From assembly GCF_009601705.1 (NCBI RefSeq), contig NZ_CP045687.1, positions 2,206,001 through 2,270,000 on the forward strand: DNA of 64,000 bases. Reading direction: 5' to 3'. Shown here piece after piece: positions 1-64,000 of the stretch (its first letter is position 1; the number at the start of each line of letters is the position of its first letter). The position numbers and the translations under genes are program-made. The notes below the pieces were generated by a model. The model saw only the letters and a list, made by a program, of their open reading frames with translations, was not told the origin of the DNA and made no database searches. Origin of the DNA: Sulfolobus sp. E5-1-F (lineage in GTDB: Archaea; Thermoproteota; Thermoprotei_A; Sulfolobales; Sulfolobaceae).

Positions 1-417
1 GCTTCCTTAAGGAAAGAAGCAAATGATTATGGGATACCGTTTATCGTAGAACCATTATATGTTACAAAAGATAATCCAGATTCAGTAAAAGAACTAGACC
101 TCGTAAAGTATGTGAGTAGATTAGCGTCTGAAATAGGAGCTGATATCCTAAAGGTTGACTACACGGGAAATAAGGAATCATTTAGACAAGTCGTTAACGT
201 AGCGTTTAGCCCAATCCTAATTAGGGGAGGCCCAAAAACTAACACAACGGAGGAATTCTTAAAGATGTTGCGAGACGCTTTAGAGGCTGGAGCTAAGGGT
301 GTAACTGTGGGTAGAAATTTATGGCAAGCAGATGAACCAGACAAGTTAGCCAAAGCAATATCGAAGGTTGTTCATGAAAATGTAGATATTGGAGAAGCTT
401 TAAAAATTTTAAAGTAA
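1..417 (+). CDS. Class I fructose-bisphosphate aldolase, archaeal DhnA type (partial, 5' end outside window)
   Basis: The reading frame is open from base 1, so only the C-terminal 138 residues are present. They contain the archaeal class IA aldolase signature DILKVDYTG, whose Lys is the expected Schiff-base residue, then the phosphate-binding IRGGPK segment and GVTVGRNLWQ near the C terminus. The family cleaves fructose-1,6-bisphosphate to glyceraldehyde-3-phosphate and dihydroxyacetone phosphate through a lysine imine. An internal GTG at 112 is not needed as a start because coding runs upstream. The next gene follows after 10 nt, suggesting co-transcription. Related DeoC/LacD-fold aldolases (for example aminodideoxyheptulosonate synthase) are an alternative, but the motifs fit FBP aldolase best. 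Confidence 0.85.
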   Translation, partial: ASLRKEANDYGIPFIVEPLYVTKDNPDSVKELDLVKYVSRLASEIGADILKVDYTGNKESFRQVVNVAFSPILIRGGPKTNTTEEFLKMLRDALEAGAKGVTVGRNLWQADEPDKLAKAISKVVHENVDIGEALKILK

Positions 418-427
418 AGGCTAGTCT

Positions 428-1546
428 ATGCAATTAAAATGGATAAACTTTTTCTTTTATTTGGCCTTGGTCGTGCTTATTTTAGTATATACTTATGAAA
501 CAGTAATTACGTTCTCATCCATTAATGCCTATATAGGAGATGAGGTATGGTACCCTACTGCTGCCTATAATATGTTAAAATTGGTTTTTCATATAACTCC
601 TCCACCAATGACAAGTATAGGGTATCCCAATGAGCAGAATATTCAAACATATATTAACCCAGAGCATCCTCCTTTAGCTAAATACATAATGGCAGTTTTC
701 ATCTATTTTATGGGATACTATTCAATAGCCTGGAGATTGGCAAGTTGGATTCTAGGAGATTTGATGCTTATAATAGGTTATTTTCTTGGTAAAAAGTTAG
801 TAGGGAATGGAATTTTAGGCAACCTTGCCGGAATACTTTCTGCTCTTCTCATTGCATTAGATCCTAATGTGTGGACTCTTCACGGGATAGCACTTCTTGA
901 AATTTACGTATCCTTCTTTAGTCTACTATCTCTTTATTTTCTATTAAACGAGAAACCATTATGGGCTAGTATAGCGTTAGCACTAGCTATGCTGTCAAAG
1001 GAATCAGCTTATGTTTTAATATTTCCGTTTCTTTACTACTTAGGGGAAATCTCAAATAGTGTCAAGAAAAGGGCAATCTATGGTATTGGATTACCAGTTT
1101 TAATTTACGTTCTGTTCTCTACCCCGTTGATAGCTTATTATGGTGGAGTTAAAGCATGGCTAGACGCTACTGTGATCCATAGCGCGACATGGGACATTAC
1201 TAATGGTCATATCACGCTAACAGCAACTTCTCAAATTTCAACCCCGTGGGATTGGTTTTTTAATATTCATTCTTTCTACCTTGGTTACAACTTATATGCC
1301 GATACTAATCCTTATGTGTTAATACTATGGATAATCACGACTCCGCTCGCATTTATTTTCAGAGATAGTAAGCTGATAACCACTACAATGTGGGCCTGGA
1401 CTATGTGGATAGGATTTGTAGTCGTATACCTCCTAGGGAATCACACTCTATTTAGTTTTTACGTAACGGATTTTATGCCAGTAGTTGATGTATACGTAGT
1501 TGTGTCACTATTTAAACTAGTCCAAAAGATAAATATTCTAAGGTAA
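428..1546 (+). CDS. PMT-like (GT39/ArnT-type) membrane glycosyltransferase
   Basis: A 372-residue polytopic membrane protein. The N-terminal membrane segment is followed by an extracytoplasmic loop with an acidic pair (YIGDEVWY, D38/E39) and then EHPPLAKY near residues 79-86. That is the arrangement of dolichyl-phosphate-mannose-protein mannosyltransferase-like GT-C enzymes, which use polyprenyl-phosphate sugars on the outer face of the membrane. About nine further hydrophobic segments follow. At 372 residues it is shorter than eukaryotic PMTs and lacks a MIR domain, as archaeal members do. The ATG lies 10 nt after the aldolase stop. Acceptor and donor cannot be read from the sequence; a role in glycosylating surface proteins is inference. 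Confidence 0.7.
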
Positions 1547-1604
1547 TTTTTTAACAGTGTAAGGGAAAGAGTTTAAATAATAGTCACAGAAAATTGATTT
1601 TCGG

Positions 1605-2945
1605 ATGAGTACTTCGTCACTCAGTAAAGCTCAACAGAGTCAAGAACCAAAAAGACACTTAGGCTTTATTGATATCGTTTTTCTTTCAATGGGTTCCCAA
1701 GCGCCCTTTCTGAGCATTCTAACATATGGCGTAGAAGCGTTTATTATTGCCGGTTTCTTAGCTCCAATAGCTATTATTTTAGGTACTTTATTAGTCCTAT
1801 TAAATGGATTTGTAGTTTATGAGCTTTCAAAAAGATTTACCAAAGCAGGTGGTTATTATACATACGCATTCTATTCTTTAACTAAGCGTTTAGGTTTCGA
1901 GACTGGATGGCTCTATGTATTGTATTCAACTACGTATGGTGTTGCGTACATTTTTGGAACTACGTACATAATCTATCACGTTTTGGGTGTAAATCCATGG
2001 ATAGTAGGGCTAGGTCTATTATCGGTTGCGTCCTTGTTTGCTATAATGGGTATAAAGATTAGTACAAAATACGCTATTTTAACAAGCTTGTTAGAAATAA
2101 GTATTATGACTATTCTTGCAATAGTGTTTTTAAGTTCTACTGGATATCACTTGTATAATCCATCATCCTTTCATGTAAGCCTAGGAACTTTAGCATATGC
2201 CATCCTATTCGGTTCCAGTATACCCACTGGGTATGGAGCAATAACGCCAGTTTCTGGTGAAGCTAAAGACGCTAAAAAGACAATTAGCAGAGCCATTATA
2301 ACAGTTATTTTACTAGGAGGATTGCTAGCTGCATTCGATATTTACGCAATAGGTGATCATTTACTATTCTATAAGATTTCTGCAAGTAGAGCTGATATTT
2401 TGCATCTAATAGAAAATAGGTTTGGTCTTATCACGTTTATATTTGTTTTATTTGCAGCTATAAATGATGGTATCTTAGGTAGTTTAGGCTTTATAATAGC
2501 AACATCTAGGACAATCTTCGCAATGTCTTATACTAATCTCTTACCTAAAGTTTTCAGCAAATTTGAAAGTTACAAAGGTCCTACTAACGCAGTGATATTG
2601 TCAGTCATATTATACTTTGTGACTTCACTTTTTGGTCTGTACTTCATAAATAATCCATTTGTTGCATTTGGAGTCTTAGGAACTATAGCGTTGTTTTCAA
2701 GTCTATTTGTACATGTAGCAGCTAATTTCTCATTAATAAAAATTTCAATAAAGAAGTTCAGAAAGAGATTGTTCCAAATCATCATTGGAATTGCTGCTGT
2801 AATATTTAGCGTATTTGAGCTAGTAAATTCTATATCTTCTGCGTCTCCTATAGAAGTATATATCTTTATGTCATTCATTATAATAGGTTTTCTAACAGCT
2901 GAGACGTTAAGTATGATAGAAGAGGAAAATGAGCAAGAAGAATAG
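1605..2945 (+). CDS. APC superfamily amino acid permease
   Basis: A 446-residue protein with about 12 hydrophobic segments and the APC-type N terminus: a hydrophilic leader of about 20 residues, then LGFIDIVFLSMGSQAPFLSI, where the first helix breaks at a small-residue motif as in amino acid/polyamine/organocation transporters. YTYAFYSLTKRLGFETGWLY matches the conserved region after helix 3. The C-terminal tail is acidic. A TTTAAAT box A at about 1572-1580 sits some 29 nt before the ATG, so the gene has its own promoter. Substrate unknown; an amino acid or related cation symported with protons is the family expectation. It is the first of three APC permeases in this window. Confidence 0.8.
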   Translation: MSTSSLSKAQQSQEPKRHLGFIDIVFLSMGSQAPFLSILTYGVEAFIIAGFLAPIAIILGTLLVLLNGFVVYELSKRFTKAGGYYTYAFYSLTKRLGFETGWLYVLYSTTYGVAYIFGTTYIIYHVLGVNPWIVGLGLLSVASLFAIMGIKISTKYAILTSLLEISIMTILAIVFLSSTGYHLYNPSSFHVSLGTLAYAILFGSSIPTGYGAITPVSGEAKDAKKTISRAIITVILLGGLLAAFDIYAIGDHLLFYKISASRADILHLIENRFGLITFIFVLFAAINDGILGSLGFIIATSRTIFAMSYTNLLPKVFSKFESYKGPTNAVILSVILYFVTSLFGLYFINNPFVAFGVLGTIALFSSLFVHVAANFSLIKISIKKFRKRLFQIIIGIAAVIFSVFELVNSISSASPIEVYIFMSFIIIGFLTAETLSMIEEENEQEE

Positions 2946-2989
2946 GTCTGCAATGAGTTTATATAATGTGAAAGTTTTAATATCAACTG

Positions 2990-3751
2990 ATGCTTAAAAA
3001 GGCTGTAATCACATCTGCTGGAAAAGGTAGCAGAATGAAACATATAACGAGTGTATTACCAAAGGCGTTACTTCCTTTATTTGTCACTGAAAATGGCAGT
3101 AAGGTAACTAGACCAGTTATAGACTTAATAATGGATTCATTGAGCAAGGTAGGTATTGAAAAATTTTGTATCGTAGTAGGAAGGAATGGGATGCTATTAA
3201 TGCAATACTTATTCGATAGAACACCAACCTTTGTATTCCAAGATATGCCTAAGGGATTTGGTGACGCTGTATTGAGAGCGGAGGACTTCTCATCTAATGA
3301 GCCATTTTTCGTTCATGCAGACGATGGCGTTTTAACTAAAGGATATGAGTCACTTAAAATGCTATTTGACGAAATAAATCCAGATGGTGTACTTTTCGTT
3401 AGAAGAGTGGAAAATCCTAGTAGATATGGGGTAGTAACTATCGAAGATAAAGGTGTATATGATGGTCATAAATTATATAAGGTAATTGACGCAGAAGAAA
3501 AACCATTACACCCAAAATCTAATTTAGCAATAGCAGCAGTTTACATTTTTAAGCCCAGTATATTTAATGCGCTGAAGCAAATCAATGTTGAAGAAGGTAA
3601 AGAGATAGAATTAACCTATGGAATTCATAATTTGTTACTAGAAGGTAAAGAGGTTTATGCGTTAGAGATGAATGAAGATGAGAAATGGCTAAATGTGGGA
3701 GATCCTAAAAGTTATCTAGACGCATTAAACTATTCATTTAAATTTCTTTGA
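2990..3751 (+). CDS. Sugar-1-phosphate nucleotidyltransferase
   Basis: A 253-residue protein beginning with the nucleotidyltransferase signature AGKGSRMKHITSVLPKALLP (residues 10-29): the glycine-rich nucleotide loop and the PK pair of glucose-1-phosphate uridylyl/thymidylyltransferases. HADDG is the metal-binding Asp region and EEKP a sugar-contact segment. There is no left-handed beta-helix acyltransferase domain, so it is the short form. It would convert a sugar-1-phosphate and an NTP to an NDP-sugar plus pyrophosphate; the exact sugar and nucleotide are not determinable. Box A TTTATATAAT at about 2957-2966 gives a leaderless ATG. The hexokinase gene follows after about 14 nt, so sugar phosphorylation and activation are probably coupled. 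Confidence 0.8.
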   Translation: MLKKAVITSAGKGSRMKHITSVLPKALLPLFVTENGSKVTRPVIDLIMDSLSKVGIEKFCIVVGRNGMLLMQYLFDRTPTFVFQDMPKGFGDAVLRAEDFSSNEPFFVHADDGVLTKGYESLKMLFDEINPDGVLFVRRVENPSRYGVVTIEDKGVYDGHKLYKVIDAEEKPLHPKSNLAIAAVYIFKPSIFNALKQINVEEGKEIELTYGIHNLLLEGKEVYALEMNEDEKWLNVGDPKSYLDALNYSFKFL

Positions 3752-3767
3752 CAACAAAATATATTTG

Positions 3768-4664
3768 ATGATACTTGTTGGAGTAGATGGTGGAGGAAGT
3801 AAAACAAGTGCTATAGCCTATACTTGTAGTGGGTCTTTTTTAGGAAAAGGTCTAGCTGGGCCAGCAAATTTTCACAACATCGGTGTTGAAGAGGCTGTAA
3901 AAAACGTTAATAAAGCTATCTTATTAGCAACAAAAGGTATGAAACCTGACGTTGCTTATATAGGATTGGCAGGAATAGATTCTAAATATGATTATAACGT
4001 AATGTCAGAAGCGCTGAGGTCTATTGCTAAGAACGTCTATATCGATCATGATGGTTTTGTCGCGCTTTATGCTGAAACTAGAGGAAAACCCGGTGTTATA
4101 GTCATAGCTGGTACTGGGAGTGTTATAGTTGGTTACGATGGGAGTAGGAGAGTTCGATTTGGTGGTCTAGGATGGTTAATAGCCGACGAAGGTTCAGCTT
4201 ATTGGATAGGAAGAGAAGCATTAAGAGCTTTTGGAAAGATGTTAGATGGAAGAATGAATAAAACAGTAATTGCAGAGAAGATAATGAGAAGTTTAAATAT
4301 AAATGATATTGACGATCTCATCAAGTGGGCTTATCATGAGGGACATAAAGTTAAAGATATTGCATCATTAGCTAAAATAGTAGATGAGGCTGCTAATGAG
4401 GGAGATGAGATAGCCTTAAATATATTGAAAAGTGCTGCTTATGAGCTCGCTAGTTATTCTGTTCAACTTGCAGTTAAAATAGGAGTTGACAAGATATATC
4501 TTAAAGGCGGGATGTTTAATTCTCCAATGTATTTCAACTTCTTCAGGGGTTATCTAGACAGTAATAATATAAAAGGTATAATTGCAGAACATGACCCAGA
4601 ACAAGGTGCTCTGCTTTTAGCCTTTAAATATGCAGGATGTAACAGTAGTGTGCTAAATTGGTAG
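3768..4664 (+). CDS. ATP-dependent hexokinase / N-acetylglucosamine kinase-like (BadF/BadG/ASKHA family)
   Basis: A 298-residue actin-fold (ASKHA) sugar kinase. GVDGGGSKTS near the N terminus is the phosphate-1 loop, VIAGTGSVIVGYDG is phosphate-2, and YLKGGMF is the adenosine loop. Length and motifs match the broad-specificity ATP hexokinase characterised in Sulfolobus tokodaii, which resembles mammalian GlcNAc kinase. It would phosphorylate glucose, glucosamine, GlcNAc or mannose at C6. A TTG at 3765 precedes this ATG by one codon; the ATG is preferred. It lies just downstream of the nucleotidyltransferase, probably in one operon. BadF-type dehydratase activators share the fold but are arranged differently and are unlikely. 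Confidence 0.8.
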   Translation: MILVGVDGGGSKTSAIAYTCSGSFLGKGLAGPANFHNIGVEEAVKNVNKAILLATKGMKPDVAYIGLAGIDSKYDYNVMSEALRSIAKNVYIDHDGFVALYAETRGKPGVIVIAGTGSVIVGYDGSRRVRFGGLGWLIADEGSAYWIGREALRAFGKMLDGRMNKTVIAEKIMRSLNINDIDDLIKWAYHEGHKVKDIASLAKIVDEAANEGDEIALNILKSAAYELASYSVQLAVKIGVDKIYLKGGMFNSPMYFNFFRGYLDSNNIKGIIAEHDPEQGALLLAFKYAGCNSSVLNW

Positions 4665-5289
4665 AACTATTAAGAAATTTCAATAATATAATATATCATA
4701 TTTACTGTGATATACAAAAAGTCCTCCATAAGAGGATTGAGTTCTATATTATCTCATTACTCTATTTCGCTTGATTTTTCTAGAAAATGTCGAAATATAC
4801 TTAGGAAAAGTGACATATTTGATTTCTACAGTTATCATATAGATTTGCTATAGAACTAACAATAATGAACGTTTATTTAGAGCATTCAACGACAAATGAT
4901 GTATCCGAATAGAATTATATTTTATAAATAAATACTGTGTAGAGACTCTAATGTGAAAAGATGAATAATATCAAAAACCTTTTCTAATCATAAATATAAG
5001 CCTTAGTAATATTTACAAGGGAGCGTGAGATTCTTAAGATAGGAGATGTAGCAGTGAGTTATGTATATGAAGCTTTGCCTTTTAAATCAAGGGAAATTAA
5101 CCCCTTGATGCACTTTAAATAGAGATATTAACTCAATAATAATGTTAATAGTATCTACACTAAAGAAAAGTAATAATAAGAATAATATTTAAAAACAACT
5201 TTCAAATTATTACTGGATATTCTGATGGAATCAAAGAGTCTTATCTGTAGGGAGTAGCTTTAGTGATAAATAACTTGTATAATATTATA
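4665..5289. other. Gene-free 625-bp AT-rich intergenic region with a small hairpin
   Basis: No convincing gene lies between the hexokinase and the gamma-glutamyltransferase, whose 3' ends converge here. The only structure seen is an inverted repeat CAAGGG-8 nt-CCCTTG at 5089-5108 within the longest semi-conserved-looking stretch (about 5020-5110). Multiple stops occur in all frames. It could be decayed DNA, a non-coding RNA or simply spacer. Confidence 0.5.
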
Positions 5290-6729
5290 TTATGTAACTG
5301 GTAGTACTATACCTTCACTTCTAATGTCAGCAACTCCAATATATTTTCCCTTCTTATACTTTAGGGCTTGTACTATTCCTACCTCTGGTGAGTAATAGTC
5401 TGTCTGTGTCGCAGGGATGCCGAGTCTCTTTTCAGCTACGACCTTATTTCCTAAGTACATGAATCGAGGTGCTTGAACGGCTTCATCAATTTCCATATTA
5501 TAATCCGCATAATATTCAAATACTTCAGCGTGAATTTGTGGCCTTAGATCTCCACCTGCACAACCAATTATAACCCTCTCATCCTCTTTCTCAGCCATTA
5601 ATATAGATAGCGTATGTAAGGGTCTCTTCCTAGGTTCTGGTTTGTTATTTCCCTCAGAAAATCCCGCTCCTCTGTTATTAAATGGTATGTCGTTCACCAC
5701 TATCCCAGAGCCGAAGGGGTAAAATAGGCTCTGTATAAATCCAATCTCATTCTCACCATCAGAAACTACAAAGAATGTTGTATCTCCAGTGACGTTTACT
5801 TTTACCTCGAATCCATACTCAGCTATTTTATTTGCAATATATTTCTCCGATAATAACATCTCTATTGGGACGTTTACAAATTTTGGATCAGCAATATATT
5901 TATTTCTATCGCTATAAGCTAGTGCACTCAATCGCACATGATCATTTATTCTCCTTACGTCATTGAAAGGTAATTTGTTTATCTCAGTTAGCTCAATCAT
6001 TTTTAGTAATTCCAATGTAGTTATTCCTTGGCTATTTGGCGGTAATTCATACAGTGTGAAATCTTTATATTTCATTTTTACTGGATTAATGACTTCGCCA
6101 TGAAATTCACTAAAGTCCTCATAACTTATTGGTACTCCTCTATCTCTTAATCCTTCAGTTAGTTCTTCAGCGATTTTCCCATCATAAAAACTTCTAGGAT
6201 CTTTTGCAATCTCCTTCAAAACTCTACCAATTCCCTTGAGCTTTATTTCATCGCCAAATCTTTTATTCCCATAAACTCTATTCCAATCATCTGATAATTT
6301 GAACGAACTTATTATTGCGTGGTGTAACCCTCTTCCCACCATAAAGCCATTGGTTGCTAATGAAATTGCAGGATTAAGTAATTCGTTTAATGATTTTGAG
6401 GCGTAATTTTGATAAATGAATTCCCATAGATCTACTAATCCTGGAACGACTACAGTTAGTGGACTTCTATCGCTATCTATTTTCTCTACTTTCAATTCCT
6501 TAGGAGCCCATCCAGATGCATTATATGCTATTATACCCTCTGGTGTCTTGGCTAAAAGAAATCCATCACCACCGAGACCACTGGTATGTGGTATCACTAC
6601 TGATAAGGTAGCGCTTATTGCTATAGCGGCATCAAATGCGTTTCCTCCATCTTCTAAAACTCTAGCTCCTATATAACTTGCTATATAGTTTTGTGTTGCG
6701 ACGACTTTTCTACCTACTGCGGATGGCAT
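5290..6729 (-). CDS. ggt: Gamma-glutamyltransferase family protein
   Basis: A 479-residue Ntn-hydrolase of the gamma-glutamyltranspeptidase family. The N-terminal half has GGNAFDAAIA and PHTSGLGGDGF, typical of the large subunit. The autocleavage site is GDTTFFVVSD with candidate nucleophile T317, followed by GSGIVVND and FNNRGAGFS, the oxyanion and glutamyl-binding region of the small subunit. There is no signal peptide, and the protein is 60-100 residues shorter than bacterial GGTs, mostly in the C-terminal part, so it may act in the cytoplasm. It would hydrolyse or transfer gamma-glutamyl groups. Sulfolobales are not known for glutathione, so the natural substrate is open; a cephalosporin-acylase-like hydrolase is an alternative reading. 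Confidence 0.85.
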   Translation of the reverse strand: MPSAVGRKVVATQNYIASYIGARVLEDGGNAFDAAIAISATLSVVIPHTSGLGGDGFLLAKTPEGIIAYNASGWAPKELKVEKIDSDRSPLTVVVPGLVDLWEFIYQNYASKSLNELLNPAISLATNGFMVGRGLHHAIISSFKLSDDWNRVYGNKRFGDEIKLKGIGRVLKEIAKDPRSFYDGKIAEELTEGLRDRGVPISYEDFSEFHGEVINPVKMKYKDFTLYELPPNSQGITTLELLKMIELTEINKLPFNDVRRINDHVRLSALAYSDRNKYIADPKFVNVPIEMLLSEKYIANKIAEYGFEVKVNVTGDTTFFVVSDGENEIGFIQSLFYPFGSGIVVNDIPFNNRGAGFSEGNNKPEPRKRPLHTLSILMAEKEDERVIIGCAGGDLRPQIHAEVFEYYADYNMEIDEAVQAPRFMYLGNKVVAEKRLGIPATQTDYYSPEVGIVQALKYKKGKYIGVADIRSEGIVLPVT

Positions 6730-6773
6730 AATTATTTAATAGTTTGACAAACATAAAAATATCCATTACCGTT

Positions 6774-7133
6774 ATGGAACTACCACCAGAAGTTAGGAAT
6801 AATCTAAGTGAGGGCGTATGTCTTACGTGCTGTAACAATTCAGTAATATGCATGACAAGTGACTATCCTAAAAATACCGATGTTGAGGTATTATTTGAAA
6901 TAGATAAGGAAGGTAGAGAAGTAATCTTTAGGCATATAGTCATGGATGATCCTTCAAATCCATTAACTGTCGAATATTCGGTAGACACTAAATTTGTTGA
7001 AAATGTTTCCCAAACGAAATCGATTAACATATATTTTGTCGATGAGAACTTTAATGAGGAGAATAAATTAAGAATAACTTTTTCTGATGACGAGATAAGA
7101 GTGATGCGGAGGGAAATTGGACTTGGAACTTAA
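6774..7133 (+). CDS. Conserved hypothetical protein with clustered cysteines
   Basis: Not recognised. From the ATG at 6774 it has 119 residues. The N-terminal part carries CLTCCNN and a further Cys, which could bind metal, and the rest is acidic with alternating beta-like segments. The frame extends to a TTG at 6744, but the ATG is preferred because it lies about 34 nt after an AT-rich box-A-like element at 6733-6744. Its 3' end overlaps the MazG-like gene by 17 nt, so the two are translationally linked. It is transcribed divergently from ggt. Confidence 0.6.
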   Translation: MELPPEVRNNLSEGVCLTCCNNSVICMTSDYPKNTDVEVLFEIDKEGREVIFRHIVMDDPSNPLTVEYSVDTKFVENVSQTKSINIYFVDENFNEENKLRITFSDDEIRVMRREIGLGT

Positions 7134-7368
7134 GGATCTACAATCCAAAATGAAGGACATGTATTTTGAGAAGGACTCACAAAGAGGAGTTTATGCTACA
7201 TTTACGTGGTTAGTAGAAGAGGTAGGAGAATTAGCTGAGGCTCTTCTATCTGATAATTTAGATTCTATTGAAGAGGAATTAGCGGACGTTATAGCTTGGA
7301 CAGTATCAATAGCTAACCTAAAAGGTATAGACATAGAAGAAGCTTTAAAGAAGAAGTACAAATTGTAA
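7117..7368 (+). CDS. MazG-like nucleotide pyrophosphohydrolase
   Basis: An 83-residue all-alpha protein with the MazG/dUTPase-like metal motif: EEVGELAEAL followed by IEEELADVIAW, the EExxE...ExxD arrangement that binds Mg. Single-domain archaeal MazG proteins of this size hydrolyse non-canonical NTPs to NMP and pyrophosphate. The start is a TTG at 7117, supported by the strong Shine-Dalgarno GCGGAGGG at 7106-7113 directly upstream; no other start fits as well. It overlaps the preceding gene by 17 nt and is followed 3 nt later by tmcA, suggesting one transcript. Confidence 0.8.
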   Translation: MDLELKDLQSKMKDMYFEKDSQRGVYATFTWLVEEVGELAEALLSDNLDSIEEELADVIAWTVSIANLKGIDIEEALKKKYKL

Positions 7369-7371
7369 GCA

Positions 7372-9693
7372 ATGGTTAATAAAGAGCAGTTTTATGATCA
7401 AATAAGAAAGGCACTAGAAGACGGGAATGCTAAATATTATAGAAACTTAGTTTACATAGAAAGAGATGATTATCTAGATTATGTTAAGGAAATTATAAAT
7501 CTATTTCTTAAATTTAAACCAGATCCTTCAGTAGCTTATGGTTTCGTACCTTGGGCAAGTGGCTCTAAAGAGAGAATGAAGGTTATAAAAGAATATTTCT
7601 CGAAATTTGACGACATCGACTACGCTAATGCTGAATATTACTTAGGTAATACTTATGATTTGGTAATATTGGATACTGTAGACAATTTTCAGCCAATTAA
7701 CATAGGTAGACTTGTTGATCTTGCTAGAGGTGGAGGTTTAATAGTAATTTATACAAGCAATCTAACCAAAGACAAAGTTTTTAGAACTTCAATAGTAAGG
7801 AATGGTTTAGTTTTAGACGAATATGAGAAGAGATTCAAAAGAAAATTGTATGAGCATGAAGGGATATTTATCGTTGACGCTAATGGTTACGTTTCTAGGC
7901 CATTTTCCGGCAACATAATGCCAAAATCAGAGAAGAAAATACCAAGAAATCCCGTAATGCCAAGAGAAATTCATGAATTATCACTAAGTGAGGACCAAAA
8001 TAGAGTTATAGAAAATTTCACTTATTTATTAAGTGGAGGGCAAAGAGCTTTAGTCTTAACAGCTGCTAGAGGCCGAGGAAAAAGTGCTGCTACTGGGTTA
8101 TCTATAGTTGGGCTAATAGAAAAACTTAGGGAAAGAAAAGGTAAAAGTATTAGAATAATAGTTACTGCACCATCGATAGCAAGTGCATCTCAAGTAATGG
8201 CCTTTGCCAAATTAGGTTTAGAAAGTTTAGGTGAAGAGTTTTCAGTGAAGATTAGTGATACCGGACATATAAAGAATATAAAAGGTGATTATTTCAGAGT
8301 AGAGTACGTTCCGCCGGATGCAGCTGTTGAAGACGAAGGTGAGCTTTTAATCATAGATGAGGCAGCAGCCTTAGGCATCAATTACATAGATCTAGCGTTA
8401 AGAGCGTGGAAAAAAGTAGCCCTAGTAACTACAGTTCATGGATATGAAGGTTCTAACAAAGCTTTTCTTAGATATTTAAGAAGATTAATTGAAAGTAAAA
8501 GGATTAGGGTAAAATGGATAAATATGGAGCAGCCTTTAAGATATGCAAATGGGGATCCAATCGAAAAGTGGCTTTATGATGCATTATTACTCGATGCAGA
8601 ACCTTCGGAACCACAATATCTTAATGATACAATGATTTATGAAGATGTGGATAAATCCGAATTGGCTAATGACGATGCCAAATTGAGAGCGATTTACGGA
8701 ATAATGGTAACGGCTCACTACAAAAATAATCCAGATGACTTAATGATAATGTTGGATGGTGTTCATCATAAGATAAAAGCTTTACGGATAGGAGAGAACT
8801 CATATGTTGCAGCTTGTCAAATAGCAGAAGAGGGTGAACTTTCTGATAATATGGTAGATATTGCTTTGAAAGGAGGTACGTTTGACGGTGATCTGATACC
8901 TGATAGAATTATAAAGCACGTCAGAATTAAGGATTTTGCTAGACTACGAGGATGGAGGATTGTTAGAATTGCAGTTGTTTCAGAACTTCAGGATAAGGGA
9001 TTTGGTAGCGAGCTCTTAAAGATGATATATGAAGAGGCTAAGGATAAAGGATTAGATTGGGTAGGTTCGTCTTTTATGTCAGATCCAAAAGTCTTAAATT
9101 TCTGGATAAAGAATGATTTTGTTCCAGTTCATATATCGCCGAAGAAAAATGAGAAATTAGGTGATTACCCAGTTGTTGTCATTAGACCTATAAGTGACAT
9201 CGCGAAACAAATTGTAAAAATATCCGTATATATGTTAAAAGAGAAGCTTCTTAACACCTTACATGATGTGTACTTTAATATGAACCCTGAAGTAGTTAGG
9301 TTAATATTAAAGGGGAGTAAAGTCGCTCACAGAATCGTCGATGTAAATCCAATATTATTAGACAAAATCATCTCATTCCTTCAAGGTGTAAGTCCATATG
9401 AATCTTCCGCTGATGGAATACATATGTTAACGTTAAAGTATTTCTGGGATGGAAGAAGAGATTGGAGTTTGACTCAAGATGAGGAATTAGTGCTAATCTC
9501 TAAAGTTATTCAAGGTAAGCCATGGAGTTACGTTTCAACTATACTTAACAGTAATAGGACACATATATATGAATTAATATATTCTGCTATATCAAAAATA
9601 ATGCAAAAATATTATAACTTAACCGCTGATAGTAAGGTAGGTCTAACATTAAAGGATGTGATGAGTTCACAACAATATGATTTAGGTGAATGA
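7372..9693 (+). CDS. tmcA: tRNA(Met)-type cytidine acetyltransferase TmcA (NAT10/Kre33 family)
   Basis: A 773-residue multidomain RNA acetyltransferase. After an N-terminal DUF1726-like domain comes an RNA-helicase-type ATPase with Walker A ARGRGKSA (about residues 232-239) and Walker B LLIIDEAAA (325-333). A GNAT acetyl-CoA domain with VVSELQDKGFGSELL lies at about 535-549, then a C-terminal tRNA-binding region. The family makes N4-acetylcytidine with acetyl-CoA and ATP in tRNA and, in archaea, also at many rRNA and mRNA sites. Full length for an archaeal member. It is the last gene of a compact run 6774-9693 and converges with the CtaA-like gene. Confidence 0.93.
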   Translation: MVNKEQFYDQIRKALEDGNAKYYRNLVYIERDDYLDYVKEIINLFLKFKPDPSVAYGFVPWASGSKERMKVIKEYFSKFDDIDYANAEYYLGNTYDLVILDTVDNFQPINIGRLVDLARGGGLIVIYTSNLTKDKVFRTSIVRNGLVLDEYEKRFKRKLYEHEGIFIVDANGYVSRPFSGNIMPKSEKKIPRNPVMPREIHELSLSEDQNRVIENFTYLLSGGQRALVLTAARGRGKSAATGLSIVGLIEKLRERKGKSIRIIVTAPSIASASQVMAFAKLGLESLGEEFSVKISDTGHIKNIKGDYFRVEYVPPDAAVEDEGELLIIDEAAALGINYIDLALRAWKKVALVTTVHGYEGSNKAFLRYLRRLIESKRIRVKWINMEQPLRYANGDPIEKWLYDALLLDAEPSEPQYLNDTMIYEDVDKSELANDDAKLRAIYGIMVTAHYKNNPDDLMIMLDGVHHKIKALRIGENSYVAACQIAEEGELSDNMVDIALKGGTFDGDLIPDRIIKHVRIKDFARLRGWRIVRIAVVSELQDKGFGSELLKMIYEEAKDKGLDWVGSSFMSDPKVLNFWIKNDFVPVHISPKKNEKLGDYPVVVIRPISDIAKQIVKISVYMLKEKLLNTLHDVYFNMNPEVVRLILKGSKVAHRIVDVNPILLDKIISFLQGVSPYESSADGIHMLTLKYFWDGRRDWSLTQDEELVLISKVIQGKPWSYVSTILNSNRTHIYELIYSAISKIMQKYYNLTADSKVGLTLKDVMSSQQYDLGE

Positions 9694-9700
9694 ATGCACC

Positions 9701-10486
9701 TCAACTGATACTATTCAAGATTATTGCTACTACCACAAGAATTGAGAATAATTGGTGTAATCCGATAGACATGCCTGGTTTTAATGGATTTCTATTGCTA
9801 GAATCCCATACCCATAATCCAACAATTATTTCTAATGCTGTGAAAATTAATGTTAACCAGTAATGTAGCAAGACCACAGCAATAATAAAGATTAGCGACA
9901 CAATACCGTGAATTATCCATGCAGCTTGTAACCATGGATTTCTCTCCTTGTCTTTTTCCCAAGGTCTGCCTATCTTTAGTTTCATCCTCCTAGTTCCAGT
10001 TACTACACCTCCCATAAAGATGACGAAGTATAAAAAGTGTGGAGGAACTATTGCGTTAATTAAAAATGACACTATATTCAGCTTAAATATTTCTAATCCT
10101 TGTAGCATAATGAGAAAATAAGATACGAAAGTCGTATAAGCTGCTATATCATGTAATCCCTGGAATATTGAAGGTAGCTTTCCAGCTAAGACATATAGTG
10201 TCGCCATACCTAAAAGTGCTGTAAAAACTACTGATATAAATCCAATTATTGATATAAGAGAGGGATGAATTATTAATATGACAAGAGAGAAAATTCCTAC
10301 TATTGTAGCTAGAATTCTGTGGATCGCTTCAGGGTCTTTTTTAGCAGCTAATTGCATTATATCATGTGTATAGGGCCAATTAGTTCCTAGTGATAAACCA
10401 TATCCATAGCCTTCTACTATTCCACCAAAAACTATAGTTGTTCCAGCCAATATTGTCTCAAGTGCTGAAAGGTAAGTTAAAATCAT
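9701..10486 (-). CDS. CtaA/COX15-like membrane protein, probable heme A synthase homologue
   Basis: A membrane protein of about 261 residues with eight hydrophobic segments in two similar halves. Each half has histidines placed as in heme A synthase: H57 in EAIHR and H113 in QGLHD, then H194 in WIIHG and H245 in GLHQL. These pairs are the heme ligands of the CtaA/COX15 fold. FTALLGMATLYVLAGKLP resembles the conserved loop after helix 3. Heme A synthase oxidises the C8 methyl of heme O for terminal oxidases; Sulfolobales use heme A-type cofactors, so the role fits. A GTG precedes the ATG by one codon. Similarity is motif-level, so another b-type cytochrome is possible. Confidence 0.6.
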   Translation of the reverse strand: MILTYLSALETILAGTTIVFGGIVEGYGYGLSLGTNWPYTHDIMQLAAKKDPEAIHRILATIVGIFSLVILIIHPSLISIIGFISVVFTALLGMATLYVLAGKLPSIFQGLHDIAAYTTFVSYFLIMLQGLEIFKLNIVSFLINAIVPPHFLYFVIFMGGVVTGTRRMKLKIGRPWEKDKERNPWLQAAWIIHGIVSLIFIIAVVLLHYWLTLIFTALEIIVGLWVWDSSNRNPLKPGMSIGLHQLFSILVVVAIILNSIS

Positions 10487-10613
10487 CACTGTAATAGTGA
10501 ATTTATGCCTTAAAAATCTCTTTTAACTTATAGCTAACATCTGGTAAATATGTTTCAAAATAATGATAGATTTGGGAAAAATTCTATTTATATTTTTGTG
10601 GAAAAAGTACTTG

Positions 10614-11006
10614 ATGGCAGAAAAAGAAGTGGGAATTGCTAGGCTAACGTTAAGATGGATAACTGCAATGTTATCAGCACTATGGGCGGGAGTTCACTTA
10701 GTACTAACACATGCAGTGTTACCTAATTCAACTGCAACAATGATTTATGATACGTTCTTCGGTTTTACATCGGCGTTGGCAATAATAGCAGCTGTCTTAT
10801 TAATTCAAGGATTAAGGTATAGCTATCCACTAATTACTATATTTTATACCATTGACTTAGCATTGCTTAGTGAGACCAGGTTAGGACCAGCATTATTCGT
10901 AGGTAAGAAACTCCCATTTAACTACTATGTTGATATCTCCTTAGCTCTTGATGGTATCCTAATAGTATTATCGTTACTACTAATCCTTGTGGAAAAGAAA
11001 AGTTAA
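10614..11006 (+). CDS. Small integral membrane protein, function unknown
   Basis: Not recognised. About 130 residues with four hydrophobic segments and a Lys-rich C terminus. The frame opens at 10563, but a box A TTTATATTTT at 10587-10596 lies about 23 nt upstream of the ATG at 10614, which favours a leaderless start there. It is divergent from the CtaA-like gene, so a link to heme or oxidase biogenesis is possible but only inferred. Its stop overlaps the 3' end of the convergent aminotransferase gene by 4 nt. Confidence 0.6.
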   Translation: MAEKEVGIARLTLRWITAMLSALWAGVHLVLTHAVLPNSTATMIYDTFFGFTSALAIIAAVLLIQGLRYSYPLITIFYTIDLALLSETRLGPALFVGKKLPFNYYVDISLALDGILIVLSLLLILVEKKS

Positions 11007-12259
11007 AGTTTTTCTATTTCTTCTTTTATTATTCTAGTACCTTTCATAGCCAACTCTTCATCTATTATTAATGGAGGTTCTATTCTAACTACAGATTCTC
11101 CAGCACCTATCGCTAGTACACCTCTTCTAAAGGAATTATATAATATTTTCTCTAGACCTTCAACAAATGGTTTATTACTCTTTCTTAGCTCAGCCCCTAT
11201 GAGAAGACCTAATCCTCTAACATCGTATAAGTAAGGTGATTTAGTATCTGCTAATTCTTCTATAATTTTCTTGCCTATATTGCTTACATGGTCTAAAAGT
11301 TTCGGAACCTCTTCTAAAATAACTTTTGATGCAGCTAATGCTAGTGGATTTCCTCCAAAAGTAGTTGCATGAGATCCCGGTGGCAAATCCATGATTTCCT
11401 TTCTTCCAACAACTGCACCGAGTGGAAGTCCTCCACCTAGTGCTTTAGCTAAACACACCAAATCCGGTGTCACATTGAAATATTCAAATGCGAACATTTT
11501 ACCTGTTCTTCCAATTCCTGTTTGTACTTCGTCAAGTATAAGTAAGATTCCAAATTTCTTAAGTAAATTATTCAATTTATAAAAGAAATCTTTAGGAGGT
11601 ACAATAACTCCACCTTCTCCTTGGATAGGCTCAGCAACAAATGCTGCCACTTCATTAGGATCAACTACTTTCTTGAAAATCCAATCCTCTATAAATCCCA
11701 ATAACGCTTCAGTACAATCTTCTTTACATAATGGATCTCTTTTATCTGGATATGGGATCAAATATGTTGATGGTAAAAGAGGAGAGAAGGATTGCCTTTG
11801 GATAGCTTTACTTGAGGTAAAGGCTAAGGAGCCTAAGGTTCTTCCATGGAAGGAATTGATGAAACCAATAATCCATTGTCGCTTTGTATGCCCTCTAGCT
11901 ATCTTTATTGCTGCTTCCACACTTTCAGTACCACTGTTAGTATAGAATACCTTAGCCGAGAATGGCATAAAGGAGTTTAATCTTTTCGCTACTTCTACTG
12001 CAATTTCATAGTAAAAATCTGTAAGACTGTAATGAAAGAACTTCTCCATTTGCTCCTTTACTGCCCTAATGATCTTCTCGTTTTTGTGACCTAATGCTAA
12101 TACTCCTATTCCTGCGTTAAAGTCAATGTACTCCTTTCCCTCTATATCGTAGACTATAGCTCCGGAGCCATGATCTATTGCAAACGGATACCATCTCCTA
12201 AAGGATTGCATCAAATACTCTTCATCATCTTTTATTAACTCTTCCACTTTCTTGCTCAT
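11003..12259 (-). CDS. Class III PLP-dependent aminotransferase (4-aminobutyrate aminotransferase-like)
   Basis: A 418-residue fold type I, class III aminotransferase. It shows NSGTESVEAAIKIAR (PLP phosphate and ring region), FHGRTLGS, the cofactor Asp in ILDEVQTGIGRTG (D243), and the PLP lysine K272 in LAKALGGGLPLGAV. The family includes 4-aminobutyrate, acetylornithine, ornithine and beta-alanine aminotransferases. The N-terminal DDEEYLMQSFRRWYP resembles archaeal GabT-type proteins, but the donor cannot be assigned. An AT-rich box A (about 12280-12290) sits some 25 nt upstream of the ATG. It is divergent from the ThDP enzyme gene, which might process related 2-oxoacids. Confidence 0.85.
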   Translation of the reverse strand: MSKKVEELIKDDEEYLMQSFRRWYPFAIDHGSGAIVYDIEGKEYIDFNAGIGVLALGHKNEKIIRAVKEQMEKFFHYSLTDFYYEIAVEVAKRLNSFMPFSAKVFYTNSGTESVEAAIKIARGHTKRQWIIGFINSFHGRTLGSLAFTSSKAIQRQSFSPLLPSTYLIPYPDKRDPLCKEDCTEALLGFIEDWIFKKVVDPNEVAAFVAEPIQGEGGVIVPPKDFFYKLNNLLKKFGILLILDEVQTGIGRTGKMFAFEYFNVTPDLVCLAKALGGGLPLGAVVGRKEIMDLPPGSHATTFGGNPLALAASKVILEEVPKLLDHVSNIGKKIIEELADTKSPYLYDVRGLGLLIGAELRKSNKPFVEGLEKILYNSFRRGVLAIGAGESVVRIEPPLIIDEELAMKGTRIIKEEIEKL

Positions 12260-12414
12260 AGTTTAAAGTTCGAACAAATAATATATTAATTTTTCCTAGA
12301 TTCTTCAAGTAACAAGGATAACTGTCCATTTATCGTAAACAGTAAATTAATGTCTTTTAATATTTTCTTTGGAAGGAAAGATAGTATTTTATATTCATGA
12401 TAAAATATTTAGGT

Positions 12415-14028
12415 ATGAATGCCGGAAAGACGTTTTTATCTCTCCTTAAGGAAAGCGGTATTAATAAGATATTTATAGTATCTGGTACGGATTACGCTTC
12501 ATTAATAGAGGCTAAGGTTGAGGATCCTAGCTTACCAGATTTTGAAATAGTACCTCATGAGATTACTGCAATTTCAACAGCAATAGGTTATGCACTAGGT
12601 AATAAGCTAAGTGCTGTTGCTGTTCACACCACGCCTGGAACTGCAAACGCGTTAGGAGGTATAATGAGTGCATATACTTCTAGAATACCACTTTTAGTTA
12701 TTGCGGGAAGGAGTCCATACACTGAGAAAGGTAATACTGCAAGTAGAAACTTGAGAATTCATTGGACGCAAGAGGCTAGGGATCAAGGAGAATTGGTTAG
12801 ACAATATGTCAAGTATGATTTTGAAATTAGAATGGCTGATCAAATACCAGCAGTAATATCTAGAGCAATCCAAATAATGATGAGTGAACCTAGAGGTCCA
12901 GTATATCTTGTATTACCAAGAGAGGTAAGCATTCAAGAGATTAATGAAGTTAAGAGAATACCAATGGACTATTATGAACCTGCGCCTTCACCAGATAAGA
13001 TTAGTAAAGCTAAGGAGATGCTGGAAAAGTCCGAAAGACCTGTAATTATCACGTGGAGAGCTGGAAGAAGAAAAGAATGGTTTGAATCTCTAAAGAGATT
13101 TGCAGATAGTTATAACATTCCAGTTCTCAATTATGCTGGAGAGGTTTTGAATTATCCCAGTAATGGTACAATGGCTCTGGATAGATTTGATTTACGAAAT
13201 GCTGATTTATTATTAGTAGTTGAGGCTGAAGTACCATATTTTCCTAAGAAAATCGATTTAGATATCCCGATAATTAAGGTTGATGTTGAGCCTTCATACT
13301 CTTATATTCCATACTACGGTTTTAGATGCGATTTATGTATACAATCCACTCCGAGTAACTTCTTTGATTACGTTTCAATAAGACCAAAGAGTTATGATGA
13401 AATTAGAGAGGTAAAAATAAAGCAGGAAGAATATAAGAGGCAAGAGATTGAGAAGTTAAAAGATAAGAAACCAATTCATCCTAAGTATTTGTCATATGAA
13501 ATTGGGAATATAGCGTCTGAGTATGATTTGGCAATATTTAATGAATATCAGTTTAACCCTAGATATGCAAAGCTGAGCGAGTTTGGGTCTTATTTTGCCG
13601 ACTTATCCATAGGATATCTAGGCCTTGCATTAGGAGCTGGAGTTGGGTACAAAATAGCTACTAATAAGGACGTAATTATTACTACTGGCGATGGTTCCTT
13701 TATATTTGGCGTTCCAGAAGCCTTTTATTATGTTTCCTCAAAATATCCGACAATGGTTGTGATTTTCGATAATGGCGGTTGGTTGGCGTCAGCTGAGGCA
13801 GTAGATGAAGTTTTCCCTGAGGGTTTAGCAAAAAGTAAAAGGTATTATCCTGGTGCAGATTTCGATAAGAGATTCGAGATCGGAAAGACTGTTGAGGCTT
13901 TTCATGGCTACTATGAACTAGTTGAGGATCCTTGGGAGATTAAGCCTGCCTTAGTAAGAGGTTTAGAGAAGGTGAGAAAAGAGAATAAAATAGCTGTGAT
14001 TCAAGTTATAGTAGATAAGGTGAGGTAA
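12415..14028 (+). CDS. Thiamine-diphosphate-dependent enzyme, acetolactate synthase-like
   Basis: A ThDP enzyme with the three-domain acetolactate synthase/pyruvate oxidase plan. The N-terminal PYR domain has the catalytic Glu in PHEITAIS. The C-terminal PP domain has the Mg/ThDP motif GDGSF about 430 residues in, closing with DNGGW. A frame start exists at 12397, but box A TATTTTATATT (12385-12395) is about 25 nt before the ATG at 12415, so the leaderless 537-residue form is preferred. No regulatory small subunit gene is adjacent, so it is probably not the branched-chain acetolactate synthase. Benzoylformate or oxalyl-CoA decarboxylase-like activities remain possible. The aldo/keto reductase gene follows after 2 nt. 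Confidence 0.8.
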   Translation: MNAGKTFLSLLKESGINKIFIVSGTDYASLIEAKVEDPSLPDFEIVPHEITAISTAIGYALGNKLSAVAVHTTPGTANALGGIMSAYTSRIPLLVIAGRSPYTEKGNTASRNLRIHWTQEARDQGELVRQYVKYDFEIRMADQIPAVISRAIQIMMSEPRGPVYLVLPREVSIQEINEVKRIPMDYYEPAPSPDKISKAKEMLEKSERPVIITWRAGRRKEWFESLKRFADSYNIPVLNYAGEVLNYPSNGTMALDRFDLRNADLLLVVEAEVPYFPKKIDLDIPIIKVDVEPSYSYIPYYGFRCDLCIQSTPSNFFDYVSIRPKSYDEIREVKIKQEEYKRQEIEKLKDKKPIHPKYLSYEIGNIASEYDLAIFNEYQFNPRYAKLSEFGSYFADLSIGYLGLALGAGVGYKIATNKDVIITTGDGSFIFGVPEAFYYVSSKYPTMVVIFDNGGWLASAEAVDEVFPEGLAKSKRYYPGADFDKRFEIGKTVEAFHGYYELVEDPWEIKPALVRGLEKVRKENKIAVIQVIVDKVR

Positions 14029-14030
14029 TT

Positions 14031-14828
14031 ATGAAGTTATGTAACAAGGAGATATCACAAATTGGATTTGGAACTTGGAAAATTGGCGGAGGCTATTGGA
14101 GTCCAGATTATTCTAAGGATTCCTATTATATCGAGATATTAAAGTACGTATTAAGTAAGGGAATAAACGTTATTGACACTGCAGAAATGTATGGTGGAGG
14201 ACACTCTGAAGAATTAGTTGGAAAAGCTATACAAGATTTCGAAAGAGATAGAATTTTCATTATAACTAAGGTATGGTCTAATCATTTAAGATATGATGAT
14301 TTAATAAGATCCGCTAAAAATAGTTTAAGAAGGCTTAACTCAAAGTATATTGACCTATACTTAATCCATTGGCCAAATTCTTCAGTGCCGTTAGAGGAAA
14401 CTATAAGGGCAATGGAGGAACTAGTAGATCAAGGTATTACAAATTGTATTGGAGTGAGTAATTTTGATGTCAAACTTTTAGAAGAGGCTATGTCATTAAC
14501 TAAAAAATATGAAATTGTCGCAAATGAAATAGAGTATAACATTGAGAATAAAACCGCAGAAAAAGATGTTATACCATTTTGTGAAAGGAATAACATAAAA
14601 GTCATAGCTTATTCTCCTCTCGCTAGAGGAAATATTAAGAACAATAAAATATTAGAGGAGATTGGGCGTAAATACAATAGAAGTTCCGTTCAAGTAGCAC
14701 TAAACTACCTCATGAGAAGATCAATACCAATACCTAAGGCATCCAGTAAAGAGCATATTGACGATATCCTCGGGGCCTTGGGATGGAATCTAAGTGATGA
14801 GGATTATGAGAGGATTTCGAAAATCTAA
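14031..14828 (+). CDS. Aldo/keto reductase
   Basis: A 265-residue (beta/alpha)8 NAD(P)H-dependent oxidoreductase. The catalytic tetrad is visible as D49 and Y54 in VIDTAEMYGGG, K80 in FIITKVW, and H113 in YLIHWP. SPLARG and PIPKASS correspond to the C-terminal cofactor-binding loops. It starts 2 nt after the ThDP enzyme stop, so the two are co-transcribed; a pathway in which the lyase or decarboxylase yields an aldehyde that the reductase consumes is an inference. Substrate unknown. Confidence 0.88.
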   Translation: MKLCNKEISQIGFGTWKIGGGYWSPDYSKDSYYIEILKYVLSKGINVIDTAEMYGGGHSEELVGKAIQDFERDRIFIITKVWSNHLRYDDLIRSAKNSLRRLNSKYIDLYLIHWPNSSVPLEETIRAMEELVDQGITNCIGVSNFDVKLLEEAMSLTKKYEIVANEIEYNIENKTAEKDVIPFCERNNIKVIAYSPLARGNIKNNKILEEIGRKYNRSSVQVALNYLMRRSIPIPKASSKEHIDDILGALGWNLSDEDYERISKI

Positions 14829-14861
14829 ATAACTCAGCATACTCTGAAAACATGAGATCGT

Positions 14862-14976
14862 TTTAAAAGTTATAAAAAGCGCAGTACCTATAATTTGCCT
14901 ATAATACAAGCTTTTGGTGAGGAGGAGGTATTATATGATTAAAGTTACTTAAGATATTCCTTAGAACTGAGTTAGT
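14862..14976 (+). promoter_or_regulatory. Leader of the TPR-kinase gene with strong SD and 5-codon upstream ORF
   Basis: A box-A-like AT-rich element (about 14862-14878) is followed by a leader containing a strong Shine-Dalgarno, GGTGAGGAGGAGGT (14917-14929). That site does not serve the kinase GTG at 14977. It is placed for an ATG at 14935 opening a five-codon ORF, MIKVT, which stops at 14952, 24 nt before the kinase start. An in-frame TGA at 14968-14970 rules out an upstream kinase start. Attenuation by a short uORF is a possible reading. Confidence 0.4.
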
Positions 14977-16986
14977 GTGAAGCTAGTATTACAGTTAGAT
15001 GATCAGAGATATTTATACGTTGATGGTGTAATTAGACCTTTCGATGGTAAGGTAAAAGTTAAAGATGATGTGATAGGATACGGTGTCATTTATGATGCAG
15101 GTAAGGTAAAAGTTTTATATGATTATAAGGTAGTGAGAGTAAGCGATAATAATGTAATTGCACAAGCAATATTGAAAGAAAAAATAGATAAACTAAATAT
15201 ATACTTATTTGAATATAACAATACTATATTTGCATATTTTGGTGATATTTCTAACCCTAAATTAAACTTTCCTTATATGATTATATATGGAATACCTATC
15301 CCCTTAGGTTCTAAAATCGAAATTACTGAGGCTTTAAATAGAGACTATAGGATAGCGTTATATGCATTAAACAATTTTAGGAATGATTCCAGCATAGTAA
15401 ATCATTCAATTTTATCTTTGGTCAAATTTGATAAATGTGATGATGCGGTAAAATATTATAAAGAACTGAAAGTTTCAGATCCAGAGGTTTCCTTAGCAGT
15501 AGCTCAATGTATGGAGAAAATAGGAGATGAATTAGAGGCCTTAAAGATTTACTCATTTTTATCTGAAGAGAAGTATAGAGAATTAGAGAGTAAAATTAGG
15601 AGTAAGGTAAACTCAATTATTGAAGAATATAGGAAAGAGGGAAACGTGAAACTCTTAATGGATGCTGTAAAGATGTTACCAACGTATGACGCACCACTTA
15701 TTGAATTAGGCTGGTATTATGTTAACAAGAGAAAGTTTGATGAAGCTGTAAAGTACTTTAATGAAGCTGTTAAAAGAGTACCTACGTTTCATAATCTGTT
15801 GTTATACGCATGGTCTCTTATAATTAATAACAAGTATAAGGAGGCATTAGAAGTTATTGAGAAGGCAGAAAGAGTTAAGCGTAATGCCGGTTCGGCATAC
15901 ATAAAGGGATTAGCTTTAGAGGGTTTAAATGCTCCATCTCAGGCTCAAAGAGAGTTCCTCTATGCATGTAGGGAAGGGATAATCGATGCATGCATGAAGA
16001 TTAGATCGTATAAGCTTTACGTACCAGAACCGTTTGATGCTACAGCTTGGTTAGGTTATGTGCTCTATGGATACGAAGTAAAGCAAGTGTTGGGAAATGG
16101 TGGTATGGGTTATGTATTATTAGTTGAGAGGAATGGTAGGAAGTATGCTATGAAAGTGATGAAGAAGGAATATACTTTTATAGAGATGCTTTATGAGGTT
16201 GCGAAAATGCAAGAAATATCTAAAAGATCTGAATACTTAGTTAAAATATTTGCTAGTTTTCTAGATGAGAATTGGACAGATTACTTTAGTTCTCCACCCG
16301 CAATAATAATGGAATATATGGAGGGGGGCGACTTAAGATCAATCTTAGTTGATCAAGACTATTCTGCTTTACGTCACTCTGTTAAGTGGCCTCAAGTAGT
16401 AGCCTTTGTGTTCTCTAAACTTGCAAAAGCCGTTATAGAAGTTCATAAGGAAGGATACGCACATTGTGATATAAAACCATCTAATGTACTATTCAATAAG
16501 AAGCTACCGAGATATGGAGAAGACGCTCTTAATTCTTTACTCAATTCTGAAGTTATACCTAAACTATCTGATCTAGGTTCATCGGTAAAAATCGGTACTC
16601 CAGTGATGCACTATACTCCCTATTATGCCCATCCCTTACAGAGATTTGGGAATAAAGCCGAAACTATGTTTGATGTTTACTCGTTTACGGTATCACTTTA
16701 TGTATCTCTCACTAACAACTTTCCATATCCAGAATGGTTAGAAAATGAAATCGAGGAAGCGGTAAAGAATCCGGAGAAGAGAAAACAAGCCTTAGATGAT
16801 TTTTATAAAGCGGTACCAAGGCTTGATTACATACCAGTGGAATTTAGGGATCTTATAATGAGTGGACTAAAGGGTGAAGTTAGTATATTAGAGATAAATA
16901 AGAAGCTTGAAGAAATTTTGATTGAAGATTATAACATAGACATTAATAATTTGAATAGTGAAGTAGAAAAGCTTATAAGCTATTGA
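14977..16986 (+). CDS. Eukaryotic-type Ser/Thr protein kinase with TPR-like region
   Basis: A 669-residue protein. The N-terminal part (about 1-130) is beta-rich and unassigned. Helical TPR-like repeats occupy about 140-340, the clearest being KFDEAVKYFNEAVKRVP. The kinase domain lies at about 362-620: glycine loop GNGGMGYV, catalytic Lys in YAMKVMKK, catalytic loop AHCDIKPSN (HCD instead of HRD, near residue 495), and metal loop LSDLGSS (DLG instead of DFG, near 531). All catalytic residues are present, so activity is expected. It starts with GTG because a TGA precedes it. Sulfolobus encodes a small set of such kinases; the targets of this one are unknown. TPRs suggest recruitment of partner proteins. 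Confidence 0.88.
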   Translation: MKLVLQLDDQRYLYVDGVIRPFDGKVKVKDDVIGYGVIYDAGKVKVLYDYKVVRVSDNNVIAQAILKEKIDKLNIYLFEYNNTIFAYFGDISNPKLNFPYMIIYGIPIPLGSKIEITEALNRDYRIALYALNNFRNDSSIVNHSILSLVKFDKCDDAVKYYKELKVSDPEVSLAVAQCMEKIGDELEALKIYSFLSEEKYRELESKIRSKVNSIIEEYRKEGNVKLLMDAVKMLPTYDAPLIELGWYYVNKRKFDEAVKYFNEAVKRVPTFHNLLLYAWSLIINNKYKEALEVIEKAERVKRNAGSAYIKGLALEGLNAPSQAQREFLYACREGIIDACMKIRSYKLYVPEPFDATAWLGYVLYGYEVKQVLGNGGMGYVLLVERNGRKYAMKVMKKEYTFIEMLYEVAKMQEISKRSEYLVKIFASFLDENWTDYFSSPPAIIMEYMEGGDLRSILVDQDYSALRHSVKWPQVVAFVFSKLAKAVIEVHKEGYAHCDIKPSNVLFNKKLPRYGEDALNSLLNSEVIPKLSDLGSSVKIGTPVMHYTPYYAHPLQRFGNKAETMFDVYSFTVSLYVSLTNNFPYPEWLENEIEEAVKNPEKRKQALDDFYKAVPRLDYIPVEFRDLIMSGLKGEVSILEINKKLEEILIEDYNIDINNLNSEVEKLISY

Positions 16987-17023
16987 TTACAGTTATATAA
17001 AATAAAAGACTCGGTGAAAAAGA

Positions 17024-17212
17024 ATGACAGAGTCAATGGCCAGGAAAGTATTCGAAGGACTAGCATATACAATATGGGAAGACGACGAAGCTAGTGTTGT
17101 CTTGTTAGAAGGAAAACCAATTCAAGCGAGCTGCGTTGAACACGGAAATCATAATCTATTCGATCTAGAATGTCCATATGTAGAAAAGCTATTGAAAAAG
17201 ATTTTTTCTTAA
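17024..17212 (+). CDS. Small acidic hypothetical protein
   Basis: Not recognised. 62 residues, acidic in the middle (WEDDEAS), with two Cys and three His residues ([14 protein letters not shown]) that could form a metal site. A box A TTATATAAA (about 16992-17000) lies upstream, and GGTGA precedes the ATG as a ribosome site. It follows the TPR kinase by 37 nt and overlaps the 3' end of the convergent RidA gene by 4 nt. Coding status is supported by its promoter, ribosome site and spacing. Confidence 0.55.
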
Positions 17213-17589
17213 CCCTTCTGAGCTATGACGCTTATTTCTATTAATACGTCTCTTGGTAGTCTTGAAACTTCTATAGTAACTCTAGCAGGGGGTTTATTAC
17301 TGAAATATTTCGAGTAAACTTCATTGAATCTTTGGAAATCTTTTATATCTTTTAAATATACAAATGACATTACAACGTCATCCAGCACATAACCAGCCGC
17401 TTCTAGAATAGCCTTTATGTTTTCAATGACTCTAATTGTCTGTTCTTCTATATTTTTGCCTACTACTTCATTTGTATTAGGATCTACTGGGATTTGCCCA
17501 GATACGTAAAGTACATCTCCAACTTTTACTCCTTGAGAATATGGGCCTATTGGTTTAGGAGCTTTATCTGTGAAAACTATTTCCCTCAT
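17209..17589 (-). CDS. ridA: RidA family enamine/imine deaminase
   Basis: A 126-residue RidA (YjgF/YER057c/UK114) protein. It has the typical N-terminal [24 protein letters not shown] and the catalytic Arg in [13 protein letters not shown], which binds the carboxylate of 2-aminoacrylate-type enamines. The family hydrolyses reactive imines from PLP enzymes to 2-oxoacids and ammonia as a trimer. A TTTAAA box A lies about 28 nt upstream of the ATG. It lies next to, and in the same direction as, the CBS-domain gene. Confidence 0.92.
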
Positions 17590-17613
17590 GTGAATTACTA
17601 AATCGAAAATGGT

Positions 17614-18447
17614 TTAAAGTTTTTCCTTAAATTTCTCCATGACTAGAATATGATGTAGAGCTATTAACAAATCCCTCTCAGTGATTATACCTCTTATAGT
17701 ATTATCCTTATTCAATATCAGTAGCGAGCCTATTCTCTTTACAATCATCTCTGCAGCTGCTCTATTTATTGAGGATAACTCATCAATAGTCACTAGGTTT
17801 GTGACCATAATGTCTTTCACTGCTTTATTATAGAAGTAATCTGGATCCAACTTATCCACTGCCTTAGCCAACTGTCTAATAGCATTAACTACAGTTATTA
17901 TTCCTATTACCTTGTTATCGTCATTAATGACTGGTAATCTTCTAAATCCCCTTCTTAACATCAATCTAACTGCTTGATCTAATCTCACATCCTTATAAAT
18001 AGTTCTAACATTAGTTGTCATGAAAACTTTTACAGGAAATATCTCATCCAGATCCTTGTAGAGTAGTAGAAATTCTCTCTCTGTTATAATTCCTACTGGT
18101 TTATCGTTTATATCAACAACTGGCAATGATCCAAAATTCCTGGTTACCATTATATTTAATGCAGTAAATTCATCAGTAGTATTATAAATTGTAACTGGAT
18201 TAGGGGTCATATAATCTATTACTGGCGTAGTGGAAATACGATAGAGATCACCTTGACTACAACTATCTTTGCAATGCGATTCTACAGTAGATAAAAGATC
18301 TCTAGTGGTTAACAGCCCTTCTATTTTTTCATTAGATATGATTATTCTACCTATCCCTCCCTCATTTATCTTCTTAAACGCTAAACCTAATCTATCCTCT
18401 TTAGATAATATTGGTGGGTTTCTTATCATTAAAGTTTCTATATTCAC
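17614..18447 (-). CDS. Four-CBS-domain protein
   Basis: A 277-residue protein made of two tandem CBS pairs. Four repeats of the form (I/D)MTxxxxTIxxxxxxxxA...LPVV(D/N)...VGIIT are seen: [42 protein letters not shown] and [14 protein letters not shown]. There is no catalytic domain, so it is probably an adenine-nucleotide sensor or a regulatory subunit. A short Cys-containing insert ([12 protein letters not shown]) interrupts the first CBS. The start is a GTG at 18447 placed about 25 nt after a box A near 18466-18476, consistent with a leaderless transcript. Confidence 0.9.
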
Positions 18448-19081
18448 ATATATTATCTGTTATTTTACTTTATAAACATGTGTTTACGAAGAATAAGAAG
18501 TAAGGTCTTTAGATAGGCAGGGATATACATACTATTTAAACCATAACTCATAATTCGTACCATTTATGGAGTTTTCTCTAGTTCTAGAAGCTTTTCTTAA
18601 ACGAGATATGTAATTCCGAATCAATTAGGATAAGAAGTGAATTATCAACTTGAATCAAGTAGGAAAACAAAATTCTGATAATCCGTAAAGAGGGGTTTAG
18701 GCAAAGAACTCTGTATGGTTCTAAAGGGAATGGGGAAATATTAAAAAGGAACACATACTGCTAGAGAGAAAACTGAGATGAAGAATTGTATCTGAGTAGA
18801 CACGTGAAATTCTTTTCAGTTATCTAATAGTGGTTATGCATTAAGTGTTTTTTTGTATTTTTGAAAAATTTTATAATAATCTTATAAAAGCTGAAGAAGG
18901 GTATCGATTTATGTTAAAGTTAGCTAAACGTCATTTAATAAAAACTCATAAGACTATGAATATTTGAAGAATGGTTATGGGAGTAAAGTTCGTCAAGTGA
19001 ATATTATATATTTTTATAAAATTTGATAATTTTTATGAAGGTTATTATGTATTTATAAATTTAAATGCAAATATACTTCTT
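18448..19081. other. 634-bp intergenic region, no convincing gene
   Basis: This lies between two divergent genes and holds the leaderless promoter of the CBS gene at its left end and of gdh at its right end. The centre (about 18540-18980) is AT-rich. The longest small frame of note (18911-18967, 18 codons beginning MLKLAKRHLIK) has no recognisable relative or ribosome site. I see no tRNA, repeat or IS end. Confidence 0.5.
19051..19060 (+). promoter_or_regulatory. Box A promoter of gdh
   Basis: ATTTATAAAT lies about 27 nt upstream of the gdh ATG at 19082, the usual archaeal spacing for transcription starting at or just before the ATG, so the mRNA should be leaderless. Confidence 0.6.
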
Positions 19082-20164
19082 ATGAAGGCATTATTAGTCT
19101 ATCCACCAAAAAGAGGGGTAGAAGTTAAAGAGATAAACAGCATAGATCAATCAATAAGTGGAGAAGAAGTTTTAATTAAAACGATAGCAAATGGCATTTG
19201 TGGGACTGATCGTGGTATTGTTTCTGGCTTGTTGAAATTTTCGCGTCCACCTAAAGGTAAAAATGGTCTAGTACTAGGGCATGAAAATCTTGGTCAAGTA
19301 ATAGATAAAGGACCTCATGTACAAGCTTTAAGTAAGGGGGATTATGTTGTTTCGATAGTTAGAAGGGGTTGTGGAAAGTGTTCTAATTGTTTATCTGGAA
19401 GGCAAGACTTTTGTGAAACCGGAGAATTCGTCGAAGCTGGAATTAGAGGATTAGATGGCTTTATGAGAGAATTTTACATAGATAATGCTAGTTATTTAGT
19501 TAGAATACCAAATGAAATAGTCGATATCGCAGTTTTACTTGAACCACTTTCCAATGTAGTAAAGGCTTATAATGAGCTAATGTTAACGCAAAGAAGAATG
19601 ATATGGTGGTGTAGGGATGGTAGTTACGATTGTAAAAATGTTACCATAGTGGGATCTGGACCAATAGGTCTCCTTTTTTCGCTGATATTTTCCGTTCAAG
19701 GTTTTAACGTATTTGTTTTAAATAAGAGAGATCCTTTTCCAATTGAAGCAGAGATTATGGAGAAGATTAACGCTAAATTTATCAATACTACTAAAGATCA
19801 ATTACCTAATGTAGTAGATGTACTTATTGATACTTCTGGATACCCGTCAGCGTTTATTCCCCTAATGAATAAGTTGAACAAAAACTCATCTGTTATATTA
19901 TTTGGCACTACTGGTGGAGAGAAATTCGAAGTAAATGCTGATTTAATAACATACCTTGTTGAAAATAATATTTTATTGTTTGGGAGTGTTAACGCTAGCA
20001 AGAAGGACTTCGAGGAGGGTGTAAATTATCTTACGATATGGAAGTATAGGTATCCAAATGTATTAAATAAAATGATAACTAGAGTAGTTAAGCCTGAAGA
20101 GGCTCCAGAAGTATTATATGCAAAACCTAGGGGAGAAATAAAAACAATAATTTCATGGGTTTAA
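19082..20164 (+). CDS. gdh: Glucose 1-dehydrogenase, zinc-dependent MDR type
   Basis: A 360-residue medium-chain dehydrogenase. Catalytic zinc ligands are C40 in GICGTD and H67/E68 in LGHENLG. The structural zinc lobe has four Cys (C97, C100, C103, C111) in [15 protein letters not shown]. The cofactor motif is [10 protein letters not shown]. This matches the Sulfolobus glucose dehydrogenases that oxidise glucose or galactose with NAD(P) to the lactone, the first step of the Entner-Doudoroff route. The length and the rather divergent sequence suggest the second isoenzyme (the S. solfataricus SSO3204 type, by memory) rather than the main 366-residue one. The gene converges with acs, their coding ends overlapping by 12 nt. 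Confidence 0.88.
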
Positions 20165-22111
20165 TTGACTCCTTAACGCTTCTATAGCTTTTTTAATTTC
20201 TTCTATGGAAGCTTCATCTTCTAGTGTAGAGATATCCCCTACAGCAGAGCCCATCATAACTGCTTTTATCACTCTTCTCATTACCTTACCAGACCTAGTT
20301 TTAGGTAACGCGTTAACAAAATGTACTTCTAATATTACAATTGGTCCCATAACTTTCTTTACATGTTCGTTTATGCTCTTAGCCAATTCGTTACTCGGTT
20401 GATAGCCTTGCTTTAATACAACAAATGCATGAGCGATCTCTCCTTTTACGGGATCTGGAATACCTATTACAGCTGCTTCAGCTACAGCTGGGTGTGAAGT
20501 TATTGCTGATTCTATTTCACCAGCTCCTATTCTATGACCAGCTATCTTTAACGTCTCATCTGCTCTCCCAGATACCCATACATATCCATCTTCATCTATC
20601 ATGGCAAAGTCTCCAGTATAGTATACATTAGGGAACTTACTGAAGTAAGTCTTTATAATTCTCTCATTACCCTCATCATTCCACATACCTATCATCATCA
20701 TTGGCGGGAATGGTGGCTCAATAATTAAGTAACCTCTCTCTCTAGGCCTAGCAAGATTCCCATTTTCATCAACGACCTTTACTTTATTTCCCGGTAATGG
20801 GAACCCAGATGCGGGTCCCGACTTCATTGTTAAGAAGATTGGATATCCCGGCATATAACCTAAATTCGGAGCTCCAGTTTCAGTTTGCCACCATTGGTGT
20901 GACATGAACACTTTACCTTTACCTATAACTTCTAACCCGTATTTCCACGGAGCGTAATTCAGAGGTTCCCCATTCGTCACTATTATTCTAAGTGAATATA
21001 ATTCACGATCTTTAATGTAATCTTCACCGTATTTCATTAGATACCTTAAGAATGTTGCAGAAGTACCAAAAGTGGTAGCCTTATATTTCTCAATTAGTTC
21101 AGCCCATTTATCGGGATATGGGTAATCGGGTACACTCTCATATATTATCACACTTCTACCCATTACTAGCGGTGAGTAAGTAATGTACGAATGCCCTACA
21201 ATCCATCCTATATCTGAAGTATTGAATAATACGTCGTTTTCTTGACTTAACCCATAACTCCATAACAACATAGTTGCAGTACCCACCAAATATCCACCTG
21301 TGGAATGAACTACACCCTTAGGTTTCCCAGTAGTTCCAGAAGTATAAAGGATAAATAACGGATGTGTAGCATCAACTGGTTCTGGTTCAATATATTTGTA
21401 TTTACCTATTTCATCAAAATAGATATCTCTTCCTTCTTTAAATGGTATTTCTATCCCACTTCTCCTAAATACTATAACATTCTTTACGGAATTATTCTGT
21501 AATTTTGATAATGCCTCATCGACAGTCCTCTTAAGCTCTACTAGCTTACCCTTTCTATAATAACCATCTGCAGTAATAACAACCTTAGATTGGGCATCAG
21601 AAACTCTATCAGCCAATGCTTGTGAACCAAAACCCGCAAAAACTACACTGTGAATTGCGCCTATTCTCGCACAAGCTAACATTGCTATAACTCCTTCTGG
21701 AGTTAAAGGCATGTAAATTGTAACCCTATCACCTTTTTTTACACCTAATTGTTTTAACGCGTGAGCCCATCTATTTACCTCGTAAAATAAATCTTGATAA
21801 GTAAGTACTTTTCTCTCACCTTTTTCAGATTCCCAAATTATCGCAGCCTTAAACTTCTTACTACTATTCAAATGTCTATCAATTGCATTATAGGTAGCAT
21901 TTAGTTTTCCGCCAACGAACCACTTTGTAAGAATTTCTTGTTTGAAGGTTTCCTTCCAAGGGTCAAACCAGTCAATTAATTCTTCAGCTAGTTTACTCCA
22001 GAATTTACCTGGATTTTCTATACTTTCCTTATAGATCTCCTTATAAAGTCTTATATTATAGTCAACTTTTTCTTCTATTTCCTTAATATTTTCTGAAATT
22101 TCTTGTTCCAT
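20153..22111 (-). CDS. acs: Acetyl-CoA synthetase (AMP-forming)
   Basis: A 652-residue ANL-superfamily ligase of full length. The P-loop-like motif is [11 protein letters not shown] (residues 256-266). The adenylate-binding region is [22 protein letters not shown] followed by [13 protein letters not shown]. The C-terminal catalytic-lysine motif is [11 protein letters not shown], the site controlled by acetylation in many Acs enzymes. It activates acetate with ATP and CoA to acetyl-CoA, AMP and pyrophosphate; propionate may also be used. It converges with gdh and has an AT-rich promoter upstream near 22140. Confidence 0.95.
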
Positions 22112-22234
22112 ATGATATCATATAAATCTGTTTGTAAGGTATTAAAAAACTTTACTTAGGATTGAATGTAATTATAGACTTAAAAAACATAGAGAGAGAT
22201 AAATGGTATTGATTCTATAATAAATCTTATAATC

Positions 22235-24004
22235 ATGTCTCTTTTACAATATTATATGAACTTATCATCATTGCCATATTTCGAAAAGTGGTTTATCCTT
22301 GGAATAATCTTAGGTGTTGTAGCAGGTTTCGCAGCGATCACATTTTACTTATTACTACACCTGTTCGAAGAAATATTTCTGTTCAATTTTATAGGCATGA
22401 GTTATCCTAGACCACTCGGCGAGGGAGGAACATTAAACTTCGTCTTTCATCCAGGTAATTATCTTCTTATACCTATATCCACTGCAATTGGAGGTTTAAT
22501 TTCTGGAATAATAGTTTACACATTCGCTCCAGAAGCTGAGGGACATGGTACTGATGCCGCAATAAAATCTTATCATTATTTTCAAGGCAAGGTTAAATGG
22601 ATTGTTATTCCAGTTAAGATAATAGCTTCCGCTATTACGATAGGTTCTGGAGGTAGCGCTGGAAGGGAAGGTCCAACTGCGCAATTTTCAGCTGGTGTAG
22701 GTTCAGTTATTGCTGATTTACTGCATCTCAGTCCAGAGGATAGAAGAAGGGCGGTAGCAGTAGGCATTGGAGCCGGAATAGGTACAATTTTTAAAACGCC
22801 AATTGGAGGTGCAATCTTAGCTGCTGAAATTCTATATAGAAGGGATCTAGAGCCAGAAGTAATATATCCAGCATTAGTTGCCTCAGCAATAGGTTACACC
22901 ATATTCGGAAGCATATTTGGTTTCACTCCCGTATTTGGCTATTATACAGGAACTTTTGATCCATTGAGATTGCCAATGTATGCAGTTCTAGGACTAGTTT
23001 CTGGCTTGATGGCTATATTATATCCTAAAACCTTCTATGGAATTAACTCACTTTTCAAAAAATTACGAATACCTAATCACGTGAAGCCAGCAATAGGTGG
23101 GCTTATCACTGGTTTAATTGGATTATTGGCTCCAGAGATTCTTGGAACTGGTTACGGGTGGATTAACTTAGTTGAGTATGAGAAGGTTTTCACACTATAT
23201 TCTCCGCTTATACCCGCAATCATATTAATAATAATATTGCCATTTTTAAAGATCATATCAACTTCATTTTCAATAGGTTCTGGCGGTAGTGGAGGAGTTT
23301 TTGCTCCCGGTTTGTTTATAGGTGCATATTTAGGTGCGAGTATTGGGTTATTGTTTCATTATTTATTTCCAACCATTGTACCTACTATAGCCCCATTCGT
23401 TATCATAGGTATGATGAGCTTTTTTGCGGGAGCAGGAAAAGTTCCATTATCAGTTTTAATAATGGTTACTGAAATGACCTCAAGTCTCCAGTTACTCCCT
23501 GGAGCCATGATTGCCGTAGCAATTTCTTATTTAGTTTCTGGGAATAATACGATCTACGTATCTCAATTGCCGACAAGAAGGGACTCACCAGCTCACAAGG
23601 CTGAATATGAAACTCCACTAATGCAGACCGTACGTATTGAAAAGTGCGAATTGAAAGATATTAAGGTTTACGTTGACGAAAAGGTAGGAAAGGCTATACA
23701 AATAATGCTTGAGAATAGTTTTATGAGCCTACCTGTGGTAAATTACGATAATAGATTTCTTGGTGTAGTTTATCTAAAAGATTTGGAAAGGGTCAATCCA
23801 GAAGATTCAATAGGAAAATATATAACCAGAGGGTCTCCTTCAGTATCCTTAACCTCTACCTTGGAACACGCATTAGAGGTAATGGCTACTAACAAAACTA
23901 GATGGGTTGCTGTTGTGGATAACGGAAAATTTTTAGGAATTGTGACGTACGATAGTATTATAGATGCGTATAAGAGAGAGTTAAACGTGATTAAGAATTC
24001 ATAG
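22235..24004 (+). CDS. CLC-family chloride channel/transporter with C-terminal CBS pair
   Basis: A 589-residue protein. The membrane part (about 1-445) has the CLC signatures [14 protein letters not shown] with gating glutamate E145, a second [12 protein letters not shown], and EGHGTD where GSGIP is usual. Two CBS domains fill about 465-589 and probably bind adenine nucleotides. In the position of the internal proton glutamate of E. coli ClC (E203), my alignment of [18 protein letters not shown] puts an isoleucine (I199), which is seen in channel-type CLCs. So it may be a passive anion channel rather than a proton-coupled exchanger. Confidence 0.92.
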
Positions 24005-24053
24005 CTAAATATCTCTAACACAATTTTTTAAACGTAATTTTGCATCATTAATT

Positions 24054-24653
24054 ATGCAAGAAGTTCAGAAACCACCAAATCAAAAATATATAAAGAACTT
24101 TATTATCTATGCCGAGTTTGGTATACCAGAAGTTAACTTAGAATCGTATAGGTTAAAAGTTAGTGGGGAAGTAGAAAATCCTCTATCATTTACGTATGAC
24201 GAATTAATGAAATTGCCAAGAAAGGAAATAGTCGAAGATTTCCATTGTGTAACGGGTTGGTCGATAAAGAATGTTAAGTGGGAGGGAATTCCCTTTAGAC
24301 TATTAATTGAGACTGCTAGGGTAAAAAATAACGTCAATTGGGTCATGTTCTACAGTCTAGACGGTTATACATCAATAATACCATATGAGGATGTATTAAA
24401 GGATAATGTGATTGTCGCGTTGTTTATGAATGGGGAAAAGCTATCTTTAAAGCATGGTTTTCCAGCTAGGCCAATAATTCCTCATCTATATGGGTGGAAG
24501 AGTGCAAAGTGGTTAACCGAAATTGAGTTCCTAAGGGATTACGTTGACGGATATTGGGAGGAAAGAGGATATCATGAAAGAGGAAATGTGTGGGAAGAAG
24601 AGAGGTTTAAAGGTCAAGGAGGTAGACATTTAAGAAGAAGACCAGTTCTATGA
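24054..24653 (+). CDS. Molybdopterin-dependent oxidoreductase, sulfite oxidase/YedY fold
   Basis: A 199-residue protein consisting of only the sulfite-oxidase-type molybdopterin domain. [20 protein letters not shown], then [21 protein letters not shown] with the molybdenum-ligand candidate C65, is the typical YedY/MsrP-like region. [21 protein letters not shown] and a final WEERGYH complete the family pattern. No signal peptide or Tat motif is present, so the protein is probably cytoplasmic, unlike MsrP. Substrate unknown. Box A TTTTTTAAAC (24023-24033) gives a leaderless ATG. It overlaps the next gene by 4 nt. Confidence 0.85.
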
Positions 24654-25036
24654 CAAGTTACGTTCTATTAATCGAATGTAAAACTGATGTTAACTTAAGG
24701 ACCAAGGGTAGGGAGTTTTTAATAAAGAAGGGTATTTACGCATATGTTGGATCATGTGGGAGATCTTGTAGTAAACGTATAATTAGACACTTAAATAAAA
24801 ATAAGAATACATATCATTGGCATATTGACTACTTAACAACAGTTTGTGAACCAATGGGAGTATTTGTAATAAAGCATGTTAAAGAGAAAGAATTAGCCTC
24901 GTTATTAAGTAAAAGTAACGCATGTGTAGAAAAATTCGGATCTAGTGACGATAAAGATGTAAGATCTCATTTATTTATAATAGGTGATTTACGAGAACTT
25001 TATTTAACGATTTGCGATAAATCTGGAGAACGATAG
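24650..25036 (+). CDS. DUF123 family protein (GIY-YIG-like nuclease fold)
   Basis: A 128-residue protein with the DUF123 pattern. [20 protein letters not shown] is the GIY-YIG-like core with a Tyr, a Gly-Ser and a downstream Arg. [10 protein letters not shown] is the highly conserved HWHIDYL motif. The C-terminal segment contains [11 protein letters not shown]. In other archaea this domain is often fused to endonuclease III-type proteins and is thought to act on DNA; here it stands alone. Its ATG overlaps the upstream stop in an ATGA arrangement. Its 3' end overlaps the convergent PsiE-like gene by 33 nt. Confidence 0.82.
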
Positions 25037-25390
25037 TATTCCAACTACACCCGCTATTATTAATATATTGGTTATGTTATAATTTTGGGAGAATAATTCT
25101 AGAATTAATTCTCTAACGAAAAATGATATACCAGCGTCTATTACGTTAATTATACTTCTTTCTTTTCCAGATAAGTAGCTGTTTACGGCAATGTATAATT
25201 CTATTAATACCAAAATTAATAATGGACCAGTTATAGTCACATTTACCAAATTTAATAAATTTAGAGAAAATATGTTAGATATTATACCGAAAATAGTTAT
25301 TACGATTTGAACTCCTATCCCAAATAATAAAATAATTCGGATAATATAGCCTATAAATTTTATTAAATCCTTATCGTTGATTCTTACCAT
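25004..25390 (-). CDS. PsiE-like small membrane protein
   Basis: A 128-residue protein with four hydrophobic segments. The VIDAGISFFVRELILELF segment in the third helix matches the core of the PsiE (phosphate-starvation-inducible E) family. Function of the family is unknown. The gene is divergent from gnaD, with a 36-nt intergenic gap that must hold both promoters, and it overlaps the end of the DUF123 gene by 33 nt. Confidence 0.7.
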   Translation of the reverse strand: MVRINDKDLIKFIGYIIRIILLFGIGVQIVITIFGIISNIFSLNLLNLVNVTITGPLLILVLIELYIAVNSYLSGKERSIINVIDAGISFFVRELILELFSQNYNITNILIIAGVVGILSFSRFIANR

Positions 25391-25398
25391 TATGTAAG

Positions 25399-25407
25399 TT
25401 TATATTT
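25399..25407 (+). promoter_or_regulatory. Box A promoter of the gnaD-kdgA-kdgK operon
   Basis: TTTATATTT is centred about 24 nt upstream of the gnaD ATG at 25427, so the operon message should be leaderless. It lies within the 36-bp gap shared with the divergent psiE-like gene. Confidence 0.6.
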
Positions 25408-25426
25408 TCTGTCCAAATTATAGCTT

Positions 25427-26614
25427 ATGAAAATCAGAGAAATAGAACCAATAGTTCTTACCTCTAAAGAAAAAGGTAGTGCGACTTGGGCATCTACGAT
25501 GGTTATTGTAAGGGTCATAACGGAAAATGGAGCTGTAGGCTATGGGGAAGCGGTTCCAACATTAAGAGTTATATCTGTATATAATGCCATTAAACAAGTT
25601 GCCAAGGGTTATATAGGAAAAGAAGTAGAGGAGGTTGAGAAGAATTATCATGAATGGTATAAACAAGACTTCTACTTATCTAGGTCTTTTGAATCAACAA
25701 CTGCAGTAAGTGCAATTGATATAGCTTCTTGGGATATAATAGGAAAAGAGCTCGGAGCTCCAATCTACAAGTTATTGGGTGGAAAAGTTAGGAATAAAGT
25801 ACCAGTATATGCTAATGGATGGTATCAAGAGTGTGTAACTCCAGAGGATTTTGCAGAAAAGGCAAAAGAGGTTGTGAAAATGGGATATAAAGCCCTAAAA
25901 TTTGATCCATTTGGTCCCTACTTCGATTGGATAGACGAGAAAGGTTTAAGAGAAGCTGAGGAGAGAGTAAGGGCTGTTAGGGAGGCTGTTGGTGATAACG
26001 TGGATATTTTAATAGAGCATCACGGCAGATTTAATGCAAATTCAGCGATAATGATAGCGAAAAGATTAGAGAAATATAATCCAGGATTTATGGAGGAACC
26101 AGTGCATCATGAGGATATTATTGGTTTAAGCAAGTATAAAGCTAGTACTCATTTAAGGATTGCATTAGGAGAAAGACTGCTAAGTGAAAAAGAAGCTGCG
26201 TTTTACGTAGAGAAAGGTCTTGTAGACATATTGCAACCAGATTTAACTAATATAGGTGGAGTGACAGTAGGTAAGAGTGTTATAAAGATAGCTGAAGCAA
26301 ATGACGTAGAAGTTGCTTTTCATAACGCATTTGGTTCAATTCAGAATGCCGTTGAAATACAGCTAAGTGCAGTTACGCAGAACTTATATTTGCTTGAGAA
26401 TTTCTATGATTGGTTCCCTCAATGGAAAAGGGATTTAGTGTATAATGAAACACCAGTTGAAGGAGGGCATGTTAAGGTTCCAGATAAGCCTGGAATAGGT
26501 ATTTCAATTAATGAAAAAATAATAGAACAATTAAGAGCCGAACCAATACCATTAGATATAGTTGAAGAACCAGTTTGGGTTGTTAAGGGTACTTGGAAGA
26601 ATTATGGTGTTTGA
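25427..26614 (+). CDS. gnaD: Gluconate dehydratase
   Basis: A 395-residue enolase-superfamily enzyme of the mandelate racemase subgroup. Seen are [11 protein letters not shown] at the end of the second barrel strand, the metal ligands in [20 protein letters not shown] and LGERLL, and the His-containing [11 protein letters not shown] near the C-terminal active-site rim. In Sulfolobus this enzyme converts gluconate, and possibly galactonate, to 2-keto-3-deoxy sugar acids. It heads the gnaD-kdgA-kdgK operon; the kdgA start lies 2 nt after its stop. Confidence 0.95.
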
Positions 26615-26616
26615 AA

Positions 26617-27501
26617 ATGCCAGAGATCATAACTCCGATCATAACTCCGTTTACTAAAGATAATAGAATAGACAAGGAGAAATTGAAGCTACATGCGGAG
26701 AACCTTATTAGGAAGGGGATAGACAAACTTTTCGTAAATGGCACTACTGGCCTTGGTCCTTCACTAACTCCAGAGGAGAAGTTGGAGAATCTAAAGGTTG
26801 TTTATGACGTTACAAATAAGATAATATTTCAAGTCGGTGGGTTAAATCTAGACGATGCTATAAGGTTAGCTAAGTTGAGTAAGGATTTCGATATTGTCGG
26901 CATAGCTTCATATGCTCCATATTACTACCCTAGGATGCCAGAGAAGCACTTAATAAAGTATTTTAAGACATTGTGCGAAGTATCCCCTCACCCTGTTTAT
27001 TTGTATAATTATCCAACAGCTACGGGTAAAGATATAGATGCAAAAATTGCTAAGGAGATTGGTTGTTTCGCAGGAGTTAAGGACACTATCGAAAATATAA
27101 TTCACACCTTAGACTACAAACGTCTAAATCCTAATATGCGAGTTTATAGTGGCTCTGACATGTTAATTGTCACAGTAGTATCTACAGGTTTAGATGGTAA
27201 TGTTGCAGCTGGTTCGAACTATCTTCCTGAAGTTACTGTGGCAATTAAGAAATTGGCTATGGAGCGGAAAATTGAAGAAGCACTTAGATTACAATTTCTT
27301 CATGACGAAATAATAGAGGCCTCTAGATTATTTGGAAGCTTATCTTCAAATTATGTTCTAACTAAATACTTCCAAGGATACGACTTAGGAAATCCCAGAC
27401 CTCCGATATTCCCATTAGATGAGGAAGAGGAGAGGCAGTTAATTAAGAAAGTCGAGGGTATAAGAGCTAAACTTGTAGAACTTAAAATATTGAAAGAATA
27501 G
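26617..27501 (+). CDS. kdgA: 2-keto-3-deoxy-(6-phospho)gluconate aldolase
   Basis: A 294-residue DHDPS/NAL-family class I aldolase. Schiff-base lysine K155 is in AGVKDT, catalytic Y130 in YLYNYPTATG, and the carboxylate-binding T43/T44 in NGTTG, exactly the residues known from the S. solfataricus enzyme. It cleaves KDG and KDPG (and the galactose epimers) to pyruvate and glyceraldehyde or glyceraldehyde-3-phosphate. The frame opens at 26593 inside gnaD, but the ATG at 26617 gives the experimentally known N terminus MPEIITP. Differences at scattered positions from the protein I remember argue for a sister species or strain. Confidence 0.97.
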   Translation: MPEIITPIITPFTKDNRIDKEKLKLHAENLIRKGIDKLFVNGTTGLGPSLTPEEKLENLKVVYDVTNKIIFQVGGLNLDDAIRLAKLSKDFDIVGIASYAPYYYPRMPEKHLIKYFKTLCEVSPHPVYLYNYPTATGKDIDAKIAKEIGCFAGVKDTIENIIHTLDYKRLNPNMRVYSGSDMLIVTVVSTGLDGNVAAGSNYLPEVTVAIKKLAMERKIEEALRLQFLHDEIIEASRLFGSLSSNYVLTKYFQGYDLGNPRPPIFPLDEEEERQLIKKVEGIRAKLVELKILKE

Positions 27502-28452
<951 letters not shown>

Positions 28453-28460
28453 AGTCTAAC

Positions 28461-28470
28461 ATTTAAATTT
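28461..28470 (+). promoter_or_regulatory. Box A promoter of gapN
   Basis: ATTTAAATTT is centred about 25 nt before the gapN ATG at 28491, so gapN can be transcribed leaderless and independently of the kdgK operon that ends just upstream. Confidence 0.6.
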
Positions 28471-28490
28471 TTCATTTATGAATATATATT

Positions 28491-30020
28491 ATGGAGAAAA
28501 CTTCACTATCGATAAAATCTAAGGAGCTTATGGAAATCTATGAACTGAAGGATGGAATACCTTACTTTAAGACTTATTTGGCTAGCCAATGGATTAGTGG
28601 AGATGAGTGGCAAGACGTAATTAGCCCAATTGATTTAAACGTTATAGCAAAAATTCCTAAATTAAGCTGGAATCAGGTAGACAATACATTGGAGCACATA
28701 TATAGAAAGGGGAGATGGGCAATACGAGATACTCCAGGTGAGAAGAGATTAGACATATATAAGAAGATAGCGTCATTGTTGGATAAGTTTAAGGAAGATT
28801 TCGTTAATGTGTTAATAATCAACAACGGTAAAACTAGAGCTGCGGCAGAAGGCGAGGTCAAAGCTGCAATTGAAAGACTATTACGTGCAGATTTAGATGT
28901 CAAAGAGACAAGAGGTGATTACGTTCCTGGTGATTGGAGTTCAGAGACTTTAGAAACTGAAGCTGTTGTAAGAAAAGAGCCAGTTGGAGTTGTTCTTTCA
29001 ATTGTTCCATTCAATTATCCCCTTTTTGATACTGTAAATAAAATAGTGTATACTACTGTAATTGGAAATGCTATAATTATTAAACCTCCATCATCAACTC
29101 CATTACCTATCTTAATGTTAGCTAAGGTTATGGAATTAGCAGGTTTTCCGAAAGACTCATTTGCGATAATTACACTACCCGGTAGAGATATGAATAAAGT
29201 GGTTGGAGATAAAAGAATCCAAGCAATATCACTAACTGGAAGTACTGAAACAGGAGAAGAAGTAGTAAGAAATGCAGGGATTAAACAATTCATAATGGAG
29301 TTAGGCGGAGGAGATCCGGCTATTGTATTGAGTGATGCGGATTTAGCATGGGCTGCGCAAAGGATAGCAACTGGAATAATAAGTTATACTGGACAAAGGT
29401 GCGATTCAGTGAAGTTAGTTTTGGTTGAGGAAGAAGTTTATGATACACTAAAAGATTTGCTTATAAAAGAATTAACAAAATCCGTTAAGATTGGAGATCC
29501 TAGAGATCCGTCAACTACTGTCGGTCCCGTTATAGACGTGAAAACAGTAGATGAATGGGAAAAGGCTATAAAAGACGCAGTAGAAAAAGGTGGAAAAATA
29601 CTATTTGGAGGAAAGAGATTAGGTCCTACTTATATTGAACCAGTATTGATAGAGGCGCCAAAAGACACCCTTAAGGACATGTACTTTTATAATAAAGAAG
29701 TATTTGCGTCTGCAGCACTTTTAATTAAAGTTAAAAACATTGATGAGGCTATAGAAATTTCAAATAGTAGAAAATATGGATTAGATGCAGCAATATTTGG
29801 AAAGGATATAAACAAGATTAGAAAGCTTCAAAGGTTCTTAGAAGTAGGTGCTATTTATATAAACGATTATCCCAGACATGGAATTGGTTACTTCCCATTT
29901 GGTGGAAGGAAGGATTCTGGAATTGGTAGAGAGGGTATTGGGTATACGATTCAATATGTAACGGCTTACAAATCAATAGTCTATAATTATAAAGGGAAAG
30001 GTATTTGGGAATACTTGTAA
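28491..30020 (+). CDS. gapN: Non-phosphorylating glyceraldehyde-3-phosphate dehydrogenase
   Basis: A 509-residue aldehyde dehydrogenase superfamily enzyme. The catalytic Cys is C304 in GQRCDSVK, the general base E270 in IMELGGGDP, and the cofactor loop [12 protein letters not shown]. The C-terminal [14 protein letters not shown] is the conserved oligomerisation and active-site loop. Its position beside the Entner-Doudoroff operon and its length match the Sulfolobus GAPN that oxidises glyceraldehyde-3-phosphate to 3-phosphoglycerate with NADP, without ATP gain. Confidence 0.95.
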
Positions 30021-30068
30021 TTTTTTAATTATAGCTTATAGGGAAGTAAAACATAAATTTTAATTAAG

Positions 30069-31007
30069 TTGGTGTGGTTTTTAATATTAAAGCTTATAAT
30101 CTTACTTATTCTAGTTGCGTTTTCAGCCACTTTAATGGCTAGGGGGACAAGAGAGCTAGAGAGGTCTTTTGGCAAAGGAATAGCTGGAGGATTAATATTA
30201 GGCTTTGTAAATGCGTTACCGGAAACTATTATTGTAATTCAGGCCGTTTTGAATGGTTTTTATGATATTGCATTAGGTTCTGCTTTGGGTGGGAACATAT
30301 TGCTACTCACCTTAGGGATAGGGCTTGTTTCTATTTTTTATTATCTAAAGTACAAGTCTAATACCATTACTCTAGATAATGATATAAATATAGAATATAG
30401 CTCATTTCTAATAGCAGTTGTAATCTTAGGTATAGCAGTTGCGTATGGTAAGTTAAACTACTACATGGGGCTCTTCTTGATTTCTCCTTATATATACTAT
30501 ATTTATAAGAGGTATAAAAATTACAGAAATATGTCTAAAAATGGAAAGAGTAAGGGTAGCATAATAAAGGGTCTAACTTACGTTATAATAGGAGGTCTAC
30601 CGTTGATTTTTATATCCAAGTATTTAATTTCCACTATAAGTAGCATCGCGAGCATGTTTAATGTGTCACCACTAATACTCGCAATACTGATAACTCCTAT
30701 TGCCGCAGAGTTAGAAGAAAATCTGACTGCAATAAAATTAATATCTGATTCACCATCAAGTGTAACCACAGCATTAATGAATTTTATAGGTAGTAAGTTG
30801 GAGAATATGACATTACTCTTAGGTATAGTAGGTATTTATCAAACAGTCAGTCTTAGGTCATCCCTACTATATCTTTTGCTCATACTAGCTACAAGTCTAT
30901 TTGCCTTAGGAATCATAAATGATAGAAATATAAAAATCAGAGAGGGATTATCTCTATTTGGGATTTATGCAATTCTAATTGTAATTCTATTAAGGTTTTC
31001 AGCTTAA
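30069..31007 (+). CDS. Cation/proton or sodium/calcium exchanger (CaCA superfamily)
   Basis: A 312-residue membrane protein with two inverted halves. The first alpha repeat is [12 protein letters not shown] followed by LGSALGGNI. The second is [13 protein letters not shown] followed by FIGSKLENM. These acidic and Asn-containing helices bind the cation in the family. About ten hydrophobic segments are present. The start is TTG at 30069 or the adjacent GTG at 30072. The transported ion is not determinable; calcium or another divalent against sodium or protons is the family expectation. Confidence 0.82.
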
Positions 31008-31083
31008 AGGAATTTCGTCACGTTTCAGCTACGGTCGCTCTCTTCACTCAAACTTAAAATCTGATTTTCCCATTATAAAAATA

Positions 31084-32826
31084 ATGGTTCACGCTTGTAC
31101 GCGAGATTGTTATGATACTTGTATATTTGATGATAATCATAAACCACTTGATATATTTCCTTTTAATGGGTTTACATGTTCTAGGGGTATAGCGGATTTA
31201 AAGAGGAACTCGTTAAATAGAATTGATAACGTTTACATTGAAGGAGAGTCAAGTAATATAGATAATGCATTAGATTTAATAATTAAGGAAATAAGAAAAC
31301 GGAAAAAAGAGGAAATTCTTCACGTCGAGTATGACGGGAACCAAGGTTTATTAACGTGGTATTTTCCGGCAAGGCTATGGAACGTAATGGGCACAGCGTC
31401 AACTGACTACTCAATATGCAGTGCAGAAGGTCATGAGGCAATTAAGCTACATTATCGTAACTCAATAGGCGCTCTACCAGACGATTTCCCCAAGTATGAT
31501 TCATTTGTCATATGGGGAAGCGAATTAGTATTTAGTTTCATTCATGGTTGGAATATAATTAAAGATAAGCATAAGGTGACAATCGATGTTAGAGTATCTG
31601 AAACGGCTAAGAGGAGTGATAGATATTATATTGTAAAACCTGGAAGCGACGTATATTTAGCTATAGGGATCATGAAAAAGTTATTTGAGAAAAACTGGGT
31701 TGATTTGTCACTTCTAGATGATCCAGAGAAATTAAGGAAATACGTTTTCTCATTTAAGGATGAAGAACTCGAGAACGCTACCGGTCTGGATTCCTCTAAA
31801 ATTGATGAATTAGCTGAAATTTATTATTATAGAAGACCTTTAACAATTATTGGATTTGCACTAGGCAGGAGTATAAACGGTGGTGATGCCATATCACTAA
31901 TCTCATTAATACCTGCACTGATTGGAATGAAGAGGGGCTTTTTCTATGCCAATTCGCAAGGGCTTGGAATAGATTTTAAATATTTAAGAGGACTTCACAA
32001 GTACACTCCTTCAAGAATTGTAGGTATGGCAGAAGTTGGTAAAGAGATTGAAGAGGGTAAGATAACTTTTATGTTTGTTTGGAACTCTAATCCTTTACAC
32101 TCATTACCAATGTCTGATAGAATATACGAGGCTGTAAATGAGGGTAAGTTATTTCTTGTTGTACATGATCCATTTTGGTCTGAGACTGCGAAGATAGCTA
32201 ATGTAGTGTTACCCGCTCCTACTTATCTTGAGAAAGAGGATGTTGTCTACAGTTATTGGCATAATTATCTAGTTTACAATAAGCCAATGCTATCTAAAAG
32301 AGGTTTAACTGAGGTCGAATTAATGAGATTGTTAGCTGTAAAACTAGAGATTAGTGATGACATTATATTTGAGGACGAATGGTTAGCTATAAGTAAAGCT
32401 ACCGGAGTTGATATTACAGAGCTAAAGACTAAAGGATTCATAAAGCTGTCACCTAAATATCCAGAAGATAAGGTAAGAGTAGAACCACTTCCAGATAAGC
32501 TCAAGAAGCCTGATGGAAATATTATTGTCTTTTCCTCACACCCTAATTATACTAATAGTCAATTTAAGGAAATTTATGGTGATAAGAAAGGCGTTGTGTA
32601 TAATTCAGAATTAGAGGGTATAGGTTATTTATCAACAAACTATGGTAAGGTTAAGGTTATGTTTAAGAAGGATACTTCAATCCCAAGAGGGGTGTTCTTT
32701 ATTCATAAATCTTTCTTGTTTGATCTTAACGGTAAGCCTATCAATAGTATTATAGGTTTTGCTAAGGGAAAATATGGTAATACACCAATAATTAATACAG
32801 ATTCCGTGAATGCCATAAAAGCTTGA
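31084..32826 (+). CDS. Molybdopterin oxidoreductase, DMSO reductase superfamily (formate dehydrogenase-like)
   Basis: A 580-residue protein. An N-terminal [4Fe-4S] motif is formed by C5, C9, C13 and C32 (CTRDCYDTC then FTCSRG). Molybdopterin guanine dinucleotide-binding segments follow, including [12 protein letters not shown] and the [16 protein letters not shown] that marks this superfamily. No twin-arginine signal, so the protein is cytoplasmic. It is short for the family; the C-terminal MGD domain is present but compact. Substrate unknown; formate, thiosulfate or a hydroxylation reaction cannot be separated. It is the second molybdenum enzyme flanking the sugar block. Confidence 0.85.
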
Positions 32827-33062
32827 AAATTGACGACTTTAGTAGCTACAATAAAACATCATGAAATGAGGTGCTAGACCCTTGAAAGTACTAACGAATA
32901 ATAACTTGGCATAAAGAGGAACTCTTACCTTGATTAAATGTCCTTATAAATTTGATTTACAACCAAAACAACAGGTTTAAATGGCTATCAGATTTTTTGA
33001 TTTTAAGCTTCTTTCTTAGAAATTTCTGGAAAAAAGATACTAGTCTTTATCTTAAAAAAACT

Positions 33063-34610
33063 TCATTCAGGCGGTATTTCCTTGAATGCCAAATCTATAT
33101 CAATGCCTTTCCTCTTATGAATAATCTTTGATACAACATATACTAATGCACTAACGACGAGGGTTCCTATCACAAATATAGTTGTAACTAAGTTAGGTCC
33201 ACTAGAAGTCATGAATCCGAAGTCCGGATTAGTGGCTGCCACATAAGTCAGATATGCGAAATAACCAGCTGAAATTACACCTGCTGTGGATAATATATAG
33301 TTTTTCTCTTTGATTCCAAATGCAATACCAGCTACACTTACAACGAGGAAATATAGACTTCCTAGAATTGTCGCACCATAAAGGGAAAGTGCTGCGCCGA
33401 TTGAGAATACCGGAACTAAAAGCAATATTAAAGTCAGTGAAAGATCGAATACGTGAGCATATACCGGTGAGCCATATTTATTGACCTCGCTAAACTTAGT
33501 TGGTAAAACTCTATCAAAGGACAATGCAAAAACGTATCTGGCAAATACTATAACACCGTAGGCAAGTATGTAAATGTTCCACACTATTAGTCCTAATGCG
33601 ATTATCCATTGTAATATGGGATTCGACGCTACAGCTATTGCTGCTGTCCAGAAGTTATATAAGAAGGTTGGATAGGCTTCTAAGTTGAAATTATAGCCTC
33701 CGATTAAATCCATCTCAAGAAACGCCGATGTAACTAATATTCCAGTGATTATTAGTGCTATCGGTAAGTTCCACCTTATGGTCTTCTTCCCTTTAAATTC
33801 AGCTGCAACTGCCGGTCCAGCTTGCATCCAAGGATATGTGTATAACGCGAAGAATGGTAAGAGAAATAATGTTGCAGACCAAGATATTGAAGAAGGCAAG
33901 AATGCCCCTCTTGATGATGGAATAGTAACATTCAGATTATTAGCTGTTATTAATGTTGAGATTTTCGAGTAAAAGTCACCTGAATTTAGAGCTAGAACTA
34001 TCATTGCTAAGACTAAAGTAGCCATCGAAAATATTCCCAAAACTGATACTAATCTATACCCCCACTTAGCCCTAAATATATTAAGGAGAATTATTATCAC
34101 GAAAACCAACGCAGAGATTCCATAGATTATTAAACTTTGTAGTAAAGTTGGTGTTACTGCATAGGGATCAACTATCACGTTATTGGCAATGCTTAAGAGC
34201 ATGGGAGAGTGTTGATATTCACCTATTACTGTTAGCGCAGTGCTTATTGCAGAAGACGTGAAAAACGCTACCAGCGCGAAGTAGGCTGTAGACTCTATCA
34301 TTACTGCTAAAGCCATTGTAGATCCTAAACCACCATTTAGGCTTCTCGAAATCCATACGTAATCTCCACCAGTTCTTGGGATTTTCGACGTTAAAGATAC
34401 ATAAATTAGTAATTGCGGTATAGCGAAAATAAAGCCAATTAATGAGGCTAACCACAAGACTCCTCCTTGTTGTATATATGGTGATATTGATTCAAATAGT
34501 GCTACTCCAGCTGACATATTGCCTATATTGAGCGCAACCGCATCCCATAATGATACATTCTTTATTAAACCGGAAGTCTCCCTTACGAATATTCTGTTTT
34601 TGTTGCTCAC
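33063..34610 (-). CDS. APC superfamily amino acid permease
   Basis: A 515-residue protein with about 12-14 hydrophobic segments. The APC-type first helix [20 protein letters not shown] and [18 protein letters not shown] are characteristic of this family. The start is a GTG at 34610, about 25 nt downstream of box A TATTTAAATTT (34633-34642), so it is leaderless. A palindrome and a matching half site overlap and precede that promoter, which suggests control by the divergent HTH gene. Substrate unknown. Confidence 0.82.
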
Positions 34611-34638
34611 ACGCTATCTTCTAAATTCCCCTATTTAA

Positions 34639-34702
34639 ATTTACTTATCTATAGCAAAAGTATGATTAAATCTTTGTTGGAGATTTACTTAAGTAAGTAA
34701 AT
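34639..34702. promoter_or_regulatory. Operator-like sites ATTTACTTA in the permease/HTH divergent promoter
   Basis: ATTTACTTAAGTAAGTAAAT at 34683-34702 is a perfect inverted repeat of ATTTACTTA with a 2-bp spacer. A third copy of the half site, ATTTACTTA, sits at 34639-34647 and overlaps the box A of the permease gene. The arrangement (one full site plus one half site covering a core promoter, next to a small winged-helix gene) is typical of an autoregulated local repressor system. The pairing with the HTH protein is inference. Confidence 0.6.
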
Positions 34703-34776
34703 AGTGTTGAAGTATACTAACTAATAAATTTTTTGCCCAAAAATATGGTGATCAATCTCGTATAGGACCGAAAAAA

Positions 34777-35190
34777 TTGGGAACAAGAGATAAATATCAT
34801 CACTTATTCATATTCTCGATGCTTGTCAAAAGGTCAATATTATTTATCATAAGTGTAACTATATTCCATATAGGTTTGTTGGTGTCTAAACATCATAATT
34901 ACAGATTTTCTAACTGCCCATTTTTAGTATATATTCCCTTAACTTCTAATTTTATAGCAGATACCAAATGCAGATATAACTTGTTGAAAATTTTAGAGTT
35001 AATTGAGGAAGCAGAAGATGGTTTAACGGTAGAATATATATCTTCTAGTCTAAATTTAAGTAGGAAATCTGTTAGGATGTATTTAAATAAATTAGGGTCT
35101 AACGGATTAATAGAACGTGTTGGCGATAAATACAAAATAACTGAAAAGGGAAGAAATCTAATAAGGAGTCTGAAACTTAGCGGTTTTTGA
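34777..35190 (+). CDS. Winged-helix transcriptional regulator (start uncertain)
   Basis: The C-terminal 75 residues form a clear winged helix-turn-helix: KILELIEEAEDGLTVEYIS, then LNLSRKSVRMYLNKL as recognition region, then LIERVGDKYKITEKG as the wing. The N-terminal part is hydrophobic and odd for a regulator. The frame opens with TTG at 34777 and has an ATG at 34819, but the true start may be a later TTG near 34981, which would leave just the HTH. A TATA-like TAGTATATATT near 34925-34935 would suit the short form. It is divergent from the APC permease and likely controls it. Confidence 0.6.
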   Translation: MGTRDKYHHLFIFSMLVKRSILFIISVTIFHIGLLVSKHHNYRFSNCPFLVYIPLTSNFIADTKCRYNLLKILELIEEAEDGLTVEYISSSLNLSRKSVRMYLNKLGSNGLIERVGDKYKITEKGRNLIRSLKLSGF

Positions 35191-35241
35191 AGAGGTTTTC
35201 TTATGTTAAAAAATTAAAACTTATAAAGTAAAGTAGGGTTT

Positions 35242-36144
35242 ATGAGGATAATATCTACAGAAAAAGTTCCAGAGGAGTGTAAAAATATAATTAATGTTAA
35301 AGATGAGAATCTAACGGAAGAAGACTATAAAAATGCAGAGATTTTGCTAACGTGGCCAGGGAGAGTAAATAATGATTTGTTAGGTAAGATGCCTAACCTT
35401 AAAGTAATACAAACGTTTTCAGCAGGAGTTGATGATCTAAATTTCTCAATAATTCCTTCTCATGTTAAAGTTTTCTCAAATGCTGGTGCTTATTCTTTAT
35501 CAGTAGCTGAACATGCTTGGGCTCTAGTTTTAGCATTAGCTAAAGGCGTGGGAACTAAAAAGAGGACTATAGTTTACGACGTTTCTGAAAAAACGTTATT
35601 GATTTTAGGTGGGGGTGGCATAGGGTCTGAAGTTGCCAGAATAGGTAAAGTTGCCTTTAGAAATTATGTAATAGGTATTTCCAGATCATTCAAAAAACCT
35701 GAATGGTTTGACGAAAGGCATGGAATGGGTATGATAAGGGAAAAAATTAGAGAAGCTGATATAATTGTTGACACGTTACCTCTAAATAAGCAAACTAGGA
35801 GTCTCCTAAATTATGATCTATTAAAAGATGTAAGACAAAACGCTATAATTGTAAATGTTGGGAGAGGTGAGACTGTCGATGAAGAAGGTATTTATAAGTT
35901 ACTTAAGGAGAGGCAAGACGTAAGGTTCGGAACTGATGTGTTTTGGAGAAAAAATGGTAAAGAGGATTTCTATAATACGAAGCTTTGGGAATTAGATAAC
36001 TTTACTGGAACACTACATACTGCTGGGGCTTATGGTAACGAGAGTATAATGAAGAAGGCGATGTTTATAGCTTGTTTAAATGTGAAAAAGTATTTAGATA
36101 AGGGAGTAGCAGATAATGAAGTGAGAAGGGAAGATTATGTTTGA
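35242..36144 (+). CDS. D-isomer-specific 2-hydroxyacid dehydrogenase
   Basis: A 300-residue NAD(P)-dependent dehydrogenase. The Rossmann motif is LILGGGGIGSEVARIG. The catalytic Arg is in NVGRGETVDEEG and the catalytic His in LHTAGAYGNES. The family includes glyoxylate/hydroxypyruvate reductase, phosphoglycerate and D-lactate dehydrogenases. It is shorter than average, lacking some of the N-terminal substrate domain. The gene overlaps the next one by 8 nt. Substrate unassigned. Confidence 0.85.
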   Translation: MRIISTEKVPEECKNIINVKDENLTEEDYKNAEILLTWPGRVNNDLLGKMPNLKVIQTFSAGVDDLNFSIIPSHVKVFSNAGAYSLSVAEHAWALVLALAKGVGTKKRTIVYDVSEKTLLILGGGGIGSEVARIGKVAFRNYVIGISRSFKKPEWFDERHGMGMIREKIREADIIVDTLPLNKQTRSLLNYDLLKDVRQNAIIVNVGRGETVDEEGIYKLLKERQDVRFGTDVFWRKNGKEDFYNTKLWELDNFTGTLHTAGAYGNESIMKKAMFIACLNVKKYLDKGVADNEVRREDYV

Positions 36145-36628
36145 CAAATCGATGGACAAGCAAGTGGAGGAATGGTTGAAGGAATTAGGGCTAGTTGCAA
36201 CCAGACCACCTCAGGCTAAAGAATTCTTTCACGTCATTGTATCACCTCCGCAAGGTGGGCCTACTATTAGTGTAGTGAGGGTAAATGATAGTTCAAGGTT
36301 TTATATTATAGCCATGGGAATAGGAATACATCCGTCTCATGTTAGTGCTTTAATGTCGCTTAATAGGGAGGAGAGAATCAAATTTATAATAGATTTACAA
36401 TTGGAAGCTTTACGATACGGAGTGGATTTTGTAGCATTACCTCCAAATCAAGAGATTCCTAATGCCATTCAAGTATCTAAACCGATATTTATAGACAGCT
36501 TAACCGCAAACGAATTTCTCAATACTTTATTAAATGTGAGAAACGCTGGAGTTAGTATAATGCTGAAATTCACCCAAAGATTTGGTCCCTATGAACCTCA
36601 ACAGCAAACTTCATTAAAGTACACATGA
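36137..36628 (+). CDS. Conserved hypothetical protein, DUF2299-like
   Basis: A 163-residue protein with no catalytic motif I recognise. Pattern: an N-terminal helix, FFHVIVSPPQGGPTISVVR, a hydrophobic middle with IGIHPSHVSALMSL, and a C-terminal amphipathic part. This resembles the crenarchaeal DUF2299 group, a tentative assignment. It overlaps the dehydrogenase by 8 nt, so the two are translated from one message. Confidence 0.6.
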   Translation: MFDKSMDKQVEEWLKELGLVATRPPQAKEFFHVIVSPPQGGPTISVVRVNDSSRFYIIAMGIGIHPSHVSALMSLNREERIKFIIDLQLEALRYGVDFVALPPNQEIPNAIQVSKPIFIDSLTANEFLNTLLNVRNAGVSIMLKFTQRFGPYEPQQQTSLKYT

Positions 36629-36665
36629 GACTTTTTATTCCTCTTTTTATTTTACATTATATCGT

Positions 36666-36983
36666 ATGAAAGATGTAAAGAATGTTTTATGGAAGGTTCT
36701 AAATAATGAAGCTCCATTAGTTGAAGACGATATAAAGATGTATCACATTAAAGAAGGGATATTAACAGAAGACGACTTAAAGAGGTGGAGGGAAGCCATT
36801 AGGTTAATCAGAGAGGCGTATTATGACTCTTATAAAAACGAAAGTATTGCAGTTGAGAAGGCTAGGAAATCTCTAGAGATTATAAATTCTATTTCTCCTA
36901 AGAAACCAATGCCACTTGAAATGAAAATACGATTCGAGGATTTAAAGAAAAATCTTGAATTAATTGTGAAAATAAATAAATAA
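36666..36983 (+). CDS. Small helical hypothetical protein
   Basis: Not recognised. 105 residues, highly charged, predicted mainly helical, with a coiled-coil-like centre (LKRWREAIRLIREAYYDSY). A TTTATTTTAC element about 25 nt upstream of the ATG could be its promoter. It lies 37 nt after the DUF2299-like gene. Confidence 0.55.
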   Translation: MKDVKNVLWKVLNNEAPLVEDDIKMYHIKEGILTEDDLKRWREAIRLIREAYYDSYKNESIAVEKARKSLEIINSISPKKPMPLEMKIRFEDLKKNLELIVKINK

Positions 36984-37057
36984 TTTTTCCACTTATAATC
37001 TTTTGTTAAATGTATTAGTAAGAATTAAGGAATGTATTTTTGAATACTTTTTAGCTT

Positions 37058-37171
37058 CCCTTTAAGCCAATTTTTAGATTATTCAAGAGGAAGTCTTTTA
37101 AGCTTTCATGAAACTTCCTGCCCTAATTTAGGGAAACTTTTTAAACTTTTAGGATAGTAAAGCTTAAAGGG
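37058..37171 (+). promoter_or_regulatory. Promoter region of the second permease with several inverted repeats
   Basis: The box A TTTTTAAACTTTT (37138-37150) and the SD AAAGGGAGA precede the ATG at 37179. Immediately upstream of the box A is the dyad CCCTAATTTAGGG (37121-37133), with 6-bp arms around one base. A second pair, AGGAAGT/ACTTCCT (37088-37094 and 37113-37119), brackets 18 nt. A third, CCCTTTAAGC at 37058-37067 and GCTTAAAGGG at 37162-37171, spans the whole promoter and includes the SD. The CCCTAA dyad is the best operator candidate. Confidence 0.5.
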
Positions 37172-37178
37172 AGATACC

Positions 37179-38579
37179 ATGGAGCTTAAAAAAGCTGTTT
37201 TGTCGTTTAAAGAAACTTACGCTCAAGCAATGGCAGTTACTGCACCCTTAGGTAGTGTGGTTTCTACAACTACAGCAGCGATATTATATGCGGGATCTTC
37301 AGTTATATTTACCACATTCTTATCTTTACTAACAAGTGCCTTATGGATCTACACCTTGTCAATGTATACTAAAAAGCTAGCATCTGCTGGAGGATATTAT
37401 AACTTTAATTACGGAGCGTGGAGAAGTAAAAAACTCGCATTTTTAGAAGCACTTACCGAAATGGTAGCTTACACTCTTTTAAACGTTGTTAACGTAATTG
37501 CAGTCTATACAATATTATTAGTTGTATCTGATATTTTAGGAATTATGATTCCAAATTGGGTAATTTACTCCATAGTTGGTTTTAGTATAGCTTATCCTAC
37601 ATTAATTTCCTTTACTCATGTTAAAAAATTACTTGGTTATGTCGTAACCATAAGCGCTACAGCTGAAGCCGTATTATTAATTTCGCTATTCTTCTTATCT
37701 TTAAGTAAGGGTATTCATTTCGATTATTTTGTACCTAAATTTAGGAATTTTGGAGACTTGGCTACGGCTTATGTGTTAACTACAGTAAGTATATCTGGAG
37801 CAGGCGCAGCGACCTACCTAGGTGAAGAGACAAAGAAGCCTCATGAGAATGTATCTAAAGGGATGTGGCTAGCTCTAATTATAGGTGGTGTTTCCATGTT
37901 TTTAGGAACTTATGCTATGATAATATTATGGCCTGGTACGATGAGTAGTCTTGCTAATACGAATCAACCATTATTCGTAGAAATGATGCAATATGGAGTG
38001 ATTGCTTTCTATATAGCAGTACTACTATCAATTAATAGTTTGTTAGCATCTAATATAGGGACAACGATAGGTGCAGCAAGGATCCTATTTAACTTAGCAA
38101 GGGAAAACGCCGCATCTAAGATTTTTACTAAAGTTAATAGAAGTGGAGAACCATTGGTTGCAACTGCTGTAATCGGTATTTCAACAGCTATAATTGCGGT
38201 ATTATCTGTTTCCGTGTTAGGTATTACTGGGGCTTTTACTGAGGTAGCCGCAGTTGAGGGAGTATTATGGCTCCTAGGTAGGATATTAGATGGTTTCGGA
38301 GCTCCAATATTCTATTGGAGGTTGAATAGTTTAGGAATAGGTAATATATTAATACCCATTACAGCAACTGTAATAAACTCTTGGGGGGACATTCAATCTA
38401 TACTACAAATGGACGTCGTTCAGCTTTTAATGATTATCGTATTTGCTGGCATTGTAGTTTCTTGGTATATATTGAAGGCTAGAAAAGGATTCCCTGGAAC
38501 ATTAGTGGTTGATGAGAATAATAATGTGATAACTATAGATGAATACCTTAAAAAGATAAAAGCCGTAAATGTTCGTTAA
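37179..38579 (+). CDS. APC superfamily amino acid permease
   Basis: A 466-residue protein with about 12 hydrophobic segments. TYAQAMAVTAPLGSVVSTTTAA is the APC-type broken first helix, and ASAGGYYNFNYGAWRSKKLAFLEAL is the family loop after helix 3. It starts at an ATG preceded by the ribosome site AAGGGAGA, unlike most leaderless genes here. Its promoter carries several inverted repeats. It is likely an amino acid/proton symporter; substrate unknown. Confidence 0.82.
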   Translation: MELKKAVLSFKETYAQAMAVTAPLGSVVSTTTAAILYAGSSVIFTTFLSLLTSALWIYTLSMYTKKLASAGGYYNFNYGAWRSKKLAFLEALTEMVAYTLLNVVNVIAVYTILLVVSDILGIMIPNWVIYSIVGFSIAYPTLISFTHVKKLLGYVVTISATAEAVLLISLFFLSLSKGIHFDYFVPKFRNFGDLATAYVLTTVSISGAGAATYLGEETKKPHENVSKGMWLALIIGGVSMFLGTYAMIILWPGTMSSLANTNQPLFVEMMQYGVIAFYIAVLLSINSLLASNIGTTIGAARILFNLARENAASKIFTKVNRSGEPLVATAVIGISTAIIAVLSVSVLGITGAFTEVAAVEGVLWLLGRILDGFGAPIFYWRLNSLGIGNILIPITATVINSWGDIQSILQMDVVQLLMIIVFAGIVVSWYILKARKGFPGTLVVDENNNVITIDEYLKKIKAVNVR

Positions 38580-38652
38580 TACATTTTCTTAGCGATTGAT
38601 ATACCATCTTGTTTTTACAAACTTTTTAATATCTATGATAGGAATTTTTAAA

Positions 38653-39072
38653 ATGGTGGAAATAGAGAACTATCTGTATATGAAAGTAATTATAGCATAT
38701 GATGGTTCAGATCACGCTAAAAAAGCCCTATTTTTTGCGTTAAATTTAATTAAAAAGGAGGACGAAATACATCTAGTCACAGTAGTAAAAGAAGCACCTA
38801 GAAGTGCAGAGCAAGTCATAATACAGAGTGAACAAAAAGCGAAGCAGATGCAAGATGAAGTAGTAAATGAGTTTGGAGATTATAAAATAGTACAAAAAAT
38901 TTTAGAAAGTAATGATGTAGCTGATGCAATATTGCAATACTGTAATAATATAGGATGTGGTCTCATAGTAACTGGTAGTAGAGGACTTACTGGAATTAAG
39001 AAGGCGATATTGGGAAGTGTATCGAGTGCTTTAGTTTCAAAGTCTAATGTTCCTGTTTTAGTCGTTAAGTAA
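38653..39072 (+). CDS. Universal stress protein (UspA family)
   Basis: A 139-residue single-domain USP. Beta-1 is MKVIIAYDGSDHAKKAL, and the ATP-binding loop GLIVTGSRGLTGIKKAILGSVSSALVSK matches the G-2x-G-9x-G(S/T) motif of ATP-binding USPs. The frame opens at 38596, but box A CTTTTTAATA (38622-38631) is 26 nt before the ATG at 38653, so the shorter leaderless form is preferred; a further ATG at 38680 is a weaker alternative. It follows the APC permease closely and has its own promoter. Confidence 0.85.
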   Translation: MVEIENYLYMKVIIAYDGSDHAKKALFFALNLIKKEDEIHLVTVVKEAPRSAEQVIIQSEQKAKQMQDEVVNEFGDYKIVQKILESNDVADAILQYCNNIGCGLIVTGSRGLTGIKKAILGSVSSALVSKSNVPVLVVK

Positions 39073-39088
39073 GTTTTTCGAATAGAAA

Positions 39089-40996
39089 TTATACTCTAGA
39101 ATAGAAAAATTCCTTCACTTCTTTACTAGTTGGCCTTACATTGGGATCAGGGTCAACCATTTTTACTATAAAGTTATAAGTATTTTTATCCACGTACTTT
39201 CTTAGCAAATCTAAATTCCTCGTATTATATAAAGAATTATCTAAGTATCTCGTATCCTTGCTAACATCAAACTTATCCATAGCTTCTATCATTGCATTGG
39301 TATTTAATGGTACTCCAGTCAATAATTTGTATACAGTAGCGCCCAATGCGTATATATCAGCCATTGGAGAAACTCCTCCAATTGAAGTTGATTTAACGAG
39401 GTCAAATGGTACATATGCTGGAGTATAACTAAACGGCTTTTCCCCAGCTTTTACCGCAGAACCCAAATCCGCCAACTTAACTATAATCTTACCATTCTTT
39501 AAGTTATCATAGGCTAGTCTTGCATTTGGAGGCAATTTCTCGTTAAATAATATGTTTTGAGGTTTAATATCGCAATGAACATACCCTCCGGAATGTATGG
39601 TCTCTAGCGCTTCAGCAATCCTCGCTGTAGCAATAAATACCATTTTTCTCCAATATTCACTCCTTACTAATTCTTTGACATTTATCACATCATTTATTGA
39701 TCCACCTCTCATTAATTCGATTACTAACATTGGTGGCTTATTATAGTAAATTTCTGGATTTCCTCCTAAGATTTCCTTTACATCAAGCTGATCAGCATAA
39801 ATTGCGTACAATCTAACAATATAGGGGGATTTGGTAGAAAGCTCTATCAATTTGGACGATTCTCCAACTAAATCCATTACGTTATTTAAGTAATTTATTA
39901 ATGGTATCTTGAGGGCATAGAAATTCCCATCCTTTTCGCCCTTCAATATGTAGCTTGTACCTCCTACTCCTATTATATCAACAATTTTGTAACTGTGTAT
40001 TTCCTTTCCTACCCATACCTTGGGATCCCAATTATTTAGATCTAAAACCGGTTTAGTTTGTTCACATGCTTTTCTATATCCCTTATTACATGCTAATTCC
40101 AGTAACTCTTTTCTTCTACTTGATAAGAATGCTAAGGAATATATCATCTCTGGTGACATTCTAGCTATATATTTCTCAACAACGCTTCGAGCTATACTAT
40201 TACTTATAACTAAATTAAAATTCTGCATGTCATTTTGATCTATAATACACAACACTACCTTATCTAGGCAACTCCCTGGAATGTATACCATGTATTTTTT
40301 GTAAATCTCAATAGCATCTTTGCATTCACTTTTTTGGATTTGATTACATAATTTTTCATCAAGTTTTAGGTCGTTATCTTTAGTAGTTGCTACCTTACTT
40401 GGAATTAAGATTAGCAATACAATAGCTAATCCTACTATAATGAATACGGGATTTACTGAAAGGGGAAAAAACCCATTAATACCATAAACTATCAACGGTA
40501 TACCAATCGGGAAGGTGAAATATGAGATAGTTTTCACTTTTCTATCTCTATTACCTAGGACTATGATAAGGGAGGATAATCCAATTCCTATCAAAGGAAG
40601 TGTTGATGATACTTCAACTAAATGTAAATATATGAAGTAAAGAAGTGTCAAGATACCAAGTATTATGTATATTGTTCCTCCGATACCTCTTCTCGATGCT
40701 AATTGTGTCTCAATTATTCCTCCCGTGACAAGCAGTATTTTGTCTGTGAGGGGCAACGAGCTAAGGAGTGCAAGATAAAACAATATCACAGAAAACGTTA
40801 GGGCAAACGGTTTTTCTATCATGATTCGATTAGTAAATGCATAAGTGATAGCAAAAAAACCAAAAAAGATTAGTACAAATTCTTCTAAAGAGTTGATCTC
40901 GAGAAATTCGTATTTCCAAAACAGGGAGTATATTCCGTAAAATAATGCTATAAATCCTAAAAATCCTGAAATGTACTGTAATAGGTTACTCTTCAT
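39089..40996 (-). CDS. Membrane-anchored eukaryotic-type Ser/Thr protein kinase
   Basis: A 635-residue protein. The N-terminal third (about 1-200) has roughly eight hydrophobic segments. A helical Cys-containing linker (about 205-320) follows, then the kinase domain at about 330-625: GVGGTSYILKG glycine loop, catalytic Lys in YALKIP, VHCDIKPQN catalytic loop near residue 473, and LADLGSA metal loop near 510. As in the TPR kinase, HRD is HCD and DFG is DLG, a Sulfolobus-type variant, but the catalytic set is intact. The membrane part may sense a surface or envelope signal. It is divergent from a secreted protein gene, with overlapping promoter elements in a 54-bp gap. Confidence 0.87.
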   Translation of the reverse strand: MKSNLLQYISGFLGFIALFYGIYSLFWKYEFLEINSLEEFVLIFFGFFAITYAFTNRIMIEKPFALTFSVILFYLALLSSLPLTDKILLVTGGIIETQLASRRGIGGTIYIILGILTLLYFIYLHLVEVSSTLPLIGIGLSSLIIVLGNRDRKVKTISYFTFPIGIPLIVYGINGFFPLSVNPVFIIVGLAIVLLILIPSKVATTKDNDLKLDEKLCNQIQKSECKDAIEIYKKYMVYIPGSCLDKVVLCIIDQNDMQNFNLVISNSIARSVVEKYIARMSPEMIYSLAFLSSRRKELLELACNKGYRKACEQTKPVLDLNNWDPKVWVGKEIHSYKIVDIIGVGGTSYILKGEKDGNFYALKIPLINYLNNVMDLVGESSKLIELSTKSPYIVRLYAIYADQLDVKEILGGNPEIYYNKPPMLVIELMRGGSINDVINVKELVRSEYWRKMVFIATARIAEALETIHSGGYVHCDIKPQNILFNEKLPPNARLAYDNLKNGKIIVKLADLGSAVKAGEKPFSYTPAYVPFDLVKSTSIGGVSPMADIYALGATVYKLLTGVPLNTNAMIEAMDKFDVSKDTRYLDNSLYNTRNLDLLRKYVDKNTYNFIVKMVDPDPNVRPTSKEVKEFFYSRV

Positions 40997-41019
40997 GGTA
41001 TTACTATTTTACTGGTAAC

Positions 41020-41033
41020 ACTTAAAATATTTA
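41020..41033. promoter_or_regulatory. Bidirectional box A shared by kinase and surface-protein genes
   Basis: CTTAAAATATTTAG is nearly symmetric and reads as a box A on both strands. It lies about 24 nt from the ATG at 41051 (plus strand) and about 30 nt from the ATG at 40996 (minus strand). A single regulator binding here would couple the two genes. Confidence 0.45.
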
Positions 41034-41050
41034 GCCCGATGTATTGGTAT

Positions 41051-42211
41051 ATGAGAGCATTACTACTCTTCTTCATGCTAACTCTGATTTTATCCTTTTC
41101 ATGTTTGATATCATATGGTGCTATCCAAGTGAATTATTCCTTATATCAGCTTCACGGTTCAGAGATCATTTACTCTTATTCTAACTCCTCATATCTTATA
41201 GAGGAAAAGCTTATTCCAATAAATATAACTTCAGTTAACTATGTAGTTAAAATATTGTATTTTCCTAATTGGACCCTTAGTATTTCAACGAATCTGCCTA
41301 ATGTATTCTCAATATTTGTAGGAAAGTTTTTGCTGTGGAGTGGTTTTGAAACTAGAGGGCTTACTGCCTCTTTTCTTATCCCTTACATAAATCCCCTAAA
41401 TTTAACGATATGGATAATGAATTACCCTAATCCAATTTATTTGAACATAATGATACAAATAGGACAAGAAATAACGCTTCCAGGCGAAGTAAGCAATCTA
41501 TATACTTTTAAAACAGAAATCTTGAACATAACGAAGTTAAATGTTACGTTACCTTCTCTTTCCTCTCCTCCCTCATACTGCATACTAACTTACAATTATA
41601 CTTATGCTCCAGTTACAGTATTTAACTCCTCAGAGGAACAAATTGATATAGTTAGGGGTGTTAATGGTATACCCGTCTTAGAAGTTGGGTTATTACATTC
41701 AAATAATTTCACATTTTACTTCTATAACATGTCAGATAAACGAGTATTCCCTGCAGTTGAAATTTTCAAAAACCTTGTAATAACTACCAATGGAGTAGAA
41801 ACACCATTTCCAGTCAAATCATCATTAGTTAGAGAAGATTTATCATTTGTAGTCGTTAACTCAACTACTGCGTTGATAATAATGAATAAAAGCGAAATTT
41901 ATTTACCAATCTATAATATAACCTCCAAAGAACTTAGTTTCATTTTCATGTATGGAAAGATATTCTTAGGCTATTCAATTTTTGTTAGCTCTCCAGGGAT
42001 TTATCATATCAGTGGATGCTATAATTTGGTAAATGTTCCATACGTAACGACTAAAGGGTCAACCTATTTTATAAGCTTTAACAAGGGTTATTATTTTGCA
42101 TTACCACAGTCTATATTATTAAACATAAATGCTATTCTGCTTCTTTTTGCAGCTATTATATCTTCTCTATTAACTATTCTAATTTTGCTTATAAATAAGA
42201 TATTCCGCTAG
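41051..42211 (+). CDS. Secreted or membrane-anchored surface protein, function unknown
   Basis: Not recognised. From ATG 41051, 386 residues: an N-terminal signal-like hydrophobic segment (residues 2-20), a long Asn/Ser/Thr/Tyr-rich beta-like ectodomain with many N-x-S/T sequons, and a C-terminal transmembrane segment followed by a short basic tail. This is the layout of Sulfolobus surface glycoproteins. An ATG at 41039 is in frame but too close to the box A at 41020-41033, so 41051 is preferred. The divergent kinase suggests a signalling partnership (inference). Confidence 0.7.
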   Translation: MRALLLFFMLTLILSFSCLISYGAIQVNYSLYQLHGSEIIYSYSNSSYLIEEKLIPINITSVNYVVKILYFPNWTLSISTNLPNVFSIFVGKFLLWSGFETRGLTASFLIPYINPLNLTIWIMNYPNPIYLNIMIQIGQEITLPGEVSNLYTFKTEILNITKLNVTLPSLSSPPSYCILTYNYTYAPVTVFNSSEEQIDIVRGVNGIPVLEVGLLHSNNFTFYFYNMSDKRVFPAVEIFKNLVITTNGVETPFPVKSSLVREDLSFVVVNSTTALIIMNKSEIYLPIYNITSKELSFIFMYGKIFLGYSIFVSSPGIYHISGCYNLVNVPYVTTKGSTYFISFNKGYYFALPQSILLNINAILLLFAAIISSLLTILILLINKIFR

Positions 42212-42343
42212 GATTTCTTAAATCTAACCTACTAAAGTTTAAGTAAAGAAGGCTACTATATAGATTACATAGTTAACAATAGATTATATTTACTTTATAG
42301 GTAAAATATATAATGGGAGAGACTAATAGGTGCATGAGAAAAA

Positions 42344-43762
42344 ATGGATAAAGGAATTTCAAAAACACCTTTTGCATATATTGATTCATTAAGATTAACT
42401 TTCAATCACATTAAAGTTTGGTATACTTCTGGTATGGGATTTTTTACTGATGCCTACGATTTGTTCATAATAAGTGCAATTCTAGACGTTTTAGCACAGT
42501 TACATGACCCTAATTTCCCGCTTAATGGTTTTACACAAGGTCTTCTAGCGTCAGCAGCGTTATGGACGGCAGTAATTGGACAATTGCTCTTTGGTTTTCT
42601 GGGTGATAAAATAGGAAGAAAGGCGATATATGGCGTTGAAGCAATGTTAATGACAGTTGGTGCTTTGCTTTCTGCCATATCTCCTAACATATACTGGCTA
42701 ATAATTTTTAGATCAATAATAGGTTTAGGAATAGGTGGAGATTATCCAATTTCTGCTACTATAATGGGTGAGTACGCTAATGTTAAAGATAGGGGTAAGT
42801 TAATAGCCTTAGTATTTGCAAATCAAGGATTAGGCAGTTTAGCAGCAGTAGCAGTTGGAATTGGTACTGTTTTAGCGTTTCCCCTGGATATTTCTTGGAG
42901 AGTTATGGCAGCCATAGGTGCAATACCGGCTGCTACTGTAATCTACCTTAGAAGAAAGACTCCAGAAACTCCTAGATACTCAATGCTAGTGAAAGGTAAT
43001 ATACAAGAAGCTAAGAGAGCTGCAGAATTTCTAGGTGGTAAAATAGAGGAAAAGAAGGCTTACTCAAAGCCGCTCTCGCTATCAGAGTTCCTATCTAAGT
43101 ACTGGCTAACCTTGATAGGTACTGCAGTCTCATGGTTTCTCATTGATATAGCGTTTTATGGAACTGGAATTTACTCAGGTACAGTAACTCAATTAATATT
43201 AGGAAAACCCAGTAGTATAGCAAATTTAATATTAGAACAAGGTTTACCATACATGGTAGGATTCTTCGGTTATTTCACAGCAGTTGCCTTGATGGATAAG
43301 TTAGGAAGGAAAATTATACAGCTACAAGGCTTTATATTGTTGGCCATAATTTATGCGGTAGTTTCATCATTCCTAATAGTTAGTGGCACTAAGGTAATTG
43401 GTTTAACAATTCCAGCTGAACTTGGATTCTTGATATACGCACTATCATTCTTCTTTATAGATTTCGGTCCTAACACTACAACCTTTGTATTACCTGCTGA
43501 GAGTTACCCGACTAGGGCTAGAACTACTGGCCATGGAATTAGTGCTGCTTCGGGCAAATTGGGTGCAGCAATTGCTACTTACTTATTCCCCTCACTTTTA
43601 GCCTCTATAGGGATAAAGAATATTTTAATAATACTTTCAATATTATCGCTGGTAGGTGCAATAGTGACAATAATAGCTGTTAAGGAAACTAAGGGGAAGA
43701 GTTTAGAGGAAATAAGTGAAGAAGAGATAATTATTCATCAAGAAGAACAGTCCTCTACATAG
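42344..43762 (+). CDS. MFS transporter, PHS (phosphate:proton symporter)-like
   Basis: A 472-residue 12-helix major facilitator protein. GFFTDAYDLFIISAI in the first helix is characteristic of phosphate:proton symporters (Pho84/PHS group). GFLGDKIGRKAIYG is the MFS loop 2-3 motif A and ALMDKLGRK its second-half counterpart. RTTGHGISAASGKLG fits the late part of the PHS/sugar porter branch. The C terminus is acidic. Box A near 42304-42313 and a ribosome site AGGTG precede the ATG. Phosphate is the best guess; organic acids or sugars are alternatives within MFS. Confidence 0.78.
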   Translation: MDKGISKTPFAYIDSLRLTFNHIKVWYTSGMGFFTDAYDLFIISAILDVLAQLHDPNFPLNGFTQGLLASAALWTAVIGQLLFGFLGDKIGRKAIYGVEAMLMTVGALLSAISPNIYWLIIFRSIIGLGIGGDYPISATIMGEYANVKDRGKLIALVFANQGLGSLAAVAVGIGTVLAFPLDISWRVMAAIGAIPAATVIYLRRKTPETPRYSMLVKGNIQEAKRAAEFLGGKIEEKKAYSKPLSLSEFLSKYWLTLIGTAVSWFLIDIAFYGTGIYSGTVTQLILGKPSSIANLILEQGLPYMVGFFGYFTAVALMDKLGRKIIQLQGFILLAIIYAVVSSFLIVSGTKVIGLTIPAELGFLIYALSFFFIDFGPNTTTFVLPAESYPTRARTTGHGISAASGKLGAAIATYLFPSLLASIGIKNILIILSILSLVGAIVTIIAVKETKGKSLEEISEEEIIIHQEEQSST

Positions 43763-44274
43763 ACGAAATAGTTTACAACTGAAAGCCGAACCAATCTATA
43801 GTATGAAAATTTTTATACTTGTAGCTTGTGAATCACAGCATTTTCTCTCTGATCTAAACAAAACGGTCACCTTTAGACACTGGAAAAAGTTAGTCTTATG
43901 TAAGACGTTTTTTAATGGCAAAAATTTTTAGCTAACCGTTATTAGTCAGCTATTTGAATTTTAAGTTCTAAAAACATAGTAGAAAGTCCATGTCGTATAG
44001 CACGGGAGATATGTTTCAAAAATTCTTGAACCATGACGAAAGTGTCTTATAATTAACAAATTCCTTGGGCTTTTCAGCGAAAGTAAGTTAACTCCGTATA
44101 TATAACTTTGGATAAATAATACAAAAATTAATAATATTTAAAATAATAATTATTAAATGGATTCATTAATACTTGTGATTTATTCATATTATGTCGCTCT
44201 TTTTCTGTTTCCAGTAAAGTGAAACGTGTTTTGAGACGAGTTCTTTAAAAGAGCTAAACGTCTAAAGTATCTCA
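43763..44274. other. 512-bp intergenic region with a 20-codon ORF and a promoter dyad
   Basis: No full gene is seen. A 20-codon frame at 43991-44053 (starting MSYSTGDMFQKFLNHDESVL) has codon use like real genes but no ribosome site or convincing promoter. The right end (44234-44263) is an imperfect dyad AGACG-AGTTCTTT/AAAGAGCT-CGTCT that covers the box A of the next gene. Confidence 0.5.
44234..44263. promoter_or_regulatory. Dyad overlapping the box A of the secreted protein gene at 44275
   Basis: Outer arms AGACG (44234-44238) and CGTCT (44259-44263) enclose inner arms AGTTCTTT and AAAGAGCT (one mismatch), centred on TTTAAAA, the probable box A. The ATG is at 44275, about 28 nt from the centre. 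It could be an operator for a dimeric regulator. Confidence 0.45.
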
Positions 44275-44763
44275 ATGAAAACCTCTCTACTAGCATTAGC
44301 CCTAGTAGGAGCATTCGTAGCAGGCCTAGCGACTGCGGGTGTAGCGGGCTATGGACCACTAGCATATATATCATACCATATCATAGTAAGTCAGCAACAA
44401 GGTCAAGCACAAGTAATACCAGCATATATTAACTTAGGTAATTTAACCGCTGGGGAAAAGGGCAATACAACTGCAACTGCGGTAATTAACATTTCATCTA
44501 ATGGGACATATACAATAGATTTGCTCCATGCTGATAAGCTACAAAAAGTTTTCAGTAATTTCACAGTAGAACTGAAGATAAACAATAATACTATAACTCT
44601 CACACCAGAAAATGATAGTGCTAATGTGAAATTAGCAAGTGGATCCTATAATGTTTCAATACTAATAATATTCCAAGTATCCCAGCATCCTAAAGGAGAT
44701 TTAAACGTTAATCAAGAGCCACTACTTATTATTCATCCACAAGGAGATAATACCAATAGTTAA
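44275..44763 (+). CDS. Small secreted glycoprotein-like protein
   Basis: Not recognised. 162 residues with a classical signal peptide (MKTSLLALALVGAFVAGLAT, cleavage likely near residue 20-24). The mature part is beta-rich with five or so N-x-S/T sequons and a polar C-terminal tail lacking any membrane anchor, so it is probably released or bound to the envelope. A leaderless promoter precedes it. The YINLGNLTAGEKGNTTATAVI region resembles an immunoglobulin-like sandwich, a weak impression. Confidence 0.7.
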   Translation: MKTSLLALALVGAFVAGLATAGVAGYGPLAYISYHIIVSQQQGQAQVIPAYINLGNLTAGEKGNTTATAVINISSNGTYTIDLLHADKLQKVFSNFTVELKINNNTITLTPENDSANVKLASGSYNVSILIIFQVSQHPKGDLNVNQEPLLIIHPQGDNTNS

Positions 44764-44765
44764 AA

Positions 44766-44777
44766 GGTAATTTTTTT
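44766..44777. terminator. T-rich transcription stop between convergent genes
   Basis: GGTAATTTTTTT follows the stop of the secreted protein gene by a few nt and is followed by an A-rich run, giving termination signals for both strands ahead of the convergent ATP-cone gene. Confidence 0.4.
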
Positions 44778-44785
44778 AAAAAATT

Positions 44786-45071
44786 TTATTTCTGTAATTC
44801 TTTTTCGGTATCTCTTTTCTTGACCGCTCTATCGTAGATAATCCAGTTCTTGTACCATTCTTCATTTTCCTTCCTTAAAAATCCTAGAATTATACTTGTC
44901 AATTCCTTTGCAGTCACCTTATCTTTTCCGTCCATGTGTATTTTTCCGACAGTCATGTAGGCTATTTTCCTAAGCTACGTTAATTGGTGCACCAGTTTTT
45001 AATACGCTGACTACAATCTTTTCCCATATAAGTTCCTCTTCAGATCCATCTCTTTTAACCACTTTTATCAT
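44786..45071 (-). pseudogene. ATP-cone domain protein interrupted by a 1-nt frameshift
   Basis: Reading the minus strand from the ATG at 45069-45071 gives a typical ATP-cone start (MIKVVKRDGSEEEL, then IWEKIVVSVLKTGAPINVA). After about 33 codons the frame hits TAG. Shifting by one base restores the second half without further stops: KIAYMTVGKIHMDGK, then ELTSIILGFLRKENEEWY, then the diagnostic YDRAVKKRD before TAA at 44786-44788. The domain is therefore complete but split by one extra base near 44969-44974. ATP-cone domains bind ATP/dATP in ribonucleotide reductase and NrdR; this stand-alone version of about 95 residues would be a nucleotide sensor. A true mutation, a sequencing error and programmed frameshifting are all possible. 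Confidence 0.7.
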
Positions 45072-45355
45072 AATTTTATAATACTCTTACTACAATTTAA
45101 AATTTTTTATTGATCAGTGAGTTAGTTATGTACGATAAAGATTAACTCATATATACATAAAAATTAGCTTCTACGAGAAAATTATGTTAGATGTAAACTA
45201 TCGTCTCTAAAAAGATTTCTAATGTACGTTATCAACTATCCCCCTAACTTAGTTATGTTCATAACTTCCAGTTTAAGTTAAGATATATTTTAGGAAAATC
45301 ACTTGATTTTTGCATGTTTCAAAACATTTTTATTCATAAAATGAGAGTTTTTATT

Positions 45356-45616
45356 ATGAGTATAGAGATTAATGAAAAGGGTGTTACAATAAAACTACCT
45401 ACTTTATCTACCTTTATTTCATTTTCCAGAGATCAAATAGAAAGGGTTGAAGAAGTGATACCTCCTGATGAGATATGTAGATTCGCAAGAAATAGGGGAG
45501 TTATATTTGCTGGAAGTACAATAGATGGAAAGATAATGTATTATAATGTAAGGAAAGGGGAGAAATGTTTACTATTAGTTCTTAAAGATGGAAGAAAGGT
45601 CTATGTAGGAACGTGA
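45356..45616 (+). CDS. Small PH-like domain protein (tentative)
   Basis: 86 residues from the ATG at 45356. The pattern (GVTIKLP, then ISFSRDQIERVEEV, then MYYNVRKGEKCLLLVLKDGRKVYVGT) is like a bacterial-type PH domain, where strands are followed by LKDGRKY near the end; this is inference from pattern only. The frame extends to 45314, but box A CATTTTTATTCAT is centred about 25 nt before 45356. The 283-bp gap upstream, back to the ATP-cone gene, holds the promoters of both and no other gene. Confidence 0.55.
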   Translation: MSIEINEKGVTIKLPTLSTFISFSRDQIERVEEVIPPDEICRFARNRGVIFAGSTIDGKIMYYNVRKGEKCLLLVLKDGRKVYVGT

Positions 45617-45621
45617 ATTAT

Positions 45622-46401
45622 CTAACTAATTAGTACAACTTTTTCATTATTTATTTTTGTTAGAAGGAATTTCACCTCATTGAATTTGAGCGAATCTTTG
45701 TGAACCTTTACCCCCATTTCATTAAACATTTTTATAATGTTATCATCTATCCCTACTAGCCCCCATCTTGGGATTAGATACTCATAATCGTAGTTTAAAT
45801 TTGGTGTAATTACAATTTTCTCTAGAAGTTCCTTAGCCTTACTCTTATTGTAGGAATATATAATGTAGATCATAAAGGCATCCAATTCCCTTTTGTTGTA
45901 TAAGTTTTCAATTACCTTATTGTAAGCCTTTTCAACTGACACTCTAAATAAACTTCGTAAATTCTCATATATACTTACGAAGTCCCATCCATAAGTTTCT
46001 ATGAGCTTCTGTACTGCTTCATCTGCTATTGTGTCATATATTTTCACGTTATTTATAGAAATATTGTCAAAAGCATATTTTAAATAATTATAATCATTAT
46101 TTCCACTTTTCTTATCTTTCAAATAACATGCTTCTAATAGATCTCCATAAAATCCACCCACTTTTATTACACTATCGATGAGACTATACGTTATTATATC
46201 CGAATATTTGGATAGAGGAATTACTTTGTAATAGAAATACCGATCAGAATTTATTTTGTTAGCTATATCATCTCCTATTTCTAGCCTTGAGAAATCTACC
46301 TTAGAACCTAATTGATCAATTAGAGATATTTCTCCATTTATTGAAGTCAATGTGTAATCATCGAATTCCACCTTATATTTCCTTTTTCCCTTAATTGGCA
46401 T
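45622..46401 (-). CDS. Hypothetical protein
   Basis: Not recognised. 259 residues, soluble, Tyr/Asn/Ile/Lys-rich, without signal peptide or membrane segment. The N-terminal 60 residues are beta-like and the centre (residues 120-200) is helical. It converges with the PH-like gene, whose stop is 5 nt away. Its length, intact frame and ordinary codon use support a real gene. Confidence 0.6.
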   Translation of the reverse strand: MPIKGKRKYKVEFDDYTLTSINGEISLIDQLGSKVDFSRLEIGDDIANKINSDRYFYYKVIPLSKYSDIITYSLIDSVIKVGGFYGDLLEACYLKDKKSGNNDYNYLKYAFDNISINNVKIYDTIADEAVQKLIETYGWDFVSIYENLRSLFRVSVEKAYNKVIENLYNKRELDAFMIYIIYSYNKSKAKELLEKIVITPNLNYDYEYLIPRWGLVGIDDNIIKMFNEMGVKVHKDSLKFNEVKFLLTKINNEKVVLIS

Positions 46402-46904
46402 TACGTTAGTGTGTGATGATTCTCATATAAAAATTTTTAGGGATGTTAAGTTTTACCTCGTTAATGAGATACCTAAAATTTGCCCTCACATAATTTTTAC
46501 CTAACTGAAGGACTCGTTATCTATGATGGGGGTAATAGAGTATGAAAAATTTTGAATTTGTACTTTGGGAATTGTTCAGACTTACCCTTGGCTCTAGATG
46601 AAACACTCGCTTTAGAAGCTAGGAAAAATTATGCTCTCAATCGATTAGATCATAAGTCAAGCTCTACTCATCTAATATCTTCCCTCTCATTCAATTCAAT
46701 ATATTATTCATGGATATTCTAGATCTCGTTAGGGTTGGATTCATATTGATGTAATCGTAATTCACATGGGTAATGTATTTTTCTCAATGTTATCACTACT
46801 CGCTCTATTATTCTCTTCAGATTTTATTCCATAAAGTCTTTCAATCAAAATATTTTATTGTCAAAGAATCCTTTTAGCCCTATTTATCGTCTTTCACTGT
46901 AGTT
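46402..46904. other. 503-bp intergenic region with a possible gene remnant
   Basis: No gene with a start signal is seen. A 56-codon open frame at 46552-46722 (plus strand, TTG start directly after a stop) contains DLPLALDETLALEARKNYAL, which looks coding-like but matches nothing I can name. It may be a decayed gene. The rest is AT-rich. Confidence 0.4.
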
Positions 46905-47276
46905 CTAAAAATTCTCATTTATTCGAATACTACTTGTTGGTATAGCAATTTGTGATAGAGTGAATTTCTCTCCCCATTTTCTAAGTTCATCGAATACTCT
47001 TTTCAGTTCCTTGCCTTTATCCGTTAATTCATAGACCACAAGAACCGGACGAGAGTTTATAATTCTTCTCTCAATTATCCCGTAATTTTCCAATTCTTTT
47101 AGCGTCTTCGAGAGTGTTTTAGAACTTAACGAAGTGAGCTTTTGAAGTTCATTAAATCGTTTAGGTCCCTCAAGTAAATACCTTATTGTTATCAACTTTG
47201 GCTCACTTCCTATTACGGCTATTGCGGAAACTATTGGGCATATTTCCTTTGGTTTATTAGATTTAGAAACTCTCAT
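46905..47276 (-). CDS. HxlR-type winged-helix transcriptional regulator
   Basis: A 123-residue MarR/HxlR-like regulator. EICPIVSAIAVIGSEPKL replaces the usual CPV...GGKW entry. RYLLEGPKRFNELQKLTSLSSKTLSKTLKELENYGIIERR is the wHTH, and YELTDKGKELKRVFDELRKWGEKF the C-terminal dimer helix. An early Cys is present, as in redox-responsive members, but only one. It lies 40 nt upstream of, and in the opposite sense to nothing, so its target is probably itself or the adjacent surface-protein gene transcribed in the same direction. Confidence 0.82.
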   Translation of the reverse strand: MRVSKSNKPKEICPIVSAIAVIGSEPKLITIRYLLEGPKRFNELQKLTSLSSKTLSKTLKELENYGIIERRIINSRPVLVVYELTDKGKELKRVFDELRKWGEKFTLSQIAIPTSSIRINENF

Positions 47277-47316
47277 TATTTACACTTAACATAGCACGTC
47301 TTATATACTTTACGTA

Positions 47317-48720
47317 CTACGATCTTCTTTTCCTTATTGCCACTATTGATGCGATTGCTAACAATATTACAACTATTCCAGAGATTAAAACAAGACTATT
47401 AGCTCCATATGGAATTGGAGGTTGTTTAGTTTGTGTTATAGTTAATAACGGATGGTTAGAGTATACTATATAATACGTTTCACCAGGCTCAAAAGCTACT
47501 AGGTACAAGATACCGTTATGTGTGAAAAAGTCTGTTTCATTTATGAATAATATAGAACCATTAGGTAACTCTTTCAATATTAAAAATGTGCCATTATATT
47601 TAGGAGTTATTGGTATTAGCGAGATTGATGAGTTAAGGTGGACAATTATTTTTTCAGCCAAGAATACTGTATCTTGAATCGTAATATTAGAAACAGATAT
47701 ATTTTTCGGATATGAAATTTGAATATTATAGACACTACCATTATTAAAAGCTAAGAATAATCTTGATGTATTTTCTATACTGAATAGTAATCCCATTTGT
47801 TTATTAATATTGACAAAGTAAGAAAACGTAATATTGGCAGTACTTTCTACACTATTATTTCCAATTCCCAATATTATTGTGCTATTATTAATTGATGTAG
47901 TAATAACATACTTAGGTGTGTAATAATCCGCGTTGAGATTTTTCAAGATTAATAGGCTTGAGTTATTTACCTCTATGAACGCTACAATAGTCCCATAAGT
48001 TCCAAAGAACTCTACTGCTGTGATATTACTTGATTTCCATATCATTGAGGGTAATAAGGTATCGTTGAAAAAAGATGACATAGAGACGTAAAAGTCACTT
48101 ATATTTTCAAATGTTCTATACGGTATAGGTAACTCAGTTGAAATTGTTGTGTTAAGATAAGATTGTAACGTAAATATTGTATAGTTTAAGCGTATGAGGG
48201 GAATGGATATTTTTTGGTCGTTACCAATTGAAACATTTAAGGTATATATTGAAGAACCGTTTAAGTATTGTAATTCTAAGGTTCCGCTCCCATTTATATA
48301 AGCGTAAGCTGAAATGAGGGCTGGTTCAGATATATATCCAGCCCATATAACTTCTTTTAGGCCCGATGTATAAAGTATAACCTTAGTTAATTGTGGGATG
48401 CCACTATATATTTTTAATTTTTCTCCATCTATTGTAACATTTATGATTGAGTTGTTATAGTATACTAAGCTCTGCGGTTTAAGCAAATATGTCGTTCGAT
48501 TATAGTTGATCACTACTTGCGATATATTACTATAGATCATCGCGTCTTCAACTCCACTTACCACGGTGTAATTTACATACTCAGCATTTCGTATTAAGTA
48601 CGTTGAATATTGTTGTATAATTAACTCTTCTTTTTGTATATTAGAATGTTCTATTGGAGTAATACCTAATGATATCAAGAATAAGAATAAAATAATATAC
48701 ATTATAAATTTACTTCCCAT
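47317..48720 (-). CDS. Surface protein with signal peptide and C-terminal membrane anchor
   Basis: Not recognised. 467 residues: N-terminal signal (MGSKFIMYIILFLFLISLG), a long ectodomain very rich in N-x-S/T sequons and beta-like segments, and a C-terminal transmembrane helix (LVLISGIVVILLAIASIVAI) with the basic tail RKRRS. This topology is shared with the protein at 41051-42211 though the sequences are not obviously alike. It lies upstream of the HxlR gene, 40 nt apart and in the same direction, so the pair may be co-transcribed. Confidence 0.7.
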   Translation of the reverse strand: MGSKFIMYIILFLFLISLGITPIEHSNIQKEELIIQQYSTYLIRNAEYVNYTVVSGVEDAMIYSNISQVVINYNRTTYLLKPQSLVYYNNSIINVTIDGEKLKIYSGIPQLTKVILYTSGLKEVIWAGYISEPALISAYAYINGSGTLELQYLNGSSIYTLNVSIGNDQKISIPLIRLNYTIFTLQSYLNTTISTELPIPYRTFENISDFYVSMSSFFNDTLLPSMIWKSSNITAVEFFGTYGTIVAFIEVNNSSLLILKNLNADYYTPKYVITTSINNSTIILGIGNNSVESTANITFSYFVNINKQMGLLFSIENTSRLFLAFNNGSVYNIQISYPKNISVSNITIQDTVFLAEKIIVHLNSSISLIPITPKYNGTFLILKELPNGSILFINETDFFTHNGILYLVAFEPGETYYIVYSNHPLLTITQTKQPPIPYGANSLVLISGIVVILLAIASIVAIRKRRS

Positions 48721-48853
48721 CTGCTCTATTTCCGGATTGTCCCATTTAAATTCATCTACTAAATTAGTACTAAAAAATATTTATGACATGGAATTAGATT
48801 GTTGTCAGTATTTAATTCGTTCCTATTCTAACAATTTACTTCACTAAGACAAT

Positions 48854-49249
48854 TCACCATATTGCAAGATCAAGTGCTAATAGATTAACTGCCTTAGCTG
48901 CATCTCTAATTGATATTACTCCTACTAGTTCCCCATTTTGTCCAACTACTGCTAGATGTCTAACGTTATTTTGATACATGATTATCAATGCTTCTGTAAT
49001 ATCCTTGTCAGGGGTAATTGTTATCAAACCTTTCGTCATGATTTTAGAAACTGGAGAATCTAACAATATTTCATCAGCTACTGCTCTTAAAATATCCCTT
49101 TCAGTAACTATACCAATCGGCTTATTTTTCTCATCTACAATTATAAGTGATCCAAGCTTTTCCTTTTTCATAATCTTTGCAGCATCTCGTATACTTATTT
49201 CAGGCTTCGCTGTAACGGGATTTCTAACAATCAAATCTGCAACATACAT
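48854..49249 (-). CDS. CBS-domain-pair protein
   Basis: 131 residues forming one Bateman module: DLIVRNPVTAKPEISIRDAA, then GSLIIVDEKNKPIGIVTERDI, then IMTKGLITITPDKDITEA, then VRHLAVVGQNGELVGVISIRD. No other domain. It probably binds adenine nucleotides or S-adenosyl compounds and regulates a partner. It lies downstream of trmO in the same direction, with 55 nt between. Confidence 0.9.
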   Translation of the reverse strand: MYVADLIVRNPVTAKPEISIRDAAKIMKKEKLGSLIIVDEKNKPIGIVTERDILRAVADEILLDSPVSKIMTKGLITITPDKDITEALIIMYQNNVRHLAVVGQNGELVGVISIRDAAKAVNLLALDLAIW

Positions 49250-49304
49250 AATATATTATATGCTTGTATTAGACTATTTATTTTTTCTCTAATATATAGA
49301 AACA

Positions 49305-49712
49305 TTACACGACATCATGCCATGTTGGGACTTTTATTTTTTCTGCCCTATCCCATTTATCGTATGGCTTTATATCGAGAACTGGAGTATTGTTAAATGC
49401 GTTTATACCTTTACCTATTATAACATTACCTTTAATTTCAACAACTTCAGCTACAGATATACCTATAGGATTTGGTCTGAATTGGGATCTTGTTGCGAAA
49501 ACTCCCACCATAACTCCCTTCTTTTCTCTCAATAATCTTCCGTCAAAGTTAGCTAGATGTAGATGATATATTACTATAATGTGGGAGAACTCCTCTAATC
49601 CTTTTAATCCCTCCTCATATTCCTTATTTATATGGATTTCAACGGTTGCATCTCTAGATGCTGAATTGTCATTTCTCTTTATAAAACCTATATACTTAAA
49701 GCAAGCATCCAT
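49305..49712 (-). CDS. trmO: TrmO-type tRNA methyltransferase (TsaA/YaeB, UPF0066 family)
   Basis: A 135-residue protein with the compact TsaA fold. The signature FATRSQFRPNPIGISVAEVVEI contains the R-x-P-N-P-I-G-x-S motif that binds S-adenosylmethionine, and PVLDIKPYDKWD is the second conserved block. In bacteria and archaea this family N6-methylates t6A37 of tRNA-Thr. Length is right for the archaeal form, which lacks the C-terminal extension of E. coli TrmO. Its ATG is only 12 bp from the divergent ABC gene, so its promoter must lie inside that neighbour. Confidence 0.85.
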   Translation of the reverse strand: MDACFKYIGFIKRNDNSASRDATVEIHINKEYEEGLKGLEEFSHIIVIYHLHLANFDGRLLREKKGVMVGVFATRSQFRPNPIGISVAEVVEIKGNVIIGKGINAFNNTPVLDIKPYDKWDRAEKIKVPTWHDVV

Positions 49713-49724
49713 TAGTATATATTT

Positions 49725-50552
49725 GTGCTTGAAACTATTAATCTTACTAAGATTTATAAAGATGGAACTATAGCCTTAGACAATTTAACGTTCATGGCGA
49801 ATAGTAGAGTCGTCACGCTTTTAGGTAGGAACGGAGCTGGTAAGACAACACTAACTAGAATTCTTTCTACCCAATTGTTACCCACTAGTGGGATTGCTCG
49901 GGTAGAAGGTTATGATGTAGTGAAGGATGCCAAGAAAGTTAGAAAAATAATAGCGTCAATACCTCAAGAGGCTAAGCCAATAGGCATAGCAAGTCCCATG
50001 GAACATTTGGTTATGTATTTAACATCTAGAGGATTATCGTTTAAAGAGGCTACTGAAATTTCTAGGAATGCTCTCAAAGAAGTCGGACTATGGGAGGCTA
50101 GAGATAAACCAAGTGACGAGCTTTCAGGAGGAATGAAAAGGAAGATTTTTGTCGCTATGGCTTTAGCGTCAAATGCTGAGTTAGTGCTATTGGACGAGCC
50201 TACTACAGGGTTAGACCCATATTCTAGGTTAGAAGTCTGGTCTATACTAAAGAGCATAAAGAGTAAAATTTTATTAACTACACATTATATGGAAGAGGCT
50301 GAAGAGCTTTCAGATGAGGTAATCCTTCTGCATAAGGGCAAACTAATAGCTAAGGGAAGCATAAAGGAACTTTTGGCTAAATTTGATAATAAGGTTAGGG
50401 TAGAGGGAATTGGAGAGTATAAGATAGGAAGATTAAGAATTAGTTATGTGGATAGGAATGAGGCATCTGATTACGTAGGGAAATACGTTATTAAGCCAAT
50501 TACGTTGGAGGATCTGTTCATAATTTATAGTGGTGAGAGTCTTGAGGACTAG
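49725..50552 (+). CDS. ABC transporter ATP-binding protein
   Basis: A 275-residue ABC ATPase. Walker [11 protein letters not shown]-loop near IPQEAKP, signature LSGGMKRK, Walker [14 protein letters not shown], and H-loop [12 protein letters not shown] are all present. It starts with GTG at 49725. The permease gene overlaps it by 23 nt, so the two form one ABC-2 type system. This class usually exports drugs, lipids or glycans; the cargo is unknown. Confidence 0.92.
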
Positions 50553-51276
50553 TTTTCTGTTAGCTTTTACAATATTTTATGGAGTGTCCTCAATAAGGAG
50601 AGGATTCGTATATGTGTTAACTTATCTTAGTATACCTTTAGCTGAACTGTTTTTAATATATATCATCACGAGAGGAGATTTCGTAAAGTTTGCCATTGTT
50701 GGAGGATTAATTAGCGTTATGGCTAACAACGGTTTTTCACTAATTGGCGATTTAGTGTTCTTAAGGCTTGAAAGTAGACTACAAGATTTGTTGGTTGCAA
50801 CTAGTATAGGGCCTAGTGAGTATATCATGGGGTTAATGCTTGCAAATCTACTATACTCCTCTCCTGGTGTTATATTATACGTTATACTTGCGTTAGTGTA
50901 TCACGTTTTGAATTTAATTAACTTCATACCGTTATTAGTTGACATTACTCTTCTCTTGTTCGCAACATCCTCCATAGGGTTCTTTTTGGCTAGCTTGGTA
51001 CCTCATACAAGATATGGTTGGGGCCTCGCTGGTCTTCTATCTAGCATTTTAACCATAATACCACCTGTATTTTATCCCTATACCTTCCTCTCTAAATCTC
51101 TCTACGTTCCCTTGCTCGTAATACCCACTACAGCTTCTGCAATATTCTTACAAGGGATCACAAATTTAGTGAATACAAGTGTTGAAATGTTAGTTGTATC
51201 ATTTCTAGTTCTATTATTCGAATCTGTATTGTTCTTTTTCCTCTCTGTTAGGTTTAGTAGATGGAGAGAAAGATGA
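50530..51276 (+). CDS. ABC-2 type permease
   Basis: A 248-residue protein with six hydrophobic segments, typical of ABC-2 exporters (six-helix permease with no extracytoplasmic binding domain). It begins with GTG GTG overlapping the ATPase gene. The last 63 nt run under the 3' end of the convergent zinc-ribbon gene. Together with the ATPase it forms an exporter. Confidence 0.8.
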
Positions 51277-51417
51277 TAGCAAAGAAGAATTAGAGTTAAC
51301 TTCATATTCTATAAATATATAGCCACAATTAGGGCATTTTTTCACAACCTTATTATTAATATGTTCCACCAGAATTTCAACAACTTTACCGCACTTAGGG
51401 CATGTTCTTCTAGCCAT
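51214..51417 (-). CDS. Small zinc-ribbon protein
   Basis: 67 residues. An N-terminal zinc ribbon, TCPKCGKVVEI and KKCPNCGYIF (C6, C9, C28, C31), is followed by a Ser/Asn/Glu-rich tail. Its 3' end overlaps the convergent ABC permease gene by 63 nt; within the overlap the tail is less regular. The strict CPxCG pairs and own start support a real gene. Such proteins often bind nucleic acids or serve as basal factors; role unknown. Confidence 0.65.
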   Translation of the reverse strand: MARRTCPKCGKVVEILVEHINNKVVKKCPNCGYIFIEYEVNSNSSLLSSFSPSTKPNREEKEQYRFE

Positions 51418-51523
51418 GAGATACCTCTTTTCCTATTAACCTTTTAAGCGTTTTTCCATATTGGTGAAAGTAGAAGGGCAGTAGTGCATAAAAATTAATT
51501 AGAACTATTTTAAGTTTCTAATT

Positions 51524-52003
51524 ATGAACATTAGCAAACTTCTTCAACTGCCGCTAATTGATGATAATGAGAGTGATGCGGCGGTTGTAGTATTAATAGC
51601 TAAAGGCCAGTATATCATGTTGATAAAGAGGATTACTAATCCAAAAGATCCATGGTCGGGTCAAATGGCTTTGCCAGGAGGTCATAGAGAAAATAATGAG
51701 AGTACTCTTAAAGCAGCTATTAGAGAATGTGAGGAGGAGGTTGGAATCAGACCAAATATAAGGGCCAGTTTAGGAGTATTTTCACCCAATAACGCTAAAA
51801 TAAAAGTTAGGGCGTATATTGCATTCCTTGATGAGCTAATAGAACCGAGGCCGAATCCAGTGGAGATAGATAAGGCATTTTGGGTTCACGAGAGTGAATT
51901 TGTAAGAGGAGATAACGCATTTTACTATAAGCAATATAGGATTTGGGGAATGACATATAGAATACTTTCTAAATTGTTTGAAATAGTCGAACTTAAAATT
52001 TAA
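51524..52003 (+). CDS. Nudix hydrolase (CoA pyrophosphatase-like)
   Basis: 159 residues with the full Nudix box GGHRENNESTLKAAIRECEEEVGI (two fragments: GGHRENNESTL and REC-EEEVGI, residues 52-74), whose glutamates bind Mg. The segment WSGQMALPGG immediately before it is typical of NUDT7/8-type CoA and acyl-CoA pyrophosphatases. It has a leaderless promoter. Substrate is a nucleoside diphosphate derivative; CoA is only a suggestion. Confidence 0.88.
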   Translation: MNISKLLQLPLIDDNESDAAVVVLIAKGQYIMLIKRITNPKDPWSGQMALPGGHRENNESTLKAAIRECEEEVGIRPNIRASLGVFSPNNAKIKVRAYIAFLDELIEPRPNPVEIDKAFWVHESEFVRGDNAFYYKQYRIWGMTYRILSKLFEIVELKI

Positions 52004-52030
52004 ATTTTATATATAATTAATGGTAACTGA

Positions 52031-53020
52031 ATGATAAGAGCTGAGATTCCAACTTCATTATATATAACTTTTCAAGAGGTGATAAAGGATGTTGCAATTT
52101 ATGAAATGGATGATGTTGTTATAATATCGTTAGATGACTCTTTAATTGAAATAAGAAGATCCATTAGTTCTGGAATTGCCAATACCGCTTTCTATTATGG
52201 AGAGGAAAAGCTATGCGAAATCTTTGATTTAAATGAAGTCCATGACTACGTTAATCAAGGACTGTACAAGTTTAATGATTATAAGGAATCTGTAAGGTAT
52301 TGCTTATTTTCGATTTCAAAATTTATTAAGGAAAGATCTATTGAGGTCTCTTCTAAGAAATTTCTTTACGCTAACGCTGGGATATTCAGCAATATAAATA
52401 ATTTTATTGAAGGGAATTATCCAATATTGGGTAAGAATAAAATTGAGGATGAAGTTCAATATTTGATAAGAGCTAATGATAAGGTAATAGTGTTGAGCGT
52501 GATAGTATCTTCAATAGAAAATAAGAAGATTTACGCTTTTGCTAGTATCGAAGATGGGGATGATAGTAGACAAATAGCTGTCTTATTTAATGATAGAATA
52601 TATTATATTGATGAGTTAAAATTTGAGAACATTAATAACATCGAGACTGGGATAAGTAAGATAGTTGATTATATAATAAATTATGACGAGAGTAAGGAAG
52701 AAGAAATTGACAATTATTTGCTACTAACGATAAATAAAATAGGTAATCTCTCCGAAAGGTTTATTACTATAAGGAATATTATAGATGCTATAAGTGATAT
52801 CGCCTCACATGTTAATCTAAGGATAAATTTTGATCACTTTGACGGAGATATTGATCTGAAGTTGATCGAAAGTCAAAATATTATTAGTATAGGTAAGGTT
52901 AAAGATAATAAAATACTTACGATAAATGGTTATGAAACAATAAATGACGCATATAGTGCAATTAGAAGATTAATAGAAATTGGGATTGAGAAAATGAGGA
53001 AAGAATCTATTTATTATTGA
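52031..53020 (+). CDS. Hypothetical protein
   Basis: Not recognised. 329 residues, soluble, acidic, rich in Ile/Asn/Asp, with a repeated feel: two beta-rich parts separated by helical segments. Box A TTTTATATATA (52004-52014) puts the ATG at 52031 at leaderless distance. Its 3' end overlaps the convergent fragment of the IS-split gene by 14 nt. Confidence 0.6.
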   Translation: MIRAEIPTSLYITFQEVIKDVAIYEMDDVVIISLDDSLIEIRRSISSGIANTAFYYGEEKLCEIFDLNEVHDYVNQGLYKFNDYKESVRYCLFSISKFIKERSIEVSSKKFLYANAGIFSNINNFIEGNYPILGKNKIEDEVQYLIRANDKVIVLSVIVSSIENKKIYAFASIEDGDDSRQIAVLFNDRIYYIDELKFENINNIETGISKIVDYIINYDESKEEEIDNYLLLTINKIGNLSERFITIRNIIDAISDIASHVNLRINFDHFDGDIDLKLIESQNIISIGKVKDNKILTINGYETINDAYSAIRRLIEIGIEKMRKESIYY

Positions 53021-53158
53021 TGCAAATTCTCTTTCCTTTTCTCTCAATAAGTATATCACACTCATTGAATGAAATCCAAAATTTTACTAAATCTCCTTCC
53101 CTCGAGATAAAGGACGCTGACTCATCTTCAGTTAGTACTTTATAGATTTTATCGTAGT
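53007..53158 (-). pseudogene. 3' fragment of a gene split by the insertion sequence
   Basis: The minus-strand frame YDKIYKVLTEDESASF...RICINNK ends at a stop at 53007-53009 and continues, in frame, the protein whose 5' part lies at 54282-54759 on the other side of the IS. The continuous reading predicted is WLNNYDKIYKVL across the junction. It overlaps the convergent gene's 3' end by 14 nt, as an original gene end would. Function unknown. Confidence 0.55.
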
Positions 53159-54201
53159 CTGAATAGTTTCTTATAGTCAAAGAAGTATCCATAAACGTTT
53201 TTCAAGTACCTTGAGAGAGCCTTTACACCAAGGTGGGAACCGAGCTCATACTTCAAGATGTGGAGGAAGTTCACAACTAGGCCAACAAGCTTCATGTATC
53301 CGAGGATCTTGACTACGCTCTTGAACGAACTGCTCCTAAGGCCTAGGACCTTCAAATCCCTTATCACAGTTTCAACATCCCACCTATTCTCCCAAGTCGT
53401 TATTACCTCCTCAGAGGTCATGGTTAGGTCGGTCGTGAAGAAGTACCTCCTCCCGCAACCTTTATAATTATTAACTACAATTAATTTAATAGGAACGCCG
53501 AGGTACGTGACGGAGAACTCTCCCTCGGGGAACTCGGCGACCGGCACGGATCTACCTCCCTCGGTAACCCGCGCGCTCGCCTTAAGTTCCGAAACAACAC
53601 CGGGCAGAAGAGTTCTCCTGTTCACGTACCACGAATCGAACGCTATTGAACTAACGTTAAGCCTCCTCCTCACTTTCTCTATCAGCTCAATTGCGATTTC
53701 GATCTTCGTTCTGAACTGGACTGGCTTCCCTTCTTGTTTCAAGATATTCACGACTTTTTGTGGTAGGTAGATCTCGAGGTGGATCAAGTAGACCTCGTTG
53801 GTTTCCAAGTCCCTTATTGTGGCTACAAGGATTTGGTGTGCTGGGATGTAGGTTTTATCCTTCCTGGAGTAGAAGAATTGGGTCATGTGAGCTGAGACCC
53901 ACGCGGCTTCAGCGTAGTATTTCTCGTTTAGTGTGTCGTCTATTGAGAGCTGGACCTTGTGTTCCCCTACTAATTCCTTCACTACTTCGATTAGATCGAC
54001 CTTAGCGACCTCCTCTAACTTCCTCAAGGCGTATTCGTAGTCAATTCCAGCCGTGGTGCACTTGGCCCTCATTGATCCATCCTCGATCAGAGATGCACCC
54101 AGTAACTTCACTAGGGATTTACTGCCTAGCGTCTTCTTCACTTTCTCTAGGTACTTCCTTACCTTTGCAAATCCCCTGTTGAAGAGACTCGTTATTTTCA
54201 T
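53149..54201 (-). CDS. IS4-superfamily DDE transposase
   Basis: 350 residues. Catalytic triad: D88/D89 in LSIDDTL, D189 in IAFDSWYVNRR, and E277 in WENRWDVETVIRDLK, which fits the IS4 Y(2)R(3)E(6)K signature with W for Y. This is the fold of the ISH3/IS4 elements of Sulfolobales; I cannot name the exact element. The coding sequence is intact and GC-rich, with GC-rich codons unlike the AT-rich neighbours. Its stop codon lies about 8-10 nt beyond the inferred terminal repeat, so the transposase end may be supplied by flanking DNA, or the IS boundary lies slightly further out. Confidence 0.9.
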   Translation of the reverse strand: MKITSLFNRGFAKVRKYLEKVKKTLGSKSLVKLLGASLIEDGSMRAKCTTAGIDYEYALRKLEEVAKVDLIEVVKELVGEHKVQLSIDDTLNEKYYAEAAWVSAHMTQFFYSRKDKTYIPAHQILVATIRDLETNEVYLIHLEIYLPQKVVNILKQEGKPVQFRTKIEIAIELIEKVRRRLNVSSIAFDSWYVNRRTLLPGVVSELKASARVTEGGRSVPVAEFPEGEFSVTYLGVPIKLIVVNNYKGCGRRYFFTTDLTMTSEEVITTWENRWDVETVIRDLKVLGLRSSSFKSVVKILGYMKLVGLVVNFLHILKYELGSHLGVKALSRYLKNVYGYFFDYKKLFRLR

Positions 54202-54281
54202 TGTTTAGTCTTGGTATTATCATCCTAAAAAGTTTTTAAGGTATTTCAAATTGACGTCATTTTCAGGAAACTACTATTCAG
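53159..54281 (-). mobile_element. IS4-type insertion sequence, about 1.12 kb
   Basis: The element carries one transposase gene. Its ends are short imperfect inverted repeats: CTGAATAGTTTC at the left (53159-53170) and, on the minus strand at the right, CTGAATAGTAGTTTC (54281-54267), differing by a 3-bp insertion. No clean direct target duplication is visible, which may mean the ends are a few bases off or the copy is old or rearranged. Composition is clearly GC-richer than the host DNA. Confidence 0.75.
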
Positions 54282-54759
54282 TGTTTAACCATATTGCATA
54301 CCTTCCATCCAAAGTGTCCATATGAGATTTGAACTCCACAATCCCTATTTCATCTAGAACTCTTTTAGCTAAAATAAGTTTATCAATCCACGATTTTACG
54401 AAATTTACCTTATCCTTAGCTTCCTTTAGTCCAAAATATTTATAGTAAAATAGTGATGGTGTATATATTGCTTCCAATACGGAATTATCACCAATAAAAT
54501 ATATCTTTAGATTATATTTTGTAAGAAACGAGACTATTTCATTGATCTTACTCATTATCTCATCAAAGTTATCGGTCTCGTAAGCGAATCTATGTTTCAC
54601 TAATTCTGAAATTACATCGTCCACTTGCTCACAGTGGCCGTTCTGACATTTGGATAGTAACAATACATTATCCCTCGTATATTCGAACACATAATAAAAT
54701 TCTCCACCCTCACAAGGTATCAATTTGTCTTTATTTACGCAGTAAACGTATCTTGACAC
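54282..54759 (-). pseudogene. 5' part of a gene interrupted by the insertion sequence
   Basis: From GTG 54759 a frame of about 159 residues (MSRYVYCVNKDKLIPCEGGE...) runs to the IS and reads into a stop (TAG) inside the inferred terminal repeat at 54274-54276. Without the IS it would continue in frame into 53158-53007, giving a protein of about 210 residues. Two Cys-containing stretches near residues 53-62 (KCQNGHCEQ) could bind metal. No family recognised. A complete gene ending by chance at the IS edge is the alternative. Confidence 0.55.
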
Positions 54760-54811
54760 AAATATACTCTCGATAAAAAACTATTTTTATAATTTATCCA
54801 CTTTTTTATTA

Positions 54812-55891
54812 ATGGATTGGATTGATGAATTAGCTAGAATCGTCAAAATATCAGACGGAAAAAAAGAAGGCTCTAGTAGATGGAAAATTACAGCTATACC
54901 ACGAACTTACGAGGAACTTAAGGACGTGATTAAGTTTGCTAATGAAAGAAAATTGTCTATTTATCCTTTTTCATTCAATATGCACCATATAGGTCCTTCC
55001 ATTAATACCGATATAGGAGTTAAATTAAGCCAATTTGATAAAATTATTGAGATTTCAGACGAGGATCTTTACGTTACATCACAAGTTGGAGTAAAAGTTT
55101 CGGACTTATTTGAAATGATAAAAGCCAAGGGCTTATTTCTTCCAGCATATTATGATGGATCCTTAGGAGGATTGTTGGCAACCAACTTACCTACGCCCTT
55201 TTCTTCATTTTACGGTTATCCTAAAAACTTAATATTAATGGCTAAGGTGATTACTGGAGATGGTATCATAGTCAAAGGTGGTGGTAAGACCCTTAAATTC
55301 TCTTCTGGCTACAAAATACACAAAATTCTATCTGGTATGCTGGGCTGGTTAGGTATCTATCTAGAGGCAACACTAAAGGTATATCCATTTCCTGAAATAA
55401 TTACCACATTTCAGACTGATAAGATTGCCTTAACAAGTAAATACAGGCCAATTTCCATAATATACGAAGTTGATGAGAAAGGTGAAAGGACTCATGTTAC
55501 ATTTATTGGATTTAGAAAAGCAATGAGCAAAATAGAGGAGGAAATTGGAGTAAAAGGACAAGATGGTTTCTATGACGTGAACTACATTAATGGCGAAAGT
55601 GTTGTTTCAATCCATACTGTAAGAGGGAGAGAGGTTGAGGAGATTAAGAAGGCTAAGACTATTATGAAGGTTAAAAGGGGAATAGGAATTATTGGGACTG
55701 GTTATTGTAGATTGGAAGTAGATTCATTTGAAAATCTAGAGGTATTGAGGCGAGAAATAAATGGACATGTAGTAGTTGAAAGAGGAGATTATAAGGGAGA
55801 TTACTGGGGAATTAGCGATAAAGAAACGTTGCATAAGCTTAAGGAAGCTTTTGATCCCAATAATATTCTTCTACCCGGGTTATTACTTTAA
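54812..55891 (+). CDS. GlcE-like FAD-binding oxidase subunit
   Basis: 359 residues with a PCMH-type FAD-binding domain: AIPRTYEELKDVIKFAN, then LGGLLATNLPTPF (flavin loop) and TGDGIIVKGGGKTLKFSSGY. It resembles the GlcE subunit of glycolate oxidase and related D-2-hydroxyacid dehydrogenases. Short C terminus, as in GlcE. Box A TATTTTTATAAT (54782-54793) gives a leaderless ATG. The GlcD- and GlcF-like genes follow, forming a three-subunit enzyme. Confidence 0.82.
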   Translation: MDWIDELARIVKISDGKKEGSSRWKITAIPRTYEELKDVIKFANERKLSIYPFSFNMHHIGPSINTDIGVKLSQFDKIIEISDEDLYVTSQVGVKVSDLFEMIKAKGLFLPAYYDGSLGGLLATNLPTPFSSFYGYPKNLILMAKVITGDGIIVKGGGKTLKFSSGYKIHKILSGMLGWLGIYLEATLKVYPFPEIITTFQTDKIALTSKYRPISIIYEVDEKGERTHVTFIGFRKAMSKIEEEIGVKGQDGFYDVNYINGESVVSIHTVRGREVEEIKKAKTIMKVKRGIGIIGTGYCRLEVDSFENLEVLRREINGHVVVERGDYKGDYWGISDKETLHKLKEAFDPNNILLPGLLL

Positions 55892-55963
55892 TAGAGAAGT
55901 TTATATAAGTCAGAGAGAAAATAGAAACAGCATTTTATAAACTACCTTGACGACATTAAGTTC

Positions 55964-57367
55964 GTGATTAACAAACTAGCTGAGATAGTAGGCGAGGAGT
56001 GGGTAATAGCAAATGATGAAGCTAAGCTGTATTCATATCCTGCATTCATACCCTTAAAAATAGAACCACCAGTAGTCGTTTTACCTGGAAGTGAGGAAGA
56101 AGTAGTTTCTCTAGTGAATTTTCTTAACGAGAATAATATAAAGTATCTAGTAAGGGGTTCTGGGACAAGTTTAAGCGGTGCGACTACTCCGACACAAGGA
56201 GAGGTTATAATTTCGTTGACAAGACTAAACAGAATTTACTCAATAGATAATTTTGAAATCAGTGTAGGACCAGGATTAGCAAACTTTCTAATTAATAAAA
56301 CCCTAGGCAATACTAACCTTTTCTACGCACCAGATCCTTCAAGTTATGTAGTATCATCAATAGGTGGTAATATAAGTCACGACTCTGGTGGGATGCACAC
56401 TCCAAAATACGGTACTACTTTCGACAGTGTAATAAAATTAAGGGTTCTTCTGAGTAATGGAAAAGTTGAGGAAATCGGTGGTAATAATTTCTTTGATGCT
56501 ACATCAATATTTGTAGGAGCAGAGGGTACTTTAGGGGTTATTTTAAGAGCAACGTTAAGGTTATTTCCAAAGCCTGAGGTCAGTAGAACTCTTCTAGCCT
56601 CGTTCAGTTCAATTGACGATGCAGGAAAGGCCGTTGTAAGTGTGTATAAGTCTGGTGTAACACCAGCAGCAATGGAGTTTCTGGATAGAAATTCGATTAT
56701 TGCCATAGAGAATACTCAATATAAGGCAAATTACCCTATGGCCGAAGCTATCCTTTTAATAGAACTTGATGGATACGGTGCCAATGTAGAAGAGGAAGAG
56801 GCTAGAGTAGTGAAGGCAATAAGAGAGAATAACGGAGAAGTTTTCATTCCTAAAGATGATGAAGAGAAAAATAGATGGTGGTGGGGCAGAAAGGGGGCTT
56901 TTCCGTCATTTGCCTACTATTCTCCAGCTTATTTAACACTAGACGCTAATGTTCCTAGATCAACCTTGCCTACAATGTTAAGATTCACATATGAGATCAG
57001 TAAGAAATATGGATTGCCCGTTGCGAATAGTTTTCATGCGGGAGATGGCACTTTACATCCACTGATAGGGTTCGATCCCAAAAACGTTGATGAAACGATT
57101 AAGGCAATTAAAGCGGCTGAGGAGATAACGAAATTAGCTATAAAATTAGGTGGGGTGCCTAGTGGGGAACACGGTATTGGAATAGAGAAGATAAAGTTTA
57201 TGAAGCTTTATTACTCAGAAGATGATTTGACCTTAATGCGAAGATTGAAGACAGTATTTGATCCCAAGAGACTTCTGAATCCGTGTAAATTAGTACCCCC
57301 GGCTAAGAATGAAATATGTAATACCGTTAATAGGGTGCATACTTACTTATTGGAGGGAGATATATGA
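55964..57367 (+). CDS. GlcD-like FAD-linked 2-hydroxyacid oxidase/dehydrogenase
   Basis: 467 residues. N-terminal FAD domain with YLVRGSGTSLSGATTPTQG and SIGGNISHDSGGMHTPKYG; C-terminal FAD oxidase domain with HAGDGTLHPLIGFDP and the GEHGIGIEK signature that carries the substrate-binding His. The start is GTG at 55964, about 27 nt after box A CATTTTATAAAC (55932-55943). Oxidises glycolate, D-lactate or another 2-hydroxyacid; electrons go to the GlcF-like Fe-S protein, whose gene overlaps by 4 nt. Confidence 0.9.
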   Translation: MINKLAEIVGEEWVIANDEAKLYSYPAFIPLKIEPPVVVLPGSEEEVVSLVNFLNENNIKYLVRGSGTSLSGATTPTQGEVIISLTRLNRIYSIDNFEISVGPGLANFLINKTLGNTNLFYAPDPSSYVVSSIGGNISHDSGGMHTPKYGTTFDSVIKLRVLLSNGKVEEIGGNNFFDATSIFVGAEGTLGVILRATLRLFPKPEVSRTLLASFSSIDDAGKAVVSVYKSGVTPAAMEFLDRNSIIAIENTQYKANYPMAEAILLIELDGYGANVEEEEARVVKAIRENNGEVFIPKDDEEKNRWWWGRKGAFPSFAYYSPAYLTLDANVPRSTLPTMLRFTYEISKKYGLPVANSFHAGDGTLHPLIGFDPKNVDETIKAIKAAEEITKLAIKLGGVPSGEHGIGIEKIKFMKLYYSEDDLTLMRRLKTVFDPKRLLNPCKLVPPAKNEICNTVNRVHTYLLEGDI

Positions 57368-58398
57368 TCTCATCTTTGAAATTAACTGAAATGTGTACCC
57401 ACTGTGGATTTTGTCTAGAAACTTGTCCAACTTACGTTGTAACTAGAAACGAGGTTCACTCACCTAGGGGTAGAATAGAAGCAGTGAGAGTTGGAATAAA
57501 CAGTATTGGATTTGAGACATGTATGTATTGTAGGTTGTGTGAAACTGCTTGTCCAGCAGGTGTTAGATACGCTCAAATTATCACGCCAGTTAGGAAAAGC
57601 TCCACAAAGAAAACTTTAATGGAAAAGATGTTAGAGAATCCGAAATTACTAAGTAAGTCATTAAAACTATTAGGTAAGGTAAATAGCTATCCAGATGTAG
57701 AAAGGGTTATGAAATTCGTTAAACCTAATGAGATCTCAGAACCACTAGAAAATAATGAAGAAGGGGATATAATATTATTTCCTGGTTGTATAGAATCCGT
57801 TATATTTAGGAAAACTGTTGAAAAAGCTTACAAATTCTTAAGTAGAAATTATAAGGTAAAAATTATTAATGGATGTTGTGGGTTAGCTCACATAAGTAAT
57901 GGAAATTATGAAGGGGCTAGAAAATTAGCAATAAAACTTGCTGAAAAGGCTAAGGGTAAAAAGGTCATTACATTACAGTCTAATTGTGCTGCCTTTATGA
58001 AGGAATACAAGGAATGGTTTGGTATAGAAATCAATTCATACGATTTTGCTGAATTTTTGATAAAAGAAGGGATAGAGTTACCTAAGGTTAACGATACATT
58101 TACTATTCACTATCCTTGTCACGCATATAGACAAAAGCTAGTTACACATATCCGTAATGCAGCTGAGAAAATGGGAATTAAAATAAGTGAAATGGAGGAT
58201 CCACATTTTGAATGTGGAGCTGGTGGTGATTATTGGATCTTTCATCCTAAGTTATCTGATATGGTCATGAACATTAAGAGGGATAAGATAGCGAAAAGTG
58301 GGGTTAGAAAGGTTATTGTAACTAACAGCGTTTGTGCATTAGCTATAAGGTCAATGGGTTATAATGTGTATCATATTGCTGACTTATTGGATACCTAA
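57364..58398 (+). CDS. GlcF-like Fe-S oxidoreductase subunit
   Basis: 344 residues. Two [4Fe-4S] ferredoxin motifs: C11/C14/C17/C21 in CTHCGFCLETCP and C53/C56/C59/C63 in CMYCRLCETACP. Two CCG-type domains follow (GCCGLAH and the ECGAGGDYW variant), which bind an additional cluster in the GlcF/HdrB family. It starts at an ATGA overlap with the GlcD-like gene, with a strong SD (GGAGGGA). It transfers electrons from the flavoprotein subunits to the quinone pool or another acceptor. Confidence 0.88.
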   Translation: MISSLKLTEMCTHCGFCLETCPTYVVTRNEVHSPRGRIEAVRVGINSIGFETCMYCRLCETACPAGVRYAQIITPVRKSSTKKTLMEKMLENPKLLSKSLKLLGKVNSYPDVERVMKFVKPNEISEPLENNEEGDIILFPGCIESVIFRKTVEKAYKFLSRNYKVKIINGCCGLAHISNGNYEGARKLAIKLAEKAKGKKVITLQSNCAAFMKEYKEWFGIEINSYDFAEFLIKEGIELPKVNDTFTIHYPCHAYRQKLVTHIRNAAEKMGIKISEMEDPHFECGAGGDYWIFHPKLSDMVMNIKRDKIAKSGVRKVIVTNSVCALAIRSMGYNVYHIADLLDT

Positions 58399-59172
58399 TA
58401 AATTCCATCTCTCGTTAGAATATTTTTCCTTGTAAAGTCTATTAGCTAATTTTATCTCACTTGAGGTTAGACTTCCCATAAATACATCTCTTTCATTCAA
58501 TGCCTTAACGAAACCTTTTATCATAGCGTCAAAAATTTGATCCATTTCCACATCAATAAATTCGAATAAACCCACTATTCTACTCTTTAAGAAATCCTCA
58601 GTAACACCGGGTGCTCTAATCACCTTTAACCAGATCTTAGGTTCAAATCTAAGTAGCAAGGTACCGTGTTGTAATAACGCTTTATCATCCCTTACTTGCG
58701 CTGATCCAGATATTTTTCTCCCGGCAACTACCACATCGCTTGATCCACTTCTCAAATAACATAAGTCATGTTTTTTCATATCCCCCAGACCTCTAATGTC
58801 AACGTTCTCCCCCAAGATTTGAAGAGTGTATAATATGCCCTTAGCGATCTCTATAGCAGACTCATCAACACTTAACTTAGCTATTGTATTGTTAGTTGAT
58901 AATACTACACTGTATGTAATTTCGTTGTCTTCTGGATGTAATAATGCACCTCCGCCAGTTGGTCTTCTAACCAATTTAAAGCCTAACTCTCTAATATTAT
59001 CTAAGTAAGCAGCGTTAGCGTTTTGTCCCCTCCCAAGACTTACACCAGACGGAGACCACATGTATAGTCTTAATGTATCATAATTAACGCTATTTCTAAT
59101 CAGCATTATTGCTTCATCAATTGCCATATTATAGTATGGATCTCTAGGACCATCAACTATTATTCTTAGCAT
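58384..59172 (-). CDS. LplA-fold lipoyl/octanoyl transferase, LipM-like
   Basis: 262 residues of the biotin/lipoyl protein ligase fold, without a separate C-terminal accessory domain. [11 protein letters not shown] (residues 69-79) and [11 protein letters not shown] with K153 are the conserved motifs. A cysteine, C138 in DLCYLRSG, lies 15 residues before K153, the spacing I recall for the catalytic Cys of LipM-type octanoyltransferases, so this may transfer octanoyl groups rather than be an ATP-dependent ligase. It is last in the operon lipoyl protein-lipA-lplA and overlaps lipA by 20 nt. Its 3' end overlaps the GlcF-like gene by 15 nt. Confidence 0.8.
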
Positions 59173-60010
59173 TTTTGATCGCCTTAAGATAAGCTTCTTT
59201 TGCCCTATAAGAGGTCCTAGCTAATGGTGAGGAGATCACAGCTGAAAAACCCATAGCGTAAGCTATTTCCTCAAGCTTCTTAAATTCCTCTAAACTATAA
59301 CGCTTCTTGACTTCCAACTGCTTACGACTTGGTCTCATATACTGTGAAAGTACTAATATATTAACTCCTACACTTCTCAAATCCCTCATTGTCTCTATGA
59401 TCTCATCCCAAGTTTCACCAAAACCTAAGAGAATTGAAGACTTCTTTATTACGTTTTCAGCGTTTTTTAAAACATTAAGACTTTGCTCATATGATGCTCT
59501 AGGATCTCTTACTATTGGCGTTAATCTTCTTACAGTCTCAACGTTATGTGCAAATACGTCAACTCCGGCTTCAATTATCTTTTTAACTGCGCTAATATCT
59601 CCTCTAAAATCTGGAGTTAAAACTTCAATGATCACGTCTCGATTTAGCTCTTTTACTGCCTTTATCACGTTAACAAAATGTTGTGCTCCTCCATCAACTA
59701 GATCATCTCTATCAACACTAGTTATCACAACGTAATCCAGGTTCATTTCCTTTACTGCTTCTGCTACTCTTTTGGGCTCTTCATCATCCAATGGTGAAGG
59801 TTTTCCTTTTAATACATAGCAAAATCTGCAACCCCTAGTACAAATGCTTCCCATGATCATAAATGTTGCTGTCCCAGATCCCCAGCATTCCATAATATTT
59901 GGACATAGAGCCTCTTCACATACAGTAGCAATACTTTTTGCCTTTACAATCCCGGCAACCTTTTTGAAGTTTTCGTTCTCGTAAACTGTAATTTTAACTT
60001 TTTTCTCCAT
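59153..60010 (-). CDS. lipA: Lipoyl synthase
   Basis: 285 residues. Auxiliary cluster C31, C36, C42 ([14 protein letters not shown]4CX5C) and radical SAM cluster C57, C61, C64 ([10 protein letters not shown]3CX2C) both present, plus the late RTSYR motif that contains the Ser ligand. Inserts two sulfurs into an octanoyl chain on a lipoyl domain. It starts 3 nt after the stop of the lipoyl-domain gene and overlaps the lplA gene by 20 nt, showing a tight operon. Confidence 0.95.
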
Positions 60011-60013
60011 TCT

Positions 60014-60259
60014 CTAAACCTCAATAAACGCTATAACTGACCCTGGCGATACCTTATCTCCTTCTTTTACCAGAACTTTAACTACCTTTCCATTGTACTG
60101 GGATAAAATCTTCAATATTGCCTTTTCAATTTCCACCTCAGCTATTACATCTCCTGCTTTAATCTCACTTCCCTCTTTTATATATAATGAGACTATTTCC
60201 CCTCCCCAATCTCTTCTTCTAGGCCATATATCTTCTGGGATCTTTAACTCAACTTGCAC
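60014..60259 (-). CDS. Free-standing lipoyl-domain protein
   Basis: 81 residues forming a single biotinyl/lipoyl domain. K46 in VEIEKAILK is the modification site (EKA in place of the usual DKA/EKA), with hydrophobic residues and glycines (IKEGSEIKAGDVIAEVE and VKEGDKVSPGSVIA) of the hammerhead fold. It starts with GTG at 60259. Normal E2 or GcvH proteins are far larger, so this is a domain-only carrier. It heads the lipA-lplA operon. It probably swings lipoyl groups for an enzyme encoded elsewhere, or is the substrate on which the lipoyl cofactor is built. Confidence 0.85.
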   Translation of the reverse strand: MQVELKIPEDIWPRRRDWGGEIVSLYIKEGSEIKAGDVIAEVEIEKAILKILSQYNGKVVKVLVKEGDKVSPGSVIAFIEV

Positions 60260-60261
60260 AA

Positions 60262-60271
60262 ACTATAAATT
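60262..60271 (+). promoter_or_regulatory. Box A of the second lplA gene in the lipoyl divergent region
   Basis: ACTATAAATT is centred about 27 nt upstream of ATG 60294, which favours the leaderless start there over ATG 60276 (which would be too close). The 34-bp divergent gap to the GTG at 60259 holds promoters for both genes. Confidence 0.5.
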
Positions 60272-60293
60272 AATAATGGAAAATAAAAGCATA

Positions 60294-61052
60294 ATGAAGC
60301 TCAGAGTACTATTAACTGAATATCCTAATGACCCATATTTAAATGTTGCAATAGATGAAGCGCTCTTATTATCTAGTAAGGACCTTCCTATTTTAAGGAT
60401 ATGGAGGAATGACAAGAGCGTAATTTTAGGTAGATTATCGAGTATAAGTGACGAGGTTAATTTAGATGAAATTGAGAGATATAATGTAAAGTTGGTTAGG
60501 AGGGTAAGCGGTGGTGGATCAGTTTTTCACGATATGGGTAATGTAAATTATAGTATTATAGCACGTGGCCAAGGTGGTATAGATTACCTTTATGGTCATT
60601 TACTAAAAGGTACGATTAATGCGATAGAAAGTTTAGTGCATGGTAAAGTTGATGTTTATAACGAAACTGATATTGCATTTAAGGGTTACAAGATTTCTGG
60701 TAATTCTGGATATATAAACGATGATAAGTATCTTTTACATGGCACATTACTTGTCAAGTCTGATTTGTATTTATTACATAAGCTATTAATTATACCTCCT
60801 AAAAATTACGAAAAAAAGAAAAATATTAATATGATAAAGTATAAAGTTAGCAATCTTTCAACCTTAGTAAAAGATGATATAACTTACGATGAAGTAGTTA
60901 ACTCTTTCATAAGTAGCTTTTCGTCGCTTCTATATTGTGATGATCATTTCCTTGATGACATGACTAACGAGGAATTGAATCTCACAATGAAACTGGTTAA
61001 AGAAAAATACTCAAAAAAGGAATTTATTTATAAGGGATTTGAGATTAAATGA
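60294..61052 (+). CDS. Lipoate-protein ligase A-like protein
   Basis: 252 residues of the LplA catalytic fold, no accessory domain. RRVSGGGSVFH (residues 70-80) and YKISGNSGYINDD with K133 are the ATP/lipoate motifs. There is no Cys 15 residues before the Lys (Asp-Ile here), unlike the paralogue at 58384, so ligase-type chemistry is expected. In archaea the ligase may need a separate LplB-like accessory protein, which I do not see here. It is divergent from the lipoyl-domain gene. The frame opens at 60093, but 60294 fits the promoter. Confidence 0.82.
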   Translation: MKLRVLLTEYPNDPYLNVAIDEALLLSSKDLPILRIWRNDKSVILGRLSSISDEVNLDEIERYNVKLVRRVSGGGSVFHDMGNVNYSIIARGQGGIDYLYGHLLKGTINAIESLVHGKVDVYNETDIAFKGYKISGNSGYINDDKYLLHGTLLVKSDLYLLHKLLIIPPKNYEKKKNINMIKYKVSNLSTLVKDDITYDEVVNSFISSFSSLLYCDDHFLDDMTNEELNLTMKLVKEKYSKKEFIYKGFEIK

Positions 61053-61113
61053 ACTAACTCATTTCTCACTGGAATATGGTTTTATTGTATAATGGAAGTT
61101 GATAACTGATACG

Positions 61114-61707
61114 TTAACATCTCAACTTCTTTGAAACTTCTGCAACTCTTTTACCTAGGAACTTCGCAATGACGATCTCATTTTCATCTAATTCTTTTTT
61201 ATTTCCCAAGTGTGATGCTCCATATGGACTTCCTCCAGTAGTGGTACTTGAGACTTCCCTTATTCCATATCCTACTGGAACTATTATCATTCCATGATGA
61301 TAAGCGTAATTCGCCATTGCCAATATTGTGCTTTCATGTCCTCCATGTATTGTCGATGCCTCAGTAAAGAATCCTACTGGTTTTCCATATAATGCACCTT
61401 TCATCCATAGTTCAGCAGTTTGGTCTAAAAACAATTTTAGTTGACCAGTCATATTCCCATATCTAGTTGGAGATCCCATTACGATTCCATCAGCCCATTC
61501 AAGATCCGATAATGTAGCCTCCGGTATATCCTTAACAGTATCAATAGGAATTCTGAACTTCTTAACTGTTTCCTCTGGGAGGTATTCCTTTACCCTAGCT
61601 AATTTGACTTCATTTGTAACCTCTTTAGCCCCTTCCGCTACATATTTAGCTAAATCTACGATTGAACCATAACCATAGAATAGGACAAGAATCTTAGGGC
61701 ATTCCAT
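61114..61707 (-). CDS. wrbA: WrbA-type NAD(P)H:quinone oxidoreductase
   Basis: 197 residues of the flavodoxin-like WrbA family. The phosphate-binding loop (LVLFYGYGSI) is a slightly degenerate form of the usual SxxG-type; DGIVMGSPTRYGNMTGQLKLFLDQT and FFTEASTIHGGHESTILAM are the FMN-binding signatures of the family, as is PYGASHLG. WrbA is an FMN tetramer that reduces quinones by two electrons to avoid semiquinone radicals. Normal length. Single-gene transcript. Confidence 0.93.
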   Translation of the reverse strand: MECPKILVLFYGYGSIVDLAKYVAEGAKEVTNEVKLARVKEYLPEETVKKFRIPIDTVKDIPEATLSDLEWADGIVMGSPTRYGNMTGQLKLFLDQTAELWMKGALYGKPVGFFTEASTIHGGHESTILAMANYAYHHGMIIVPVGYGIREVSSTTTGGSPYGASHLGNKKELDENEIVIAKFLGKRVAEVSKKLRC

Positions 61708-61790
61708 ACGATAAGAGTTTCATGATACCTAAAAAAGTCAACTAAACTAGAACAAAAAATTATAGGTTTAAGGAAAATTACTCAAAAAAG

Positions 61791-62099
61791 TTATTTGGAG
61801 ATCTTTTGTCCTTTAATCTCTAAAATACCACCTATGATGCTCAGTATTGAAAGTATACATGGAGCAAATAAACCCACTATCCCTCCACTAACCATGTACT
61901 TCCAGTTGTTCTTATACACGCCATATATTGTAGTTAAAGAGCCGATGAGCCCTATTATTCCTAATCCTATCACTGCATCCCCAGTTATGAGTAATATCCT
62001 TATCAGATGATCAATTAGTGGTTCTCTTGTAATTATACTCACTAAACTAGCTATTAGGGCAATAATACCACCTATACCACTTAGTATTCTTCCTATCAT
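61791..62099 (-). CDS. Small membrane protein with three or four helices
   Basis: 102 residues, DUF4064-like in pattern (GGIIALIASL, then GLIGSLTTIYGVYK, then IGGILEIKG). Function unknown. Preceded by a GGTGAT ribosome site before ATG 62099. Confidence 0.6.
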   Translation of the reverse strand: MIGRILSGIGGIIALIASLVSIITREPLIDHLIRILLITGDAVIGLGIIGLIGSLTTIYGVYKNNWKYMVSGGIVGLFAPCILSILSIIGGILEIKGQKISK

Positions 62100-62560
62100 T
62101 TTTTATCACCTAGATTTCTATAACACCGTTAATGGATAAAAATTTTACTCCATTCACCTATGTAATAACAGATCTTGTCCAGCAACTGTTAAATATTAAA
62201 AAATAATATCTCCACTTTTAGAAATATAAAGTTTACCCTAGAGAATAAGAAAGCTAAGTCCTTTAGTGCATTTAGAATGTAGAAGTCAGATTTCAGATAA
62301 TTTAACATTTTAGTTAAAAAGTTCTACAAATAAACGTTATATCTAAATGTACATTTGTACACATAACATTTATAAGCCAGATAGATTATTCACTTTTAAT
62401 TAGTTGAACTAGGCGAATAAATCCAAAAGATTTAATAAAATAATTATATTCTAAATAGTATAAATTCTATCCAATTATATCTTATCGTACTACAAAAGTA
62501 TATACTTTAACACATATTGCTTATAGTTTACTTCATCTATAATTATATTTGGTGATTAAA
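62100..62560. other. 460-bp intergenic region with a palindrome and a second box A
   Basis: The region separates two divergent membrane-protein genes. Besides the promoter of the + gene (box A GCTTATAGTT, about 62518-62527, plus the SD GGTGATT at 62551-62557), it contains TGTACATTTGTACA (62348-62361), and 8 bp downstream CATTTATAAG, a good box A about 190 bp before any gene. A leader, a small RNA or a small ORF could start near 62398. No further gene seen. Confidence 0.5.
62348..62376 (+). promoter_or_regulatory. TGTACA palindrome pair next to a box A
   Basis: Two copies of the self-complementary TGTACA, separated by TT (62348-62353 and 62356-62361), sit directly before a box-A-like CATTTATAAG (62367-62376). 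The arrangement resembles an operator at the upstream edge of a promoter. Confidence 0.5.
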
Positions 62561-63169
62561 ATGGCTTTATTCGTAGACATGTTAACAAGTCAACTTATAG
62601 CTATGGCAGTCAGCTTCCTAGTATTAGCTTATGCATTAGTTAAGACTTATAGAGTTCACAGTACTGTAGTTGACTATAGGAATGCGATGAAGAGTGCCTA
62701 TGTACCTCTCCTCGCATTAGGAAGCTTTATCGCAATTACCGGAATTTACGGCCTATTAGTATGGCCATTGATAGGTAGTTATAACATATTATTCTACGAC
62801 TTATATCCAATCCTAGGAATAGGATTAATTAGCATTGCAGTGAGTGTAAAGAATGATTACAAGCTCGAAGTTTTAGGTTTCATGGGATTATTATATGGAT
62901 TAGTTACAATATATTATGGAGTGATTGGCTATTTGAACAATATGACTCTGGAGCCAATCGCATTATTAGCGCTTTATGCCTTAACAGGGTTGTCCTCTAT
63001 ATTCTTTTATCCAGTTGCTGTATTTCTTGATAACGCTAAACTCAGTAAGGCATTCTTAATAATTGACGCAGTACTACTGATACTTGCTGCGCTTATAGCA
63101 GGATATATAGCTTTAGAGGCAGTACCTAGTCATCTGGTTGGATTCGCTAAATGGACTCCTTTTTTATAA
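62561..63169 (+). CDS. DUF981-like archaeal membrane protein
   Basis: 202 residues with seven hydrophobic segments. The pattern (VKTYRVHSTVVDYRNAMKSAYVP after helix 1, Pro-rich loops, and Asn in the fifth loop) corresponds to the archaeal DUF981 membrane protein group. Function unknown. The start is ATG 62561 with the SD GGTGA at 62551; the TTG at 62549 is less likely. The last codons and the stop overlap the first copy of a 21-bp tandem repeat. Confidence 0.7.
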   Translation: MALFVDMLTSQLIAMAVSFLVLAYALVKTYRVHSTVVDYRNAMKSAYVPLLALGSFIAITGIYGLLVWPLIGSYNILFYDLYPILGIGLISIAVSVKNDYKLEVLGFMGLLYGLVTIYYGVIGYLNNMTLEPIALLALYALTGLSSIFFYPVAVFLDNAKLSKAFLIIDAVLLILAALIAGYIALEAVPSHLVGFAKWTPFL

Positions 63170-63208
63170 ATATATTTTCCTTTTTTATAAATATATTTTC
63201 CTTTTTTA
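63158..63208. repeat. 21-bp tandem repeat (2.4 copies) overlapping a stop codon and T-rich terminator
   Basis: Unit CCTTTTTTATAAATATATTTT occurs at 63158-63178 and 63179-63199, with a third partial CCTTTTTTA at 63200-63208. The first unit contains the last codons and the stop of the DUF981-like gene. The T-runs would terminate transcription; duplicated terminators are plausible. Confidence 0.85.
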
Positions 63209-63236
63209 AAGTAATCATCTTTTATTATTACGATTT

Positions 63237-64000
63237 TTATATTTTTACATCCTTAAAGAAGCTGTAGAAGAGAACAGTCGCAATGAGATATAGTGACCCT
63301 GTTATGAAAAACGGTATATTCAAGTTTCCAATGTAAAATAAATAACCTGTCAGATTAGGTCCTAAAGATCGGGGAATTGCATCAAGAAGCTGGAGCATAC
63401 TATTTGCTCTACTTCTTTCCTCTTCTTTGACAACTTTGAAAACTAGGGTATTCATTAATGGGCCAGTTGAATTCATTAATACGTTTCTCATTACGTAGAT
63501 TACTCCAGCCATAAGTAAGGAAGTGGAAAAGGGTATCATAAATAGGAGTGCTATTGCGGCTAAATGCGTTATTACTATCGCTCTTATCCTCCCTAATGCT
63601 TTCGCTAAAAAAGGGGAGGTTAAAGTACCAAATGCTAAAGTTATCTCGGATATCGCATATATTGGAGAAAGCGATGAGGCTGTAGCGTGAAATTTTAAGT
63701 TAAACCATAAAGATAGCATAGGTAACAAAACCCCTGCTCCTAATCCTATTATTGCCTCGGTAGAAAGTTTTCCCAACATCTTAAAGGAAGAAATCTTAAG
63801 TGTCACTCTTTTTGTTCCTTTATAGTTTTCCTTAACAGGAATTAGTAGTAATACCGATAAGAATGTCAATATTGCATCGACTATTATAATACTTCTATAA
63901 TTTAGTGCTATTGGCATTAAGGAACCAATTACTGAAAATATTGTATTTAAGGATGATCTGTAAGCCATTTCCTTATCTAAATCTTCACTTTTCTCAGCTA
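63237..64000 (-). CDS. MFS transporter, C-terminal part (5' end beyond the window)
   Basis: The reading frame is open past 63968 to the window end: an in-frame ATG at 63968 exists, but upstream codons (AEKSEDLDKE before MAYRSSLN) continue the protein, as in the loop before the second half of MFS transporters. The visible part includes IIGLGAGVLLPMLSLWF and the second-half motif-A-like SPFLAKALGRIRA. About half a transporter; substrate unknown. Confidence 0.82.
   Translation of the reverse strand, partial: AEKSEDLDKEMAYRSSLNTIFSVIGSLMPIALNYRSIIIVDAILTFLSVLLLIPVKENYKGTKRVTLKISSFKMLGKLSTEAIIGLGAGVLLPMLSLWFNLKFHATASSLSPIYAISEITLAFGTLTSPFLAKALGRIRAIVITHLAAIALLFMIPFSTSLLMAGVIYVMRNVLMNSTGPLMNTLVFKVVKEEERSRANSMLQLLDAIPRSLGPNLTGYLFYIGNLNIPFFITGSLYLIATVLFYSFFKDVKI

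Follow-up and report, generated by a model that had tools for sequence, protein, structure and literature searches.

The minus strand at positions 45071-44786 of the analysed stretch (64,000 nucleotides of the Sulfolobus sp. E5-1-F genome, hereafter the window) encodes a 94-aa ATP-cone protein whose reading frame is split by one extra T. We consider it probable, at roughly 70%, that this is a once-functional stand-alone ATP-cone gene that was inactivated very recently, when one base was inserted at codon 33-34. An initial annotation had proposed a stand-alone ATP-cone gene on this strand, broken by one extra base, and both the match of the joined protein to PF03477 and the alignment with orthologues bear this out (see below). 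Its figure of 95 codons holds when the stop codon is counted, the protein itself having 94 residues. From 45071 to 44970 the minus strand encodes MIKVVKRDGSEEELIWEKIVVSVLKTGAPINVA and then TAG (44972-44970) after 33 codons, in agreement with the earlier estimate of about 33. The +1 frame on the same strand encodes RKIAYMTVGKIHMDGKDKVTAKELTSIILGFLRKENEEWYKNWIIYDRAVKKRDTEKELQK, with 61 codons up to a TAA at 44788-44786. The orthologue alignment shows that GTAGCTTAGG contains one inserted T which every intact orthologue lacks; this narrows the earlier interval of 44969-44974 to 44972 or 44973; the exact position is ambiguous because the T lies in a two-T run. The features of the locus are as follows:

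44970..45071, minus strand: ATP-cone gene, N-terminal part, 33 codons then TAG
44972..44973, minus strand: frameshift site, from the orthologue alignment
44786..44971, minus strand: ATP-cone gene, C-terminal part in the +1 frame, 61 codons and TAA
45085..45105, minus strand: A+T-rich TTTAAAT-type element, promoter-like, recognised by eye
44275..44763, plus strand: syntenic neighbour of 162 aa with a signal-like N-terminus and no Pfam family, convergent with the ATP-cone gene
45314..45616, plus strand: syntenic neighbour of 100 aa with no Pfam family, divergent from the ATP-cone gene

The TTTAAAT-type element lies about 24-30 bases 5' of the ATG and is also present in the closest intact orthologue; as judged by this spacing, it is a putative promoter for leaderless archaeal transcription. 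In an AlphaFold2 model of the read-through protein (pLDDT 90, pTM 0.75), the N-terminal part holds strands 3-5 and 11-13, helix 16-24 and the beginning of helix 30-46, and the break sits inside the last of these. Translation from the ATG would stop at the TAG after 33 residues, within this long helix of the domain, so that neither piece would be expected to keep the nucleotide-binding fold. We infer that the extra base is real in the cell and that no full-length protein is made. The E5-1-F genome contains no second copy of the 94-aa gene.

With regard to the family, the joined 94 residues matched PF03477 with 28.8 bits (E 1.9e-6), above the curated cut-off of 25.8 bits, as the initial annotation had anticipated. 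The N-terminal half alone scored 17.1 bits, the C-terminal half alone gave no PF03477 match in the Pfam search, and the intact orthologues scored from 27.3 to 37.0 bits. Orthologues from other families of the order matched both halves in tandem at E values of about 1e-24, which far exceeds chance. The best fold matches of the read-through model were the ATP-cones of class I and class III ribonucleotide reductases, NrdB and NrdR, with Foldseek E values from 6.6e-5 to 1e-3 and, for the best rows, VIA Z scores of 11-13 over 81-94 residues. By profile and by predicted fold, the joined protein is thus a member of the ATP-cone family. Searches of the solved structures by single sequence or by profile gave no match, and the ATP-cone structures were reached by fold comparison only. 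An NCBIfam search returned only a sub-threshold match to an anaerobic reductase, and no relative was found in the viral contigs searched. Like free-standing members of PF03477, the joined protein and its orthologues exceed the cut-off and align with nearly the entire profile, and the KRDG motif, the EK motif and the basic C-terminal region of such members are also found in the joined protein. What sets it apart within PF03477 is that it is a 94-aa protein with no attached catalytic or DNA-binding domain, the E5-1-F copy being in addition frameshifted. The KR, EK and C-terminal K/R residues that are conserved in the orthologue alignment are compatible with putative binding of ATP or dATP.

Two known settings of this fold were compared with the joined protein. 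NrdR shares the ATP-cone fold (E. coli NrdR 9fvr, Foldseek E 2e-4, VIA Z 11-12) and differs in having a Zn-ribbon DNA-binding domain with CxxC motifs. The 94-aa protein begins with the ATP-cone, has no Zn-ribbon with its pair of CxxC motifs, and in the genus it contains no cysteine at all; its identification as NrdR was rejected because the Zn-ribbon is absent. The N-terminal ATP-cones of reductases likewise have the same fold, with Z of about 13 for P. aeruginosa class I (5im3) and L. blandensis NrdB (5olk), and are part of the enzyme, whereas the 94-aa ATP-cone is encoded alone. We also rejected the idea that the protein supplies an ATP-cone which a reductase lacks, since the E5-1-F reductase (838-840 aa, elsewhere in the genome) carries its own N-terminal ATP-cone, and a reductase with its own cone occurs in nearly every genome that has the stand-alone gene.

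A search of 60 related genomes, E5-1-F included, revealed a full-length orthologue (E below 1e-11) in 18 others and a truncated copy in one more. The 18 comprise three species of the genus and 15 other genomes of the order, and the carriers span six families (f1, f3, f4, f5, f8 and f9). Identity is 95% in the nearest species and about 39-67% outside the genus. All intact orthologues read in a single frame with no shift needed, and coding is conserved across the whole region, as the proposal of the initial annotation required. The C-terminal KENEEWYxNW segment is near-invariant in the stand-alone family. Outside the genus no conserved operon context was found; the neighbours vary between genomes, which argues that the gene is a free-standing unit. 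In one genus of the order (g5) the stand-alone ATP-cone gene lies directly 3' of genes that, judged by eye, resemble TatA and TatC of the twin-arginine translocase, on the same strand (L042:138-2061 and L043:4706-6546), an arrangement seen in g5 only.

The E5-1-F copy was strongly constrained until very recently. Compared with its closest relative (G006) over the 94 codons, it shows 17 synonymous and five non-synonymous differences (dN 0.022, dS 0.394), about three of the non-synonymous changes being peculiar to the E5-1-F lineage. The gene has no second lesion, and relaxed evolution is almost absent. A Poisson bound, with the neutral rate taken from dS, an assumed branch dS of 0.15-0.25 and three to five changes setting the range, dates the loss to about the final 15-30% of the branch or to a still later time. 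After an older loss, more amino-acid changes should have accumulated, so either the break is recent or the record contains an error. An error of sequencing or assembly, by which the gene would be intact in the organism and one base added in the record, explains the missing second lesion and the near-absence of relaxed evolution equally well, and it also fits the strong constraint on a remainder free of other lesions and the retained promoter-like region. However, the site is a run of two Ts, not a long homopolymer, and the gene has been lost repeatedly in the genus anyway.

These other losses are independent damage, and the gene is repeatedly failing in this genus. Intact single-frame orthologues occupy the same locus, between the same neighbours, in G006, G005 and G004 (95%, 85% and 84% identity, respectively). 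In G001 codons 1-16 have been lost to an insertion with a Transposase_mut gene, a Mutator/IS256-type transposon, which adjoins codon 17. G002 retains a rearranged remnant, made up of a short 3' stretch and an inverted piece that covers roughly codons 5-36. In G003 only 56 bases separate the two flanking genes, and this gap holds no gene. The gene is therefore damaged or missing in four of the seven species of the genus, each time in a different way, and intact in three. Such repeated loss in one genus suggests that the ATP-cone protein is dispensable there.

The frequency of frameshifts also bears on the choice between mutation and error. In a scan of 337 kb of E5-1-F against the syntenic region of G006, 7 of 267 ORFs in E5-1-F appeared frameshifted, and in the reverse direction 4 of 273. 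The indels were varied, including gains and losses of one base, losses of two, a gain of four and genes with several lesions, which looks like ordinary pseudogene formation; for S. solfataricus, a review puts the share of predicted pseudogenes at 8.6% (PMC8211752). A count of 7/267 makes the ATP-cone frameshift an ordinary event. A high indel error rate of the assembly, as a general explanation, is unsupported by the scan, which leaves room for a single error. The variety of the indels, their low number and the similar count in G006 make a real mutation likelier than an error without proving it, and we hold an error in the record to be possible, if rather unlikely. Most likely, then, the E5-1-F gene belongs to a known domain family and was broken recently, and the frameshift itself is ordinary. 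Beyond the window, at genome coordinates 2270001-2543529 (L072-L085), six more ORFs look frameshifted relative to G006, among them a transporter-like one of 448 aa and an ABC ATPase-like one of 331 aa. Within the window, a gene of about 200 aa at 53007-54759 (minus strand), intact in G006, is interrupted by an ISC1217-type transposon (DDE_Tnp_2) whose transposase ORF is 53149-54201; its N-terminal 161 codons lie at 54759-54277 and its C-terminal 38 codons at 53132-53019.

The initial annotation had offered a recent null allele, a sequencing error and programmed frameshifting as options. The first is favoured and the second possible, whereas the third, in which +1 ribosomal frameshifting yields the full-length protein from the split gene, fits poorly. 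It has a precedent in the genus in fucA, the alpha-L-fucosidase gene of Saccharolobus solfataricus, whose translation involves a -1 shift at A-AAA-AAT, accompanied by a stem-loop, and which is, per the same review, the only cellular frameshifting case reported in archaea (PMC8211752). Like the ATP-cone gene, fucA belongs to Saccharolobus and is interrupted by a change of one base when compared with the intact, full-length orthologues of relatives, and the coding constraint on both halves of the ATP-cone gene, kept almost to the present, would suit recoding as well. The ATP-cone gene, in contrast, would need a +1 shift, and neither an A-AAA-AAT-type slippery heptamer nor a stimulatory structure is present: for the 73 bases starting at the stop codon, the predicted folding is no more stable than that of shuffled sequences (z -0.20, pseudoknots not covered). 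Since a TAG closes the +1 frame directly before CTT, only GTA or GCT could occupy the P site during a slip; moved by +1, these codons would face TAG or CTT, with which their tRNAs cannot re-pair well. Moreover, the intact orthologues need no shift, so that nothing shows a slip site to be conserved. Unshifted orthologues, slip codons that cannot re-pair and the lack of RNA structure 3' of the site together render programmed frameshifting very improbable, and that a full-length protein is still made by +1 recoding at GCU-UAG is just as doubtful. Were it true, a cellular gene of an archaeon would carry a recoding signal of a new kind. The C-terminal part has an internal ATG at 44956-44954 that could begin a 56-aa fragment, and this open frame might be made as a piece with its own function. 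Such a piece would lack the ATP-cone strands, the KRDG motif and any Pfam match, and no orthologue is split likewise; we give this idea next to no credence.

Taken as a broken gene, the locus is of little importance, apart from its being missed by annotation and from the dispensability that repeated loss in the genus suggests. The intact family is of mild interest, since it is conserved and has apparently not been studied; our literature search found no paper pairing ATP-cone with stand-alone. In the intact relatives, the 94-aa protein probably acts as a free ATP/dATP sensor that alters its self-association, or binds a partner, via its C-terminal helices, in the manner of the cones of NrdR and ribonucleotide reductase. 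NrdR works by nucleotide-controlled self-association via its ATP-cones (PMC9110341), and together with the KENEEWYxNW segment, which would be suited to self- or partner-contact, this points to a free nucleotide sensor; by analogy, we infer that a nucleotide-responsive regulator is the most likely role. A short ATP-cone with no other domain, present in six families and with no fixed neighbours, may merit work and, should it sense dATP/ATP in solution, would be the simplest regulator of the ATP-cone type. Species with natural nulls beside species with intact copies offer a ready comparison. A second type of free ATP-cone protein, of 189 aa, is absent from the E5-1-F genome and occurs in some relatives, for example in G003, which has no 94-aa gene, and in G005, which has both. 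It consists of an N-terminal ATP-cone followed by about 100 residues with no Pfam family, and its genes lie at L024:1189-1758 (minus strand) and L030:1501-2070 (plus strand), with similar matches in G003, G007 and G027.
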